Shown one piece after another: positions 1 to 64,000 of a stretch of DNA of 64,000 bases. The notes under the pieces were generated by a model, which was given only the letters and a program-made list of their open reading frames with translations, was not told where the DNA came from and ran no database searches. Position numbers and translations under genes: made by a program. The stretch's first letter is position 1; each line of letters begins with the position of its first letter. This DNA comes from Phycisphaerae bacterium (GTDB lineage Bacteria > Planctomycetota > Phycisphaerae > Sedimentisphaerales > Anaerobacaceae). Where the stretch lies: assembly GCA_028715705.1 (NCBI GenBank), contig JAQURJ010000001.1, positions 1 to 64,000 of the forward strand, given 5' to 3'.

Positions 1-72
1 TTCCAAAACCGCAAGTTTTTCATAATTTTCAGTCGACAATCTGGTTTTCAAAAATTCAATGGCACTGCTCAT
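1..72 (-). CDS. Start of an unrecognised protein, cut by the window edge
   Basis: Only the first 24 codons are inside the window, beginning MSSAIEFLKTRLSTENYEKL. The ATG is preceded on this strand by GAAAGGAG about 12 bases upstream, a good ribosome binding site, which is the main support for a real gene. It is divergent from guaB, so the 270-base spacer should hold both promoters. The fragment is too short to assign a family. Confidence 0.5.
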   Translation of the reverse strand, partial: MSSAIEFLKTRLSTENYEKLAVLE

Positions 73-244
73 TTGGCGCGAACGCTCCTTTCAAAACAAT
101 ACTTTCATTTACGGTATCTACAGTCGGATACTATAGGCTCAAAAAATCGCCGAATTTTAGACGATAATGTTTTCAATGTCAAAGGCTTTTTGGGTAAAGT
201 GCGATAAAAACATTTTTTGCCCACACAAAATCGGCGGTAAATAA

Positions 245-3362
<3,118 letters not shown>

Positions 3363-3364
3363 TT

Positions 3365-3383
3365 AAACTGGCTTTGCCAGTTT
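3365..3383 (+). other. Hairpin after guaA
   Basis: AAACTGGC and GCCAGTTT form a perfect 8-bp stem with a TTT loop, two bases after the guaA stop. No U-run follows, so it is not a classic intrinsic terminator; it may stabilise the 3' end of the guaBA message or be a small repeat. The rest of the spacer to 3585 holds a degenerate CTCGACAAGCTCGGAATGAC word also seen near 38.8 and 50.8 kb, and no gene. Confidence 0.45.
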
Positions 3384-3585
3384 GGAAAATTAAAAATGTG
3401 GAGTCGCTGCGCGACGCTTCTTCTGCGGATTCCTCGACAAGCTCGGAATGACATTTCAACGGGTTTTCGCAAGATACACTTTTAATCCTCGCATTTGCTG
3501 ATTTTTTCTACCGGCAGAAAGTGAATTGGACGGCGAGATAGCCGTTTTTTGGCAGAACTATGATAATTAGGCTGATTATCCGGCT

Positions 3586-3801
3586 TCAGCGGTGTTGGGT
3601 GTATGGTCGGAGGATTGTCATAGCTATAACGAGGTAAAGAGCGCATAATCCGAACGCTGCGTGGAGGATGCGGCTTGTCATCGTCAGGCCGAAAATCGCC
3701 GAGACCAAATCAAAGCCGAAAAATCCGACCAGTCCCCAGTTCAATCCGCCCATAATTACCAACACAAGGCAAAGCCATTCAATAGAATGTAATTTTATCA
3801 T
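3586..3801 (-). CDS. DUF378 small membrane protein
   Basis: A 71-residue protein with two hydrophobic helices and the motif GGLNWGLVGFFGFDLV, characteristic of DUF378. The function of this family is not known. A strong AGGGGG site precedes the ATG. It lies 23 bases downstream of the fasciclin gene in the same direction, so the two are probably co-transcribed, suggesting an envelope-associated role by association only. Confidence 0.85.
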   Translation of the reverse strand: MIKLHSIEWLCLVLVIMGGLNWGLVGFFGFDLVSAIFGLTMTSRILHAAFGLCALYLVIAMTILRPYTQHR

Positions 3802-3824
3802 TTTTCAACCCCCTGTGATCCATT

Positions 3825-4265
3825 TTAATTAGAGGTTCTTGCGGGAATCATAACGGAGTCTATGGTATGAATAATTCCGTTTGAGCATTCGATATCGGTC
3901 TGGTGCACCCCTGCGGTATCGATGAGTAACCGGCCGTATTTGGGCGTGATGGTAAGTTTATCACCGCTGATCGTTTGCAATTCTTCGGTTTGGATAATAT
4001 CATCCGCAAACGCCTTTTGCTTGGCTACGATATGGTACTTGAAGATATCAAGTATGGCCTGATGGTCATGGTTGAACAGCTTCAGGACGCAGTGGGGGGC
4101 TTTTTCAAAGGCATCGTCAACCGGGGCGAAGAGCGTAAACGGTCCCATCTGGCGGAGATAATCGCCCAAGCCGGTGATCTCAAGAACTCTGGTCATGAAG
4201 TTCAGATTTGGTATAGTCCGGATGGTATCGCAAATGTCTTTTTGCAACAAATATGTTTTAAGCAT
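3825..4265 (-). CDS. Fasciclin (FAS1) domain protein
   Basis: One FAS1 domain fills the 146 residues: FTLFAPVDDAFEKAP is the first conserved box and NGIIHTIDSVMIP the second. FAS1 domains usually mediate adhesion and are secreted, but there is no signal peptide at this start (MLKTYLLQKD), so the protein is either cytoplasmic or its true start is elsewhere. GAAAGG lies eight bases upstream of the ATG. A TTGACG-like -35 sequence sits upstream on this strand near 4360. It heads a probable two-gene unit with the DUF378 gene. Confidence 0.88.
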   Translation of the reverse strand: MLKTYLLQKDICDTIRTIPNLNFMTRVLEITGLGDYLRQMGPFTLFAPVDDAFEKAPHCVLKLFNHDHQAILDIFKYHIVAKQKAFADDIIQTEELQTISGDKLTITPKYGRLLIDTAGVHQTDIECSNGIIHTIDSVMIPARTSN

Positions 4266-4554
4266 ATAAATAACCTTTCAAAGCCAAAACATACGGATTA
4301 CAGCTTTTTTGCGTCCTGTGGTTCGGGCGCACACCTCCATCGTGCAATTACTGCGTCAAGTGTAATGATGACTTAAAATAAATCAATAGGGGAAAAGCTT
4401 GTTTTTTATACGGATAAAAGCTGATATTTGGCGGTTTGAGTAGTGTCTGGAACTGATTTTTTCCGATATAGAATGTGCCAGCAAGAAAAAATTGCAAAAA
4501 CGGCACTTTTTTGTAAACTGAGTATTTTGGGATTGTTACACAGGATTTACATAT

Positions 4555-5766
4555 ATGGATTTTGAGATTCGACCAGCAGAGAGAATAACCCGTCTTCCTC
4601 CGTATCTTTTCGGGAGGCTTAACGCTCTCAAACTTGCCAAGCGGCAGGAGGGTGCGGATATTATTGACCTTGGTATGGGCAATCCCTCCGATCCGGCACC
4701 GCAGATAGTTATCGATAAGCTTTGTGAAGCTGCTTGCGACCCGCGCAACCACCGTTACAGCGCATCCCGCGGCATTAAGAATTTACGGGCGGAAGTGACT
4801 AAAAAGTATGCCGTTAAATGGGGTGTAGAGCTTAACCCTGATACGGAAGTGCTGGCCTGCCTGGGTTCCAAGGAGGGATTCAGCCACTTATGCCTTGCGA
4901 TGCTGGGGCCAGGTGATACGGTTGTCGTGCCTGATCCGGCGTTTCCGATTCATATTTACGCGGCTACGCTGGCTGGGGCGAATGTGATTTCAGTACCGCT
5001 GGGCTGCGACGAGGCGTTTTTGAAGAATATTGCGCATGTGTGTGAAAATCTTTATCCCAAGCCGAAGCTGTTGATATTGAATTATCCCCATAATCCAACG
5101 GCTATGACGGTGGATGAGGGTTTTTTTGAGATGGTGGTCGATCTGGCGAAACGGTTCAAGGTTGCGGTGATCCAGGATTTTGCCTACGGGGAAACTTGTT
5201 TTAACGGCTACAGGGCGCCGAGTTTTCTTTCTGCAAAAGGCGCCAAGGACGTTGGTGTAGAATTTATAACCATGAGCAAGCCGTATAATATGGCAGGTTT
5301 CAGGGTTGGTTTTATCGCAGGCAACCGGCAGATGATCGAATATCTGGCGACAATAAAGGGATATTATGATTATGGCATTTTTCAGGCGGTGCAGATAGCG
5401 AGTATTATCGCAATGCGGCATTGTGAAGATGATATGAAAAAGCAGAACGCGATCTATCAGAGGCGACGAGATATAGTCTGCGATGGTTTACAGCGGATCG
5501 GCTGGGAAGTGGAAAAACCGCGTGCAACGATGTTTGTGTGGGCGAAGGTGCCGAAAGAGCATTCACAGGGCAAGGGCAGCATTGATTACGCGATGGATTT
5601 GATGGAGCATGCCGAAGTAGCGATTGCGCCGGGAAGGGCGTTCGGAGAAAATGGTGAAGATTATATGCGGATCGCACTGGTTGAAAACGAACAGCGTTTG
5701 AGACAAGCTGTTCGCAATATCAGCCGATTTGTTCAGCAAAAGCCGGTGCGAAAAGGTAAAAAATAA
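4555..5766 (+). CDS. alaC: Alanine-type PLP aminotransferase, AlaC-like
   Basis: Class I/II (fold type I) aminotransferase of 403 residues. RLPPYLFGRLNALK, IIDLGMGNPSDPAP and HRYSASRGI at the start resemble E. coli AlaC closely; the PLP lysine is in TMSKPYNMAGFRVGF, and IALVENEQRLRQAVRNI is the AlaC-type tail. AlaC makes alanine from pyruvate and glutamate; related enzymes make LL-diaminopimelate, so with asd and dapF nearby a role in the diaminopimelate route cannot be excluded. The start lacks a clear ribosome site. It has no obvious operon partner and is divergent from the fasciclin unit. Confidence 0.85.
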   Translation: MDFEIRPAERITRLPPYLFGRLNALKLAKRQEGADIIDLGMGNPSDPAPQIVIDKLCEAACDPRNHRYSASRGIKNLRAEVTKKYAVKWGVELNPDTEVLACLGSKEGFSHLCLAMLGPGDTVVVPDPAFPIHIYAATLAGANVISVPLGCDEAFLKNIAHVCENLYPKPKLLILNYPHNPTAMTVDEGFFEMVVDLAKRFKVAVIQDFAYGETCFNGYRAPSFLSAKGAKDVGVEFITMSKPYNMAGFRVGFIAGNRQMIEYLATIKGYYDYGIFQAVQIASIIAMRHCEDDMKKQNAIYQRRRDIVCDGLQRIGWEVEKPRATMFVWAKVPKEHSQGKGSIDYAMDLMEHAEVAIAPGRAFGENGEDYMRIALVENEQRLRQAVRNISRFVQQKPVRKGKK

Positions 5767-5905
5767 ATTTTTTGCAGCAAAAATTCAGGGGAATATAAAA
5801 ATTTTTTAGTCCGCGAAAAACGCATTGTTTTGCCGTCAAAACCTCGAATTTTGAGGTTTTGGGCATTCTCCGTTTAGGCGTCAAAAATAAAAAACAAAAA
5901 AGTCC

Positions 5906-5934
5906 TTGACATTTGCATGTCAATTTGGTCTAAT
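5906..5934 (+). promoter_or_regulatory. Promoter of the first PEP-CTERM unit
   Basis: TTGACA at 5906-5911, a 17-base spacer and TCTAAT at 5929-5934 form a good housekeeping-type promoter. The predicted transcript start is about 5941. The same arrangement, with the same -10 and the same distance to a conserved block, occurs at 38916-38944. Confidence 0.7.
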
Positions 5935-5940
5935 ACGATC

Positions 5941-6225
5941 ATCAGCTTGGGGGCTGAAGAAGACTCACGAGTGCTAAAGTTTTTTGAGCCGTTGTTTTTG
6001 ACTTATGTAATTCTTTAGCTTGGTTTGTTTCTATTTTTAACGCGGGATTGAGAAAAGTTATCGCGGTGTCGGTCTGCCCTAAGGGTGCCGGAAGGCGGAC
6101 GATACAGGATAATGCGTTGGGGATCTGAAGAGAAAACTCACAAAATGAATGTATTAAGGTCTGCGCGCAGTGATTGCGTTAGGGCGGAAATTTTGAAAAC
6201 GGAGTTTTCTTGGAGGTATGGTGAC
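5941..6225 (+). ncRNA. Structured 5' leader shared with a second PEP-CTERM gene (copy 1)
   Basis: The untranslated leader is about 285 bases. It opens with ATCAGCTTGGGGGCTGAAGA (5941-5960), identical to 38951-38970, able to fold as a TCAGC/GCTGA hairpin. A second copy of the CTGAAGAGAAAACTCACAAAA word lies at 6125-6145, identical over 21 bases to the first copy of the other leader. GAAAACTC (6132-6139) pairs with GAGTTTTC (6202-6209), which ends two bases before the GGAGG ribosome site (6212-6216). The intervening TCTGCGCGC...GCG..AGGGC block is also conserved in the other leader. Two upstream strands able to pair with one downstream strand suggest a translational switch; this is inference from sequence. 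Confidence 0.65.
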
Positions 6226-6849
6226 ATGAAGAAGTCACGAAGGTTTGTATGTGTGGTGTTAGTGATGTTAGGGATGGTGACAAGTGCATCAGCTTTAATG
6301 TCTCTTCCAGATAGTGACCTATGGTTAGGTCAGCGAGAATACACCGACAACGGTTTTCATGTTCTTGTTGAGTACGCTGTTTATGATACATGGGGCAGCA
6401 ACGAATTCGAATTGGCAGGTTATACCAATCCAGGCACCGGCCGATATGTGTATGCCTATCAATTATGGAATGCTAATGATGCCGACAAGGCGGTCACAGC
6501 TTTCCAGGCTCTTAATCTTGACGAAAGTACTATCAGTGCTTCATTGTTGAGCGGGTTTGGATCGCTGGAAGACACCTATTCGAGTCAAGGAATAGGTCTT
6601 GAACCGAGTGGCGCGAATTCTTCCACCACTACGTGGACATTTAACGGCGATACTTTTGTGGCAAGTAAACATTCTTTCTTTCTTGTATTCAGCAGCAACA
6701 GCAGGCCGGTTGTGGGAACTTATGCGATAACTCAAACGAACGATAGCGGTGATGGGCCTCCTGCTCCGGAGATACCAGAACCGGCGACGTTGGCTATACT
6801 TTCAGCCGGAACTATCTGGCTGATGAAAAAACGCAGAGTTGTAAAATAA
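6226..6849 (+). CDS. PEP-CTERM secreted protein
   Basis: A 207-residue exported protein. Signal peptide MKKSRRFVCVVLVMLGMVTS; a middle region rich in small and aromatic residues with no family I recognise; and a C-terminal sorting signal IPEPATLAILSAG, hydrophobic segment, then KKRRVVK. PEP-CTERM proteins are processed by exosortase and linked to the surface or extracellular matrix. The ATG at 6226 is chosen because GGAGG lies nine bases upstream and the signal peptide starts there. It is followed after 15 bases by another PEP-CTERM gene. Translation is probably controlled by the long leader upstream. Confidence 0.88.
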   Translation: MKKSRRFVCVVLVMLGMVTSASALMSLPDSDLWLGQREYTDNGFHVLVEYAVYDTWGSNEFELAGYTNPGTGRYVYAYQLWNANDADKAVTAFQALNLDESTISASLLSGFGSLEDTYSSQGIGLEPSGANSSTTTWTFNGDTFVASKHSFFLVFSSNSRPVVGTYAITQTNDSGDGPPAPEIPEPATLAILSAGTIWLMKKRRVVK

Positions 6850-6864
6850 GTAATGGGGGATTCT

Positions 6865-7446
6865 ATGAAAGTCAAATTGCTGATATTACTTATTATCGCA
6901 GTGTTTTGTACGCAGGCAAACTGTGAACAGATAGCCGTTATGGTTCAGCAGACTCCCGCCGACGGCGGGACAGTGACACCTTCGGTTGGTGTGCACAATC
7001 TTGACACGGGCAGTGCCGTGACGCTGACAGCAACACCCAAGGCCGGTTATCAATTTGTTTACTGGCTCGGTGACGTTGCTGACCCGACAGCGAGCACAAC
7101 GATGATGAGAGCAAATTCTCCCAGAATCATAGTGGCTGTTTTCGAGCGTGTTGAAAATGAGTATGTAACGCCTGTCGCCAATATGCAGGTATCCGGCGGC
7201 GGCAGCGGTTTACGCGGAAGTGCGGGCGATATTGTGCGGCAGAGCGGCGGAGCGGGCGGAGGCAAGCGTCCTCATAAACCTCATTATCCTAATTACACTC
7301 CGGATGAACCTGAAGAAACGGATGATTTTCCAGTTCCGGAGGATAACAATGATTTTCCAGTGCCGGAAGTTCCTGAACCGGCTACGTCGTTATTATTAGC
7401 CCTGGGGGCTATGTTCGGTGCCTGGAGACGCCGAATCGAGAGATAA
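6865..7446 (+). CDS. PEP-CTERM protein with an InlB-type repeat
   Basis: 193 residues. Signal peptide MKVKLLILLIIAVFCTQANC; then one repeat of the InlB/bacterial-repeat type (GGTVTPSVGVHNLDTGSAVTLTATPKAGYQFVYW, given here as landmarks around residues 35-75: GGTVTP, ATPKAGYQFVYW). A Gly/Ser-rich low-complexity linker, a repeated DDFPVPE element, and VPEPATSLLLALGAMFG followed by RRRIER as the sorting tail. GGGGGA sits four bases before ATG 6865, preferred to the ATG at 6853. It is co-transcribed with the preceding PEP-CTERM gene and followed by a strong terminator. Confidence 0.85.
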   Translation: MKVKLLILLIIAVFCTQANCEQIAVMVQQTPADGGTVTPSVGVHNLDTGSAVTLTATPKAGYQFVYWLGDVADPTASTTMMRANSPRIIVAVFERVENEYVTPVANMQVSGGGSGLRGSAGDIVRQSGGAGGGKRPHKPHYPNYTPDEPEETDDFPVPEDNNDFPVPEVPEPATSLLLALGAMFGAWRRRIER

Positions 7447-7472
7447 CTCAAGAATGAATCTCCCCTGTTTTG

Positions 7473-7506
7473 AGCCGGAAAGCCGTATGGTTTTCCGGCT
7501 TTTTTT
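7473..7506 (+). terminator. Intrinsic terminator of the PEP-CTERM pair
   Basis: AGCCGGAAA (7473-7481) pairs with TTTCCGGCT (7492-7500), followed by a T-run. Classic rho-independent terminator 26 bases after the second PEP-CTERM gene. Confidence 0.88.
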
Positions 7507-7810
7507 ATGACTTGCGAAAGACGGCTACGACGTTTTCGACATCGACAACGAAGAGGCGATTATCCCCCTCGAAATCTACAGGTATAGCCCCTTTGGGATT
7601 GAAAAGCACCTTGTCATACTGGCGCAGGGGAAGTTCGGGGCAATTTTCAACTTCGGCGCTGATTGTTACGATTCGGCCGGTAATGGTGGGTATCTCGATA
7701 TTATCCGGCAGTCGAATGCCGCCTTTGGTTTCCTTTTTGTCCTCATCCTTGCTTATAAGAACTCGTCTTCCTATTGGTTCAACAATCTCAAAAGTTTCGC
7801 TGTCGCTCAT
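7505..7810 (-). CDS. GroES-like co-chaperonin family protein
   Basis: 101 residues with the Cpn10 layout: an N-terminal strand (VEPIGRRVLISKDED), a mobile-loop region (KKETKGGIRLPDNIEIP), the glycine-containing turn TGRIVTISAEV, and a C-terminal strand (FVVDVENVVAVF). Canonical GroES caps GroEL; this copy is divergent and stands away from any groEL, so it is more likely a paralogue than the main co-chaperonin. It lies 19 bases downstream of topA in the same direction, so it may be transcribed with topA. Confidence 0.75.
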   Translation of the reverse strand: MSDSETFEIVEPIGRRVLISKDEDKKETKGGIRLPDNIEIPTITGRIVTISAEVENCPELPLRQYDKVLFNPKGAIPVDFEGDNRLFVVDVENVVAVFRKS

Positions 7811-7829
7811 ATTCTTATCTTAGCAATAA

Positions 7830-10193
7830 TTATTTTGGCGCGGCTTTTTTTGCCGGTTTTTTGGTTCGCCCGAGCATTTCGTCAGCTTCTTCGATTGTTT
7901 TGGGCGGCCATTTTCCCTGCATCTGCAATTCGAGAAGTTCGTCCTTTTTCTTAATAGTGATTATATTTCTGCATTTTGGGAACTTGTTGCATCCCATGAA
8001 TGGACCTTTTTTACTTTTACGTATGACGAGTTCGCCAGTTTTGCATTTTTGGCAGTTTATTCCGGTTGGTTCAGGCGGTTCCTTTGGCGGCATGATGTTG
8101 CCTTCTTTATCAATTTTCTGAATGGTCTTGCAGTCGGGGTAATTCGAGCAGCCGAGGAAGGAACCAAAGCGTCCGTGTTTTGTGACCATAGGGCTGCTAC
8201 ACTTCGGGCATTTGTGTTCTGTTTGTTTTTCTTCGAGTATTTTTCCTTCGCTGTCGCAGGGGGAAGCGAATTTACAGTTTGGATAATCCGAGCAGCTAAG
8301 GAAGCGTCCGTTTTTGCCGAAGCGATAGACGAGCGGTTTATCGCATTTAGGGCAGGAGTATTCGCTGGGTGTGGTTTCGGCTTTAGCGTGCTTCATTTCT
8401 TCAGCGGCTTTTTCCAGATTCTCGCGGAAGGGGCCATAAAATTCATCGAGAACACCGACCCAGTCAATATGCTGTTCTTCTATCTTATCAAGCTGTGATT
8501 CCATGTGGCGGGTAAAAGCTACATCCATTATTCTTGGAAAATATTCGTTGAGTTTGTCCGTAACGACTTCGCCCAGGTCCGTAGCGTGAAATTTCTTGTC
8601 GATCTGCTCGACATATTTTCGATCCTGTATGGTGCTGATGATGCTGGCATAAGTGCTGGGGCGTCCTATGCCTTCTTTTTCCATAGTTTTTACAAGTGAA
8701 GCCTCTGTATAGCGGGCGGGGGGCTTGGTAAAATTTTGTTCGGCTGTAATGTCGATCGCTCGCAGCGGCTGGTCGGCTTTAACATCGGGCATCTGTTGTT
8801 CAGTGGAACTTGTCAGCCAGATTTTTGTAAAACCATCGAATACGAGAATTCTTCCTGTGGAACGATAATAACACGGCCCGATTTGAGTATTGGCTATGAT
8901 ATCGATATTGGTTACATCCCAGCGAGCGGCAGTCATCTGGCTTGCGACGAAACGCCGCCATATAAGATCGTAGAGTTTATACTGCTCATCGGTAAGATAT
9001 TCTTTTATATCAGCCGGCACAAGGTCGGGATCGGTGGGGTGGATGGCTTCGTGTGCCTGTTGCGCGTTTTGTTTGGATGCGTAAAATATTGGTTTTTCGG
9101 GCATGTATTCGGAGCCAAGATTGGTCTGGAGATACCGTCTGACTTCGTTAACAGATTCCGGCGACAGGTGCGTGCTGTCGGTTCTCATATATGTAATAAG
9201 ACCCAGCGTACCCATAGAGCCGAGGTCTATACCTTCGTAAAGCTGCTGGGCGATACGCATTGTTCGGTGTGTGGAAAAACCAATGCGATTGGCAGCGGTT
9301 TGCTGAAGGGTAGATGTAGTAAATGGCGGTGAAGGGCGGGAAGTCGACTCTTTCTTGTCGATGGAGTTTACTTTAAAAGAGGCGTTGACAAGGGCGTCGG
9401 CAATTTTTTTGGCTTGTATGCTGTTATCGGTGTGGAATTTGTCGCTGCCGACCTTGTAGAGTTCCGCCTTGAGTGCCTTATGCTCTATAAGCCACTGATT
9501 CTGTTCGGCGACGGTAGGGCTTTTTTCTCCAGTGCCGAGAAAAGCCTTCCACTGCTTTGAGTAATCGTCTTTAAGATCGGCTGTGAAGACAGCGGGAATG
9601 AGCCAGTATTCCTCCGGCACAAACGCACGTATCTGGCGTTCTTTTTCCACAACGAGTTTTACCGCGACGGACTGAACGCGTCCTGCGGAAAGTCCTCCGG
9701 CAACTCTTTTCCACAGCAGGGGCGATATCTGATAGCCGACGATGCGGTCGAGTATCCGCCGAGCCTGCTGTGCCATGACCTTGTCCATATCGAGTTTACC
9801 GGGATTATCGAAGGCCTGCTTAATTGCTGATTTTGTGATAGCGTTAAATATGACACGATAGGTTTTTTCAGAGGGGAATTTCAGTATCTGTGCCAGATGC
9901 CAGGCGATAGCCTCTCCTTCGCGATCCAAGTCGGTTGCCAGATAGAGGGTGTCGCAGTTTTTCGCGGCAGCCTTGAGACCGGCGACGGTGCGATTCTTGC
10001 CGGGCATAATGGCGTAAGTCGGCTCAAATTTATTTTCGATATCGACATTGATGCCTTTTGACGGCAAATCGCGGACATGCCCCATAGAGGCTTTGACCTC
10101 AAAATCAGAACCGAGGTATTTATTTATAGTTTTTGCCTTTGCGGGTGATTCTACGATGACAAGCGTTTTATTTTTGCCGGATGATTTTGCCAT
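7830..10193 (-). CDS. topA: DNA topoisomerase I
   Basis: Type IA topoisomerase that relaxes negative supercoils through a 5'-phosphotyrosine link. The TOPRIM domain begins LVIVESPAKAKTINKYLG and has LATDLDREGEAIAWHL; the active-site tyrosine is in LITYMRTDSTHLS. The C-terminus has three zinc-finger modules with paired CPKC or CQKC and CSDYPNC-type knuckles, then a Lys-rich tail. ATG 10193 (MAKSSGKN) is preferred; a TTG nine bases earlier is possible. Divergent from rpsU. Confidence 0.96.
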   Translation of the reverse strand: MAKSSGKNKTLVIVESPAKAKTINKYLGSDFEVKASMGHVRDLPSKGINVDIENKFEPTYAIMPGKNRTVAGLKAAAKNCDTLYLATDLDREGEAIAWHLAQILKFPSEKTYRVIFNAITKSAIKQAFDNPGKLDMDKVMAQQARRILDRIVGYQISPLLWKRVAGGLSAGRVQSVAVKLVVEKERQIRAFVPEEYWLIPAVFTADLKDDYSKQWKAFLGTGEKSPTVAEQNQWLIEHKALKAELYKVGSDKFHTDNSIQAKKIADALVNASFKVNSIDKKESTSRPSPPFTTSTLQQTAANRIGFSTHRTMRIAQQLYEGIDLGSMGTLGLITYMRTDSTHLSPESVNEVRRYLQTNLGSEYMPEKPIFYASKQNAQQAHEAIHPTDPDLVPADIKEYLTDEQYKLYDLIWRRFVASQMTAARWDVTNIDIIANTQIGPCYYRSTGRILVFDGFTKIWLTSSTEQQMPDVKADQPLRAIDITAEQNFTKPPARYTEASLVKTMEKEGIGRPSTYASIISTIQDRKYVEQIDKKFHATDLGEVVTDKLNEYFPRIMDVAFTRHMESQLDKIEEQHIDWVGVLDEFYGPFRENLEKAAEEMKHAKAETTPSEYSCPKCDKPLVYRFGKNGRFLSCSDYPNCKFASPCDSEGKILEEKQTEHKCPKCSSPMVTKHGRFGSFLGCSNYPDCKTIQKIDKEGNIMPPKEPPEPTGINCQKCKTGELVIRKSKKGPFMGCNKFPKCRNIITIKKKDELLELQMQGKWPPKTIEEADEMLGRTKKPAKKAAPK

Positions 10194-10397
10194 AAAACTC
10201 AAAAATCTCTTACTAAGGTTGTTATTTTATGGATTGCCGGCCTTTTTGTTCAAAAACGACCGAACTTTTAAAAACAGTTAGGACAAATAGCTGGCAAAGG
10301 CACAAAAGTCAAGAAAAATTAAAAAACTGTGGCGAGGGATACATCCGCTTGTCCGTAGGATTAGCCCAAAAGGGTGTAAATTTTATTCTTTTTTTGC

Positions 10398-10426
10398 TTG
10401 CAATATCCCTTTTGCTATGGTAGCAT
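10398..10426 (+). promoter_or_regulatory. Possible rpsU promoter
   Basis: TTGCAA, 17 bases, TAGCAT; an alternative reading is TTGCTT (10394), 16 bases, TATGGT. Both lie 65-95 bases before rpsU. The remainder of the topA-rpsU divergent spacer (10194-10491) shows no gene and no clear structured RNA. Confidence 0.4.
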
Positions 10427-10491
10427 CCAGCTTTTTCTATATCAAAAGATAGTAAGCATATTAAACTTTGCGAAAAGAAAGGTGATTGTTA

Positions 10492-10680
10492 ATGCTGAAA
10501 GTCAAGTCGCGTACCGGTGAGTCTGTTCAACAGATGGTCAGAAGGTTTAAGAAATTATGTGAAAAAGAAGGGCTGATTCGCGATATGAAACGCAATACCC
10601 ACTATGAAAAACCATCCGAACAGAACCGAAGACGTTTCCGCCAGGCTCAGCGGAACTCAGCAAGACTGAACAGACAATAA
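10492..10680 (+). CDS. rpsU: Ribosomal protein bS21
   Basis: 62 residues of the small basic 30S protein bS21, which lies near the anti-Shine-Dalgarno region of 16S rRNA. Recognised from MLKVKSRTGESVQQMVRRFK and the Arg-rich C-terminus RRRFRQAQRNSARLNRQ. AAAGGTGA lies seven bases before ATG 10492. Single-gene unit with its own promoter and terminator. Confidence 0.93.
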   Translation: MLKVKSRTGESVQQMVRRFKKLCEKEGLIRDMKRNTHYEKPSEQNRRRFRQAQRNSARLNRQ

Positions 10681-10703
10681 ACCTTCTTATAAATTGAAAA
10701 TCG

Positions 10704-10736
10704 AGCCGGAACTGCTTTTGTATCCGGCTTTTTTTA
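10704..10736 (+). terminator. Intrinsic terminator of rpsU
   Basis: AGCCGGA (10704-10710) pairs with TCCGGCT (10723-10729), followed by seven T's. It separates rpsU from asd; asd begins 25 bases later. Confidence 0.82.
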
Positions 10737-10760
10737 TGTTTACTAATCAGGAGAATGAGT

Positions 10761-11762
10761 ATGGCTTGTAATCTGGCTATAGCCGGAGTGACTGGTGCTG
10801 TCGGACAGGAGTTCCTGTCAATTTTGGAAGAAAGAAATTTTCCCTTTGATTCATGCAAAATGCTTGCGAGCAGCCGCTCGGCGGGCAAAACCATTGAATT
10901 CAAGGGTAAACAATATAAAGTTGAGGAATTGACAAAAAATAGTTTCTCAGGCGTAAACATTGCGCTATTCAGCGCAGGTGCCAGCCGAAGCAGGGAATTC
11001 GCGTCTGCGGCTGTCGAAGCGGGTGCGGTGGTGGTTGATAACAGCTCGGCATTTCGTATGGACCCGGAAGTTCCGCTTGTAGTGCCGGAGATCAATTCCG
11101 AAGCTATACAATTGAATAATGGTATAATCGCAAATCCGAATTGTTCGACAATAATAGCGATAGTGCCTGTCTGGCCGTTGCACAAAGCCAATCCTGTTAA
11201 ACGTATGGTCGTCAGCACTTATCAGGCTGCAAGCGGAGCGGGACAAGCCGCGATGGATGAACTGGCTGCTCAGAGCCGCGAAATTCTTGACGGCAAGAAG
11301 CCAACCTGCAAGGCGTTTCCATATCAAATCGCATTTAATTTGTTCAGCCACAATTCAAAACTGATGGACAACGGCTACAACGAAGAAGAAATGAAGATGG
11401 TAAAGGAAACCCGCAAGATATTCGATTGCGATGATATAGCGATAACCTGCACCTGCATCCGAGTCCCTGTTATGCGGGCGCACTGCGAAAGTATTAACCT
11501 CGAATTTACAAAGCCCATCACACCGGATCAGGTGCGGGATTTATTAAAGGACGCTGAAGGCGTTTCATTGCTTGATGACCGTCAGAATAATCGCTTTCCG
11601 ATGCCGATAGACGCTACCGGCCACGACGATATTTATGTCGGCAGGATACGTCAGGATGAATCCATACCGGATAACCGCGGGATAAACCTTTGGGTAGCAG
11701 GCGACCAGCTTCGCAAGGGTGCGGCGTTAAATGCTGTTCAGATAGCCGAGAAACTGCTATAA
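10761..11762 (+). CDS. asd: Aspartate-semialdehyde dehydrogenase
   Basis: NADPH-dependent reduction of aspartyl phosphate to the semialdehyde, shared by the lysine/diaminopimelate, threonine and methionine routes. N-terminal Rossmann loop AIAGVTGAVGQEFL, catalytic Cys in IANPNCSTI, the SGAGQAAMDEL loop, and catalytic His in RVPVMRAHCESI. 333 residues is usual. AGGAG at 10749-10753 is seven bases before ATG 10761 but only one before ATG 10755, so 10761 is chosen. truA follows after ten bases. Confidence 0.95.
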   Translation: MACNLAIAGVTGAVGQEFLSILEERNFPFDSCKMLASSRSAGKTIEFKGKQYKVEELTKNSFSGVNIALFSAGASRSREFASAAVEAGAVVVDNSSAFRMDPEVPLVVPEINSEAIQLNNGIIANPNCSTIIAIVPVWPLHKANPVKRMVVSTYQAASGAGQAAMDELAAQSREILDGKKPTCKAFPYQIAFNLFSHNSKLMDNGYNEEEMKMVKETRKIFDCDDIAITCTCIRVPVMRAHCESINLEFTKPITPDQVRDLLKDAEGVSLLDDRQNNRFPMPIDATGHDDIYVGRIRQDESIPDNRGINLWVAGDQLRKGAALNAVQIAEKLL

Positions 11763-11772
11763 TCCGCCCGCA

Positions 11773-12513
11773 ATGGCGATAAGGAGCATACTTTTAACGG
11801 TCAGTTACGACGGTTGCGATTACAGCGGCTGGGCTGTTCAGCCGGGGTTTAAGACAATTCAGCAGACCCTGAACGATGCTGCTACATCGCTTATTGGCAG
11901 AAAAACTACCGTCCACGGCGCAAGCCGCACCGATGCCGGTGTTCATGCGCTTGGTCAGCGGGCGTTGATACAGGTTGATTGCCCCATTCCGACCGAAAAT
12001 TTTCAAAAGGCTCTTAACGATCGCCTGCCCGAAAGTATCGCTATAACAGAGGTTGTTGAAAAGCCAATCGGATTTGACGTTATCGGTGACGTGAAAGCCA
12101 AACTCTACCGATATACTATCTATACAGGGCAAACTCGGCCTGTAACGCGGATACGCTACTGCTGGCACTATCCGGCGAAGTTCGATATTGATGCTATGTC
12201 GGAAGCGGCAAACAGTTTCATCGGCGAGAAAGATTTCAAATCGTTTGCCTCGGCTGGCGACAATCGGCAAAGCTCGGTGCGAACGATTTATCAATGCGAA
12301 GTTAAGCAGGAAGGTGACTGGATCTATATCGACGTTGAGGGTAACGGGTTTTTATATAATATGGTGCGGAATGTCGTCGGGACATTGACCGATGTCGGCA
12401 GGGGACGGATAGAAGCGAATAAGATTGGCGAAATACTTAATGCTTGCGACCGAACGGCAGCGGGGTCTATCGCTCCGGCCTCGGGATTGTGCCTTATGTG
12501 GATAAAATATTGA
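11773..12513 (+). CDS. truA: tRNA pseudouridine(38-40) synthase
   Basis: Makes pseudouridine at positions 38-40 of the anticodon stem-loop. The catalytic Asp is in ASRTDAGVHALGQ, and the conserved C-terminal FLYNMVRNVVGTL is present. 246 residues is normal. The ribosome site is weak, consistent with coupling to asd ten bases upstream. Its end overlaps the start of the glycosyltransferase gene. Confidence 0.95.
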   Translation: MAIRSILLTVSYDGCDYSGWAVQPGFKTIQQTLNDAATSLIGRKTTVHGASRTDAGVHALGQRALIQVDCPIPTENFQKALNDRLPESIAITEVVEKPIGFDVIGDVKAKLYRYTIYTGQTRPVTRIRYCWHYPAKFDIDAMSEAANSFIGEKDFKSFASAGDNRQSSVRTIYQCEVKQEGDWIYIDVEGNGFLYNMVRNVVGTLTDVGRGRIEANKIGEILNACDRTAAGSIAPASGLCLMWIKY

Positions 12514-13685
12514 AGATAGTGCATATTATAACTCGGTTGATCGTCGGCGGGGCGCAGGAAAATACGCTTATTACCTGCCGCCTGCTCGCCCAGCGTGGGC
12601 ACGATGTCACGTTGATAACCGGCCCCTCGACCGGACCGGAAGGCGAGCTTTTTGAAAAAGCAAATAATGAAAACTACAATGTAGAAATTATAGACGAGCT
12701 TATCCGGCCTATACGTCCGTTAACTGATTTCGCCGCTTATAAGAAACTTAAAAAAAAGCTGAAAGAATTAAAGCCTGATATTATCCATACGCACTCTGCC
12801 AAAGCAGGAATAATAGGTCGTTTTGCTGGTTGCGCGATTAAAGATTCAATGGGCAAGCCATTTGTTGTTCACGGTATTCATGGTCTTGCTTTTCACTCCT
12901 ATCAAAGTAATTTGCTCAATAAATTTTATATCGCCATTGAAAAAGCGGCTGCAAAACGAACGGATTTTTTTGTCAGCGTAGCCGATGCAATGACACGGCA
13001 GGCACTTGATGCTGGTATCGGCACACCGGATAAATTTGTCACCGCGTATTCTGCGATTGAAGAAGCAAACTTTCTCAATAGGCCGGATGAATTGCAAATA
13101 AAGGCGTTTCGCCAAAAACACAATATAACCCAAGATGCGGTTGTATTGGTAACGGTGGCACGGCTGTTTGAGTTGAAGGGGCATGATTTTATTATTGAAT
13201 CGGCAAAAAGGCTTGCGCCAAAATTTAAGAATGCGATATGGCTGTTCGTCGGCGGGGGTAATCTCGAAGAGAAATTAAAAAAGGATATCGAGGAGGCGGG
13301 ATTAAGTGGGCGATTCAGGTTTACAGGGTTAGTACCTCCAGATCAAATCCCTTTGATACTTTATTCAAGTGATATTTTAGTTCACTGTTCTCTGCGAGAG
13401 GGTTTGGCGCGTGCGATACCGCAGGCGATGCTGTGCGGAAAGCCGGCTGTGGCTTTTGACCTTGACGGGTCGCGAGAGGTAGTAAATGAAAACACGGGGC
13501 GATTGATAGAGGCGGAAAATATTGAGCAGCTTATTGCTGCAAGCGCCGAGCTAATTGAAAATCAACGACTGCGTCAGCGATTAGGCGAAACTGCAAAAGA
13601 ATCGGTAATGAAAAAATTTGCCCCGGACACAATGGTCGATACAATAGAGCAGGTTTACAATAGATTAACAGCCGGAATTTTATAG
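12498..13685 (+). CDS. GT4-family glycosyltransferase
   Basis: GT-B fold glycosyltransferase. N-terminal IVHIITRLIVGGAQENT is a typical GT4 acceptor-domain opening; the C-terminal nucleotide-sugar domain has LVTVARLFELKGHDF, LFVGGGNLE and the EX7E-like REGLARAIPQAMLCGKP. Substrate is not known; capsule, lipid or polysaccharide assembly are all possible. The start is uncertain: GTG 12498, TTG 12510 (overlapping the truA TGA) or GTG 12519 are all plausible. Its 3' end overlaps the convergent regulator gene by six bases. Confidence 0.85.
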   Translation: MDKILKIVHIITRLIVGGAQENTLITCRLLAQRGHDVTLITGPSTGPEGELFEKANNENYNVEIIDELIRPIRPLTDFAAYKKLKKKLKELKPDIIHTHSAKAGIIGRFAGCAIKDSMGKPFVVHGIHGLAFHSYQSNLLNKFYIAIEKAAAKRTDFFVSVADAMTRQALDAGIGTPDKFVTAYSAIEEANFLNRPDELQIKAFRQKHNITQDAVVLVTVARLFELKGHDFIIESAKRLAPKFKNAIWLFVGGGNLEEKLKKDIEEAGLSGRFRFTGLVPPDQIPLILYSSDILVHCSLREGLARAIPQAMLCGKPAVAFDLDGSREVVNENTGRLIEAENIEQLIAASAELIENQRLRQRLGETAKESVMKKFAPDTMVDTIEQVYNRLTAGIL

Positions 13686-15071
13686 CAAGCCGAGTTTTCG
13701 TGCCTCGGCGTAAAGGCCGTATTGTCGCATTTTCTTAAATAATGTTGTGCGATTGATCTGCAAAGTGGAAGCGGTCTTTTGTCGGTTCCAATGGTTTGCC
13801 TCGAGCGCCTGGCGGATAAGGCGTTTTTCCGGTTCGACAAGCGCATCCTTTAGACTTGCACTTCCATTGAACGCTTGTTCGGCTGGGGGTTGGTGATGCA
13901 GTATCACCGGCGGTAAATCTTCCTGTGTGATATACTTGGTTTTGCTCAACAGCACCGCGCGCTCGATTATATTTTCCAGCTCGCGAACATTACCGGGCCA
14001 GTTGTATCGTTCGAGATATTCAAGCGCATCGTTCGTTATGGCTATCTTATATCTGTCATGCTGTGAGCAGTATATTTTCAGGAAACGCTCGGCCAGCAGC
14101 GGGACGTCACCGACCCTTTCGGCCAGCGGAGGCATATTTATCGGCACTACGTTTATTCGATAGTACAGGTCTTCGCGAAATCTGCCGTTCTCGACATCCT
14201 TTTTGAGGTCACGGTTGGATGCCAGAATTACACGAGTATCTATGGTTATAGTCTTGTTGCTTCCTACCGCCTCGAATTGCCTTTCCTGCAGCACTCGCAG
14301 CAGCTTTACCTGCAGACCATAAGAGGCGTTGGAAATTTCGTCAAGAAAGATAGTCCCTCCGTTTGCGGCGAGAAATTTTCCTTCCTTATTTACAACAGCT
14401 CCGGTAAAAGACCCCTTAACATGACCGAACAACTCGCTTTCCAGCAGCGTCTCCGGGATAGCGCCGCAGCTTACCTCCACAAAAGGTTTGTTGCGGCGGC
14501 TGGAACGATAATGGATGGCCCTGGCCAACATGCTTTTGCCCGTTCCCGATGGGCCGGTCATAAGAATGGTTGTTTTGCTGTCGGCTACAGCCTCTATAAG
14601 TTCGAATATTCTGGCCATCTTATAGTCGTGGCTTATGATATTTTGGAGACTGTATTTCTGTTCAAGCTGGCCGCGCAAATTTTCATTTTCCCGCATTAGG
14701 GACTGCTGTTTAATAGCACGGGCGACGGTAATCCGCAATTCGTCATCTACCAGAGGTTTTGTCAGATAGTCATAAGCGCCTCTCTTTATTGCCTTCACGG
14801 CGTTTTCGATACTGCCGTATGCGGTAATTATAACTACCACCGTTTGCGGAAAATTATTTTTAATGAGGTCAAGCAGCTCGAAGCCGTCGCCGTCGTCCAG
14901 CCCCATCTCTGTAATGACAAGCGAGTATGTGGTTTTGTTCAATTCGCTAACGGCTTGCTCGAAACTTTTAACACCGGTGGCGACCAGGCCTTCGGAATTA
15001 AGGAACTTGCATAGCGAATCGAGAATGATTTGGTCGTTGTCAACGACAAGAATTCTATTTTTTTCACTCAT
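13680..15071 (-). CDS. NtrC-type sigma-54 activator with a Glu in place of the phosphoacceptor Asp
   Basis: Three-domain enhancer-binding protein of 463 residues. Receiver domain: VVDNDQ has Asn12 where one metal-binding Asp is expected, and the phosphoacceptor position is Glu55 in VITEMGL, while the Thr (IITAYGS) and Lys (YLTKPL) are kept. AAA+ domain: Walker A GPSGTGKS, sigma-54 loop GSFTGA (variant of GAFTGA), Walker B GTIFLDEI and RVILASNRDL. C-terminal Fis-type helix-turn-helix: ANHWNRQKTASTLQINRTTLFKKM. Glu55 may mimic phosphorylation, which would make the protein constitutively active; that is inference. No partner kinase lies beside it. Confidence 0.92.
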   Translation of the reverse strand: MSEKNRILVVDNDQIILDSLCKFLNSEGLVATGVKSFEQAVSELNKTTYSLVITEMGLDDGDGFELLDLIKNNFPQTVVVIITAYGSIENAVKAIKRGAYDYLTKPLVDDELRITVARAIKQQSLMRENENLRGQLEQKYSLQNIISHDYKMARIFELIEAVADSKTTILMTGPSGTGKSMLARAIHYRSSRRNKPFVEVSCGAIPETLLESELFGHVKGSFTGAVVNKEGKFLAANGGTIFLDEISNASYGLQVKLLRVLQERQFEAVGSNKTITIDTRVILASNRDLKKDVENGRFREDLYYRINVVPINMPPLAERVGDVPLLAERFLKIYCSQHDRYKIAITNDALEYLERYNWPGNVRELENIIERAVLLSKTKYITQEDLPPVILHHQPPAEQAFNGSASLKDALVEPEKRLIRQALEANHWNRQKTASTLQINRTTLFKKMRQYGLYAEARKLGLL

Positions 15072-15250
15072 AAAGCAATTTCATTAGTTTTACGATCGGT
15101 TCTTTTAGGTTACGTTATAATGGCCAGATGTTACTTTTGGTAAAGATATAATACTGTAATAGTAGCAACCCATTTTAACATTGTCAATAGATATGTTGAA
15201 AAAAATAAACACGCCCGCATGAATTTTGTGCGTGGTGGATGTGATACGAA

Positions 15251-16132
15251 CTAAGGCCTGTTTTTATCGGGCCATACGCCCTCAAACACTTCTTCTGCGG
15301 GGCCGGTCATATAAACACACCCGTCTTTTTCTGACCAATGTAGGTGGAGATCGCCGCCAGGCAGGTGGGCAAGTGCTGTGCGGTTTACGTTGTTTGTAAG
15401 GATATTTGCAATGCAGCATGCGCATGCGCCTGTGCCGCAGGCAAGCGTTATCCCGCTGCCGCGTTCCCAAGTTCGCATCCGAAACTCTCTGCTGCTTATA
15501 TTGGTTACAAAGTGGACGTTTGTCCTCTTTGGGAAAAATTGGTGGTTTTCGATCATCGGGCCGATTTTTTCCAGTTCGATTGTTTCTACTTTCTCGCAGA
15601 AAAATACCGCGTGCGGATTTCCCATCGACACAGCTGTCATAAGCAGCTTTTGTCCGTTTATTTCGATGGGATAATTTATTATCTGCTCGGCGTTTATGGT
15701 CGTTGGTATCCTCAAACCGTTAAGTATCGGCTGACCCATATTTACGCATACGTTAGGAACCTTACCGTTCCGGGTATCCAGGCCTACGGTCAGAACACCG
15801 TTGCCGGTCTCGATCTTCAGCGAATCAGCGAAGACATTCTCTCCGCCGGTGAATCGGCCTTTGGATTTTGCTAAACCGTGCTCATAAACATATTTAGCAA
15901 CGCAGCGCAAGCCGTTGCCGCACATTTCGGCTTCGGAGCCATCGGCGTTGAATATCCGCATCCTGGCATCGGCCTTTTTGGATGGGTATATAAGTATCAA
16001 GCCGTCTCCGCCGATACCGCGATGGCGGTCGCTTACGGCGATAGCGAGCTTTTCCGGCTGCTCGATGTGCTCTTCAAAGCAGTTGACGTAAACATAATCG
16101 TTTCCGATGCCGTGCATCTTGGTAAATTGCAT
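15251..16132 (-). CDS. dapF: Diaminopimelate epimerase
   Basis: Interconverts LL- and meso-diaminopimelate for lysine and peptidoglycan. Opens FTKMHGIGNDYVYV; the two catalytic cysteines are Cys71 (EMCGNGLRC) and Cys232 (TLACGTGACA). 293 residues. GGAG six bases before ATG 16132 decides this start over upstream ATG codons. Single gene, divergent from the porin gene. Presence of dapF indicates a meso-DAP cell wall, as in planctomycetes with peptidoglycan. Confidence 0.95.
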   Translation of the reverse strand: MQFTKMHGIGNDYVYVNCFEEHIEQPEKLAIAVSDRHRGIGGDGLILIYPSKKADARMRIFNADGSEAEMCGNGLRCVAKYVYEHGLAKSKGRFTGGENVFADSLKIETGNGVLTVGLDTRNGKVPNVCVNMGQPILNGLRIPTTINAEQIINYPIEINGQKLLMTAVSMGNPHAVFFCEKVETIELEKIGPMIENHQFFPKRTNVHFVTNISSREFRMRTWERGSGITLACGTGACACCIANILTNNVNRTALAHLPGGDLHLHWSEKDGCVYMTGPAEEVFEGVWPDKNRP

Positions 16133-16374
16133 ACACATCTCCGATAAAACAACCGGTAACATACTCTGAAATGATACCGAATTTCAAGGAAAAACGGGGT
16201 ACAGAATGTTTTTGTCTTGTAAAACCCCGCTGGGGGTTATAATTGCAAATTTAAATTTGATTAAACCGGCTTGTTTAAACTAATACGGATTTAATGTATA
16301 ACAATCAAAATTTCAGCATATAGCGTACGGGGAGCCCTGTACAGAAATTGTAAAATATTTTTTGAGGTACAAAA

Positions 16375-17664
16375 ATGAAGAAATGGATTGTATTAGCGGC
16401 ATTGACGCTGCTGGTATCAGCGAGTGTAAAAGCTGATGAGATTTCGGAACTAAAACAGCAGCTTGCGGAACAAAGCCGGTTACTTCGCCAAATGCAGGAA
16501 CAACTTCAGGCGCTCGAGAGCAAGCAGCAGCAGCAGGACGAGCAGATCGAACAAAAAGTCGCTAAAGCGGTGGACGAAAAGAAAATCGACGCTCTTCCTG
16601 ACAGTATCAAATGGGTCGAAAACGTCAAGATAAGCGGCGATCTGCGTTATCGCTATGAATACATCGACGAAGATAAATCAGGCAATAACGACCGTACCCG
16701 CAACCGCATTCGGGCGAGGCTGGGTTTCGATGCCAAAGTCAACGATGATGTTGATGTGTGTATGAGAATAGCCACGTCAGAAGTATGGGGTGATGACGCG
16801 ACAAGCGGCGACCCTGTTTCGACAAATCAGACACTCGATGATGCCTTCAGTAAAAAGAGCATCTGGCTTGACCTTGCTTATTTCGACTGGCATCCTTCGA
16901 GTATTGAGGGATTGAATGTCTTCGGCGGCAAAATGGAGAATCCTTTTGTTCGCGTCGGCGGCAATCAGCTTATATTTGACAGCGACCTTACGCCGGAAGG
17001 CATTGCGGTAAATTACACTATTCCTTTCAGCGAAAGCACCGATTTGTTTATCAACGGCGGCGGATTTTATGTTGATGAGGTTAAGACGGGTGCCGATACA
17101 AGCCTTTGGGGTCTTCAAGCCGGTTTGAAGCACAGATTTGAAGATGATTCATATCTGCTGGCTGGTGCGAGCAAGTATTGTTACAGTAATTTGGAGGGTC
17201 ATGGCGCTCTTGTGACTCAAAGCGGTTCGGCCAAGTTCTTTGGTAACAGCAATGATGGCAGCGTATATACTAATGATTATGATCTTGTGGAACTGTTCGG
17301 CGAATACGGCTTTAAGATGGGTGAAACTCCGGCAGCTGTGTTTGGCAACTATGTACAGAACGCAGTTGCGAGCAGCAATGAGGATACCGGCTGGCTTATC
17401 GGCGGAAAGCTTGGCAAGGCCAAAAAACCGGGTTCATGGGAACTTTCTTATGATTATCGCGACCTTGAAGCCGATGCGGTTGTTGGCGCGTTCAGTGAAT
17501 CCGATTTCATTGGCGGCGGAACAAATGGCAAGGGGCACCGCTTTGGCGGCGTATATCAGCTTGCTAAAAATGTTCAAACGGCTATGACATATTTTATGGA
17601 TGAAAAGGGTAGCGAAGAGAACGATTATAGCCGTTTTCAGGCGGACTTGATTTTCAAGTTTTAA
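16375..17664 (+). CDS. Putative outer-membrane porin with N-terminal coiled coil
   Basis: Signal peptide of about 21 residues (ending VKADE), then a coiled coil with heptads of Leu/Gln (residues 22-60) that would trimerise and contact the cell wall, then amphipathic beta-strands ending in FQADLIFKF with a C-terminal Phe, the outer-membrane beta-barrel signature. SGDLRYRYEY is typical of the putative porin family. It would allow passive diffusion across an outer membrane. A possible promoter (TTGATT, 18 bases, TAATAC) ends near 16290. Its transcript is likely to end at the hairpin at 17944. Confidence 0.83.
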   Translation: MKKWIVLAALTLLVSASVKADEISELKQQLAEQSRLLRQMQEQLQALESKQQQQDEQIEQKVAKAVDEKKIDALPDSIKWVENVKISGDLRYRYEYIDEDKSGNNDRTRNRIRARLGFDAKVNDDVDVCMRIATSEVWGDDATSGDPVSTNQTLDDAFSKKSIWLDLAYFDWHPSSIEGLNVFGGKMENPFVRVGGNQLIFDSDLTPEGIAVNYTIPFSESTDLFINGGGFYVDEVKTGADTSLWGLQAGLKHRFEDDSYLLAGASKYCYSNLEGHGALVTQSGSAKFFGNSNDGSVYTNDYDLVELFGEYGFKMGETPAAVFGNYVQNAVASSNEDTGWLIGGKLGKAKKPGSWELSYDYRDLEADAVVGAFSESDFIGGGTNGKGHRFGGVYQLAKNVQTAMTYFMDEKGSEENDYSRFQADLIFKF

Positions 17665-17943
17665 TTTTATACTAACGAAATGCTGCAAAACTCTAACTTG
17701 TCTTCTGCACCTCAATTTTACAACTCTTTTCTATGGAAGGAGTTGCTCGCAGGCGTTTTGCTCTTGGCACTACATATTCACTGGTTCGCAAAAAACTTCC
17801 ATCCATTATTATCTCTCATGCAGCGGGCGTATCACCGCGCCCAAGGCCACCCCCGCAGCCGCAATCGCCTTGCCGGCGGGGAGTGTCAAGAATTTTTCGC
17901 CTCAAAAAAAGACGCAACTGTAGAAGATGGGTCAAAATAAAAA
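17665..17943. other. Spacer with a high-GC block, possible small RNA or repeat
   Basis: This 280-base stretch between porin and terminator holds a block at about 17825-17885 far richer in C and G than its surroundings, with CCCCCGCAGCCGC and GCCGGCGGGG and a GGGCG/CGCCC inverted pair around 17827-17845. Two overlapping frames on the + strand run through it (17680-17940 and 17733 onward); neither has a ribosome site or a family I recognise. It could be a structured RNA, a mobile repeat or a small gene. Confidence 0.4.
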
Positions 17944-17970
17944 AGCCCGGGAAAATTATCCGGGCTTTTT
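17944..17970. terminator. Bidirectional terminator between porin and rpsA
   Basis: AGCCCGG (17944-17950) pairs with CCGGGCT (17960-17966); T's follow on the + strand and the preceding A's give T's on the - strand. It can end both the porin transcript and the rpsA transcript, whose stop codon is 22 bases away. Confidence 0.85.
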
Positions 17971-17991
17971 ATTCGTTAAAGTCAGAGCGTG

Positions 17992-19824
17992 TTATTCGCT
18001 CTTTTCTTCTTCTTGTTCTTCACTTTCACCTTGTTCATCGCTCTGTTCTTTGGTCTCAGCATCTTCGGCTTTCTCCTTTTGGGATGCGGAGAAGTCATGG
18101 TCGCCGAAAACAGTCTGCACACCGACGGGTGTCCTTCTAACCGGAGCCGGAGTGGGCTCATTTTCCTTGTTATCCTCAGCTGCCCATTGAGCGCGACGCA
18201 GGCTCAGTCCGATCTTTCTGGAGTCTGTATCAACCTTTAAGATTTTGACTTCGACTTCGTCGCCTTCCTTGATAACATCCTGCGGTTTTTCGACTTTGTG
18301 GTCGGCAAGCTCGGAGATATGCAGCAGGCCTTCAAGCTCATTTTCAAGTTCGACAAATGCGCCGAAGTTGGTGACCTTGGTGATCTTGCCTTTTATAATG
18401 TGGCCAGGGATGTAAGTGTCGGGAATAGCGTGAACCCAAGGGTCTTCGGTTAGCTGCTTTAGGCCCAGTGAGACACGCTGTTTATTTTCGTCTATATCCA
18501 GAACTACGCATTTAATTTCCTGACCTTTTTCGAGCATTTCGTTTGGATGCGTGAATTTTTTGGTCCAGCTAAGGTCGGAGATGTGTATCATTCCGTCGAT
18601 ACCCGGCTCGATTTCGACAAATGCGCCGAAATTAGTCAGGCTGCGAACGGTGGCGGTGACCATAGTGCCGACAGGGTATTTCTGAGCCGCGACGGCCCAG
18701 GGATTGGTTTCGGTTTGTTTGAGACCGAGACTGATTTCCTGTTTTTCCTTGTTGACGTTTAGTACGACCACTTCGATCTCGTCGCCGAGATGAAGCATTT
18801 CGTTCGGATGGGTCAGCCGTTTTGTCCAGCTCATCTCGCTTATATGTACCAGCCCCTCGATACCGTCTTCGAGGCGTACAAATACGCCGTAGTTCATCAC
18901 ATTGACGACAGTGCCTTTGATTTTGGTGCCAATCTGATACTTCGTTTCTACACTCTCCCAAGGGCTTTCGGTCTTCTGCTTGAGTCCGAGCGATATTTTT
19001 TCACTCTCTTTATCGACGCTTATGACAACGCATTCGATCTCCTGATCGAGTTCGACGACTTCGGAAGGATGAGAGATGCGGCCCCAGCTCAGATCACTGA
19101 TGTGCAGCAGGCCGTCCAGGCCGCCCAGATCGACGAATACACCGAAATCGGCGATGTTTTTGACTACACCTTTGCGTGTCTGACCGACTTCGATCTCGTT
19201 GATGATTTTTTCCTTGCTGCTTTGACGTTCCTCTTCGATGAGCTTGCGCCGCGAGACGACGATGTTTCTTCCTTCGATGTCGATCTTGAGTATTTTGCAC
19301 TCGAGGTTCTTGCCGATAAAGCGGCTGATGTCGCCAGGCTTTCTGATGTCGACCTGTGAAGCGGGCAGGAAGACAGGAACTCCGACATCTATGAGCAATC
19401 CGCCCTTTATGCGGCGAATAACTTGCCCAATGATGGTGTCGCCTTCCTTTTTTGTGTTGATGACATGTTCCCAGCCTCGGATGCGGTCTGCTTTGCGTTT
19501 GCTTAGCGGTATCATGCCGCCAGCGCTCTCGGTTTCCTCGAGGAGGACTTCGATCTCCTTTCCGATCTCAATTTCATCGGAACTGTCGAATTCGCTGGCA
19601 TCGACAACACCCTCGCTCTTGAGACCGATCTCGATTATCACATCGTTTCCGATCTGAGAAACGATCTTGCCTTTTAGAATCGTTCCGGGTAGGCGTGAAT
19701 CAACTTTTTTCTGAAGTATCTCTTCGAGATACTGGCTTTCCTCCTGGCCAAACATTTCATTTACCTGCTGGTCTATCACATCCTTCGATAGTCCCAATTT
19801 GTTAATAATATTTCTATCAACCAT
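17992..19824 (-). CDS. rpsA: Ribosomal protein bS1
   Basis: Six S1 RNA-binding domains in tandem fill residues about 40-560; the last four carry clear signatures such as NIADFGVFVDLGG, NYGVFVRLEDGIEGLVH, NFGAFVEIEPGIDGMIH and NFGAFVELENELEGLLH. A long Glu-rich C-terminal tail follows (residues about 560-610). bS1 brings mRNA to the 30S subunit, especially where the ribosome site is weak, as for several genes here. The 610 residues exceed the E. coli protein (557) because of the tail. ispH lies upstream in the same direction after 95 bases. Confidence 0.95.
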   Translation of the reverse strand: MVDRNIINKLGLSKDVIDQQVNEMFGQEESQYLEEILQKKVDSRLPGTILKGKIVSQIGNDVIIEIGLKSEGVVDASEFDSSDEIEIGKEIEVLLEETESAGGMIPLSKRKADRIRGWEHVINTKKEGDTIIGQVIRRIKGGLLIDVGVPVFLPASQVDIRKPGDISRFIGKNLECKILKIDIEGRNIVVSRRKLIEEERQSSKEKIINEIEVGQTRKGVVKNIADFGVFVDLGGLDGLLHISDLSWGRISHPSEVVELDQEIECVVISVDKESEKISLGLKQKTESPWESVETKYQIGTKIKGTVVNVMNYGVFVRLEDGIEGLVHISEMSWTKRLTHPNEMLHLGDEIEVVVLNVNKEKQEISLGLKQTETNPWAVAAQKYPVGTMVTATVRSLTNFGAFVEIEPGIDGMIHISDLSWTKKFTHPNEMLEKGQEIKCVVLDIDENKQRVSLGLKQLTEDPWVHAIPDTYIPGHIIKGKITKVTNFGAFVELENELEGLLHISELADHKVEKPQDVIKEGDEVEVKILKVDTDSRKIGLSLRRAQWAAEDNKENEPTPAPVRRTPVGVQTVFGDHDFSASQKEKAEDAETKEQSDEQGESEEQEEEKSE

Positions 19825-19919
19825 AAAAAACCTAATTTTTGCGGAAAGTTCTATTTTTAGAGCTTCCAGACGCCCCGCGTTTTGCGTTAGAAAGCCCTTC
19901 GCGCACTGTGCGCAAATCG

Positions 19920-20792
19920 TTAAGCCGATTTATCGGCAGTTTTATCCACATTTGAGCCGGAATCGAACGATTGCAGATTTTTGATGAAATCCTCAATAAT
20001 CCAATCAGGGGTCGAGGCACCTGCGGTTATGCCGACTATTTCTCTGCCAAAAATCATACTTTTAGCACATTCACTGAAGTTTTGCAAATGAAACGTTTGG
20101 TCATTGTATTTTTTACATAGCGTCGCAAGTGTTCTGGTATTTGCGCTCTGGAGACCGCCCAGAACGAACATAACATCGACTTTTTTGCAGATATCGATAG
20201 CGGACTGCTGTCTTTTAACGGTTTCGCGGCAGAGAGTGTTGACGACATGCAGCTCGGCGAAACCATGCCCAGCGATAGCGGCGACCATTCGATTGAAAAG
20301 CTCAGGGCCTTTTGTCGTTTGGCAAACTATTCCTAACTTGCTGTTTTCTGGTATCTTATGTAAATCTTTTTCATCGGCTACGACTATAGCTCCCTTTGCA
20401 CAGCCGTAAACGGCCTGAACTTCGGGATGGTCGGCATCACCGATAATGACCACTTGATAGCCCTGGTGGGAAAATTCGGAGGCTATTTTTTGGACGCGTT
20501 TGACCAGAACGCAGGTGGCATCGACAATTTTGAGCCCTTTTTGCCGTAATTTTTTGATAATTTCAGGGCTGACACCGTGCGAGCGAATAAGCACAGTTCC
20601 TGATTCGATGTCTTCGATGCTGTCAACGGTTTTAAGGCCCATTTGAGCGAGATGGTCAACCACGTCCTTGTTGTGGATGATAGGGCCAAGACAATAGACA
20701 TTTTTTTCATCGCCGAGAATTTTCTCGGCTACGCTGATGGCATTTTTTACGCCTGGACAAAAACCGCAGCTATCTGCAACTATTACTTTCAT
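19920..20792 (-). CDS. ispH: 4-Hydroxy-3-methylbut-2-enyl diphosphate reductase
   Basis: Last step of the MEP isoprenoid pathway, giving IPP and DMAPP. The Fe-S ligands Cys12 (GFCPGVKNA), Cys94 (VDATC) and Cys188 (NTLC) are present, as are the substrate His motifs IRSHG and ADHPEV and the C-terminal ITAGASTPDWIIEDF. 290 residues. Upstream lies the RAYT gene, only three bases away, which is more likely an insertion close to its start than an operon partner. Confidence 0.96.
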   Translation of the reverse strand: MKVIVADSCGFCPGVKNAISVAEKILGDEKNVYCLGPIIHNKDVVDHLAQMGLKTVDSIEDIESGTVLIRSHGVSPEIIKKLRQKGLKIVDATCVLVKRVQKIASEFSHQGYQVVIIGDADHPEVQAVYGCAKGAIVVADEKDLHKIPENSKLGIVCQTTKGPELFNRMVAAIAGHGFAELHVVNTLCRETVKRQQSAIDICKKVDVMFVLGGLQSANTRTLATLCKKYNDQTFHLQNFSECAKSMIFGREIVGITAGASTPDWIIEDFIKNLQSFDSGSNVDKTADKSA

Positions 20793-20821
20793 TTGTTATT
20801 CCATTTTTCCGAGTCGCACCG

Positions 20822-20858
20822 TGTAGGGGCGGGTTTCAAACCCGCCCTTGGGGCTACA
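20822..20858. repeat. REP palindrome 1, in the 3' end of the RAYT gene
   Basis: TGTAG, then GGGCGGGTTT facing AAACCCGCCC, ending CTACA: a nearly perfect imperfect palindrome 37 bases long that encodes the last residues of the transposase. Confidence 0.85.
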
Positions 20859-21134
20859 GACGTTTTCACATTTTTGGGCGAATTTTAAAGTTTCTGTGGG
20901 ATGAATTAATGATTTTATAAATTCAACCAAACTTTTCTGCTCTTTATCGGCAGTCCAATTACGTGGATTATTCATGATATAATTGCGGATTTTGTTCAAT
21001 GATTCTTCATTGCGAATGATATGTTCAAAATAATTGCGCTGCCAAATCGGCTTGCCGGGCGTATTTTTAATTTTATTGATATGCCGAGCAGAAAATGTTT
21101 TGAACGCCCGCACAATTTCACCAAGGCTGTGCCG

Positions 21135-21168
21135 TGTAGGGGCGGGTTTAAAACCCGCCCTTTTTACA
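21135..21168. repeat. REP palindrome 2, inside the RAYT gene
   Basis: GGGCGGGTTT facing AAACCCGCCC flanked by TGTAG and TTACA; in frame in the transposase, encoding the KRAGFKPAPTRH segment. Confidence 0.85.
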
Positions 21169-21189
21169 TCCTCATCACCAACGGTGTTT

Positions 21190-21216
21190 GGGGCAGGTTT
21201 GAATCCTGCCCCTACG
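21190..21216. repeat. REP palindrome 3, inside the RAYT gene
   Basis: GGGGCAGGTTT facing ATCCTGCCCCTAC, a variant arm sequence (GCAGG for GCGGG, with compensating changes in the other arm). Encodes VGAGFKPAPN in the transposase. Confidence 0.8.
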
Positions 21217-21520
21217 GTGTCCTGCAATACCACGATAGCGTGCAGATGGTTTGGCATTATGACAAATTCATCTAATTCGACATAATGATAATGGTTGGGA
21301 ATATCCAGCCAAGACGATTGTACAGCCAAGCCTAAATCATTAAGTTTCATTTCGGTATCAACTATGTGTCCAAACAGACATTGATGTTCATGACTGCAAA
21401 TCGTCAGAAAATATGCGCCTGGCTGTGAATAATCGTATTCGCGAAGCCGTATCGAACGGCGTTGATGTTTGTTTGGGTCATAAGTCATTTTTTTGCAGGG
21501 GGAACCCGTCCATTACTATT

Positions 21521-22438
21521 TCATTCTTCTATAAAATAATCCGAGTCAATTTTTTTTAATTCATAAGTTCCAATAATTGAAATACCAACATTGTGATCAA
21601 TCATCAAGTCGGCAAGTGTTTCGCCGTCGATTAGTACGATTTTTGTATCAATACGTGATACATATTCCTTAGCGTCAGATGTAAAATCTGAAGTTGTAAT
21701 AAAAAGTCCTTTTCTTGCTCTTTGTCCTGTTAATGCACCGACAAATTTTTGAATTTCAGGTCTGCCTATCGTATTTTCCCATCTTTTAGCTTGTATGTAA
21801 ATTGCATCGAGACCAAGCTTATCTTCTTTGATTATTCCATCAATTCCGCCATCCCCACTCTTTCCTATTGCTTTGCCTGCATCTTGCCGTGTTCCCCCGT
21901 ATCCCATTTTCACAATAACCTCCACCACAAGGCGCTCAAAAAATGAAGGAGAGCAACTTTTGAGTTGCTGTAGCAAATCTGTAGCCAAATCATTTCTGAT
22001 TTTCTGGTAAGCGATTTCAAGTATTTCTTCTGGGGTTCTGCCATTGCTTTCGGTTTCTGATTCTTCTTCCGCCACCGTTCCTTTTGGATGGCGCAATGCC
22101 CTAAAAGCCTTAAACTCATCAAATTTAGTGAGATAGTTTGCGTCGAGGTTTTCCAGTTTTTGCCTTAGAACATCTATGCCTCGTTGGGTTATTTTGTTGT
22201 ATCCTCTTCGAGTAGTTTCAATCAAATTCGCTTTCTTCAAATATGTCTTTGCCCATCCCACTCTATTATCAAAAATAGCCTGTTGTCCGCTGGGCAGCAT
22301 TTCATTTTTTTCTTGGTCGGTAAGGCAAAATTGATTTGCTAACGCATCAGCCACTTCACGAAAAGAATGCTCTTGCCCGCTATTTCCATAGAATTTTAAA
22401 ATAGGCAACATTAGGGTTTGATAATCAGGTATAGGCAT
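21521..22438 (-). CDS. Mrr-family type IV restriction endonuclease
   Basis: 305 residues. N-terminal winged-helix Mrr_N domain (LMLPILKFYGNSGQEHSFRE...RGYNKITQRGIDVL by landmark) and C-terminal Mrr catalytic domain with the PD-(D/E)XK-like core: KSGDGGIDGII, then AIYIQAKRW (Q-x-K), and GLFITTSDF. Mrr enzymes cut methylated foreign DNA. It follows the RAYT gene and the base composition appears more A/T-rich than its neighbours, consistent with a horizontally acquired defence gene. It has no modification partner nearby, as expected for a type IV enzyme. Confidence 0.92.
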   Translation of the reverse strand: MPIPDYQTLMLPILKFYGNSGQEHSFREVADALANQFCLTDQEKNEMLPSGQQAIFDNRVGWAKTYLKKANLIETTRRGYNKITQRGIDVLRQKLENLDANYLTKFDEFKAFRALRHPKGTVAEEESETESNGRTPEEILEIAYQKIRNDLATDLLQQLKSCSPSFFERLVVEVIVKMGYGGTRQDAGKAIGKSGDGGIDGIIKEDKLGLDAIYIQAKRWENTIGRPEIQKFVGALTGQRARKGLFITTSDFTSDAKEYVSRIDTKIVLIDGETLADLMIDHNVGISIIGTYELKKIDSDYFIEE

Positions 22439-22557
22439 TTAAGCTCCTTTCTATGGACAACGCACAAGCATTTTTAGCGTTTACAAAACAAATCAATTCT
22501 TCAGAAAAAAATTATATAGCGATAACCAAAAAGGTGCAATAAAAAGCGAAAATAAAG

Positions 22558-22582
22558 GGCGGGTTTGAAACCCGCCCCTACG
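22558..22582. repeat. REP palindrome 4, at the end of plsC
   Basis: GGGCGGGTTTG facing AAACCCGCCCCTACG, orientation opposite in flank to REP 1. Runs to within the last codons of the acyltransferase gene, which ends at 22578. Confidence 0.85.
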
Positions 22583-23231
22583 CAAAATCGTACTCATAAG
22601 GTTCTTTGCCGGCACTTATCCGGCATTCATTTTGCATTTGTCTCAACCGATCGGTTACAAATTGGGCTAATTGTCTGTCGTCCATATGCTTTATCTGTTC
22701 GGTTGAGATAGGTTCACCGTATTTTATGAATATAGTTTTTCTGAATGATGGAAATTTTTTAGTTCGCGGCCAGGCCTCGAACGCTCCGTCTATGACCGCT
22801 GGAAGTATAGGGACATTGGCGCGTCTTGCCAGCAAGCTGAAGCCGGGCTTGAATTCGGCGATGCGGCCGTTTTCAGTACGAGTTCCTTCTGGAAAAAGAC
22901 AAACGGATTGTCCTTTCTTCAGCTGGTCTATAATGGTTCTTATGGCGGAAAGATCAGCCTCTCCGCGGCGAACTGGAATGGCTTTGACAGAATGTATCAG
23001 CCAGCCGAAAAATTTCTTTTTAAAAAGTGTATCACGAGCCATGAAGACAAGCGTTCTGCGAGCTCTTGTTCCTACAAAAAGAGGGTCAAAAAAGCTTTGG
23101 TGATTACTGATAAGAAGAAAGGCTCCCTTACGGGGTATATTTGAAATACCGTAAAACCGCAATCTTAAAAACATCCAGATAAATATAAAACAAAGTGTCC
23201 GGCAGAATATGTACCAGCCCGTCTTTAGCAT
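22578..23231 (-). CDS. plsC: 1-Acyl-sn-glycerol-3-phosphate acyltransferase family protein
   Basis: 217 residues. Hydrophobic N-terminal helix, the catalytic motif NHQSFFDP (NHX4D type), then FPEGTRTENGRI and the substrate-binding block LLARRANVPILPAVI. It would acylate lysophosphatidate during phospholipid synthesis at the inner membrane. The start overlaps the end of cmk by seven bases, so it is translationally coupled to it. cmk followed by plsC is a widespread gene order in bacteria. Confidence 0.93.
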   Translation of the reverse strand: MLKTGWYIFCRTLCFIFIWMFLRLRFYGISNIPRKGAFLLISNHQSFFDPLFVGTRARRTLVFMARDTLFKKKFFGWLIHSVKAIPVRRGEADLSAIRTIIDQLKKGQSVCLFPEGTRTENGRIAEFKPGFSLLARRANVPILPAVIDGAFEAWPRTKKFPSFRKTIFIKYGEPISTEQIKHMDDRQLAQFVTDRLRQMQNECRISAGKEPYEYDFA

Positions 23232-23902
23232 TGGTTTTTTTCTTCCACAATTTGTAAAATTGTTTCCACAACCTGCTCTATATTCATGTTTGTCGTGTCC
23301 AGTGTTATCGCGTCTTCGGCTGGGATAAGCGGGCCGGTTGAGCGGTTTTTGTCGCAGGCATCGCGATGGTTGATGGTCTCTTTTATCTGTTCTATCTGTC
23401 CTCCTCCCCCCTGATTTTGAGGCTGATTCTGACGTCTGCGGGAACGTTCCTCGAGACTGGCCGTGAGAAATATCTTTACATCCGCGTCAGGAAAAGCAAC
23501 CGTTCCCTGGTCACGCCCTTCGGTAACTATACCATTGCGGGTGGAGGCGAAATCACGCTGCATTTTAACCAATTTTTCACGGATTTTTGGCGAAGCTGCG
23601 ATGAATTTTGAATTAGCGGTGACGTCAGGAGTGCGTATAGAGTCAGTCACATCGACATCATTAAGATGCACTTGAATTGTATCTTTCTGGGGCACGAACT
23701 CGAAGGCGTTTTGGTTTAACACATTCGACAGTTGTTCTTCGTCAGCCAGATTGACATCCTGCTGCATGGCGGCAAGAGTGACAGCGCGGTACATTGCGCC
23801 AGTGTCGAGAAAAGTGACCCCGAGCCTTTGCGCAACCAGGCTTGCGATAGTGCTTTTTCCGCTTCCAGCGGGGCCGTCAATGGTTATTATAATTTTGGCC
23901 AT
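23225..23902 (-). CDS. cmk: Cytidylate kinase
   Basis: Phosphorylates CMP and dCMP using ATP. P-loop IDGPAGSGKSTIASLVA, the NMP-binding region FLDTGAMYRAVTL, and TEGRDQGTVAFPDADVKIFLTAS, followed by a lid region with RSRRRQNQPQ. 225 residues. ATG 23902 overlaps the stop of the upstream phosphatase gene (TAATG). The three-gene unit phosphatase-cmk-plsC appears to be one operon. Confidence 0.95.
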   Translation of the reverse strand: MAKIIITIDGPAGSGKSTIASLVAQRLGVTFLDTGAMYRAVTLAAMQQDVNLADEEQLSNVLNQNAFEFVPQKDTIQVHLNDVDVTDSIRTPDVTANSKFIAASPKIREKLVKMQRDFASTRNGIVTEGRDQGTVAFPDADVKIFLTASLEERSRRRQNQPQNQGGGGQIEQIKETINHRDACDKNRSTGPLIPAEDAITLDTTNMNIEQVVETILQIVEEKNQC

Positions 23903-25188
23903 TAGTATTTAACCTTCTTCAAAAAGTTTGGCTGTCCGCGTCGGTCTATCTTTGTGACAATAATGCTGGTATCGTCGAACTGATTGGCAAGTCCCACAAA
24001 CCGCCTGCGATACGCGAGCATATTTTTTATCATATTTTCCGCTGAGCCGCATAAGAATTTCTGTGCGACCTGGGTCATTTTATCCCTGCCCCAGAGCTGG
24101 CCTTCAAAATTTGCCGCATCAATAAAACCATCGGTATAAAAAAGCAGACAATCTCCGTCTTTCAGTTCCAGCGTTTCCACCGTATATTCGGCATTGACAT
24201 CGACGCCGAGTATTAGACCGCCCTGATCGAGGTCTTTGAAGCCGTCAGTGCGAAAAAGTATAGTTGGTTCGTGACCGCAATTGCAATAAGTAATTGTCAT
24301 TTTTTCGGTATCGATAACGGCGTAAAAAAGGGTTATGAATTCTCCGTCGCCGCATTGTGTGCACGCGAGGTGATTAAGTCTTGGTATCAGTTCGTCCAAA
24401 GTGAACTGCGTATCGGCGTAAGCGTGTATCGCTCCCCTGAACATGCTCATCATGATGGCTGCTGGGATGCCTTTTCCGATAACGTCTGCAATGTCTACAG
24501 CGAAAGAGTGGTCGTTGATTTTCAGAAAATCATAATAATCACCGCCAACTTCAAAACAAGGTATATATATGGCATCTATATCGACACCATAAATAAGCGC
24601 GTCACGCTGGGGTATCATCCGCCTTTGGATTATTCCGCCCAGCCGCATCTGCTCGGTAAGACGTGTTGCTTTAATGGCTTGTGATACCAGTCTTGCGTTG
24701 GTAATGGCTGCGGCGCATTGAGAAGCGACGGCGCGGGCAAGGGTAATATCGTCTTGGTCAAATCGTTTTGGCTGTGGGCTGTAAAGCCGCAATACCCCTA
24801 TCGCCTCGCCCTTGAACTTCATAGCGACGGTGAGTTGGCTGACCAGTTCTTCCTTCACAGCCGCTTCCCGGTATATGACCCGTTTATCGCTTCGCATATC
24901 GTCAAGTACTACTGCATCGCCGGCGAAGGCGGCTTTAATGACGGGGTCATCTTTGGAAACCACGCCTTTGTTTCTATATTCTTCGCTAAGCCCGAAAGTG
25001 CTTCTCATTTTCAAGTCGCCGGCTTTTTCATCGAGCAGACGTATGGAGCAGGCCTTAACGCCAATAATTCTAACGGCGGCTTCGGCAAGCCTGTCGAGTA
25101 CTTTTTGCAGAGAAAGCTCACCCGTAGCAATGGTTGTAAGCTGATAAAGCTCTTCGCGATTAATCTGTCTTGTTGTCTTATTGTCCAT
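23902..25188 (-). CDS. RsbU-like PP2C phosphatase with GAF domain
   Basis: 428 residues. N-terminal GAF domain (about residues 25-175) and C-terminal SpoIIE/PP2C domain with FEVGGDYYDF, VDIADVIGKGIPAA and the terminal DDTSIIVTK, which hold the metal ligands. Members dephosphorylate anti-sigma-factor antagonists and thereby activate alternative sigma factors under stress; no partner switch is visible here. ATG 25188 (MDNKTTRQ) is chosen over an upstream TTG 25215. Cytoplasmic; the GAF ligand is not known. It shares stop/start overlap with cmk, an unusual operon for a stress-signalling phosphatase. Confidence 0.9.
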   Translation of the reverse strand: MDNKTTRQINREELYQLTTIATGELSLQKVLDRLAEAAVRIIGVKACSIRLLDEKAGDLKMRSTFGLSEEYRNKGVVSKDDPVIKAAFAGDAVVLDDMRSDKRVIYREAAVKEELVSQLTVAMKFKGEAIGVLRLYSPQPKRFDQDDITLARAVASQCAAAITNARLVSQAIKATRLTEQMRLGGIIQRRMIPQRDALIYGVDIDAIYIPCFEVGGDYYDFLKINDHSFAVDIADVIGKGIPAAIMMSMFRGAIHAYADTQFTLDELIPRLNHLACTQCGDGEFITLFYAVIDTEKMTITYCNCGHEPTILFRTDGFKDLDQGGLILGVDVNAEYTVETLELKDGDCLLFYTDGFIDAANFEGQLWGRDKMTQVAQKFLCGSAENMIKNMLAYRRRFVGLANQFDDTSIIVTKIDRRGQPNFLKKVKY

Positions 25189-25348
25189 ATCAGTTTTATA
25201 ACTTATGTAAATCAAGTATTATACGCTAAAGTTGGCTCAATGTACATTAGGGGAAACCAATTTTTTCATTTCTGATTGAATTATAGGAGTTTTTGGATAA
25301 CACAGTTTGGTAAAATGGTTAAAATTCGATGAGAAATAAAATTTGAAC

Positions 25349-25441
25349 ATGGCTCAGCAGGCAAAATATATTGTACTTTAAAGGATTCATCGTTACGAAT
25401 ATTGCCGCTGATGTGACCTGGCTGGCTATGTCAGGATGGAC
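25349..25441 (+). pseudogene. Broken partial copy of the acyP 5' end
   Basis: The first 26 bases, from ATGGCTCAGCAGGCAAA, are identical to the start of the intact acylphosphatase gene at 27906. The frame then stops after ten codons (MAQQAKYIVL*), and a stretch of about 20 bases is missing. Similarity resumes with ATTGCCGCTGATGTGACC and GGCTGGCTATGTCAGGA, matching acyP codons near 28,000. It overlaps the last ten bases of the MFS-HEAT gene. The two copies are in the same orientation, flanking that gene. Confidence 0.75.
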
Positions 25442-27695
25442 TGTTTTGGCGGGATGGATTGAGTATAAGCCGAATCGTATGGAGGGTTAATAGAATGTAT
25501 TCGTTTCTATTGTATCCATATTGACGCAGACTGTCAAGGCATCTGGCCAATACTATTTGGGTGGGATTGTCCCGGTTGTCTTCGGTCAGCAACTTTTCAC
25601 ACAGACTGCACAATTCGAGCGTGCCTTTGTTCCAGTCGCCGGCTGACAGCAAATCTATGCAGGTCTGCATGTGTTTCTTGACAATATGAATCTGAGGATG
25701 CGGAAAGTTCAAGTGGCGATTGAGGGTAACAAGAAGCTGCACGGCTGCGGTTTCGCGATTTTTTCCGAAACTTCTGACAAATCGCACATACTGATTTTCA
25801 GTGCCAATTATCCGGACTACTGCGAGAGCAAGCTCGTTTCGGCTGCTTTGTTCGTCAATATGGTTGAGCAGATCGAGTATAAGATTAAGCGTCTGGGTTG
25901 CATGTAATATGCCGAGTGCCGAAGCGTAGGCAACTTTTAGGCCTTCATCGGGTTCATGGATGAGTTTTTGCGTCATAAAATCGGCGCTCTGTTCATCGCC
26001 GAGCATTGCCAAAGCCCTGGCGCTGCGTGCCTGTAAAAGCGGGTGCTTGCTAAGCAGAGTTTCTCTCAAGGCGATAATCGCGCTTTTGTTGCCAAGTTTG
26101 CCCAATACCCATGCGGCGGTAAGCGCAAGGTCTGGCTGATTTCCACCGAGAATCAGTATCAGATGGTCTATCAGCTTGGGGTGGGCAGGCAGTTTTCCGA
26201 TGGCAGTTATGGCTTCGTGGCGGACATTGAAGCTTGGGTCATGCAAGGCTTCGATAAGTTCTTCGGAGCTAAGCAGTGTTTTGGCTGTGCCCATGCGTTC
26301 GGTGAGCCGGACACGGCTGGGTTCGTCGCCGGACCAGCGATAGCGGACATTATTGCTTATTGCCAGCATGGGATTGCCCTGGAACATCATGCCGACAAAT
26401 TCCTGCGTGGTTATGGCCCCGTCAGGACGAAGTTGAGCGATAGTATAGATAGCGAGAATTAACAACAGAAGACCTATGCCAAACAGAAATGTATACGGGT
26501 CAAAATTAAATATAAGGAAGTGGAAGTTGACCGATTTGCAAAGATCGAGAAGTTGCCCTGCAAATAGCGGGGCAAGTCCGCCAAGCAGACCCGCTACCGC
26601 ATAGAACACCGGCATGTATGATGCTCTTTTTTCTGTTGGGACGGCAGTTACATAAAAATATTGTGAAAACCCAATCGCCCAGCCGATGCTGGACACTCCA
26701 AGGATGAAAGCTGCTGTCGATGCGGCATAGACGCTGTATATGCTGTTTCTTGGCATTAAGAACCAGAATATGGGCAAAATAGCCGCTACGGATAATGATA
26801 TTATCATGACGGGCTTGCTGCCAAACCTATCACAGGCCCATCCCCACAGATAGCAGGCTGTTGCCGACCCTACCAGTGTGCCAAGGTCAATCCACACGAC
26901 GCGGCCCGATTCTATGCCGATGTATTGTTTAAGATAGAGGGGAATGAATGTTACCAGTGAGCCAAGCGCTAATGTTGCCAGTCCGAGTCCAAGAAGAAAG
27001 TTACGGTAATTGCGGTCGGCAAGGCTCATGAACATAGGCTTTAGGCCTATGTGTTTTTTGTCCTGATAGTCTGATCTGCCTCCGGGCAAGTGAGAAAAAA
27101 GAAAGAGAGATATGATGCCGGCGATGATACCGCCTGCGATCAGGTAGATGAATTTGCCTATACCGGCAAAACGACCGATAACGTAACCAGCGACAGCGAT
27201 GGTGATCATCATCGCAAAGGTTGAGGCTATGTTGTTTGCGGCGCTAACCTTGCCGCGGATTTGATTAGGTATTATTTCCTGAGCCCAGGGCAGAAGTGAC
27301 GTTTCTGCGATCGAGCGGGATATTGAGAAGATAAAGATCACGCCGACCACCCACATATAAACGCCGCCGATACTGGAATTTTTTATAATCAATGGCGTAA
27401 GCAGGATAAAGAGCATTACGAATTTGCGTATACCGTAAAAGATCAGAAAGATTCTCTTAAAGCCAAAGCGTGTACCCCATGATGCGGTTATGATACCTAC
27501 TATCTGGCAGAATGGAACCAGCGACATAATGATGCCGATACGGCTTTTGTCGAGACCTAACTCATTAAGGAACAGGACAAAGACCGAACCGGTGAATGTG
27601 AGCACCACGAAAATGCTGTTGAAGGCGTTGCCCGATATGAACCATGGAAGCCTGCGAATTTTTTCGATATCCGTGAGTTGATGATCAGATGCCAT
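25431..27695 (-). CDS. MFS transporter fused to C-terminal HEAT repeats
   Basis: About 754 residues. Residues about 20-420 form a major-facilitator membrane domain with around twelve hydrophobic segments and the loop GTRFGFKRI between the second and third. From about residue 440 a soluble domain carries alternating helices typical of HEAT/PBS-lyase repeats: PSFNVRHEAITAIGKLP, LALTAAWVLGKLGNKSAI and LLQARSARALAMLGDEQS. The start at MASDHQLTDIEK is chosen because upstream residues do not resemble a transporter. Substrate is not known. Divergent from acyP. Confidence 0.85.
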   Translation of the reverse strand: MASDHQLTDIEKIRRLPWFISGNAFNSIFVVLTFTGSVFVLFLNELGLDKSRIGIIMSLVPFCQIVGIITASWGTRFGFKRIFLIFYGIRKFVMLFILLTPLIIKNSSIGGVYMWVVGVIFIFSISRSIAETSLLPWAQEIIPNQIRGKVSAANNIASTFAMMITIAVAGYVIGRFAGIGKFIYLIAGGIIAGIISLFLFSHLPGGRSDYQDKKHIGLKPMFMSLADRNYRNFLLGLGLATLALGSLVTFIPLYLKQYIGIESGRVVWIDLGTLVGSATACYLWGWACDRFGSKPVMIISLSVAAILPIFWFLMPRNSIYSVYAASTAAFILGVSSIGWAIGFSQYFYVTAVPTEKRASYMPVFYAVAGLLGGLAPLFAGQLLDLCKSVNFHFLIFNFDPYTFLFGIGLLLLILAIYTIAQLRPDGAITTQEFVGMMFQGNPMLAISNNVRYRWSGDEPSRVRLTERMGTAKTLLSSEELIEALHDPSFNVRHEAITAIGKLPAHPKLIDHLILILGGNQPDLALTAAWVLGKLGNKSAIIALRETLLSKHPLLQARSARALAMLGDEQSADFMTQKLIHEPDEGLKVAYASALGILHATQTLNLILDLLNHIDEQSSRNELALAVVRIIGTENQYVRFVRSFGKNRETAAVQLLVTLNRHLNFPHPQIHIVKKHMQTCIDLLSAGDWNKGTLELCSLCEKLLTEDNRDNPTQIVLARCLDSLRQYGYNRNEYILLTLHTIRLILNPSRQNSPS

Positions 27696-27905
27696 ATTGA
27701 GACAGTAATGTCCTTTATTTGTGAATATTATTTTTAATGAATCAGCTAAAATAACGAGTTTATAGTTATTTTCAAGTAAAGATTGTTTGCCGTTAGAAAA
27801 AATACATCTCAATAGGTTAAATAATCTGGAAATATTGTGGTTTGTGGTGTAATTTATCAAGCGTTTTGGTGATATTGTCAGTTTTTACCGCCAAGAAACG
27901 GGATT

Positions 27906-28181
27906 ATGGCTCAGCAGGCAAAATATATTGTGTTTTACGGAAGGGTTCAGGGGGTGGGGTTCCGGTTTACGGCTATGAGTATTGCCAACCGGTGCGAACT
28001 GACCGGCTATGTCAGGAACCGTGCCGATGGGGCGGTGGAGATGTTCGCTCAGGGGAGTGATGAGGATATATCTGATTGCATCAGGGATATAAAGGAGTCT
28101 TTTGCGGGATACGTTCGGGATGTGGAAATAAACAATGTACCATACGAGTCAAGCTATGAGGATTTCAAAATAACTTTCTGA
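27906..28181 (+). CDS. acyP: Acylphosphatase
   Basis: Small enzyme hydrolysing acyl phosphates. The signature GRVQGVGFRF holds the phosphate-binding loop and catalytic Arg; the catalytic Asn is in GYVRNRADGAVEM. 91 residues is standard. It is divergent from the MFS-HEAT gene. A truncated duplicate lies 2.5 kb away at the far end of that gene. Confidence 0.96.
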   Translation: MAQQAKYIVFYGRVQGVGFRFTAMSIANRCELTGYVRNRADGAVEMFAQGSDEDISDCIRDIKESFAGYVRDVEINNVPYESSYEDFKITF

Positions 28182-28289
28182 TATTTTTTAGAAACTATAA
28201 CGCATCGCCGCATAGACGTTCGAATCGTTCATATAATAATTAAGTGAAAAATTCGTAATTCCCTGTTTGATGGTCATGGGTCAGCCCCT

Positions 28290-28580
28290 TTATGTCCCCT
28301 TTTTTTCGCAATTATCGTGTATGCAGTGCAAAAGCCGTATCGCGTTGGGGTTTTCGATACGATAATAAACATTTGCCCCTTCCTTTCGGCAGGCCAATAT
28401 ACCCTTGTCCTTCATCATGTTCAACTGCTGACTTGTAATTGATTGTTTTCCGCCCACAGCCGCCATTATCTCCGATACCGTTTTTTCGCCTTTTTCAAGC
28501 GTTTCGACTATCTTGAGCCTGACCGGATGAGCCATGGCTTTCAGTACGTTCGCAACATGTTCTGCTGTTTCATTATTCAT
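28290..28580 (-). CDS. ArsR-family transcriptional regulator
   Basis: 96 residues forming one winged helix: LKAMAHPVRLKIVETL, KTVSEIMAAVGGKQSITSQQ as the recognition region, and the wing ACRKEGANVYYRI. A cysteine pair in CIHDNC at the end and one more Cys in ILACRKE could form a metal- or redox-responsive site. ATG 28580 (MNNETAEHV) is chosen; earlier codons are Lys-rich and unlike the family. Just upstream of the ATG lies the palindrome ATATTGCAATAT, a likely autoregulatory operator. No obvious target gene is adjacent. Confidence 0.88.
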   Translation of the reverse strand: MNNETAEHVANVLKAMAHPVRLKIVETLEKGEKTVSEIMAAVGGKQSITSQQLNMMKDKGILACRKEGANVYYRIENPNAIRLLHCIHDNCEKKGT

Positions 28581-28584
28581 TACG

Positions 28585-28596
28585 ATATTGCAATAT
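28585..28596. promoter_or_regulatory. Palindrome, likely ArsR operator
   Basis: ATATTGCAATAT, a perfect 12-base palindrome four bases upstream of the regulator's ATG, the usual position for negative autoregulation. Confidence 0.5.
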
Positions 28597-28871
28597 AGTA
28601 ATTTTTTAATTTTATTCAAGCGAAAAGTTTTTATTTTTGACTTTTTTTGTCTCATAGTGGGCTAAGGAGAAAGCCTTATACCAAAAACAGGCAAAAACCT
28701 GATTTATCTTATTTTCAATTAAGTTATTATCTGGCTTGGCAATTGAGAAATGGATGCCTGTCCCAGAGGGGCACACAGCGATGAAGTATTCGAATCTTAT
28801 GTTTTACGGTACCTTTAACACCCTTTCTCTGGACAAAAACTATTTTAATTTTGAAATTAATGGAGAATTAT

Positions 28872-31800
28872 ATGCAGTCGGCAAGGATGTTCTGTGGAAT
28901 TGCCATATCCTTTATTTTGTTTGGGATGGTAAGCGGAGCGGTTGTTTCAGACGATTTTAGTTCGACGAGCCTTAATACATCGCTATGGACTTTTGTCGAT
29001 CCGCGGGGAGACGACAGCTACTCGCTAAATGGTGCACAGCTAAAAATTTCTGTTTCACCGACAAGCAATCATGATGCTTATAACGCAGGAAATTACTCGG
29101 CGAGGATGATGCAAACAATAGCAAATGACCCCAATTTTGAAATAGAGGTTAAGTTTGATTCAGAAGTCAGCAAATTGAATCAGATGCAGGGCATTATGAT
29201 AGAAGAGGAAGATGGTACATTTTTAAGATATGATGTTTTCTATAACGGTTCCAAAGTTATGCGTTATGCGGCAGTAATTGATGGAAACAATGTTTCATTC
29301 ATAATTTCACCAACAGAGATATCTTCAGGGCCTCCCTATTATTTAAAACTGAAGCGGAGCGGAAATATCTGGACTTTTTCTTACGCTAAAAATGATCCAA
29401 GTGACCCAAATTTCTGGTTTCCGAAACCGCCAACAACTTATCAAAAGTTGTTGAATGTTGCAAAAATCGGAGTTTTTGCCGGTAATACAGGTGGAAATCA
29501 ATTTGATTGCAAAGTTGACTATTTTTTCGATACCAATTCACCCATAGTCCCGGAAGACGGCGGCAAACATGTGCTCGACCTTAGCCAGATCGGCCAGGGG
29601 ACATTTAATATCATCCCTGATAAAGAGGTTTTTGACCCTTGTGAACCAGTCGAAGTTAATGCCGTACCGGCGCCGACATGGGAATTTGTGAAATGGAGCG
29701 GAGATGTCAATGATGCCAACAACACCAACAATCCTTTGATTTTTACTATGGACAAGGATTATTTTATAACCGGTGAATTTATCAAAACCAGCAGCAGCGT
29801 TGTAATCGACGTCTGGGACGGTAATGATCAGTGGTTCGGGCAGTTGGGCAATCCGCAGAAATGGGTCAATATCCTTGGTAATGTATCAAATCCGCTTGGG
29901 GATGTAAGCTCACTTGCCTATTCTTTGAACGGTTCGGCTTTTATTCCCTTGAGCATGGGGCCGGATGGCAGGCGGCTTGCCGAAGAAGGCGATTTTAATA
30001 TAGATATAGATATAGATGATTTAATAGATGGAAATAATATTATTGTAATCAGGGCTGCGGATGAAATCGGCTACAATGCCGAAGAAACCGTTAATGTGCA
30101 CTACGCGGCGGGCAATGTCTGGCCGGTAAATTACGCCATTGATTGGGCGCAGACTGGTGAGGTGGCAGATGTGGTTCAGATAACTGACGGCATCTGGGCG
30201 ATAGACGAAAACAATGGGCTTTTTCCTGTACAGATCGGCTACGACAGATGCTTTGCGGTTGGCGATATAAACTGGACGGATTATGAGGTCGCTTTTTCGT
30301 TTACGGTGCACGCTATCGACCCCAACGGGTTTTCACCCATTAGCTACAGTCCTGCCTTTGGTATTTTGTTACGATGGACTGGCCATACGGATAACCCAGC
30401 GGTATGTCCGCAGCCACATTGCGGATGGATTCCTCACGGTTCGAGTGTTTGGTATAACTGGGACGCTAATGAGGGCAGACCAACGGATATTGGAAACAGC
30501 GTAAGGTATGGCGGGCTTTATCCGCAATTTAACGAAACATATATGCTGAAAGTAAAAGTCGAGACTCTTGAGCAGGGTAACTTTTATAGTATGAAGATAT
30601 GGCCTGCGGATGGCAATGAGCCGGATAACTGGCTTGCAAGCGGCTATAAAACACCGGATGTTAATAAAGGTTCGATTCTATTTATAGCCCATCATATAGA
30701 CGTTACTTATGGGAACATAACCATCATCCCTAAACCGGCTATAAGTAATATACAGGTTATGCTGGGCCAGACAAGTGCGACAATAAGCTGGAAAACCAAT
30801 AGTTCGGTGAATAGCTCTGTTTCATACGGACTGACCAGCAATTATGAATTAGGAACTATAACTGATGAAGCTCTCCTGACGCAGCACAGCATTACACTTA
30901 ATGGTCTTGTAGATGGTAACACATATCATTTTAAAGTAACAAGCTGCGATAGTGATTTTGGCTGTGTAAGTTCACTTGACTCGACATTTACGTTTATTGC
31001 CGATGCCCCGGCTTATTCTGATGATTTTGAATCATACGATGTGAACAGCAATCCGACGAATTGGTTTGACACTGATATTGGTGATAGCCTGTCGCAAAAT
31101 GATAATTTGTTCAAGGTGCATGATGTCAATATTGAAAAGGCATTTGGTACGGAATTGCAGAATTTTGATAACATACATTCGCATTATATCGGCACTGGCA
31201 GCAATACATGGAGCAACTACGAATTTACCGGAAGAATGTTGATAACCAGTGCCGATGCTGGTATTGGTGTAACATTCTTGAGTGACTATCCTAACAGTGA
31301 TAAATACTACCGCCTGCGACGATATAGTGAAAGTGCCAATTTTCATATATACCCGCATGGCACGACAATAACCGGCGGTGATACCACAACTTCTGTGAAT
31401 CCTGCTGTCAATATGTGGTATTGCTTTAGAATACTTACAACAGGTACCGGAACACAGACAAATATAAAGGCTAAAATCTGGCTCGATGGTTCAAATGAGC
31501 CAGCCGAATGGGACATCGATTGTTATGATAACAGTCCGAGCAGACTCACTGAAGGTACTATCGGTATGTGGGCCATGTCATGGGGTTATAAATACATTGA
31601 TGACTTACAGGTAGAACTTGGTTTCGGCGGCGGTATTACACCTGTTGCGCCAGTGATAACATCGGAGCCAGTTACTGTAACATTAGTAAATCAAACATAT
31701 ATCTATGCGGTCGAAGCCAATGGCATACCTGAACCAACATATTCACTGCTTGCCGGACCTTTGGGAATGACCATTGGAGCTGACACAGGCTTGATACAGT

Positions 31801-34022
31801 GGCCTGTCGATATTAACGATGCCGGCGACCATTCGGTAACGGTGCAGGCCTCAAATTCCAGCGGGTCGGATACGCAGAGCTTTACGCTTACTGTAACCGG
31901 AACTCCGCCGCAGATAATCTCTGCGTCAGTAACACAAATTGCAGCAGGAAACGCTTATGTCTATGATGTAAACGCAACCGGTTTGCCGTCGCCGGTTTAT
32001 AGTCTTATAGAATCTCCTGTGGAAATGACCATTAACGCGAGCAGCGGGCTTATTCAGTGGAATCCGGGGCCAGCGGATATCAATGAATACAATATTATTG
32101 TCCGAGCCGAAAATTTCGCCGGCTTGGATGAACAAAGTTTCATTCTTGAAGTTTTGCCAGCGGTTCCTGTTATTACATCCAGCCCTGTGACAGAGATTTT
32201 TGTCGGCACTATTTATACTTATGACGTCAACGCCGCAGGATTGCCGTTACCGACTTATGCCTTAACAGAATCTCCGGCTGATATGACCATAGATTCAAAT
32301 ACCGGTGTTATCGAATGGGCGACAGATTTGGCTGATATTGGCGCTCACGACGTTAATGTTGTCGCACAAAATTCTGGTGGTGTTGACGTCCAGTCGTTTG
32401 TTGTCAACGTCCTGCCTGTCCCGCCGGTTATTATAAGTGCAGCGGTTACGGACGCCAACGTGGGGCAGTGGTACTATTATGACGTCAATGCAACAGGATT
32501 ACCTGCGCCTGCCTATTCGTTAATTTCTGTTCCCAATGACGTGAATCTGAATATTGATCCCGCGACAGGGTTAATAGAGTGGATGCCAACCCAGGCCGGA
32601 GACGTTAATGTCACGATTTACGCCAATAACGGCTCAGCGTCTGTGGCAAGCCAGAATTTTACTATCCATGTAATACTTGTTCCTGCGATAGACTGGCTCG
32701 ACCTTTATTCTCTTCCGTATGGTTTATATATGACCAACGAAGCTTTGGTGTGCGATTATAACCTTGCTGGTAACGCGATTTGTGCCTCCGTAAGCTGGTT
32801 TAAGAACGGTGTACCGTGGATGAATTTATATATGCCGATGGAAGGCGGCCCAGTAAATTCTTTAAATGATTTCAGCGACCCAAATAATAGAATTGCTATG
32901 CAAATGATTGGTGATACTAATTGGGTTCCTATGGTGATGGGGCAGCGGGGTGCGTTTAAGTTCAGTTTTGACAAGCAAAATTATCTTGATGTCAGCGTCT
33001 CTATACCTGCCGATTTCAATTCCTACACCAAAGCGGCTTGGATAAAACTAACCAGCGATGCAAACAGCGGCGCGTTCAACGATATTATGAGCGCAGACAC
33101 CCACGCCTTCTGGGTGCCGGTTGGAAAAGGCGGTTCGGACAGGAAACTAAAGGCCGGACACTGGGACGAAAGCGACCCGTGTGACCCCGGCTGGTGGATA
33201 GTTGAAGATACCAATAAACTAAATATCGGCCAGTGGTATTTTGTTGCTGTAACTTACGACGCTAACAGTGGAGTTCTGAATTTGTACAAGAACGGCCAGC
33301 TTGTATCGAGTGCTGATTCCATTCCTCCGGTTTACGGAGATAACGAGGTTTATATAGGCAGTTGGCCGTGGGAAAATTTGTTCTCAGATATTATGGTAGC
33401 TGAGGCGAGGTTCTTTTCTGCGGCATTGTCGGCTGAGCAGATAGCGGCGTTGTACGATAATGGCGGCAAAAAAATCGTTTCCGATCAAACCGAAGTTGGT
33501 GATCACTGGAAATTTAGTATAGTGCCGTTCTCTGCGGATATGGCCGGGCTTATATATGACAGTAATGTTGTCGTCATAACCGAAGGTCTTGCTGATACCG
33601 ATCTTGACGGCATTCTCGATATTAACGATAACTGTCCCGATAATTATAATCCTGACCAAACCGATGCCGATGGCGACGGAGTCGGTGATATATGCGATAA
33701 CTGTTCAGGTACTTATAACCCTGATCAGATCGACAGGGATGGCGACGGGCTTGGCGATGATTGCGACAACTGTCCCAATTACGGCAGTACCGACCCTAAT
33801 CAAACCGACAGCGACAATGACAATATCGGTGATATCTGCGAACTTGCCGCTGCGAATGTGGACGGCGTTTACCCCGTCAATGTTAAGGATTTTTCAGTTG
33901 TTGCGGCATCATGGCTGATGGAAGGACCGGGTCTTGCCGCGGATACTAATCGAGACAATAAGATTGATTTACTGGATATTATGCAAATAGCACAACACTG
34001 GTTGGAAGACATAACACCATAA
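28872..34022 (+). CDS. Giant secreted multidomain protein with dockerin-like tail
   Basis: 1716 residues. Order: signal peptide; a LamG/concanavalin-like region with DDFSSTSLN (about 25-220); an InlB-type repeat (about 233-306); another beta-sandwich region (about 300-610); an Fn3-type domain ISNIQVMLGQTSATISWKT (about 620-706); a further LamG-like domain from DDFESYDV (about 714-916); four putative-Ig repeats of about 87 residues (923-1269), each with GLIQW or GVIEW and a Y-x-V motif; a LamG domain (about 1300-1550); Asp-rich thrombospondin type-3 repeats (about 1573-1660); and a dockerin-like tail with DTNRDNKIDLLDIM. ATG 28872 follows GGAG by six bases. It is probably an extracellular binding or adhesion protein, perhaps acting on polysaccharide; no catalytic domain was recognised. 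Confidence 0.88.
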   Translation: MQSARMFCGIAISFILFGMVSGAVVSDDFSSTSLNTSLWTFVDPRGDDSYSLNGAQLKISVSPTSNHDAYNAGNYSARMMQTIANDPNFEIEVKFDSEVSKLNQMQGIMIEEEDGTFLRYDVFYNGSKVMRYAAVIDGNNVSFIISPTEISSGPPYYLKLKRSGNIWTFSYAKNDPSDPNFWFPKPPTTYQKLLNVAKIGVFAGNTGGNQFDCKVDYFFDTNSPIVPEDGGKHVLDLSQIGQGTFNIIPDKEVFDPCEPVEVNAVPAPTWEFVKWSGDVNDANNTNNPLIFTMDKDYFITGEFIKTSSSVVIDVWDGNDQWFGQLGNPQKWVNILGNVSNPLGDVSSLAYSLNGSAFIPLSMGPDGRRLAEEGDFNIDIDIDDLIDGNNIIVIRAADEIGYNAEETVNVHYAAGNVWPVNYAIDWAQTGEVADVVQITDGIWAIDENNGLFPVQIGYDRCFAVGDINWTDYEVAFSFTVHAIDPNGFSPISYSPAFGILLRWTGHTDNPAVCPQPHCGWIPHGSSVWYNWDANEGRPTDIGNSVRYGGLYPQFNETYMLKVKVETLEQGNFYSMKIWPADGNEPDNWLASGYKTPDVNKGSILFIAHHIDVTYGNITIIPKPAISNIQVMLGQTSATISWKTNSSVNSSVSYGLTSNYELGTITDEALLTQHSITLNGLVDGNTYHFKVTSCDSDFGCVSSLDSTFTFIADAPAYSDDFESYDVNSNPTNWFDTDIGDSLSQNDNLFKVHDVNIEKAFGTELQNFDNIHSHYIGTGSNTWSNYEFTGRMLITSADAGIGVTFLSDYPNSDKYYRLRRYSESANFHIYPHGTTITGGDTTTSVNPAVNMWYCFRILTTGTGTQTNIKAKIWLDGSNEPAEWDIDCYDNSPSRLTEGTIGMWAMSWGYKYIDDLQVELGFGGGITPVAPVITSEPVTVTLVNQTYIYAVEANGIPEPTYSLLAGPLGMTIGADTGLIQWPVDINDAGDHSVTVQASNSSGSDTQSFTLTVTGTPPQIISASVTQIAAGNAYVYDVNATGLPSPVYSLIESPVEMTINASSGLIQWNPGPADINEYNIIVRAENFAGLDEQSFILEVLPAVPVITSSPVTEIFVGTIYTYDVNAAGLPLPTYALTESPADMTIDSNTGVIEWATDLADIGAHDVNVVAQNSGGVDVQSFVVNVLPVPPVIISAAVTDANVGQWYYYDVNATGLPAPAYSLISVPNDVNLNIDPATGLIEWMPTQAGDVNVTIYANNGSASVASQNFTIHVILVPAIDWLDLYSLPYGLYMTNEALVCDYNLAGNAICASVSWFKNGVPWMNLYMPMEGGPVNSLNDFSDPNNRIAMQMIGDTNWVPMVMGQRGAFKFSFDKQNYLDVSVSIPADFNSYTKAAWIKLTSDANSGAFNDIMSADTHAFWVPVGKGGSDRKLKAGHWDESDPCDPGWWIVEDTNKLNIGQWYFVAVTYDANSGVLNLYKNGQLVSSADSIPPVYGDNEVYIGSWPWENLFSDIMVAEARFFSAALSAEQIAALYDNGGKKIVSDQTEVGDHWKFSIVPFSADMAGLIYDSNVVVITEGLADTDLDGILDINDNCPDNYNPDQTDADGDGVGDICDNCSGTYNPDQIDRDGDGLGDDCDNCPNYGSTDPNQTDSDNDNIGDICELAAANVDGVYPVNVKDFSVVAASWLMEGPGLAADTNRDNKIDLLDIMQIAQHWLEDITP

Positions 34023-34089
34023 CGCAATGCGAAATCCTCCGCTTTATGGGCTGGTCTTAAAAAATAAGACCGACCCCATTCCCTTTTGG

Positions 34090-35049
34090 TCAATCGAATT
34101 TTAAGAAGTCGAATACCTTGTCTGAAAGCAGCGGCAATCCTTCATGGCCAAAATCATGATAGATCAACATCTGCTTGGAAGAGTCAATATTATTGTAAAC
34201 GGCGAACTGTGTTGATGGCGGACAGATATTGTCGCGCAGACTTGCCGTGAAAAGTACCTCGCTTTTAATTTTTTTTGCCAGATTATGCACATCAATATAG
34301 CCAAGCCGCGAAAAAATTTCATTTTCCTGTTCATGCAGCGGGTCATAGCGGCGGAAATAATCCCGTAATTCAATATAGGCTTCGGTTTCAAAATCGAGTT
34401 CAAGAACCCGCTTATAATCGGAAAGAAAAGGAAATGTTATGGCAAGTTTTTTTATTCTTGGTTCCAGCGCACCGCATGCCGTAGTTAATGCACCGCCTTG
34501 TGAACCGCCGGTTGCTGCTACTTTAGTTTCATCGACTTCGTCCATACCCATTACGATAGAGGCTAATTGTGCAGTATCGAGAAATATCTGACGAAACAGA
34601 AGATTCTCAGGTTTGTCATTAAGTCCGCGAATAATATGGCCGTGCAGAGTGTTGCCTTTTACCCCGCCGCTATCTTCGGAACTGCCGCCCTGACCGCGAC
34701 AATCCAATGACGCCACAATGAAACCTTCCGCTACGTATGGCAGTTTGCTGAACCAATCGCCGCTGCTGCCGGAATAGCCATGAAATTCGAGCAGGGCGGG
34801 ACATTTGCGTTTTATATCTTTAGGCTTGAGCAGTTTGGCGTAAATACGAGCGCCGCGGACGCCTGTGAAATACATATCGAAACAATCCGCGAACGATACC
34901 TGGAATTCACTGCGGGTAATTTCCACATTTGGTTCGACGGCTTTCATTTCACAGATTGCCTTGTCCCAGTATTGATCGAAATCATCGGGGCGGGGATTGA
35001 TGCCTTTATATTGCTGTAGTTCTGCAAGGGGCATATCAACAACAGCCAT
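34090..35049 (-). CDS. CE7-family carbohydrate (acetyl xylan) esterase
   Basis: 319 residues, alpha/beta-hydrolase. Nucleophile Ser in ATGGSQGGALT, Asp in TASLRDNICPPST, and His in DFGHEGLP, with LLEFHGYSGSSGDW and SLDCRGQGGSS near the oxyanion site. Family CE7 members deacetylate xylan oligosaccharides and cephalosporin C. No signal peptide is visible, so it likely acts on imported oligosaccharides. The start ATG abuts the stop of the HAD phosphatase (TAAATG), so the two are translationally coupled, suggesting a sugar-breakdown unit. Confidence 0.9.
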   Translation of the reverse strand: MAVVDMPLAELQQYKGINPRPDDFDQYWDKAICEMKAVEPNVEITRSEFQVSFADCFDMYFTGVRGARIYAKLLKPKDIKRKCPALLEFHGYSGSSGDWFSKLPYVAEGFIVASLDCRGQGGSSEDSGGVKGNTLHGHIIRGLNDKPENLLFRQIFLDTAQLASIVMGMDEVDETKVAATGGSQGGALTTACGALEPRIKKLAITFPFLSDYKRVLELDFETEAYIELRDYFRRYDPLHEQENEIFSRLGYIDVHNLAKKIKSEVLFTASLRDNICPPSTQFAVYNNIDSSKQMLIYHDFGHEGLPLLSDKVFDFLKFD

Positions 35050-35742
35050 TTATTTTTCTCCTTGAATTGCGGGTATTGAGTAATCATTTTTTTCGAGCAA
35101 TTTAATAATGTTCCTTGCGGTTAGTTCGCCGAGGCTGTCCACTATAAGGTCGGCCTGAGAAAGTTTATATCTGTCAGCGGTAGTAGTAACGGCGATCGCC
35201 TTCATTCCGGCGTTTTTAGCGGCCTCAACGCCGGCTGGCGCATCTTCTATTACGACACAATCTTTGGCTTCGATTTTGAGTTTTTTTGCAGCCAGGCTGA
35301 AAGTATCCGGTGCGGGCTTTCCGTTTTTGACGTCTTCACCTGTTACTAAACAATCGAAATAATCGCCTATAGGCAGTTCCTGGAGTATAAACAGAAGATT
35401 AATTCTTGGTGTCGATGTTCCGATAGCCAGCAAAAAATCATTTTTTTTCAGTTCTGCGATAAGCGATTCCGCGCCGTTGAGCAGCCGTAATTTTCCGGCA
35501 ATTAATTCTCGAAACCGGTTTTCCTTCCATTCAGAAAGTTCATCGATCTGCTCTCTGGATAAATCCTTGCTCGTCATTTTTGGGATAATCTGGTAATTCT
35601 GCATTCCGAATGTTTCGCGAAAGAATTCATCGCTCATCTGAAGGTTTTCACATTTGGCCAGGTCGTACCAGCTTTGCCTGTGGAATTGGCCGGTGTCTAT
35701 CAGGACTCCGTCGAGGTCGAAGATAACAGCTTTTTGATTCAT
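35050..35742 (-). CDS. HAD hydrolase, beta-phosphoglucomutase-like
   Basis: 230 residues. HAD motif I FDLDGVLIDTG has the nucleophile Asp and general acid; motif II is AIGTSTP, motif III around KNGKPAPDTF, motif IV VVIEDAPAGVEAA. The cap is the small helical type. It resembles beta-phosphoglucomutase or related sugar phosphatases, whose exact substrate cannot be read from sequence. It is followed immediately by the CE7 esterase and preceded by ileS seven bases away on the same strand. Confidence 0.9.
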   Translation of the reverse strand: MNQKAVIFDLDGVLIDTGQFHRQSWYDLAKCENLQMSDEFFRETFGMQNYQIIPKMTSKDLSREQIDELSEWKENRFRELIAGKLRLLNGAESLIAELKKNDFLLAIGTSTPRINLLFILQELPIGDYFDCLVTGEDVKNGKPAPDTFSLAAKKLKIEAKDCVVIEDAPAGVEAAKNAGMKAIAVTTTADRYKLSQADLIVDSLGELTARNIIKLLEKNDYSIPAIQGEK

Positions 35743-35749
35743 ATTTTAA

Positions 35750-38611
35750 TTATCCGGCAGCAATAACTTTTGCGCAGCGTTCACACAGGTCTGGCTGTTC
35801 ACCTTTGCCTACGCTTGGCCAATAATTCCAGCATCTTTGACATTTCGCGTGACTGCTTTTATCCGCTTCTATCTTTATGGAATCGCAGCCGCCTTGCAGT
35901 TTCACTTCGCTGACGATGCAAAGAGCCGCGAATTGTGCGACGCCGAAATCTTTTATAATTTTGGCGGTATCGTCAGGGCAATTTACGGTAACGGCTGCCT
36001 CCTGATTGCTGTTGATGATTTGCTTTTTACGCAGCTCTTCAAGAGCTTTCAATACCTCATCGCGAACGTTCATTATCGTGTCCCATTTGGACTCTTCGGC
36101 CTTGTAATCGATAGAAGCATCGACCGCAGGCATCTGCGCCAGATGGACGCTGGCGACATCTTCTGATTTATGTTCTATCGCCTCCCATGCTTCTTCAGCG
36201 GTATGGGCAAGTATCGGAGCAAGCAGCCGTATAAGCGAATCGAGAATACGGTACATAGCCGTCTGGCCGCTGCGACGCGAAACGCTGTTCTTTCCTTCGC
36301 AGTACATCCTGTCCTTGAGCACGTCCATATAGATACTGCTCATCTCAACAGTGCAGAAATTATAAATGAGCGAAAAGATACGGTGAAAAACGAATTTTTC
36401 GTAACTTTCCAGCACCTGTTCGATAAGCTTTTGAAGCTTTTGCATTGCCCAACGGTCTATTTCGAGCATCTTTTCATAAGGAATGCTGTCGTCAGCCGGA
36501 TTGAAATCGCCGATATTGCCGAACAGATACCGCAGCGTGTTCCTTATCTTGCGATACGCGTCCTGTGTCCTGCCGATAAGTTCGTCATTGCAGCGGATAT
36601 CCTCCTGATAATTGACGCTCGACACCCAAAGCCGCAGAATATCCGCGCCGTACTTTTCAATTTCATCCATAGCGTTGACATAGTTGCCAAGCGACTTGGA
36701 TTGCTTCATTCCCTTCTCATCGACGGTAAATCCATGCGTCAGAACATTCTTAAAAGGCACGCGCATTATTGCTCCCAGAGCCGGTAAAAGCGAAAGCTGG
36801 AACCAGCCGCGATGCTGGTCGGAGCCTTCCAGATACAGATCGACAGGCACATCCCATCCCGCGTTAGCCGCCACACTGTGCCAGCTGCAGCCAGACTCGA
36901 ACCACACGTCGAAAATATTTTCTTCCTTTTGCAGGTCATCCCACTCGAAACCATCCGGCAGCCTGAAATTGTCACCGAGTATCTCTTTGGGCGAATCGAC
37001 AAACCAGCTATCCGAGCCTTTTTTGCCGATATGCTCGGCGACGGCAAGAACGGATTCCTTCGTCAATAAGGCATCGCCGTTTGAATTTACAAATGCCGGT
37101 ATCGGAAGCCCCCACGTCCGCTGACGGCTGATGCACCAGTCTGGCCGCGATTCGAGCATCCCGCGAATTCTTTTCTCGCCCCAAGACGGTATCCAGTTTA
37201 CCTTGCCGATTTGTTCCAGTGCCATATTGCGAAGGCTTTTATTCGTTTGCGTCATGTCCTTGTCCACGCCGATGAACCACTGCTCGGTCGCGCGGAAGAT
37301 AACCGGCGTCTGACTCCGCCAGCAGTGCGGATAACTGTGTGAAATTTTCTTCTCTGCAACCAGCAAGCCGCCTTTTTTCAAAGTTTCAATAATTTCGCCA
37401 TCGACTTTCAGCACGTTCTTACCGACCAACTCCGCCGGTACGGTATCATCATAGCACCCGTCGCTTTCCACCGGCGAATAGATAGCCAGGTCATACTGCT
37501 GACCAGCCATATAGTCTTCGACACCATGTCCCGGCGCGATATGTACCAGCCCCGTCCCATCCTCGGTGCTGACATATTCGGCGAGAATGACAAAATGTGC
37601 GTCCTTGTCCGTCGGATTTTTCTTTACGAATGGATGCTCGTATCGCAGCTTTTCAAGTTCTGCGCCTTTAACAGTCTTTGAAACGGTATATTGCCCTTCC
37701 TCCAGTCCTGCTGCTTTGGCGACTGCCTCGATGCGATTCGCTGCGACAATGGATGTAAACTTTTTCCCGCCTTTTTCATAACTTACGGCTGTATAATCAA
37801 TTCTCGGATGCACCGCCACAGCAAGATTCGCCGCAAGGGTCCACGGTGTTGTCGTCCATATCATAAAACAGACCGTCCCCGCGTCATCGCTGAGAAGGCC
37901 GAGTTTTTTTAGTTTTTGCTTCGAATCATCCTTGACCGGAAAATTCACATAGATGCTCGGAGAGTCTATATCGTCATATTCCAGTTCCGCGTCAGCCAGT
38001 GCCGTAACGCAATCTGGGCACCAATGAATCGGCTTTAACTGCTTATAGACTAAGCCGTTACCAACCAGCTCGGCAAAGATCTCGAGGATGCCTTTTTCGT
38101 ACTGCGGCTTAAGGGTTAGGTATGGATTAGCGAAATCGCCGAATATGCCCAGCGACTGGAACTGTTTCGACTGGATTTTTACGTATTTGCTTGCGTAAGT
38201 CTTGCATAGGCCACGAATTACGGGTTTGGTCATGGTTTTGGCCTTCTCGCCAAGCTCGGCCATGACCTTTACCTCGATTGGCAGGCCGTGGCAATCCCAG
38301 CCGGGAATGTACGGAGCGTTAAACCCTTGCATAGTCTTATACTTAACGACAAAATCCTTGAGAACCTTATTGATGACGTGGCCCATGTGAATATCGCCAT
38401 TGGCGTAGGGCGGCCCGTCATGGAGCGTGTACAGCCGTTTTTTTTCGTTTTTTTTCGTTTTTTCCCGTATCTGGCCGTAAATATTCGCCTTTTCCCATTT
38501 CTTCCTCGTCTGCGGCTCGCGCTGCACGAGGTTGGCCTTCATGGCGAACCCCGTCGTCGGCAGGTTCAGCGTATCGCGGTAGTTTTTCTTGCCTTCTGTC
38601 TGTTCAGTCAT
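35750..38611 (-). CDS. ileS: Isoleucyl-tRNA synthetase
   Basis: 953-residue class I synthetase. HIGH motif in PYANGDIHMGHVINK; WTTTPWTLAANLAV is the editing-domain region; the KMSKS loop reads GMKQSKSLGNYV. The C-terminal zinc ribbon is complete: CQRCWNYWP and CERC. A run of Lys-rich codons near residues 48-58 (KTKKNEKKRLY) comes from a T-rich tandem DNA tract. No T-box leader is visible upstream; instead a palindromic repeat element starts 19 bases before the ATG. It heads a cluster with the HAD phosphatase and esterase. Confidence 0.97.
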   Translation of the reverse strand: MTEQTEGKKNYRDTLNLPTTGFAMKANLVQREPQTRKKWEKANIYGQIREKTKKNEKKRLYTLHDGPPYANGDIHMGHVINKVLKDFVVKYKTMQGFNAPYIPGWDCHGLPIEVKVMAELGEKAKTMTKPVIRGLCKTYASKYVKIQSKQFQSLGIFGDFANPYLTLKPQYEKGILEIFAELVGNGLVYKQLKPIHWCPDCVTALADAELEYDDIDSPSIYVNFPVKDDSKQKLKKLGLLSDDAGTVCFMIWTTTPWTLAANLAVAVHPRIDYTAVSYEKGGKKFTSIVAANRIEAVAKAAGLEEGQYTVSKTVKGAELEKLRYEHPFVKKNPTDKDAHFVILAEYVSTEDGTGLVHIAPGHGVEDYMAGQQYDLAIYSPVESDGCYDDTVPAELVGKNVLKVDGEIIETLKKGGLLVAEKKISHSYPHCWRSQTPVIFRATEQWFIGVDKDMTQTNKSLRNMALEQIGKVNWIPSWGEKRIRGMLESRPDWCISRQRTWGLPIPAFVNSNGDALLTKESVLAVAEHIGKKGSDSWFVDSPKEILGDNFRLPDGFEWDDLQKEENIFDVWFESGCSWHSVAANAGWDVPVDLYLEGSDQHRGWFQLSLLPALGAIMRVPFKNVLTHGFTVDEKGMKQSKSLGNYVNAMDEIEKYGADILRLWVSSVNYQEDIRCNDELIGRTQDAYRKIRNTLRYLFGNIGDFNPADDSIPYEKMLEIDRWAMQKLQKLIEQVLESYEKFVFHRIFSLIYNFCTVEMSSIYMDVLKDRMYCEGKNSVSRRSGQTAMYRILDSLIRLLAPILAHTAEEAWEAIEHKSEDVASVHLAQMPAVDASIDYKAEESKWDTIMNVRDEVLKALEELRKKQIINSNQEAAVTVNCPDDTAKIIKDFGVAQFAALCIVSEVKLQGGCDSIKIEADKSSHAKCQRCWNYWPSVGKGEQPDLCERCAKVIAAG

Positions 38612-38630
38612 CTTGCTGGTCCTTGTGAAA

Positions 38631-38686
38631 GTAGCACAAGCGTCCTCGCTTGTAGGCTAAAGTCTCAACCGAGACGGTTGAGCTAC
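38631..38686. repeat. Two-hairpin palindromic element, REP/BIME-like
   Basis: Two palindromes, CACAAGCG-TCCT-CGCTTGT and CTCAACCG-AGA-CGGTTGAG, lie between the inverted ends GTAGC and GCTAC. It is unlike the REP palindromes of the RAYT gene and is located just upstream of ileS. Looks like a mobile non-autonomous element, source unknown. Confidence 0.7.
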
Positions 38687-38765
38687 GTTTACAATTTACT
38701 GGTTCCCCGTATAAATAGGAAACGGCTAATCTTACGTATTTTAGCCGCCAATGTCAACAAACAGA

Positions 38766-38890
38766 AAACAGCCGTTTAATCACTGATTACGCCAATTTCA
38801 CGGATTTTTATCTGTCATTCCCTCGCAGGCGCAGAATCCAGTTTTTTAATCGGTTAATCGGTGCGATCAGTGCAATCCGTGATTAAATAA
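38766..38890. repeat. Degenerate word repeats upstream of the second PEP-CTERM unit
   Basis: AACAGCCG (38766-38773) is followed by AATCACTGATTACGCC, a TGTCATTCCCTCGCAGG word and AATCGGTGCGATCAGTGCAATCCGTGATTAA. These resemble the cis-dispersed words described in the 42.7-44.6 kb stretch. No gene is seen in 38687-38915. Confidence 0.6.
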
Positions 38891-38915
38891 TTTTTTTAGT
38901 TTATCCAAAATTCTC

Positions 38916-38944
38916 TTGACTTTCCTTCTCTATTATGGTCTAAT
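38916..38944 (+). promoter_or_regulatory. Promoter of the second PEP-CTERM unit
   Basis: TTGACT (38916-38921), 17 bases, TCTAAT (38939-38944); predicted start near 38951. Matches the promoter at 5906-5934 in hexamers, spacer length and distance to the conserved leader block. Confidence 0.7.
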
Positions 38945-38950
38945 GCCCTA

Positions 38951-39183
38951 ATCAGCTTGGGGGCTGAAGAGAAAACTCACAAAAGTTCGTAGTTCGACGT
39001 TTTTGTTTTGCTGTTTTAATTTTTGCGTTAATTCATGTTTATTCGCGGTTAAACAGCTGTTTGGTTGAAGCGATTTGAGGGGAAAGAAAACTCGTAAAAT
39101 GTTTGTACGGATGCTCTGCGCGCCAATGGAAGCGAAGGGCTTAAAACAAAAAACGAGTTTTTGGGCAAAACGTGAGGTAACAA
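38951..39183 (+). ncRNA. Structured 5' leader shared with the first PEP-CTERM unit (copy 2)
   Basis: Begins with the same 20 bases as the other leader (38951-38970) and continues GAGAAAACTCACAAAA. A second, diverged copy lies at 39083-39100, where AAAACTCGT (39087-39095) pairs perfectly with ACGAGTTTT (39153-39161) twelve bases before the GAGG ribosome site. Between them, CTCTGCGCGC..ATGGAAGCGAAGGGC matches the TCTGCGCGC...GCG..AGGGC block of the first leader. The leader is about 233 bases. The same architecture in two unrelated coding contexts argues for function. Confidence 0.65.
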
Positions 39184-39765
39184 ATGGTGATGAAGAACAA
39201 AATTACAAAATGGACTCTGGCAGCGTTTCTTATCGCGGCCTCAGTCATTCCGGTTGCGGCTATGCCGGTAGGGGGTTCGCTTATAGCGTCGAACAGCGAT
39301 ACTATAAGCCTCGGCGGTTCGACAGCGACGGTCGACAGCTACGTCTATCAGTACTCGGCGAACCAATATATATATAGTTACCAGATAGTCAGCGCCAGCC
39401 CCGCACCGATCAGCTTTTTCTCGGTGGCTCTCGACAGCGGAATGACGGCGACATCGGCATCTATAGACAGCAATCCTTTTGCCGGCTGGGTCGACCCGGT
39501 CTTCTGGCAGATTATAAACAGCGGCGGCACTCAGAGCGTTAATTATATGTATAACGCCCTCGCTAACAGCCAGACGTCTTCGCTGATGTGGTTTAGTTCG
39601 CCCGATGCCCCCGGTATGGGAACAGCATCGGTTTTTGGCTCATTATCGGGCGTGCCCCATTATTCCGAGGGCGATGTTTACGCACCGGCTCCGGAGCCAG
39701 CAACTTTAGCCCTTTTAGGGATAGGAATAGGGATAGCATATAAAAGAAATAGGAATAGGGTATAG
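39184..39765 (+). CDS. PEP-CTERM secreted protein
   Basis: 193 residues. Signal peptide MVMKNKITKWTLAAFLIAASVIPVAA; a beta-rich middle of unknown family; then EPATLALLGIGIGIAYKRNRNRV as the sorting tail, with PEPATLALLG. GAGG six bases before ATG 39184 decides the start. The last 50 bases coincide with the AGGGATAGGAATAGG repeat word, so part of the C-terminal helix and basic tail is encoded by repeat DNA. The gene stands behind the shared leader. Confidence 0.85.
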   Translation: MVMKNKITKWTLAAFLIAASVIPVAAMPVGGSLIASNSDTISLGGSTATVDSYVYQYSANQYIYSYQIVSASPAPISFFSVALDSGMTATSASIDSNPFAGWVDPVFWQIINSGGTQSVNYMYNALANSQTSSLMWFSSPDAPGMGTASVFGSLSGVPHYSEGDVYAPAPEPATLALLGIGIGIAYKRNRNRV

Positions 39766-39870
39766 TAAAAGGCAGCCGCGGTATCCGGTACGCAGTACGA
39801 CATAAGTTGTTATTTAACAAGTAAATAGGGAAATTAGGGATAGAAATAGGTATAGGGTATAGCAAAAGGC
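39716..39870 (+). repeat. AATAGGGTATAG repeat word array
   Basis: AGGGATAGGAATAGGGATAG, GAAATAGGAATAGGGTATAG and, 95 bases later, AGGGATAGAAATAGGTATAGGGTATAG. The last two are direct repeats with the tail TAAAAGGCA or CAAAAGGCA (39751-39773 and 39845-39869). Between them lies GGTACGCAGTACG. The inverted form GGGTATAGTAAAA appears near 44330. The first member lies inside the PEP-CTERM coding sequence. No gene is seen in 39766-39980. Confidence 0.75.
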
Positions 39871-39981
39871 AAAGGCCGTATGCCACACAAACTGTTTGTC
39901 AACGAACCGCGAACTATGAACTTTCCAGTACTGTTAACGAAATATTTTTCAGACTTTAACGAAAATTTAAGGATTTTTTCC

Positions 39982-40010
39982 TTGCTTTTATTTAGGGCTT
40001 TTGCTACATT
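39982..40010 (+). promoter_or_regulatory. Promoter of the dockerin-like protein gene
   Basis: TTGCTT (39982-39987), 17-base spacer, TACATT (40005-40010). A transcript start near 40017 gives a leader of about 200 bases before the coding start at 40221. Confidence 0.55.
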
Positions 40011-40016
40011 ACGGGT

Positions 40017-40220
40017 GGCTTAAACTATTGAAGAGTCAGTCCCGGTATAGCCGAGGCGTATTTTCGCGTAAGCGAGAAAGGAGGCTAAAGGGCGATTAAA
40101 GTGATGAAAAGCCGCGTTTGTCCGGCTATTATAGATTTGAGACAAACCAAGGTGTTTCGCGGAATGCGGTTTTCCGCGGATGAAGAAGAAAAGAAGATTT
40201 GAAGAAAGGAAGGTTGTTTG
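40017..40220 (+). ncRNA. Structured 5' leader with GNRA hairpin
   Basis: TAGCC (40048-40052) and GGCTA (40083-40087) enclose TTTTCGC-GTAA-GCGAGAA, a stem capped by a GNRA tetraloop. Further stems are GCCG/CGGC near 40115-40130 and CGCGGAA (40158-40164) with TTCCGCG (40172-40178). AAGGAAGG at 40206-40213 is the ribosome site. I do not recognise a known riboswitch class. Confidence 0.5.
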
Positions 40221-41390
40221 ATGATGAAGAAGTTAAGTTTAATTTTGGCGGTTCTGCTGCTCGTACCTGCGATGGCAACCGTCACACTCACCATTGTCGA
40301 TGAAGGCAGCGGTGTGGCAAGGATCGATTACACGGCTGACGCCAATGTCAGTGCGTTCGCGCTGGACGTTTCCGTCAGTGCCGGTACGATCACTGCCGTT
40401 TCCGATTACAAGACTGACGGTGAATCAGTTACCGGTAGCAAAGGCTACGGTATTTACCCCGGCTCCATCACTATTGTTGGAGACGCTATGACCGATTCCG
40501 GTACTCCGCATGTTGGCGGCGACCCCTGTTTGCCCGCAAGCAGCGTCATCCTTGAAATGGGTGCTCTGTATGGCCCCGGTGATGCCAACAGGCCTGATCT
40601 CAGCGGAACGCTTTGCAAGCTGACAGTCAGCGCAAATTGCACAATGAGCATTACTGAAAACGCTCTCCGCGGCGGTATCGTTTATGCCGATGCGACTGGT
40701 GCGGACCTGACAACGGACCCAACCACAGGAGTGATTACTCTCGCGACGCCTCCGGCTGCTCCGACAAATGTTGCCGCAACAGACGGTACTGGAACTACAA
40801 CTATAACGGTTAGCTGGACTGCTTCTGTCGATGCGACTTCGTATGATGTTTATAAGAGCTTTACAAACGATAGCGGGACAGCGACACTGGCTGGCAATAT
40901 TGCAGCCTCGCCGTATGTGTACTCCGCAGGTACCACACAGACCAATGCTGATAGCAGAACGACCTATTTCTGGGTTAAGGCGAAAAATATAGTCGGTGAT
41001 AGTGGTTTCAGTGCAGGTGACGCTGGATATGTTACTGAGTTTATGCAGAATCCATCAACTCCTGCTGCCGAATATACAGCATGGGTTACATGGGGCAGGC
41101 CAAAGTGCTGGGGATATAGGAAACAATGCAATGGCGATACAAACGGTACTTCATTAGGTGGCAAACCCGTCACCAATTCTGATGTGACACTTATCGCAAC
41201 CGCTTTCAATAAGGATGATGCGGCGCTTGCATTGGTTGTTAATGGCATTTGTGCGGACCTTAACCATGCGACACTGGGCGGAAAGAGAGTCACCAACATC
41301 GACGTGACAACCTTGGCAACGAATTTCAACAAAGATGCCGGTCTTGTGGCAGAATGTGTAAATTCGGACATTCTTTTCTGGAAGAATTAA
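40221..41390 (+). CDS. Secreted protein with cohesin-like, Fn3 and dockerin-like regions
   Basis: 389 residues. Signal peptide to about residue 19; residues 20-170 resemble a cohesin-type beta-sandwich (VARIDYTADANVSAFALDVSV, ASSVILEMGALY); a single Fn3 domain follows (APTNVAATDGTGTTTITVSW...FWVKAKN); the C-terminus has W-x-x-W-G-R-P-K-C-W-G-Y-R-K-Q-C-N-G-D and two Ca2+-type loops, SLGGKPVTNSDVTLIATAFNK and ATLGGKRVTNIDVTTLATNFNK, as in planctomycetal dockerin-like tails. AAGGAAGG lies seven bases before ATG 40221, deciding the start. Likely extracellular; binding partner not known. Confidence 0.8.
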   Translation: MMKKLSLILAVLLLVPAMATVTLTIVDEGSGVARIDYTADANVSAFALDVSVSAGTITAVSDYKTDGESVTGSKGYGIYPGSITIVGDAMTDSGTPHVGGDPCLPASSVILEMGALYGPGDANRPDLSGTLCKLTVSANCTMSITENALRGGIVYADATGADLTTDPTTGVITLATPPAAPTNVAATDGTGTTTITVSWTASVDATSYDVYKSFTNDSGTATLAGNIAASPYVYSAGTTQTNADSRTTYFWVKAKNIVGDSGFSAGDAGYVTEFMQNPSTPAAEYTAWVTWGRPKCWGYRKQCNGDTNGTSLGGKPVTNSDVTLIATAFNKDDAALALVVNGICADLNHATLGGKRVTNIDVTTLATNFNKDAGLVAECVNSDILFWKN

Positions 41391-41406
41391 AAAGTGAATT
41401 TAGGTT

Positions 41407-41433
41407 GCCGGCCTGCGGCGTACGCGGGCCGGC
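41407..41433 (+). other. Hairpin after the dockerin-like gene
   Basis: GCCGGCC (41407-41413) pairs with GGCCGGC (41427-41433). No T-run follows, so it is at best an atypical terminator. Confidence 0.4.
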
Positions 41434-41496
41434 ATAAAATGAAAAAAAGTTAAATTGCGTTCGAACGTATTGTTTTTTTATGAAAGGAGTATTGTG

Positions 41497-42003
41497 ATGA
41501 AGAAGTTGTTAGTTTTAGCTTTAGTTTTGGTTTTGGCGAGCTTGTCCAGTGCCAGTATAGTAGGCAGTGTTGCTTTGGTTGGCAATACGGTAACTGTTAC
41601 TGGGACTGTTGATGCCGGTACTTATCTCGCGATTGTCTGCACTCCGGGTGGAACTTTGAGTAGTTTTGCGTTAGGTGGCACTGTTCTTGCTACGCTGGAA
41701 AGCTCTGGTTTTGCTTATGATGCACAGGTACTGAATGTGGATATTAGCGCGTTTCCAGAGGATATGACAGGTCAATGGTGGACATTAACTTCCACTAGCA
41801 TTGTTAATTATCCATTTACTGCTCCTCTGTTGAGTGCCAATATTGCACTTACTGGTGCTTCCAGTACAATTCAGGTGTGGCAATTTGATGAAATGGTTGG
41901 TGAAGGCGTTCAGATTGGCGAGGATATATCTGTTGTCGTTCCCGAGCCGATGACCATGGGTCTTCTGGCTTTGGGCGGTCTGTTCATTCGCCGTAAGAAA
42001 TAA
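41497..42003 (+). CDS. PEP-CTERM secreted protein
   Basis: 168 residues. Signal peptide MKKLLVLALVLVLASLSSAS; a short beta-rich domain; tail VVPEPMTMGLLALGGLFIRRKK, a PEP-CTERM signal with Pro-Glu-Pro, helix and basic end. AAAGGAG sits seven bases before ATG 41497, so upstream ATG codons are not used. Terminator immediately after. Function beyond surface sorting not known. Confidence 0.85.
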   Translation: MKKLLVLALVLVLASLSSASIVGSVALVGNTVTVTGTVDAGTYLAIVCTPGGTLSSFALGGTVLATLESSGFAYDAQVLNVDISAFPEDMTGQWWTLTSTSIVNYPFTAPLLSANIALTGASSTIQVWQFDEMVGEGVQIGEDISVVVPEPMTMGLLALGGLFIRRKK

Positions 42004-42036
42004 GCCATAGGCTTAGAACTAAAGCGTAAAGTAAAT

Positions 42037-42066
42037 AAAGAGGCAAGCTTTGGCTTGCCTCTTTTA
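42037..42066 (+). terminator. Intrinsic terminator of the PEP-CTERM gene
   Basis: AAAGAGGCAAGC pairs with GCTTGCCTCTTT across a TTTG loop, 12 bp, followed by TATT. Ends the transcript 35 bases after the stop codon. Confidence 0.88.
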
Positions 42067-42273
42067 TTGTTTTAAAAGGTTTAACAACGAAAAGGGGAAT
42101 CAGAAAACCAGAAGATCGGAATGTGGGAATTAGGGAAGCAGGAGACCAGATAAACAGCCTGTCCTTTTTCTAATTTCTGACATCTGACCACTGAAAGCTA
42201 AATACTATCTTGCATTTTTAATAGAAAATGGTTAATCTTGGAGTTGGTAAGTTACTTATGGAGCAGCCAGCCA

Positions 42274-42525
42274 ATGAGTAAATATAAAAAGATACTGCAA
42301 AAAATACTAAACCCAATGATCGACAAGAATATTTCGTTTGCCGATTTACGTCAATTGTTGCTTCATTTGGGCTTTGAGGAACGTACCAGCGGCAGCCATC
42401 ACATATTTCGCAAAGTGGGTATCGAGGAAAAAATAAATATTCAAAAAGACGGCGGTAAGGCAAAGCCGTATCAAGTACGTCAAGTACGAACTGTAATCTT
42501 AAAATATATGCTTGGAGATGAATAA
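42274..42525 (+). CDS. hicA: HicA-like mRNA interferase toxin
   Basis: 83 residues. ISFADLRQLLLHLGFEE and the catalytic-His motif TSGSHHIFRK match HicA, followed by KPYQVRQVR. HicA cleaves mRNA and is neutralised by HicB. ATG 42274 (MSKYKKI) follows GGAG by about ten bases. Overlaps the antitoxin start by one base (TAATG), the standard toxin-first HicAB order. Lies between word-repeat stretches in the accessory region. Confidence 0.88.
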   Translation: MSKYKKILQKILNPMIDKNISFADLRQLLLHLGFEERTSGSHHIFRKVGIEEKINIQKDGGKAKPYQVRQVRTVILKYMLGDE

Positions 42526-42740
42526 TGGACAAATACTACGAGATAATCATATATTGGAGTAACGAAGATAATGCTTTTGTGGCAGAAGTGCCCGAACTTC
42601 CCGGCTGTATGGCGCACGGCAAAAGCTATGAAAAAGCTTTGACTAACGCAAAATCCGCAATTACGCTGTGGGTAAACACGGCGAAGGAATTTAACGAGCC
42701 TGTCCCGTTACCCAAGGGCCGCCGCCTTATGTTTGCCTGA
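42525..42740 (+). CDS. hicB: HicB-like antitoxin
   Basis: 71 residues with the HicB fold signature YEIIIYWSNEDNAFVAEVPELPGCMAHG. It is the short form with no C-terminal DNA-binding domain visible beyond PKGRRLMFA, so autoregulation might rely on another protein. Translationally coupled to hicA. Confidence 0.88.
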   Translation: MDKYYEIIIYWSNEDNAFVAEVPELPGCMAHGKSYEKALTNAKSAITLWVNTAKEFNEPVPLPKGRRLMFA

Positions 42741-43152
42741 TTTTTAAACCACAGCCACAGAGGGCACAGAGAACTCAGAGAAAAGGTTTGTTCTTTTTAC
42801 CGTGTAAATCGGTGTTAATCCGTGTCTAGCCCGGCTGTTTCTACTGCCTATTGAATACAGACTACCGACTATTGTCGTCCGGCTGTTAAACTTAAATCTG
42901 TGTTCTTCTGTGATAATCTGTGGTTAAGATTGGCTGTTTTTAATCAGCGCCATCAGCGAAATCAGCGTTTAAACCGGCTGTTCGTTTTGGATTTATTGTT
43001 TTGTGTAATTGGTATTTTTTTAGGATTTAGAACTTAGTGCTTAGGATTTGCCAGCGGCCATTCGGCTGTTTCTACCGCCTACTGCCTACCGCCTACCGGC
43101 TATTGTTATTTGGTATTTATTTAGGATTTAGAGCTTAGTACTTAGGATTTGC
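42741..43152. repeat. Mosaic of word-like degenerate repeats joined by GGCTGTT
   Basis: No gene is present. GGCTGTT occurs at 42833, 42881, 42932, 42976 and 43064, spaced 48, 51, 44 and 88 bases. Between them lie short phrases: CCACAGAGGGCACAGAGAAC (near 42752), GTGTTAATCCGTGTC (near 42815), TGCCTATTGAATACAG, TCTGTGATAATCTGTGGTTAAG, ATCAGCGAAATCAGCG, CTACCGCCTACTGCCTACC, and TAGGATTTAGARCTTAGTRC at 43021 and again at 43122 (101 bases apart). Each phrase family recurs elsewhere in the window in diverged form. Confidence 0.75.
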
Positions 43153-43182
43153 TTGCGGCTTTGCCGCAAAAGTGGTTATAAT
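43153..43182 (+). promoter_or_regulatory. Promoter with palindrome, probably leaderless
   Basis: TTGCGG (43153), 18 bases, TATAAT (43177-43182), with the lipoprotein ATG at 43190, only seven bases after the -10. The expected transcript starts at or near the ATG. TTGCGGC-TTT-GCCGCAA (43153-43169) forms a perfect palindrome over the -35 and could be an operator. There is no ribosome site. Confidence 0.5.
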
Positions 43183-43189
43183 ACCCCTT

Positions 43190-43738
43190 ATGAAAAAAAT
43201 ACTCTTAATTTTATCGCTCCTATTGCCCCTGTTTAACGGCTGCTCTACGCAGAACGCAGTACGCACCGCGCAGGACGCAAATAGTTTTCCCCAAATCATG
43301 GTAGGCGTGTGGGAAGTTACAACAAGCGACAACAGCAGATGGGGCATTAAGTTTGAACCGGATGGTTCCATAAAGAAAATTGTACATATGGTAGCGGGGG
43401 CTGTAAGGCTCGAAGATGGAGGGGTGTACGCGGAAGGGAGATTCAACCCGGAAGAATATATGATGTTTGAGATGGGGCCATGCGTGGCAACTTATGATAC
43501 GAAGACGAAAGAGCTTGATGTAACCATTGTAGTTGACTATTACCGCATTGAACTTTCAACAGGTGTCTTAGAAGGGAAAATGCGCGACGATTTCTCCGGG
43601 CCTATATCCAAAGACGGAACGACTTGGAAAGCTAAGTGGTGGGACTACGGATGGCTTGAAGGAGCCACGCCCCCCGATGTTAATTACATAAAGGCACATC
43701 CGGAGGAAATTGTGTTTCATAAAGTAGAAATAGAATAA
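43190..43738 (+). CDS. Predicted lipoprotein of unknown function
   Basis: 182 residues. Lipobox LFNGC near residue 18 in MKKILLILSLLLPLFNGCS. The mature protein starts with a STQNAVRTAQDANS segment encoded by the repeat word ACGCAGAACGCAGTACGCA, then a beta-rich domain with no recognised family (VGVWEVTTSDNSRWG, IKFEPDGSIKKI). It would be lipid-anchored to the inner or outer membrane. ATG 43190 lies directly behind a -10 box, so translation may be leaderless. Confidence 0.7.
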   Translation: MKKILLILSLLLPLFNGCSTQNAVRTAQDANSFPQIMVGVWEVTTSDNSRWGIKFEPDGSIKKIVHMVAGAVRLEDGGVYAEGRFNPEEYMMFEMGPCVATYDTKTKELDVTIVVDYYRIELSTGVLEGKMRDDFSGPISKDGTTWKAKWWDYGWLEGATPPDVNYIKAHPEEIVFHKVEIE

Positions 43739-43746
43739 GCAAGAAG

Positions 43747-44220
43747 CTAATAGTCATAATAGCGGATGCCCTCGGAGTCGGTACCTGACCAGTTAAGCTT
43801 AATGGTTTTCGTTTTTGCCTTATATACCCAGCCATAAAGGTCTGTTTGAGATGGATTTTCTGGAAATGGGTCGTTATCGGAGACGATCATAATTGTAACT
43901 TGTTCATTGAACGGATTTTTGGGCAAGGCATTGAGATAGCTCCCGGTTACAAGATGCACATAAAAAGACCAATGAGATGGTTTTAGAGACGTTTTGTTGA
44001 GAAGATATCCCGGTGGTACGTCGTTGTGCTGAGCGGCGTAGACTTCTATCGCATTCCGCAATATTCGCAGGTTGTCCTTGGCAGCCGATTCCTTGGCCTG
44101 CTGGACATGGCCCTGAAAGACGGGCAAAACAATCGCTGCTAAAATACCCAATATCGCCGTTACAATCATCAGCTCCACCAACGAAAATCCACTTAACCAC
44201 TGATTAACACGGATTTTCAC
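43747..44220 (-). CDS. Type IV prepilin-like / pseudopilin protein
   Basis: Prepilin signature GFSLVELMIVTAILGILAAIV, with the peptidase site after the Gly and Glu at position 5 of the mature protein, then a pilin-type domain with NALPKNPFNEQV and DLYGWVYK. Such proteins build pili, type II secretion pseudopili or related machines; which one is not clear, and no assembly genes are adjacent. Start is doubtful: no ATG or ribosome site lies near the leader. GTG 44220 gives VKIRVNQWLSG as leader, encoded by the AATCCGTGTTAATCAGTGG repeat word; an upstream ATG at 44337 adds 39 repeat-encoded residues. Confidence 0.75.
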   Translation of the reverse strand: MKIRVNQWLSGFSLVELMIVTAILGILAAIVLPVFQGHVQQAKESAAKDNLRILRNAIEVYAAQHNDVPPGYLLNKTSLKPSHWSFYVHLVTGSYLNALPKNPFNEQVTIMIVSDNDPFPENPSQTDLYGWVYKAKTKTIKLNWSGTDSEGIRYYDY

Positions 44221-44605
44221 TGATTTAGTTTTATTTGCTTTAATCTGCGTTAATCTGCGATAATCTGTGGTTAGATGAACAGCCGAACAGTCGGTTAAAG
44301 CGGGCTGTATGCTGTGTTGTTTTTTACTATACCCCATACCCTAAACCCTATCCTTTTTTTCTTATGTCTAACTTCTTACTTCTGACCTCTGACTTCTTAT
44401 TTCTCATTTTATTATCGGCTATCGGCTATTGATTATTGACTATTATTAGCGAGTAGACGTTAGTCTATATTCGATAGCCACTGAATACCGGATAGTGGAT
44501 ACTGTCTATTGTTTTCGCAGTTAAATACCCCTATATTGATATTTTTTGTTAAATTTGGTAAAATGGATAAAGTAGAAACAGGAAATTAGAAGTAAGAAAG
44601 TCCAA
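44221..44605. repeat. Word-repeat stretch between prepilin gene and GGDEF gene
   Basis: No gene is seen. From left to right: CACAGATTATCGCAGATTAACG-type words, AACAGCCG (44278), the inverted TATACCCCATACCC form of the AGGGTATAG word (44330-44350), CTTCTTACTTCTGACCTCTGACTTC, and TATCGGCTATCGGCTATTGATTATTGACT. The unit types match those at 39.7 and 42.7-43.2 kb. Confidence 0.65.
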
Positions 44606-45595
44606 GTGCCTAAGAGAATACTAATAACCGGTGATGTTGAAAAGGCGTTTTTAGAGCCATGCAGCTTAGCGGGCTTGGTCCATGTGACAGCCGATGTCGG
44701 CGAAGCTATAACAGCCGCTTCTGGCGGCAATTACGACGTTATCGGGGTCGTTATCAGCGGCTTGAATCATCCTGAATCGGTACTCGGCTCTTTTCGCCGC
44801 GTATCTTCGGCTAAACTGGTTCTTCTTGCCCAGATGTACGAAGAGCCGCTGGCGATAAAGTATTGCGAACCTTCACTTAAGGGCAGGGCAGTTGCCGATG
44901 ATTACCTTGTTTGTCCGATAACATCGGCACAGTTGAGTCGGCTTGGCGATAAAGAGGCCGAAAAACCGGTTGCGACCGTCGCCGATGCGGCTGCCGAGCG
45001 AATACGGAAGCTGGAAAAGCTGGCGACCGAGGACGAGCTTACCGGCCTGAAGAATCGACGATATTTGTGGGAGTTCGGAAAGCAGATAATCGACCACGCT
45101 GCCAGGCTTGGCGGTCAAATGACGCTGCTTATCTTTGATATTGATAATTTTAAGCATTATAACGATGTTTATGGCCACGCAGCGGGCGACCAGATACTTC
45201 GTGAGGCGGCGCTATTGATGCAGCGGTGCTGCCGGGCGCATGATGTGGTGGCACGCATCGGCGGCGATGAGTTCGCTGTTATTTTCTGGGACGACCCCAA
45301 ACGCGGCGACGGCGACAAGGAACGACGCACCTTTAAGGAGCATCCGACAGAGCCGATCTTTATATCCAATCGTTTCAGACGGCAGTTCAACAGCAGCGAG
45401 TTGAAATTTATCGGGCCGGACGGTAAAGGACTTTTGACTATAAGCGGCGGGCTGGCGGCCTATCCTCGCGACGGCAAAGATGTTGCGCAGCTTATGGAGA
45501 AAGCCGATAACGCATTGCTCGACGCGAAAAGAAGCGGAAAGAACAGGATATATCTTGTTGGAAAATCCAACAACGATATTGCGAAAAACGGCTAA
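44606..45595 (+). CDS. Diguanylate cyclase with an insertion after GGDEF
   Basis: 329 residues. A weakly receiver-like N-terminal half (residues 1-130) and a GGDEF domain starting LATEDELTGLKNRRYLWEF, with active-site RIGGDEFAV. Immediately after, WDDPKRGDGDKERRTF and EPIFISNRFRRQF form about 35 extra residues before the normal ISGGLAAYPRDG end. The intact GGDEF predicts c-di-GMP synthesis. Start is GTG 44606 with a weak ribosome site. Its 3' end overlaps the convergent glycosyltransferase gene by four bases. Confidence 0.88.
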   Translation: MPKRILITGDVEKAFLEPCSLAGLVHVTADVGEAITAASGGNYDVIGVVISGLNHPESVLGSFRRVSSAKLVLLAQMYEEPLAIKYCEPSLKGRAVADDYLVCPITSAQLSRLGDKEAEKPVATVADAAAERIRKLEKLATEDELTGLKNRRYLWEFGKQIIDHAARLGGQMTLLIFDIDNFKHYNDVYGHAAGDQILREAALLMQRCCRAHDVVARIGGDEFAVIFWDDPKRGDGDKERRTFKEHPTEPIFISNRFRRQFNSSELKFIGPDGKGLLTISGGLAAYPRDGKDVAQLMEKADNALLDAKRSGKNRIYLVGKSNNDIAKNG

Positions 45596-46791
45596 TGAAG
45601 GATAACGATTTTGTCCGGGGCGAGGATTTTGTATTTTATTCCGCGCCAGGTAATACAGTTTCCAAATGCCGAGCTGGCTACCATTATCAAAAGCAGCAGA
45701 GACCATACCGCAAATAGGGACAGATCGGCGATGATCGGGGCTTTGTGTTCTTCGAGGGAGCTTCTCAGGACAAGCCATACGGCGGCTTGGCGAAAGGCGG
45801 CTCTTGTGAACTGGGTGGCGAAGAAAAAGGCGAAAACAACATAAATTCGCCAATCGGAAATATTATTTACGGCGGCGAATATGGCTGCGGCAAGCGAACC
45901 CCAGAAAGTCACCACGCCAAATATCCCGCTTATAAGGCCAAACAGCCACGTTTTGGGGGCATAAACCCTTGTTATTAAAAACTGGCGCCTGCCGAATTCG
46001 AATAATCTTCGCCAATCGGTTTTTTCATAAGACGCCACGAGACAGGCGGGGACATAAGCGACTTTTTTTCCGCTTTTGCGGACAGCGACGCTGGCGGCAA
46101 GGTCATCACTTAACGCCTTTTTCCAGATATTGTCTATGCCAAGTTCGTGAAAATCGGTTACTCGCATAGCCATTGCTCCGCCCCATGCGTGATTGAGCCG
46201 GCTGTTGCCGAGCAGTTGCGCGACTTTGGCGTTAATAGCCGAAAGTGCAAGGCTCGCGATATTATTCTCCGCCGGAATGAACCAGCGGTAACCGGTCGAG
46301 ATGCCGGTTTTTTCCTGCCGCAGAGGATGGACAAGGTGGCTAAGCCAGTCAGGTTTGACGCAAATATCGGAATCGGCAAAGGCGATTACCTCGGTACCGT
46401 CTGTTATTTGACGCCAACAGTACAGCAGGTTATGTATCTTTTGACTGCATCCGGCGGTTTTGCCCGATACGAGAATTTTTACTTCCTGGGCCATTGTATC
46501 GGCTGAACGCTCTTTTATTCGGCACAGTGAAGCGAAGGCGGGGTCACTTTCGTCTTCGACAACGAACCACAAGCGGTATCCCTTGTAATCAAGATGCAGG
46601 AACGATCTTATGTTGTTCTCAAAATCAGTATCCAATCCTTTACACGGTATGACAATGGTGGTTTTAGGGCGGTAGGCAAGACGGGAGCGTTTATGCTTGC
46701 TGCGGGTGTAGCGGAAGTTGCTGAACGCATGGATAAGAAAGAGTAATTCGATCAAAGCCGCACCAATCGCGATATAAAAATACAAATCCAT
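45592..46791 (-). CDS. GT2/GT21-type membrane glycosyltransferase
   Basis: 399 residues. One N-terminal transmembrane helix, a GT-A catalytic domain with TTIVIPCKGLD, VEDESDPAF, FADSDICVKPDWL, GGAMAMR, SDDLAASV and RRQFLITRVYA, and three or four C-terminal membrane helices. The order resembles ceramide glucosyltransferase-like and hopanoid-type (HpnI) enzymes, which add sugars to membrane lipids. Assignment to a substrate is inference. Lies 11 bases downstream of the phosphatase gene, probably in the kinase-phosphatase operon. Confidence 0.85.
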   Translation of the reverse strand: MDLYFYIAIGAALIELLFLIHAFSNFRYTRSKHKRSRLAYRPKTTIVIPCKGLDTDFENNIRSFLHLDYKGYRLWFVVEDESDPAFASLCRIKERSADTMAQEVKILVSGKTAGCSQKIHNLLYCWRQITDGTEVIAFADSDICVKPDWLSHLVHPLRQEKTGISTGYRWFIPAENNIASLALSAINAKVAQLLGNSRLNHAWGGAMAMRVTDFHELGIDNIWKKALSDDLAASVAVRKSGKKVAYVPACLVASYEKTDWRRLFEFGRRQFLITRVYAPKTWLFGLISGIFGVVTFWGSLAAAIFAAVNNISDWRIYVVFAFFFATQFTRAAFRQAAVWLVLRSSLEEHKAPIIADLSLFAVWSLLLLIMVASSAFGNCITWRGIKYKILAPDKIVILH

Positions 46792-46802
46792 TTGTATAGT
46801 TC

Positions 46803-47651
46803 CTATTGAATAGACGCTATAGGCAGCACCGCATCCATCAGTTCATTGATATCGTAATGCCGTGACAAGTCCACTTTTATCATGCAGCCGTGGCTTTGCT
46901 CGGAGTTGATGATGATAAGATTGTCACCAGCTTTGCCGCATCCACCGTGATCTGTTTGATGGCCGAGTACGAAAATTTCGACATCGAGCGTTTCCGCTAT
47001 GCGGTCGAGAGTGTCCTGCGAATGCCTTCTTCCCCATGTCAACAGATATACCGAACCGGGTTTAATAAGATCTTCCTTTTTGAGGGGGCTGTCGAATATA
47101 TCTGTCTCGAATTTATCTAAAAAACGGTCCGAGGGCAGCGAATGAGAGGCCCAAATACCGTTTTCGCATTTTACTGCGATAGGCTCGGAGAACAGAAAAT
47201 TTTCTATCGCAAGCATGATATCAGGCCCATCCAATCCGTATTCTCGATCTATGGCGGCTCGCATGGAAACGTTCATTTTTCGACCCTGTTTCATCACTTC
47301 GCTGCCGGTGATGGTCGCGGTGTCGTGATTTGACATGAGTATGTGTACGCGGTCGGGAAATTTGAGCTTGTATTCGGCGGCATCGAAAAGAAGCTTGTAT
47401 GAAACACAGTCGCCGCATTCGTTGATTTGTCCGCCGTGAATAATTTCCTGAAGCACAACATGACAGTCGGGATTGTTTTCAAGACTTGCGAAATTTACGA
47501 TTCGCTCGAAATTGCGGCGGTGGCCGTGTATGTCACCGGCTATGATCAATGTCCCCTGTGCCGGGAGGCAAATTATGTTGCCGCTCCTAAACTTATCCGC
47601 CAGATTGGCTTTGGCGGCATCCTTTAGAAGATTAAGTACTCTTTGCGGCAT
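46803..47651 (-). CDS. PPP-type metallophosphoesterase
   Basis: 282 residues with the calcineurin-like metal-binding motifs: GDIHGHRRNFERI, HGGQINECGD (in place of GDxVDRG), SNHDTATI (GNHD variant), and HQTDHGG near the end. PPP-family proteins of this kind dephosphorylate Ser/Thr residues or small molecules. The start overlaps the end of the kinase gene by 20 bases, a strong coupling that suggests the two act on the same target. Confidence 0.88.
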   Translation of the reverse strand: MPQRVLNLLKDAAKANLADKFRSGNIICLPAQGTLIIAGDIHGHRRNFERIVNFASLENNPDCHVVLQEIIHGGQINECGDCVSYKLLFDAAEYKLKFPDRVHILMSNHDTATITGSEVMKQGRKMNVSMRAAIDREYGLDGPDIMLAIENFLFSEPIAVKCENGIWASHSLPSDRFLDKFETDIFDSPLKKEDLIKPGSVYLLTWGRRHSQDTLDRIAETLDVEIFVLGHQTDHGGCGKAGDNLIIINSEQSHGCMIKVDLSRHYDINELMDAVLPIASIQ

Positions 47652-48489
47652 TTTTGCCTTTCAGTTTGTCGCCGAGAAGATTATGTATCATGACATCAAG
47701 CCTGGTTATAAGCTCATTCATCCCAGCCGGTCGCTTGGCTGGATCCTCCTGAATACAATCCATTACAATATCTGATAATGCCTGCGGTATTTGTTTGCGG
47801 ATGCGGTTGGGAGAGCAGCATTCTCTTGGCTGCTGCAAACCGACAGCGTCTTTTTTGGGTATCAATGTGGGGATATTGCGACCGGTCAATGCCCAGTACA
47901 TCGTTGCGCCGAGATTGAAGATATCGGTCTTTGGTCCAAGCGGTTTTCGATGAACCTGTTCCGGGGCGATATAGTCAGGTGTGCCTTGGATTCGCTGTTT
48001 GGTTGTTCCGATATGACAGCTTTGCCCCAGATCGATGATTTTTATCGAGCCTGATTTATTCATCAGGATGTTGTTGGGTTTCATATCACAGTGGACAAAA
48101 CCGTGCTGGTGCATCGCCTGCAGGCCTCCGGCTACCATTCGGAACACAAGCATAACGTCCAGCAGGCTGAGCGACGGACACTGTTCAAGGGTAGTACTAT
48201 CGAAATACTCCATTGAAAGCAGCAATTCCTTGACCTTCAGCATACTGCGGATTTTCTGGAGCTTATAGCATTTACGAACATAGGGGTGGTCGATTTTTTT
48301 TGCCACCTTATATTCGGTTTCGACTTGTTCAAATATCCGGGTATCTTCGGGTTTTTCGTAAATTACTCTTTTGAGGGCTACTTCGCGATTATCCTGTTCA
48401 TCGACTGCGATATATATAGTGCTTCTGGCTCCCGTACCCAGACGTTTTACGATTCTAAACCCGCCTACGTTCAATATGTTATTTGCCAT
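47632..48489 (-). CDS. Serine/threonine protein kinase
   Basis: 285 residues, one complete eukaryotic-type kinase domain: Gly-rich loop GTGARSTIY, Lys in VALKRV, catalytic loop HCDMKPNN (HRD becomes HCD), DLGQS for DFG, APEQ for APE. No transmembrane segment or extracellular sensor, so it is cytoplasmic. Leads a run of kinase, phosphatase and glycosyltransferase, with a 20-base overlap to the phosphatase. An example of a kinase-phosphatase pair controlling a common target; target unknown. Confidence 0.92.
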   Translation of the reverse strand: MANNILNVGGFRIVKRLGTGARSTIYIAVDEQDNREVALKRVIYEKPEDTRIFEQVETEYKVAKKIDHPYVRKCYKLQKIRSMLKVKELLLSMEYFDSTTLEQCPSLSLLDVMLVFRMVAGGLQAMHQHGFVHCDMKPNNILMNKSGSIKIIDLGQSCHIGTTKQRIQGTPDYIAPEQVHRKPLGPKTDIFNLGATMYWALTGRNIPTLIPKKDAVGLQQPRECCSPNRIRKQIPQALSDIVMDCIQEDPAKRPAGMNELITRLDVMIHNLLGDKLKGKNAAKST

Positions 48490-48714
48490 AACTTCTTTTA
48501 TTATAACGATCTAAAATTTTTACCGATCTGAAATCCATCCCTGTGGCATTTCTTAAACCGCAGTGTACAAAAATGGCAGTGAAATGTCCAGCATCGAGTC
48601 TGGCTTGTTTTTTACAAAATTAGGTCTAATTTTTATTTCAAAAATATTTGACAAATCACCATTACTCGCTAATATACAAGGTTTTCTATATATGCTGCGA
48701 ATTGGAGTAGCTCT

Positions 48715-49146
48715 ATGAAGACGTTTTTGGCTAAAAAAGGACAAATTGAACAGAAATGGCGGGTGGTTGATGCCGATGGCGCTGTGTTGGGGCGTCTTGC
48801 AGCAAAGGTAGCTCCTATGCTGATGGGCAAGACCAAACCTATTTATACGCCCAATGTCGATACCGGTGATTATGTTATTGTCGTAAATGCTGACAAGATA
48901 AGGGTTACCGGCAAAAAGGCTGATACTAAGGAATATGATTATTACACCTTTTATCCGGGCGGTCACAAGTATGTATCCTTTGCAGAGATGATGGCAAAGA
49001 AGCCTGAAAAGGTTATTGAACTGGCCGTACGCCGGATGTTGCCCAAAAATAAGCTCGGCAGAGATATGCTGAAGAAGTTGAAGATTTATCGCGGTGCTGA
49101 GCATGAGCATCAGGCGCAGCAGCCGGAAAAAGTTGAACTTTTTTAA
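48715..49146 (+). CDS. rplM: Ribosomal protein uL13
   Basis: 143 residues of the 50S protein. [36 protein letters not shown], and [19 protein letters not shown] are typical. Followed by rpsI after 17 bases, the universal order. Likely promoter in the A/T-rich region before 48715. Confidence 0.96.
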
Positions 49147-49163
49147 TTTAAGAAAGAAATATT

Positions 49164-49646
49164 ATGGCAGAAGTACAGGGCGATACTCTTAATATAGGCC
49201 TCGACGCATCGCAGCCAAAGAGCGAAGTCAAAGCGGCCCCTCGCAAAGGTGAACCTAAAAATGGTTATTGGTGGGGCACGGGCCGAAGAAAAAGCTCTGT
49301 CGCACGCGTACGCATTAAACATGGCGAAGGTAAGTTAGTAGTCAATAAAAAAGATATGGCTGCTTATTTCCCGAAGATTCAGGACCAAAAGACAGTCATT
49401 TCTCCATTGCAGGCCCTTGACGTTGAAAAGAAATTTGATGTTTTTGTCAACGTCCGCGGCGGGGGAACGACAGGCCAGAGCGGTGCGGCACAGCTCGGCA
49501 TCGCACGTGCACTGAAGGTTTACGATGAAAGTATGCTTCCGGCGTTACGCGATGGCGGGTATTTGACCCGTGATGCGAGAATGGTCGAAAGAAAGAAGCC
49601 AGGTCAGAGCGGCGCGAGAAAACGATACCAGTTCTCAAAACGTTAA
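49164..49646 (+). CDS. rpsI: Ribosomal protein uS9
   Basis: 160 residues. The core begins WGTGRRKSSVARVRIKHGEG and ends with the conserved GQSGARKRYQFSKR tail that reaches the P-site tRNA. An N-terminal extension of about 30 residues (MAEVQGDTLNIGLDASQPKS) precedes the usual start; it is low in structure and may be specific to the lineage. Co-transcribed with rplM. Confidence 0.95.
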   Translation: MAEVQGDTLNIGLDASQPKSEVKAAPRKGEPKNGYWWGTGRRKSSVARVRIKHGEGKLVVNKKDMAAYFPKIQDQKTVISPLQALDVEKKFDVFVNVRGGGTTGQSGAAQLGIARALKVYDESMLPALRDGGYLTRDARMVERKKPGQSGARKRYQFSKR

Positions 49647-49671
49647 TTTCTATTTTTCGTTCGATTTATAC

Positions 49672-49702
49672 AGCCGCCAAGTTTTACTTTGCGGCTTTTT
49701 TA
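49672..49702 (+). terminator. Intrinsic terminator of rplM-rpsI
   Basis: AGCCGC and GCGGCT with inner CAAG/CTTT pairing, followed by TTTTTTATT. Ends 26-50 bases after rpsI and before argC. Confidence 0.85.
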
Positions 49703-49730
49703 TTATTTATTTTTTTCAGGAAATTGAAAA

Positions 49731-50738
49731 ATGATCAAAGTTGCGATTATTGGCGCCAGCGGCTATACAGGCGCCGAATCAATTAAGATATTGCTGAATC
49801 ATCCGCAGGCACAGCTTACCTATCTTACTGCTTTGCCGGAGGAATGCGGCAAGACGAGCGATGTTTTTCCGCAGTTCAAGGGGCGGGTGGATTTGGATAT
49901 AGAGCCGCTGGATATGAATAAGCTTTCGAAATTAGCTGACGTTGTGCTGTGCTGTCTGCCGCACAAGGTTTCTATGGGGTTTGTTCCGAAGTTGCTTGAT
50001 GCTGGTTTGAAGGTTATCGACTTTAGTGCGGACTACCGTATAAAGGATGTTGCCGTTTATGAAAAATACTATGTGCCTCACACCGATAAGGGGAATCTGG
50101 CGAAAGCGGTATTCGGCCTGCCGGAATTATTCAGGGAGAATATCAAGGGCAAGAGTCTTATTGCCAACCCCGGCTGTTTCCCGACGGGAGCCTTGCTGGC
50201 GATTGCACCGCTATTGAAAAATAATCTTATCGAAACGAAGGGTATTGTTGTAAGCTCCGTAACAGGTTCATCGGGTGCGGGCAAAAACCCGTCAGCCAAA
50301 TTTCATTTCCCCAATATGAACGAAAATCTTTTTGCCTACGGCATTGGCACACACCGGCACATGCCGGAAATGGAGCAGATAGCACAGGATATCTGCGGTA
50401 AGGAAGTGACGATGCTGTTTCAGCCGCACGTTGGGCCGTTTGACAGGGGCATCGCTTCGACTGTTTACTGCAAGCCTTCGGGAAAAGCCGACAAAGATGC
50501 GCTGACAAAACTCTACGCAGATTTCTATAAGGGTGAGCCGTTCGTGCAGCTTTGCAGCGGTGCGCCTGCTGTGAAGGATGTGGCTGGTACGAACTATTGC
50601 CATGTTTATGTGGCTGTGGCGAAAGATTTTATCATTGGTTTTTCTGCGATAGATAACCTTGTCAAAGGAGCATCGGGCCAGGCTATACAGAATATGAATA
50701 TAATCTTCGGCCTCGACGAAACGATGGGATTGAAATAG
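49731..50738 (+). CDS. argC: N-acetyl-gamma-glutamyl-phosphate reductase
   Basis: Third step of arginine synthesis, reducing N-acetylglutamyl phosphate. Rossmann start IIGASGYTGAESIKIL, catalytic Cys in ANPGCFPTGAL, and the HRHMPEMEQI region. 335 residues. A repeat-word spacer separates it from the nitrilase-like gene; argJ follows further on. Confidence 0.95.
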   Translation: MIKVAIIGASGYTGAESIKILLNHPQAQLTYLTALPEECGKTSDVFPQFKGRVDLDIEPLDMNKLSKLADVVLCCLPHKVSMGFVPKLLDAGLKVIDFSADYRIKDVAVYEKYYVPHTDKGNLAKAVFGLPELFRENIKGKSLIANPGCFPTGALLAIAPLLKNNLIETKGIVVSSVTGSSGAGKNPSAKFHFPNMNENLFAYGIGTHRHMPEMEQIAQDICGKEVTMLFQPHVGPFDRGIASTVYCKPSGKADKDALTKLYADFYKGEPFVQLCSGAPAVKDVAGTNYCHVYVAVAKDFIIGFSAIDNLVKGASGQAIQNMNIIFGLDETMGLK

Positions 50739-50880
50739 TTGCCACAGAGCGGCACAGAGAAAAAAATATTTAAACGCTGATACTTCGACAGGTTCAGTAC
50801 AGGTTTCGCTGATTACGCAGATTAAGAAAAACTGGATTTCCGCCTTCGCGGGAATGACAACAAAAAATTAAAATCTCTGA
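50739..50880. repeat. Nested word repeats between argC and the nitrilase-like gene
   Basis: CCACAGAGCGGCACAGAG, then ACGCTGAT and TTTCGCTGATTACGCAGATTAAG interrupted by CTTCGACAGGTTCAGTACAGG, then CCGCCTTCGCGGGAATGACAAC. The second word appears inserted inside the third. No gene is seen. Confidence 0.65.
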
Positions 50881-50900
50881 GCTTTCTATGGCTGAAAAAA

Positions 50901-51749
50901 ATGGGTAAGAAATTAAAAATAGCGACGTGTCAGTTTGCGGTGAGCGAATCGGTGAAGCGCAACAGCGGCTGTATTCAGGGCTATATTAAGAAAGCGGCTA
51001 AGAAGGGTGCCGATATTGTGCATTTCAGCGAGTGTGCGCTTAGCGGCTATGTGGGGACGGATTTTCCGAATTTTCAAAGTTACGACTGGGATTTGCTACG
51101 GAGTGAAACCGAAAAAATAATGGCCCTTGCCGCCCAATGTAAAATATGGGTGGTGCTGGGCAGCACGCATAAATTGACCGAACCGAATAAGCCGCATAAC
51201 AGCCTTTATCTGATAAATCCAAAGGGCCAGATCGAAGACCGCTACGACAAGCGATTCTGTACGCCGCAGGATTTGAAGCGAATGACGCCCGGCAGCCGTT
51301 TTGTCTATTTCACTATTAATGGGGTCAAATGTTCGCTTCTGATATGTTTCGACCTGCGTTTTCCGGAACTTTATAGAGAACTTTACAAGCAGAAGGTTAA
51401 CTGCATTTTTCAATCGTTCTATAACGCCCGCCAGAAAGGGCCAAGCGTCCATTCGCATATTATGCGTCAGACGATGCAGGCCAATGCGGCGACGAACCAT
51501 TTCTGGGTGAGCATGAGCAATTCCAGCGGCTATTATTCGCCGTATCCATCCTGCTTTATCCAGCCGGACGGCGTCATAGCCAGCCAACTGAAACTGAACA
51601 AGGCCGGGATAATGGTCAATACCGTTGACCTGAATAAGAAGTTTTACGACCCTATGGTCGATTTCAGAGATACAGCAGTTAACGGCAAGCTTGATAATGT
51701 AAATAGATATATTGATGACCCTCGTTCTATTAATACGAAAATAATCTAA
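50901..51749 (+). CDS. Carbon-nitrogen hydrolase (nitrilase superfamily)
   Basis: 282 residues. The Glu-Lys-Cys triad is in HFSECALSGY, DRYDKRFCTP and SLLICFDLRFPE. Members hydrolyse nitriles, amides or carbamoyl groups; substrate cannot be read from sequence. It lies between argC and argJ, 10 bases before argJ, so it is probably co-transcribed with argJ. No clear ribosome site before ATG 50901. Confidence 0.9.
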   Translation: MGKKLKIATCQFAVSESVKRNSGCIQGYIKKAAKKGADIVHFSECALSGYVGTDFPNFQSYDWDLLRSETEKIMALAAQCKIWVVLGSTHKLTEPNKPHNSLYLINPKGQIEDRYDKRFCTPQDLKRMTPGSRFVYFTINGVKCSLLICFDLRFPELYRELYKQKVNCIFQSFYNARQKGPSVHSHIMRQTMQANAATNHFWVSMSNSSGYYSPYPSCFIQPDGVIASQLKLNKAGIMVNTVDLNKKFYDPMVDFRDTAVNGKLDNVNRYIDDPRSINTKII

Positions 51750-51759
51750 GGTAAAAGAA

Positions 51760-52959
51760 ATGAATAATACAATCACTGCACCGAAAGGTTTTCTTGCGGC
51801 TGGGCTTCACTGCGGAATAAAAAAATCAGGCAAGTTCGATCTTGGCCTTTTGGTATGTCCGTTTGGGGCGAAAGCGGCTGCGGTTTTTACGACCAATAAA
51901 ATTGTAGCTGCACCCGTTATAGTCAGCAAGCGAAATATAAAAGCAGGTGACATTTACGGCGTGGTGGTTAATTCCGGCTGTGCCAACGCATGTACTGGCA
52001 AGCGAGGCATATTCGATGCCGAGAAAATGTGCGCGTTGACTGCTGAGCAAATAGAGACAAAGGCCAAAAATATACTTGTCGCTTCGACCGGCATTATCGG
52101 CCATGCTCAGCCGATGGATAAAATTAGCGCGGGTATCGAAAAATGTGCCGAGCGGCTTTCGGCGACCGAACAAGCGGGAACGGATTTCGCAAACGCAATT
52201 TTGACCACCGATACAAAAATAAAATCGGCAGTGCGGATAGTAAAGATAGGTTCAAAGGTGGTGACTATTGCCGGAACTACAAAAGGCGCCGGCATGATAG
52301 CGCCTAATATGGCGACGACGCTTTGCTTTGTGACCACCGACTGCGTCATAAGCAGACCTTTGCTTAAAAAAGCGTTTGCCGAGGCGATTGGCTGTTCGTT
52401 AAACCGGCTGACGGTTGACATTCACCAAAGTACGAACGATACGGCGATAATTCTCGCATCGGGCCTTGCGGGAAATAAAACTATTACTGTTCAAAATGCA
52501 AACTATCGTAAATTTGCCGCTTCATTGAAAGAAACAGCCGAAGACCTTGCTCGCCAGATGGCGCTGGATGCCGAGGGCGCGACAAGAATGTTTAAAGTTA
52601 TTATTAAAGGCGCGGCAACACAGAAAGAAGCCGCCAAAGCGGCTCGTGCGGTAGCCGATTCGCCGCTGGTAAAATGCGCGATAAATGGCGGAGATCCGAA
52701 TTGGGGAAGAATTATTTGTGCGGTAGGTTCGGTCGGGGTGAAACTGAATCCGGCAAAAGTAAGCTGTCGTTTAGATGATCTTTTCGTTTTCAAAAACGGC
52801 ACACCGGCCAAATTCGACGTGAAAAAAGCTTCGCAAATCGTTTCCTCGAAAGAATATACCATTACTGTTGAACTGGGCGCGGGAAAGCGAAGTGATTTTT
52901 GTTACGGCTGCGACCTTAGCCGCGATTATGTAACTATAAACGCCGATTATCATACTTAA
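51760..52959 (+). CDS. argJ: Glutamate N-acetyltransferase / ornithine acetyltransferase
   Basis: Transfers the acetyl group from N-acetylornithine to glutamate, recycling the arginine pathway. Self-cleaves at the Ala-Thr bond in MIAPNMATTL to form two chains; DIHQSTNDTAI and NGGDPNWGRI are conserved. 399 residues. Possession of argJ implies the cyclic arginine pathway. AAGG precedes the ATG. Confidence 0.96.
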   Translation: MNNTITAPKGFLAAGLHCGIKKSGKFDLGLLVCPFGAKAAAVFTTNKIVAAPVIVSKRNIKAGDIYGVVVNSGCANACTGKRGIFDAEKMCALTAEQIETKAKNILVASTGIIGHAQPMDKISAGIEKCAERLSATEQAGTDFANAILTTDTKIKSAVRIVKIGSKVVTIAGTTKGAGMIAPNMATTLCFVTTDCVISRPLLKKAFAEAIGCSLNRLTVDIHQSTNDTAIILASGLAGNKTITVQNANYRKFAASLKETAEDLARQMALDAEGATRMFKVIIKGAATQKEAAKAARAVADSPLVKCAINGGDPNWGRIICAVGSVGVKLNPAKVSCRLDDLFVFKNGTPAKFDVKKASQIVSSKEYTITVELGAGKRSDFCYGCDLSRDYVTINADYHT

Positions 52960-53106
52960 CAGATAGTTTCGTTCCCTTTCTGCTATTTTTTACAAAGAAA
53001 ACGCTTGAAAAGAACGCTCTTTTTATTACACTAACTCGAATTTTAGGCGTTTTGGATGACGCCGTTGGTATATATTTATTAATTTGAAAAGGAGTGAATA
53101 GAAACA

Positions 53107-55515
53107 ATGAAAGTATTCAAAAACCCCTTTGTGTATTTGTCGGCGTTGGCGCTTAGTGCGACAGCGTTTGCCGAAGAAATCGCGACAGCCGAAATTACGC
53201 AAACAATCCCACCTACTTGGTGGATAGCGCCTGGCAGTGCCTTGCTGGCTCTGATCTTTGCGATATATTTCTATAAGAAGGTAATGGCTGCGCCTGCTGG
53301 CAGCGACAAAATGATAGAAATTGCCAATTATGTTCGTGATGGAGCTTACGCTTACCTTTACCGCCAGTATGCTGTGGTATCGCTTGTTTTTGTGATTCTG
53401 CTGGCTATTTTTGCTACTCTGGCTTATTTTGGCGTGCAGAACCCATTCGTTCCCGTCGCTTTCCTGACCGGTGGATTTTTTAGCGGTTTATGCGGCTTTT
53501 TGGGGATGAAAACGGCTACCAACGCATCATCGCGTACCGCTCAGGGTGCAAGCGAGAGTCTCAATCGGGGCTTGCAGGTCGCTTTCCGCAGTGGTGCGGT
53601 AATGGGTTTGGTCGTTGTGGGATTTGGACTCCTCGATATTTCGCTTTGGTATTTGATCCTCGATAAACTTGTTTATACTCCTGAACACATGGCTGCCGGT
53701 TTGAAATTTCTTGGCCTCGATCTTGTCAAGGCTGGAATGGAAGCCGATCATAAACTTGTTGAAATAACAACCACGATGATTACGTTCGGTATGGGTGCTT
53801 CGACACAGGCGTTATTTGCCCGTGTAGGCGGCGGTATTTATACCAAGGCTGCCGATGTTGGAGCCGACCTTGTGGGTAAAGTCGAAGCCGGCATTCCAGA
53901 AGACGACCCCCGCAATCCCGCTACTATCGCTGATAACGTAGGTGACAATGTCGGCGACGTCGCCGGTATGGGCGCAGACCTCTATGAAAGTTACTGCGGT
54001 TCGATACTTGCCACGGCTGCTCTCGGTGCTGCATTGCCGGTAGCAGCTTTGGCTGCAAAGGGAATGAATCCTTTAAAAGCTGTATTGGCGCCTATGCTTG
54101 TTGCTGGTCTTGGGATAATTCTTTCTGTAATTGGTATTTTCATGGTACGCTGCAAGGAACAAGCGACCCAAAAGAATCTGCTTCGCTCACTTCTGATAGG
54201 AACTCTTGGAAGTACGGTGTTGATCCTGGTCGCTCTGGCAGGTATGGCGATGACTGACTGGATCAGTTGGGGTATTTTCGGTTCGGTCGTTTCCGGTCTT
54301 ATTGCGGGCGTGATAATCGGCCAGTTGACCGAATACTACACATCTGATGAATATGGTCCCACAAAGGGTATCGCAGAACAGGCCATAATGGGCCCGGCGA
54401 CAACTATTATAGATGGCTTCGCCGTTGGCATGTTCAGTTCCGGCCTGCCGGTTGTCACAATCGTTGTTGGTATTCTTTGTGCTTACGGTTTTGCCGGTGG
54501 GTTCACAAATGTTTCGATGGGACTTTACGGTATCGGTTTTGCCGCTGTTGGAATGCTGGCAACGCTGGGTATTACGCTGGCAACCGATGCTTACGGCCCG
54601 ATAGCCGATAACGCTGGCGGAAACGCCGAGATGGCCGGGCTTGGAGCCGAAGTTCGCAAAAGGACGGATGCTCTTGATTCGCTCGGCAATACTACTGCCG
54701 CAACCGGAAAAGGTTTTGCGATAGGTTCCGCTGCTTTGACGGCTATGGCACTGCTTGCCGCTTATATCGAAGAGGTTCGCATCTGGATCGGCAGACTTGC
54801 ATCGGAAAGTGCCGATGGGATTTATCGAGTTGGCGAAATGGCTTTCAGTGCAAATGGTGAAGTAGCTAATACGGTCAACGTCAAGACCGCACAGGTTATG
54901 CAGTTTGTTGACGCTTATGGCCTTAATATCATGAATCCTCGCCTTATTTGCGGATTGTTCATTGGTGCGATGATGGCGTTTGTGTTCTGCGCGATGACTA
55001 TGAAAGCTGTCGGCAGGGCGGCTGGCGCGATGGTGAATGAGGTTCGCCGCCAGTTCAAAGAGATTGCTGGCATTATGGAAGGAACAGGCAAACCGGACTA
55101 TGCCCGCTGTGTTTCGATTTCAACAGCAGGGGCGCAAAGGGAAATGATACTTCCTTCGCTGCTGGCGATAATTGTGCCGGTGATTACAGGTATGCTGCTT
55201 GGAGTAGCGGGTGTTATGGGTTTGCTGGCAGGCGGCCTTAGTGCAGGTTTCGTCCTGGCTATTACGCTAAATAATGCCGGCGGCGCATGGGACAACGCCA
55301 AAAAGTATATCGAAAAGGGCGCTCATGGCGGTAAAGGCTCCGATGCCCACAAAGCAAGTGTTGTAGGTGATACTGTCGGTGATCCATTCAAGGATACCTC
55401 CGGGCCGAGCCTGAATATCCTTATCAAGCTGATGACGATGGTCAGCGTGGTTTTCTCCGGCGTTATTGTTAAATTCGCTCCGATGATAGGCGAGTGGCTG
55501 GGTATGGGCAACTGA
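53107..55515 (+). CDS. hppA: Membrane-bound pyrophosphatase, K+-dependent type
   Basis: 802 residues with about sixteen membrane helices. Active-site signature [19 protein letters not shown], then [17 protein letters not shown], and late [13 protein letters not shown]. Hydrolyses pyrophosphate to pump ions, H+ or Na+. [14 protein letters not shown] has the Ala and Gly typical of the K+-dependent subfamily rather than the K-T form of K+-independent enzymes. The N-terminus carries a signal-peptide-like helix ([11 protein letters not shown]). A promoter may lie near 53000-53040 (TTGAAA, 16 bases, TACACT). Confidence 0.94.
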
Positions 55516-55551
55516 TGACGGTTGACTTTGATTGAGCTTATGCTAATCTAT

Positions 55552-55583
55552 GCGGGTGGCTGTTTGACAGCCGCCCGTTTTTA
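55552..55583 (+). terminator. Intrinsic terminator of hppA
   Basis: CGGGTGGCTG pairs with CAGCCGCCCG with one G-U pair, loop TTTGA, then TTTTTATTTATT. It separates hppA from rsfS. Confidence 0.85.
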
Positions 55584-55604
55584 TTTATTAGGAAAAGGAT
55601 AAAT

Positions 55605-55979
55605 TTGACTACGAAGGAAAAAAAACTTGCGAAGGAATTCGCTCTCGGCGCAGCTGCAATCGCTGGTGATAGCCATTGCAGGGATATTACCGTACTCGAC
55701 CTCAAAGACAAAAGTCCGGCTACCGATTTTTTTGTCATAGCTACCGGAACAAGTAACCGTCAGATACGCACCGTAGCCGATGAAATCAGCGAGCTTGGCC
55801 GCCAAAAAGGCTTTCCACGTTTCGGCAGAGCAGGTTATGAACAGGGCAGATGGGTGCTGCTCGATTTTGTAGATGTTGTGGTTCATCTTTTCGATGCAGA
55901 ATACCGCGACTACTACGATCTGGAACTGCTCTGGGGGGATGCGAAAAAATTGAAAGTTAAAGATGAAACTGATTCTTGA
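55605..55979 (+). CDS. rsfS: Ribosomal silencing factor RsfS
   Basis: 124 residues. ITVLDLKDKSPATDFFVIATGTSNRQIRTVADEI by landmarks, and LLDFVDVVVHLFDAEYRDYYDLELLW are typical. RsfS binds L14 and blocks subunit joining in stationary phase. Starts at TTG 55605, supported by AAGGA six bases upstream; no ATG is available near the conserved beginning. Overlaps argS by 17 bases. Confidence 0.93.
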   Translation: MTTKEKKLAKEFALGAAAIAGDSHCRDITVLDLKDKSPATDFFVIATGTSNRQIRTVADEISELGRQKGFPRFGRAGYEQGRWVLLDFVDVVVHLFDAEYRDYYDLELLWGDAKKLKVKDETDS

Positions 55980-57729
55980 TATTCTTGAACAAAGAATTTC
56001 CGATGCTATGGTCAAAGCATCGGGGCAGGGCGGTTGTGCGGCGATTGTAAAACCTGCCGTTGATGCTAAATTTGGCGATTATCAGGCTAATGGCGTCATG
56101 GCTCTGGCAAAGCAATTAAAAACCAATCCGCGTCAGCTTGCGGAGAAAATAGTTTCTAATCTCGATGTAAGTGACATTTGCGAACAGCCCCAAATCGCTG
56201 GCCCTGGTTTTATCAACCTGCGGCTCAAGCCTGAATTTATCGCAAATGCTCTTTTGGAGATCAAAAAAGATACGGAAAACCTTGCCGTTGAAAAAACTAA
56301 TAAGGCTGAAAGAATAGTAGTGGATTTTTCCGGCCCCAATATCGCCAAGCAAATGCATGTCGGCCATCTCCGCAGCACAATCATAGGCGACTGTATCTGC
56401 CGAATGCTAAAATTCATGGGTCATGAAGTTATACCGCAAAACCACATCGGCGACTGGGGAACGCAATTTGGGATGCTTGTACAGCATTTACTTGAAACAC
56501 GGATTGGGGCAGCATTTGGTGAAACACAGGCAAGTGTTTCCGATATGGAGGAGTTTTACCGTGAAGCCAAGAAGCGTTATGATACAGATGAAAAATTTGC
56601 CGCTGCATCGCGCGATTGTGTAGTTAAACTGCATAACCATGAGCCGCAAATTTTGAGTCTTTGGCGTAATATTGTAAATTTATCATTGCAGGAAATATAT
56701 CCCAAGTATGAATTGTTAAATGTAAATCTTTCACCGGAAGATGTGCGCGGGGAAAGTTTTTATAATCCTAAACTATCGGAAGTCGTTAATGAATTAAAGC
56801 AAAAAGGTCTTGCGAAAGAATCGCAAGGGGCGGTTTGTGTTTTCCCCGAAGGGTTTAAGAATAAAGACGGTGAGCCGCTGCCGCTGATTGTTCAAAAGAG
56901 CGACGGAGCGTTTCTTTACGCCACGACAGACCTTGCGGCTATTCGATATCGAGTAAATGAATTGAAGGCGGACAGGATTATTTACGTTACCGATTTGCGG
57001 CAGGGATTGCACTTTGAGATGGTTTTCAAAGTCGCTAAAATGGCCGGCTGGACAGATGATAAAGTGAAATTACAGCATATTACGTTTGGTTCGGTATTGG
57101 GGGAAGACGGCAAGCCGCTAAAAACTCGTTCAGGTGAAAATGTAAAACTTAAAGAATTGCTCGATGAAGCCGTAACCCGCGCCCGAAAAGTTGTTGATGA
57201 GAAAAACCCCGAACTATCAGAGTCGCAAAGAGATAATATCGCCAATGCTGTTGGCATCGGGGCAGTCAAATACGCCGACTATTCCAATAACCGAACCAGC
57301 GATTACATTTTTAGTTTCGATAAAATGCTGGCTATGGAAGGCAACACCGCACCGTATATGCAGTACGCATATGCGCGAGTCCGTTCCATCGAACGCAAAG
57401 CCGCTAAAAGCGAATTGGATATTCAAGCCGAACTTGCTGGTATCGAAACGCTGAATCTGACCGAACCGACCGAATTTGACCTTGCCAGGCACTTGATCCG
57501 ATATGGAGAAGCGATTTACTCTGCTGCAGCTGATTTTCGTCCCAATTTTATTACCGGCTATCTGTATGAACTGGCGCAGAAATTCAGCGCGTTTTACACG
57601 GAATGTCCCGTGTTAAAAGCTGACAAGGATAAGCGTCCCACTCGGTTGCTGCTTTGCGACCTTACGGCCAGAACTATTCAGCATGGTCTTCAATACGTTC
57701 TCGGCATCGAAACCCCTGAGCAGATGTAA
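55963..57729 (+). CDS. argS: Arginyl-tRNA synthetase
   Basis: 588-residue class I synthetase. N-terminal Add-1-type tRNA domain (VDAKFGDYQANGVMALAKQL), HIGH-like motif SGPNIAKQMHVGHLRSTIIGD, and the C-terminal anticodon domain ending TARTIQHGLQYVLGIETPEQM. Overlaps rsfS, with which it is likely co-translated. Confidence 0.96.
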   Translation: MKLILDILEQRISDAMVKASGQGGCAAIVKPAVDAKFGDYQANGVMALAKQLKTNPRQLAEKIVSNLDVSDICEQPQIAGPGFINLRLKPEFIANALLEIKKDTENLAVEKTNKAERIVVDFSGPNIAKQMHVGHLRSTIIGDCICRMLKFMGHEVIPQNHIGDWGTQFGMLVQHLLETRIGAAFGETQASVSDMEEFYREAKKRYDTDEKFAAASRDCVVKLHNHEPQILSLWRNIVNLSLQEIYPKYELLNVNLSPEDVRGESFYNPKLSEVVNELKQKGLAKESQGAVCVFPEGFKNKDGEPLPLIVQKSDGAFLYATTDLAAIRYRVNELKADRIIYVTDLRQGLHFEMVFKVAKMAGWTDDKVKLQHITFGSVLGEDGKPLKTRSGENVKLKELLDEAVTRARKVVDEKNPELSESQRDNIANAVGIGAVKYADYSNNRTSDYIFSFDKMLAMEGNTAPYMQYAYARVRSIERKAAKSELDIQAELAGIETLNLTEPTEFDLARHLIRYGEAIYSAAADFRPNFITGYLYELAQKFSAFYTECPVLKADKDKRPTRLLLCDLTARTIQHGLQYVLGIETPEQM

Positions 57730-57860
57730 ATTGTGCTTTTTTGCTTCGTTTTTACACAAAAAGTTAAAATTTCCTGATTTGGCTTGATTAAAAGAGTTGT
57801 AAAAACTAAACTGTTTTTTGTCTTTCAAACTTCAACAGATATGTTTCATAAGTAACGCGT

Positions 57861-59291
57861 ATGTCAAAAAAAGAAGAATGTGGTCTTTTTGGAATTTACG
57901 GTGACCGGCAGGCGGCACAGAAAACCTATTACGGTCTGTTCAGTCTTCAGCATCGCGGTCAAGAATCGGCAGGGATAGCCTCCAGCAACGGTGATTTTAT
58001 ACAGTGCCATACGGGAATGGGGCAGGTAAACAGGGTTTTTCGGGCTGGGGACGGCAAGCTTGAACGCCTTAAAAATCCGGTTGCAATAGGCCATGTCCGC
58101 TACTCTACGACCGGCTCGAGCAATATAATCAACAGTCAGCCGTTTTTAGCCGAGTATTCTCGCGGCCAGGTCGCAATAGCTCATAACGGCAACCTGATAA
58201 ACGCGTCGCTGCTGCGAGATGAATATGAAGCCTATGGCAGTATTTTCAAAAGTACCAGCGATACCGAGATCATCGCCCATCTTCTGGCCAAACCAAGTCA
58301 CGCTTCCAAAGCCGATCCTATCGGGCATGTTCTCAATCATTTGCAGGGAGCGTACAGCCTTCTGTTTCTTTTCCCTGACCGTATCGAAGCGGCCAGAGAT
58401 CCTTACGGCATCCGGCCTTTATGTATCGGGCGAACAAAAGAGGGGGGATGGGTTGCCGCAAGCGAAAGCTGTGCACTTGACGCTATAGATTCGGAATTTA
58501 TTCGGGAAGTCGAACCTGGTGAGATAGTTACCTTTGATAAAAGCGGAATGAGCAGCCGTTTCTTTGTGACTCCGGGACAGGTTAAGCCTGCCCATTGTAT
58601 TTTTGAACACGTTTATTTTTCAAAACAGAACAGCAGAATTTTCGGCGAAAATGTCCATGAATTCCGCAAAAGAACAGGTATGCAATTGGCGATGGAGCAT
58701 CCTGCTGACGCCGATGTTGTTATTCCTGTGCCCGATTCGGGAACTTCCGCGGCTGTTGGCTTTGCCGCCCAGAGCGGAATTGCTTTTGATATGGGGTTTG
58801 TTCGCAGCCACTATGTGGGCAGAACCTTCATCGCTCCATCGCAGGATATGCGCGAGCTTTCCGTTCGTCTGAAACTGGCGGTCATCGAAGAAGCCGTAAA
58901 CGGAAAACGAATTGTTGTTGTCGATGATTCGATAGTTCGCGGCACGACCACCCGCGGCAAAATTCGCGCCCTTCGCAAGGCGGGGGCAAAAGAGATACAC
59001 ATGCGGGTATGCTGCCCGCCCATTCGTTTTCCCTGCTTTTACGGCGTGGATTTCCCCACCAAGGAAGAATTGCTCGCGAATGGCAGGAATATCGAGCAGA
59101 TTGGCGACTTTCTTGAAGTTGATAGCGTCGGCTATCTTAGTCTTGCAGAGCTGTTAAGCTGTGCCTCGCTGCCTGCCGATCATTTTTGTACCGCCTGCTG
59201 GAGCGGGAAATATCGAATTGCAATAGATAGCATAGTCAATAAATTCGCACTCGAACGCTACCAGATGAACTTCTTCGACGACCTCGAATAA
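57861..59291 (+). CDS. purF: Amidophosphoribosyltransferase
   Basis: First step of purine synthesis, 476 residues. The catalytic Cys7 (EECGLFGIYG) becomes N-terminal after loss of a short propeptide; glutaminase motif FSLQHRGQESAGIA. PRPP loop is VVVDDSIVRGTT. Cysteines in HCIFEHVYF, PIRFPCFYG and HFCTACWSG match the 4Fe-4S ligands of the Bacillus-type enzyme, indicating oxygen sensitivity. Monocistronic. Confidence 0.96.
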   Translation: MSKKEECGLFGIYGDRQAAQKTYYGLFSLQHRGQESAGIASSNGDFIQCHTGMGQVNRVFRAGDGKLERLKNPVAIGHVRYSTTGSSNIINSQPFLAEYSRGQVAIAHNGNLINASLLRDEYEAYGSIFKSTSDTEIIAHLLAKPSHASKADPIGHVLNHLQGAYSLLFLFPDRIEAARDPYGIRPLCIGRTKEGGWVAASESCALDAIDSEFIREVEPGEIVTFDKSGMSSRFFVTPGQVKPAHCIFEHVYFSKQNSRIFGENVHEFRKRTGMQLAMEHPADADVVIPVPDSGTSAAVGFAAQSGIAFDMGFVRSHYVGRTFIAPSQDMRELSVRLKLAVIEEAVNGKRIVVVDDSIVRGTTTRGKIRALRKAGAKEIHMRVCCPPIRFPCFYGVDFPTKEELLANGRNIEQIGDFLEVDSVGYLSLAELLSCASLPADHFCTACWSGKYRIAIDSIVNKFALERYQMNFFDDLE

Positions 59292-59509
59292 GCCGGTGTC
59301 AGCGGGTTTTTACCTGTTAAATGACCATAGATATCGTTTAAAATCATATAATAACGCATGTTTTCGCATAAACCGGCTAAAATTGTTCTCGCATCGCATT
59401 GATTTAGAATGGACAATAGCATATATCAATTGTTAAAATGGAGTATAAATTGGGGTGAGCTAAGTTGTGACGACGACTGGAATCATGTTTATCCGATACG
59501 CTCCGATGG

Positions 59510-60751
59510 GTGGCGTGGGTTAAAGGTTTGGAGGCTGTTATTAAAAAGAACAAGGTATCTGAAATATCGCAGCTTCTTGAGACGAGTAAAAGGCTCAATC
59601 AGACTCTCCGCCCCGAAAGGGACTGGCTGGTCAATATACTGGATTCGATGCAGGATGGCGTATATATTATAGATCAGGAGCATACCATTCAGTATGCAAA
59701 CCTCGCTATTCAAAAAGAGTTTGGGCAGATCGACGGCAAGAAATGTTTCGAGACTTTTTTCGGCAGCGTAAAACCTTGCCCGTGGTGCAGGTACGAAGAG
59801 GTATTTCAGGGTAAGGTTATTCGATTGGAATTTCATTCGCCAAAAAGCGATAAAGTTTATGACTGCATAGACGCCCCGATTGCTAATGAGGACGGGAGCA
59901 TCAGCAAGTTAAAGATAATGCGCGACATAACCGAGCGGCAGAAGATGGAGGAATCGCTTTTCAAATTGACTGGCGAACTTGAAAACCGAGTAAAGGAAAG
60001 AACCGAGCAGCTCCATCGTACTGTCGAACAGCTTCAGGAAGAGGTGCTCGATAGAATAATGGCTCAAGAGAAGATACACGAACATCGTCGGCAGTTACAG
60101 GAAATGGCAACCGAATTATTGCATGTTGAAGAACGTGAACGCCGTCAGATTGCCGTCCAGCTTCATGATTCTATCGGCCAGCTTCTTGCCTTTTCAAGGC
60201 GAGAGATCGGCAGAATAAAAAAGATGGTTCCTGACGACCAGCAGGAATCTCTCGGGTATGTCTGGACACTGATCGGCGATGCGGTCGAACAAACTCGAAA
60301 TCTAACAATTGAATTAAGTTCTCCGACATTATATACTTTAGGCTTTGAACCCGCTATCGAAGAACTTGTAGAACAATTTGCCGAACGCGGCGGTTTCGAA
60401 TATACGGTCAAATGTTTCGATGAAGAAATATTGCTTCCAGAGCATATGCAGGTATTATTATATCGTTCGGTGCGGGAACTTTTAATAAATATAGCCAAAC
60501 ATGCCGAGGCAACCGAAGTTAATGTCAGTTTGCGGCAAGGCAATGGCAATATTGAAATTGAAATTAGTGATAATGGTACCGGATTCGAGGCCGATATGCT
60601 GCATAAGGACGGCAAATTGAGCGGGTTTGGCTTGTTTAGCCTCCGAGAGCGATTATCGACGGTAAACGGTGAAATGAAAATAACTTCACGCATGGGCGCA
60701 GGCACTAAAATCCAGCTTTTTGCGCCACTTATGACAAAAGGAGACAGCTGA
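59510..60751 (+). CDS. Soluble histidine kinase, NarX/HisKA_3 type
   Basis: 413 residues without transmembrane segments. A PAS domain (WLVNILDSMQDGVYIIDQEHTI) contains CPWC, a possible metal or redox site; a coiled coil follows; the phosphorylated His is in ERRQIAVQLHDSIGQLL; and the HATPase has ELLINIAKHAEATEV and EISDNGTGF. Start is uncertain: GTG 59510 has no clear ribosome site, and the frame is open back to 59471. Overlaps the response regulator by one base (TGATG), so they form a pair. Confidence 0.9.
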   Translation: MAWVKGLEAVIKKNKVSEISQLLETSKRLNQTLRPERDWLVNILDSMQDGVYIIDQEHTIQYANLAIQKEFGQIDGKKCFETFFGSVKPCPWCRYEEVFQGKVIRLEFHSPKSDKVYDCIDAPIANEDGSISKLKIMRDITERQKMEESLFKLTGELENRVKERTEQLHRTVEQLQEEVLDRIMAQEKIHEHRRQLQEMATELLHVEERERRQIAVQLHDSIGQLLAFSRREIGRIKKMVPDDQQESLGYVWTLIGDAVEQTRNLTIELSSPTLYTLGFEPAIEELVEQFAERGGFEYTVKCFDEEILLPEHMQVLLYRSVRELLINIAKHAEATEVNVSLRQGNGNIEIEISDNGTGFEADMLHKDGKLSGFGLFSLRERLSTVNGEMKITSRMGAGTKIQLFAPLMTKGDS

Positions 60752-61404
60752 TGGGTATTCGTATAGTTCTTGCCGACGACCATGTGATTCTTCGCCATGG
60801 GCTAACTAAAGCGATCCAGCAGGAAGAGGGGATGGAAGTTATCGCCCAGGCTGAAAACGGACAAGCCGCGGTAGATTTAGCAAGGGAGCTTAACCCTGAT
60901 ATAATTATAATGGATATAGGTATGCCAGATCTAAACGGCATTGAAGCTACGCGGCAGATAAAGCACCAGAGCCCCAATGTAAAGGTTATCGCGCTTTCGA
61001 TGCATTCGAATAAAAAGTTCATTATCGAGATGTTCAAAGCGGGAGCGAGCGGTTATCTGCTCAAGGATTGTGAGTTTGAAGAGCTGGCCGAAGCACTCAA
61101 GGTGGTGTATTCCGGCAAAACGTACCTTAGCCCATCCATAACCGATGTTGTGGTCGAAAATTACGTCCTCAGTAGCGAAGAAGGCATGGAAACTGCTTTT
61201 ACAGTGCTTTCTGAACGTGAACGTGAGGTTTTACAGCTTCTGGCGGAGGGTAAGACCACAAAACAGGTTGCCCGTTTCCTGCATATCAGCCCTAAAACTG
61301 TCGAAGGGCATCGCTCAAGGGTTATGAAAAAGCTGAATATGGACAGCATTGCAAAGCTGACCAAATACGCTATACAGGAAGGATTAACCCTGCCTGAGCC
61401 CTAA
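60751..61404 (+). CDS. NarL/FixJ-type response regulator
   Basis: 217 residues. Receiver with phosphoacceptor Asp in DIIIMDIGMPDLNG and LuxR-type helix-turn-helix LSEREREVLQLLAEGKTTKQVA. Immediately downstream of the kinase and almost certainly its partner. Probably a transcriptional regulator of unknown targets. Confidence 0.94.
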   Translation: MGIRIVLADDHVILRHGLTKAIQQEEGMEVIAQAENGQAAVDLARELNPDIIIMDIGMPDLNGIEATRQIKHQSPNVKVIALSMHSNKKFIIEMFKAGASGYLLKDCEFEELAEALKVVYSGKTYLSPSITDVVVENYVLSSEEGMETAFTVLSEREREVLQLLAEGKTTKQVARFLHISPKTVEGHRSRVMKKLNMDSIAKLTKYAIQEGLTLPEP

Positions 61405-61544
61405 GGAAAGCAGTCTTTTTCATTTCTTATAAGCATTTCAACACCCCTGATACCGGAATTTCCCTATTTGGCTGATTCTCAAATTTCTTATGATGGACAA
61501 GGTTCTTTATCTTAATCCTTTGGCATTAGTAAAGGGGGTAAAAA

Positions 61545-62222
61545 ATGGGCGGAAATATTAAAAACGGTAAAAAGAGGATATTGATCGTTGATGACCATCC
61601 GATTATTCGGTGTGGATTGAGACAAACTATCAATAATGAGCCTGATATGATGGTTTGTGGTGAAGCCTGCGACACCAACGAGGCAAGAAAGGCGATTCGC
61701 GACACAAAACCGGATATGGCGATCATAGATATATCACTCAAGGATTCCAATGGCTTGGATCTTATCAAGGATTTGAGAAACCAGTACCCCAATCTCTATA
61801 TTCTGACTAATTCGGTCCATTCGGAAAGTGTTTATGGTGAACGTGTGCTGCGGGCAGGCGCAAGGGGGTATATTACTAAGGACGCTGACCCTGACGAATT
61901 GCTTATCGCAATACGAAAAGTTCTTTCCGGTCAGCTTTATACAAGCGAGACTATGGCTACCCGCATCGTTGATAAGATGTTCTGCGGCAGGGTCAGCCAT
62001 GGGCAGTCTCCTGTGGATTGTCTAAGTGACAGAGAGCTTGAGGTGTTCCAGTTGATCGGACAGGGGTTCAGCACCCGTCAGATAGCCGACAGACTTTTCC
62101 TCAGCGTCAAAACCATCGGCACATACCGAGCACACATACAGGATAAGCTCAGGCTTTCCGGCGCAAACGACCTGCTTCAGTATGCTATCCAATGGACAGC
62201 CAGTCAGATAGCTGTGGGATAA
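61545..62222 (+). CDS. Second NarL/FixJ-type response regulator
   Basis: 225 residues. Receiver Asp in PDMAIIDISLKDSNG, and helix-turn-helix LSDRELEVFQLIGQGFSTRQIADRLF. AAAGGGGG lies upstream of ATG 61545. It has a separate start from the pair above (141 bases gap) but the same direction, so it may receive signal from the same kinase. The receiver has LTNSV where most have LSxH, so its switch region is atypical. Confidence 0.92.
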   Translation: MGGNIKNGKKRILIVDDHPIIRCGLRQTINNEPDMMVCGEACDTNEARKAIRDTKPDMAIIDISLKDSNGLDLIKDLRNQYPNLYILTNSVHSESVYGERVLRAGARGYITKDADPDELLIAIRKVLSGQLYTSETMATRIVDKMFCGRVSHGQSPVDCLSDRELEVFQLIGQGFSTRQIADRLFLSVKTIGTYRAHIQDKLRLSGANDLLQYAIQWTASQIAVG

Positions 62223-62276
62223 ACCGATGAAATTGTTTGCAATTTCCGCGATGAGCGAGTAGAATACCGCCATCTG

Positions 62277-62347
62277 GGGACGTGGTGTAACGGGAGCACA
62301 CCGCGGTCGCATCGCGGGAATGAGGGTTCGATTCCCTTCGTCTCCAT
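62277..62347 (+). tRNA. tRNA-Ala (anticodon CGC), unusual body
   Basis: A 71-base cloverleaf: acceptor GGGGACG pairs with CGTCTCC, including G3-U70, the alanine identity pair; D-arm GTGT/GCAC with a seven-base loop AACGGGA; anticodon stem CCGCG/CGCGG with loop GTCGCAT, anticodon CGC after T33; four-base variable loop; T-arm GAGGG-TTCGATT-CCCTT; discriminator A. No CCA is encoded. The D-arm resembles those of glutamine or glycine tRNAs more than the usual alanine body. Stands alone between the regulator and the secreted protein. Confidence 0.8.
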
Positions 62348-62420
62348 TCTGCATTTTTGGTTTTTAAAAGCAAACCGAGTCGCATCCGTGACCCGGTTTG
62401 CCAGGAGGAGGTAATAAATT

Positions 62421-63752
62421 TTAATCAGATGACCGCAGGTCTTCAAGAACCTCTATCAGCTTAACCGCTGCTTTTCCGTTAGTACGGTTAATCCTTGCCT
62501 TTTCGAGATGTCGTTCGGCATCATTATATTGGCCTATGCCGAGATATTGGTAACCGAGCAGCAGATGCAAATCATCATCGTAATAATTACGACCTGCTTC
62601 GTCCGCAAGTTCATCAATTTTATTATAAAGTTTATCCTGGTCTGCGTACAAACCGCGAGCGAATATAACACCTTCCTGATTGGTGGGAGTATTTTCCACA
62701 GCTTTGCGGAGAACTTCGGCGGCTCCGGTGTATTTGGCCTGTGCGAAAAGCGATTGAATCATTGCATACGGTAGGACTATATCATCCGGTGCCGTTGACA
62801 TCGCCTTGGCGATGTTCTTTTCAGCTATTTCGTATTGTTCATCAGCAAACGCAGCTACTGCGGCATCGAAATAAGTATCTGCCGCAGTTTCCTCCAACAC
62901 TTCTTCGTCTTCGTTGAACTGTTTTTGAACATCTGAATAAGCCGTCGCATCTACCGAAGAAATGCCGCTGTCGTAAGAATAAAGATTTTCATATCCACCG
63001 CCGATTACATAAGTGGTGGGATAATAACCATACCAATAGTAGGGATAGCAGCCATAGGTGTAATACCGCACATAAGTGTATGAAGGCCACAAGCCGTTCA
63101 AGCTGACGAAGATGTACTTTTTATGGTAGTACGGATAGATGCGGCTGAAAGTATGGCGCCTGCCGTATCTGTAATAGATAGTTTTGTGTTTGTAAGGGTG
63201 TGCAACGCTGTTGAAAATTTGTGGGTTACGGAATCGTGAACTCGTAAAGCTGTTATGCCTTGTCCCGCTGTCAAATATACGGGGGCTATGGTTTTGGCTA
63301 CGTAAATCATGTTGATAACTTCTAAAATATGCTCCGGATACTTCTCTATGTCTGGCGGAATCATCATCACGTCTAAAACCGGTACGTTCATTATTTGTAA
63401 AAGCATTGCCTCTGGAAAAGCCTCTCGAAGAATTTGTAACAAATTGATTTGCTTTAATGCGGGTATTGGAACGATTTCGCCCAAGTTGCGCCGCCCGTTC
63501 GGATGGACTGGGCTGAGATGTCGCGATCTGATTTTCAACCCTTGCAAGGTCTGAACGCACCTCATTTCTCATTAGCTGCCGCCTGACTCGCTGCTGACGG
63601 GATTCATTTTCGGCAGGCATGTTTAAGCGATTCGATTTGTCTTGCAGAGCCTGCCTTTGCATACGGGCGGTTTGCGGATGAGCCGCGAAAGCGAAGCAAG
63701 CAAATACAAAAACAAGCAAAGTACCGAGTTTTGGAAATGCTGACGACTTCAT
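62421..63752 (-). CDS. Secreted protein with Arg-rich and Tyr-rich regions and TPR-like C-terminus
   Basis: 443 residues. Signal peptide MKSSAFPKLGTLLVFVFACFAFA; an Arg/Asn/Gln-rich low-complexity half (residues about 25-160); a Tyr-rich segment with YRYGRRHTFSRIYPYYHKK and CYPYYWYGYYP (about 165-245); then TPR-like helices ADEQYEIAEKNIAKAMS, GAAEVLRKAVENTPTN and YLGIGQYNDAERHLEKA. GGAAAGGAT precedes ATG 63752 with good spacing, so the start is firm. Function not known; the composition suggests an outer surface or matrix protein. Confidence 0.8.
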   Translation of the reverse strand: MKSSAFPKLGTLLVFVFACFAFAAHPQTARMQRQALQDKSNRLNMPAENESRQQRVRRQLMRNEVRSDLARVENQIATSQPSPSERAAQLGRNRSNTRIKANQFVTNSSRGFSRGNAFTNNERTGFRRDDDSARHREVSGAYFRSYQHDLRSQNHSPRIFDSGTRHNSFTSSRFRNPQIFNSVAHPYKHKTIYYRYGRRHTFSRIYPYYHKKYIFVSLNGLWPSYTYVRYYTYGCYPYYWYGYYPTTYVIGGGYENLYSYDSGISSVDATAYSDVQKQFNEDEEVLEETAADTYFDAAVAAFADEQYEIAEKNIAKAMSTAPDDIVLPYAMIQSLFAQAKYTGAAEVLRKAVENTPTNQEGVIFARGLYADQDKLYNKIDELADEAGRNYYDDDLHLLLGYQYLGIGQYNDAERHLEKARINRTNGKAAVKLIEVLEDLRSSD

Positions 63753-63860
63753 TTTTACGCATCCTTTCCACAATGTGGTCTATGGCGTCTCTTTAATTTT
63801 TACTGACCGCAAGCTTCATTGTTTGCATTCTATCATATTTTTCATTGTTGTCAAGGTGGA

Positions 63861-63874
63861 ACTGACCGGTCAGT
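63861..63874. promoter_or_regulatory. Palindromic operator, TetR type
   Basis: ACTGACCGGTCAGT, a perfect 14-base palindrome of the kind bound by TetR/AcrR regulators, next to a TATTTATATAG -10-like sequence. The regulated gene lies right of the window or is the secreted protein; no gene is seen in 63775-64000. Confidence 0.45.
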
Positions 63875-64000
63875 CTACTATTTATATAGTTTTTATGGGT
63901 TTTTGTGCGGAAAAAAATTATACGCTCAGAAGTTATGTTTGTAACTGTTGACAAACGACACCCAATAGGATATTAACAAGCCCTAAGATTTTGTTATTAA

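Follow-up and report, generated by a model that had tools for sequence, protein, structure and literature searches.

Two PEP-CTERM genes in the 64,000-nucleotide stretch of Phycisphaerae DNA analyzed here (the window) are each preceded by a long untranslated leader. An earlier note, made from the sequence alone, proposed that the two leaders form a switch-like RNA in which two copies of an AAAACTC repeat compete for a single GAGTTTT strand next to the ribosome site. The locus thus raises the question of whether the two leaders belong to a conserved RNA class and, if they do, how such a class would control the genes behind it. The features of both loci to which we refer below are as follows (all on the + strand):

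5906–5934 (+): promoter of leader 1 (TTGACA, 17-base spacer, TG-G-TCTAAT)
5941–5957 (+): predicted transcript start and 5′ hairpin of leader 1 (UCAGC-UUGGGG-GCUGA), with covariation across relatives
5959–5967 (+): repeat 1 of leader 1, GAAGACTCA
6119–6140 (+): internal unit of leader 1, GGGG-AUCUGAAGA-GAAAACUCA
6160–6169 (+): TCTGCGCGCA block of leader 1
6202–6209 (+): GAGTTTTC strand of leader 1, the pairing strand of the earlier note; not conserved in the class
6226–6849 (+): first gene, a PEP-CTERM protein with a YVYAYQ..FFLVFSS domain
6865–7446 (+): second gene, an InlB B-repeat (Flg_new_2) and PEP-CTERM protein
38916–38944 (+): promoter of leader 2 (TTGACT, 17-base spacer, TG-G-TCTAAT)
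38951–38967 (+): predicted transcript start and 5′ hairpin of leader 2, with covariation
38971–38979 (+): repeat 1 of leader 2, GAAAACTCA
39009–39020 (+): boxA-like TGCTGTTTTAAT of leader 2, at about +58 (9/12 to consensus; weak alone)
39078–39094 (+): internal unit of leader 2, GGGGAAA-GAAAACTCG and the bases directly 5′ of it
39115–39124 (+): TCTGCGCGCC block of leader 2
39153–39161 (+): ACGAGTTTT strand of leader 2, whose partner in the predicted fold is the second repeat
39190–39765 (+): PEP-CTERM gene behind leader 2, with an alternative upstream start at 39184

Recurrence of the leader in related genomes

Direct reading and alignment bore out most of the resemblance described for the two leaders. 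The first 20 bases (ATCAGCTTGGGGGCTGAAGA) are identical (5941–5960 and 38951–38970), both promoters have a 17-base spacer and a second hexamer equally far from the predicted start, and both leaders contain a TCTGCGCGC..GCG..AGGGC block and the 21-base word CTGAAGAGAAAACTCACAAAA (6125–6145 and 38964–38984). GAGTTTT is also where it had been placed in leader 1 (6202–6208), as is ACGAGTTTT in leader 2 (39153–39161). The promoter hexamers, described as shared, are the same at TCTAAT and differ at −35 (TTGACA in leader 1 and TTGACT in leader 2). The 21-base word spans the second, internal repeat of leader 1 and the first repeat of leader 2 and thus indicates that each leader contains repeats of one unit.

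Within the window, a model of the promoter and 5′ unit (R1) scored 83.8 and 77.8 bits at the two leaders and 13.8 at the next place; for a model of the 3′ module (R2) the corresponding scores were 47.7, 42.0 and 14.2. The window leaders belong to the training sets of both models, so the independent evidence for a class is recurrence in other genomes. A search of 60 relatives with a 19-base start word, mismatches allowed, recovered near-exact copies in about 10 other genomes of the window's family, each with a CTTGACTTT..TNTAAT promoter upstream, a GAAAACTCA repeat downstream and, where enough downstream sequence was available, a PEP-CTERM gene. An exact gapped pattern occurred at 12 places among 84,980 species (one genome each); all 12 are in metagenome assemblies of Sedimentisphaerales, Phycisphaerae or Planctomycetota, and again at PEP-CTERM genes.

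The search of related genomes with a covariance model, which the earlier note had suggested, found the leader in about 30 related species. Built from 18 sequences, R1 was run against the 161 genomes of the order and identified 35 copies in 31 of them, every one a member of the window's family; a sample of 397 genomes from the class contained no copy outside this family. PEP-CTERM genes follow almost all copies, as had been claimed for the two in the window. Four genomes (the window genome, G000, and G005, G006 and G024) have two copies at unlinked loci, and a fifth (G010) has a weak second copy. R2 matches in 89 genomes fell inside known leaders and nowhere else, most of them in training sequences. 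On these sequence comparisons, we consider both window leaders confirmed as members of one conserved leader class.

The statement that no named riboswitch or RNA motif has this pattern held as well. Rfam 15 at gathering cut-offs returned a single match in the window, a tRNA at 62276–62346, and nothing credible for either leader at E values up to 5. The literature searched, which covered few subscription journals, contained no matching description. The leader RNA class is real and apparently undescribed, and its occurrence is limited to PEP-CTERM operons of a single planctomycete family.

A third genomic copy of TCAGCTTGGGGGCTGA stands isolated in the window genome (G000:C37:3999–4018, − strand). 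We rejected it as a third leader because it has no promoter, repeats or PEP-CTERM gene; it is a chance match or a remnant.

Architecture of the class

The leaders share a 5′ to 3′ order of promoter, UCAGC/GCUGA stem with a UUGGGG loop, GAAAACUCA, U-rich stretch (+40 to +80), further units and 3′ block. The promoter is of the form CTTGACTTT-17-TGNTYTAAT (extended −10), and all 18 aligned sequences have CTTGAC, 17 bases and a TNTAAT-like hexamer with TG ahead of it. The start stem begins at the predicted +1 or +2 and is followed directly on its 3′ side by GAAAACUCA, and each leader has one to three extra GGGG..GAAAACUCA units. The 3′ block ahead of the ribosome site reads UCUGCGCGCA, usually with CGCAGA upstream (a CGCAGA..TCTGCGCGC layout). 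Sequence outside the blocks diverges quickly, with 36 leaders falling into 28 clusters at 75% identity. Among the 26 non-redundant leaders, the commonest shared words beyond the start unit include GAAAACT/AAAACTC (17) and TGCGCGC (16).

The repeats are far more numerous in the leaders than expected from dinucleotide shuffles (68 versus 2.2). They lie on the transcribed strand (66 forward versus 1 reverse) and are absent from the 14 kb obtained by taking the 400 bases before each start, which indicates that they act as RNA. They are often 70–300 nt from the ribosome site, and some lie as far as 250 nt into the transcript. We also noted the letters of the repeat (AAAACTCA) in the 16S rRNA gene (L061, around 1960), with GGGG some way 5′ of it in what we take to be the helix 27 region; this may be rRNA mimicry or chance.

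Formation of the start hairpin is supported by covariation in the alignment. Three of its five pairs changed on both sides, and its covariation score was reached by none of 500 shuffles. Variant stems recognized by eye include ACACC/GGUGU (L088), ACAGC/GCUGU (L081 and L085), UUCG/CGAA (L091) and GCCA/UGGC (L089). A stem between CGCAGA and TCTGCG is plausible, as the two can pair in 80% of cells, with changes that are mostly G-U. For a mini-hairpin, GAG-AAAA-CUC, mild coupling was seen at one flanking pair (p 0.0015) among the five pairs tried. The leaders are on average more stable than their shuffles (mean z −2.3), and the two in the window are no more stable than theirs (z −0.45 and −0.37). 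Neither window leader has an intrinsic terminator (a GC-rich stem and U run before the gene).

Mode of action

The explanation that we favor, while placing it somewhat short of probable, is that the class is a conserved cis-acting 5′ leader of family-specific PEP-CTERM operons with an rRNA-type antitermination or stabilizing function, rather than a ribosome-site switch. Such a leader would act after initiation. Its 5′-terminal stem-loop would protect the RNA end, and a trans-acting RNA-binding or elongation factor would bind the repeats and, where present, the boxA-like stretch. Transcription would then run through the long untranslated RNA and the operon, their RNA would stay stable, and leader-bearing loci that are unlinked would be expressed together.

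The comparison with rRNA leaders centers on boxA, which has the consensus GYTCTTTAANA in gamma-proteobacteria and also occurs outside rRNA, e.g., in the mRNA leader of suhB (PMC5725501). Five leaders of one clade have an exact boxA (12/12; TGCTCTTTGACA or TGTTCTTTGACA) at +50 to +56. Outside this clade, 6 of 24 leaders, window leader 2 among them, have TGCTNTTT at +48 to +58 (shuffle mean 1.3, p 0.0015, for a pattern defined post hoc), and the best match in window leader 1 reaches 8/12, which is not a good match. The boxA score between +34 and +80 gave p 0.028 with the exact-boxA clade and 0.17 without it; the TGCTNTTT matches are the one signal to stand out. We rejected boxA as a feature of the whole class, since the 12-base score exceeded shuffles in 7 of 36 whole leaders, six of them from one clade. 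The rRNA leader of the window genome (L061 840–1075, G000:C3) has a hairpin followed by a boxA (GTTCTTTGACA) about 54 bases past the inferred start. The boxA parallel suggests that an rRNA-like start may serve the read-through and retention of these mRNAs.

Like the boxA leaders of rRNA operons (NusB/S10 antitermination) and of suhB, the PEP-CTERM leaders are long untranslated RNAs behind a TTGAC/TNNAAT promoter, with a hairpin near the start; some members of the class also have a boxA or a boxA-like sequence around +50. They differ in that a clear boxA is found in one clade only and protein-coding genes lie downstream. Their GGGG..GAAAACUCA repeats and UCUGCGCGC block have no counterpart in the window genome's rRNA leader, and the absence of repeats and TCTGCGCGC blocks there led us to reject the leader as a copy of it. 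Several points count against the antitermination reading: a clear boxA is limited to one clade, the window leaders fold no better than their shuffles, boxA leaves the GAAAACUCA repeats unexplained, and the distribution of a NusG paralog lends it no support. NusG is present in nearly every genome of the family, usually with one paralog; this was rejected as a partner because leader-positive and leader-negative genomes have it alike. The paralog of the window genome is encoded at G000:C7:20876–21130.

The stabilizing part of the proposal has a parallel in ompA-type mRNA leaders, which are stabilized by a 5′-terminal stem-loop. The stem of the PEP-CTERM class similarly starts one or two bases past the predicted +1 and has compensatory changes; the class differs in its extra internal repeats and 3′ block. 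If the leader does antiterminate or stabilize, rRNA-style leaders may have a second use in the mRNAs of surface proteins, in a phylum whose RNA regulation has hardly been studied.

Shared upstream control of PEP-CTERM genes has a precedent in proteobacteria, where they are under RpoN-dependent control (PMC9850573). The systems are unlike in that the leaders described here have a conserved TTGAC/TNTAAT-type promoter and carry their conserved sites within the transcript. The promoter conserved in all 18 aligned sequences is not a −24/−12 sigma-54 site (RpoN/PrsR-type). The literature searched, again with few subscription journals covered, described control at the promoter (RpoN) and contained no RNA-level control of PEP-CTERM/exosortase substrates.

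It is possible, if on the doubtful side, that a putative RNA-binding protein or small RNA acts in trans on the GAAAACUCA repeats and regulates how the PEP-CTERM mRNAs are translated or degraded, in a CsrA-like or base-pairing-sRNA-like manner and without influence on transcription elongation. The repeats are short and strand-specific, vary in number and spacing and stand in otherwise fast-evolving leaders, which fits such sites, as does the presence of the same repeats at unlinked loci of one genome. The distance of the repeats from the ribosome site fits less well, and the site is not consistently occluded (mean unpaired probability of 0.44 versus 0.39 overall). Furthermore, GGA in a hairpin loop, the criterion for CsrA/RsmA targets, is not found here; the start hairpin has the loop UUGGGG, with GGGG rather than the GGA of CsrA sites.

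We consider doubtful the proposal that the GGGG-hairpin/GAAAACUCA units, possibly small pseudoknots, make up a new regulatory RNA class in which they serve as a sensor or factor-loading array setting the output of exosortase-sorted proteins at unlinked loci. If true, it would give PEP-CTERM proteins their first regulon at the RNA level, as far as we know. The start hairpin, countable repeats and boxA-like stretch make RNA-level control testable by reporter fusions.

A ligand-binding riboswitch is unlikely. H-type pseudoknot aptamers such as preQ1-I consist of a stem, a G-rich loop, an A-rich linker and a pairing tail, and the start unit may share this general layout (UCAGC/GCUGA as first stem, the loop UGGG with CUCA, and an A-rich linker), with the unit then repeated along the leader. 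The first stem covaries, and the loop GGG and the CUC are complementary and nearly invariant. The same invariance leaves the second pseudoknot stem, whose columns hardly vary, putative. The internal units lack the first stem; as GGGG-loop hairpins they were rejected because they do not exceed shuffles (median p 0.6). Neither the missing Rfam match nor the downstream genes, which encode exported proteins and give no metabolic hint, favor a riboswitch.

The switch of the earlier note, in which AAAACTC copies compete for GAGTTTT and thereby hide or free the ribosome site, has an equally small chance of being correct and does not hold as a class feature. In the window, pairing in both leaders exceeds that of shuffles (p 0.015 and p below 0.005). 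Of the 35 leaders, however, four contain GAGTTTT (both of those in the window plus L069 and L077), and pairing of all repeats with the last 65 bases is above chance (p ≤ 0.05) in 5 of 35, with a median p of 0.46. Similarly, the last repeat and the region before the start codon pair no better than dinucleotide shuffles (mean z −0.2, median p 0.48). By these counts, the AAAACTC/GAGTTTT stem is limited to the window genome and a few other genomes. Covariation in the stem could not show because the repeat is nearly invariant, and the 35 leaders have no two conserved exclusive structures of which one hides the ribosome site.

The predicted ensembles of the window leaders also differ from one another. 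In leader 1, GAGTTTTC pairs with repeat 2 (0.41), repeat 1 (0.31) or a local partner (0.28), and holding the GAGTTTT strand single lowers ribosome-site exposure. In leader 2, the second repeat is the only one to pair with the strand (0.76 versus 0.00), and exposure of the Shine-Dalgarno sequence is 0.39 whether the strand is paired or kept single. Competing pairings are thus possible, by this modeling, in leader 1 alone. In the clade that has the exact boxA (g6 and L072), the first repeat instead pairs strongly with a different strand, GUGAGUNNUUUCUC in form and located near +65.

It is very unlikely that the repeats are DNA-level operators, i.e., transcription-factor sites downstream of the promoter. 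The first unit does overlap the transcription start, but the repeats have one orientation, none lies upstream of +1, copies extend deep into the transcript, and the hairpin has compensatory changes. Shared ancestry only, with a duplicated promoter-leader segment of no present function, is scarcely credible: leader and operon are co-inherited and one clade (G070, G071, G072 and G011) seems to have lost the leader, but the blocks are kept as the rest diverges and the stem is kept through compensatory changes.

Downstream genes and history of the operon

The genes behind the two leaders had been described as unrelated except for their PEP-CTERM tails. The tails are indeed shared; the two first-gene proteins also have a distant domain in common, with 29% identity over 139 amino acids including the tail (E 6e-5 in a single comparison). 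The second gene of the leader 1 operon codes for the InlB-repeat PEP-CTERM protein, which has relatives in 70 of the 89 genomes of the family whether or not the leader is present, and is possibly a family-wide surface component. Leader-negative genomes usually keep the operon promoter before the InlB-repeat gene and lack the start unit and repeats. Retention of the promoter where the leader is absent suggests that an operon found across the family either gained the leader or lost it.

One genome grouped with the leader-negative ones (G070; L094 613–693) has a worn leader that keeps a UUGGGGG start block and has no GAAAACTC repeats, which, judged from these letters, looks like a loss in progress. 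On a tree of the InlB-repeat gene, presence of the leader changes 3 times, versus 12.9 in shuffles, with an apparent loss in one clade; the resolution of the tree is too weak to fix gain versus loss. We rejected the leader as a mark of all PEP-CTERM genes, as it is absent from those at C17, C6 and C1:65588 of the window genome. The leader marks a subset of PEP-CTERM genes.

The first genes at four loci (L068, L075, L092 and L093) form one related family with the motif FFSVxL..LWFxSDYAPxxG. In G000, G006 and G024, genes of this family are at second loci, apart from the InlB-repeat operon.
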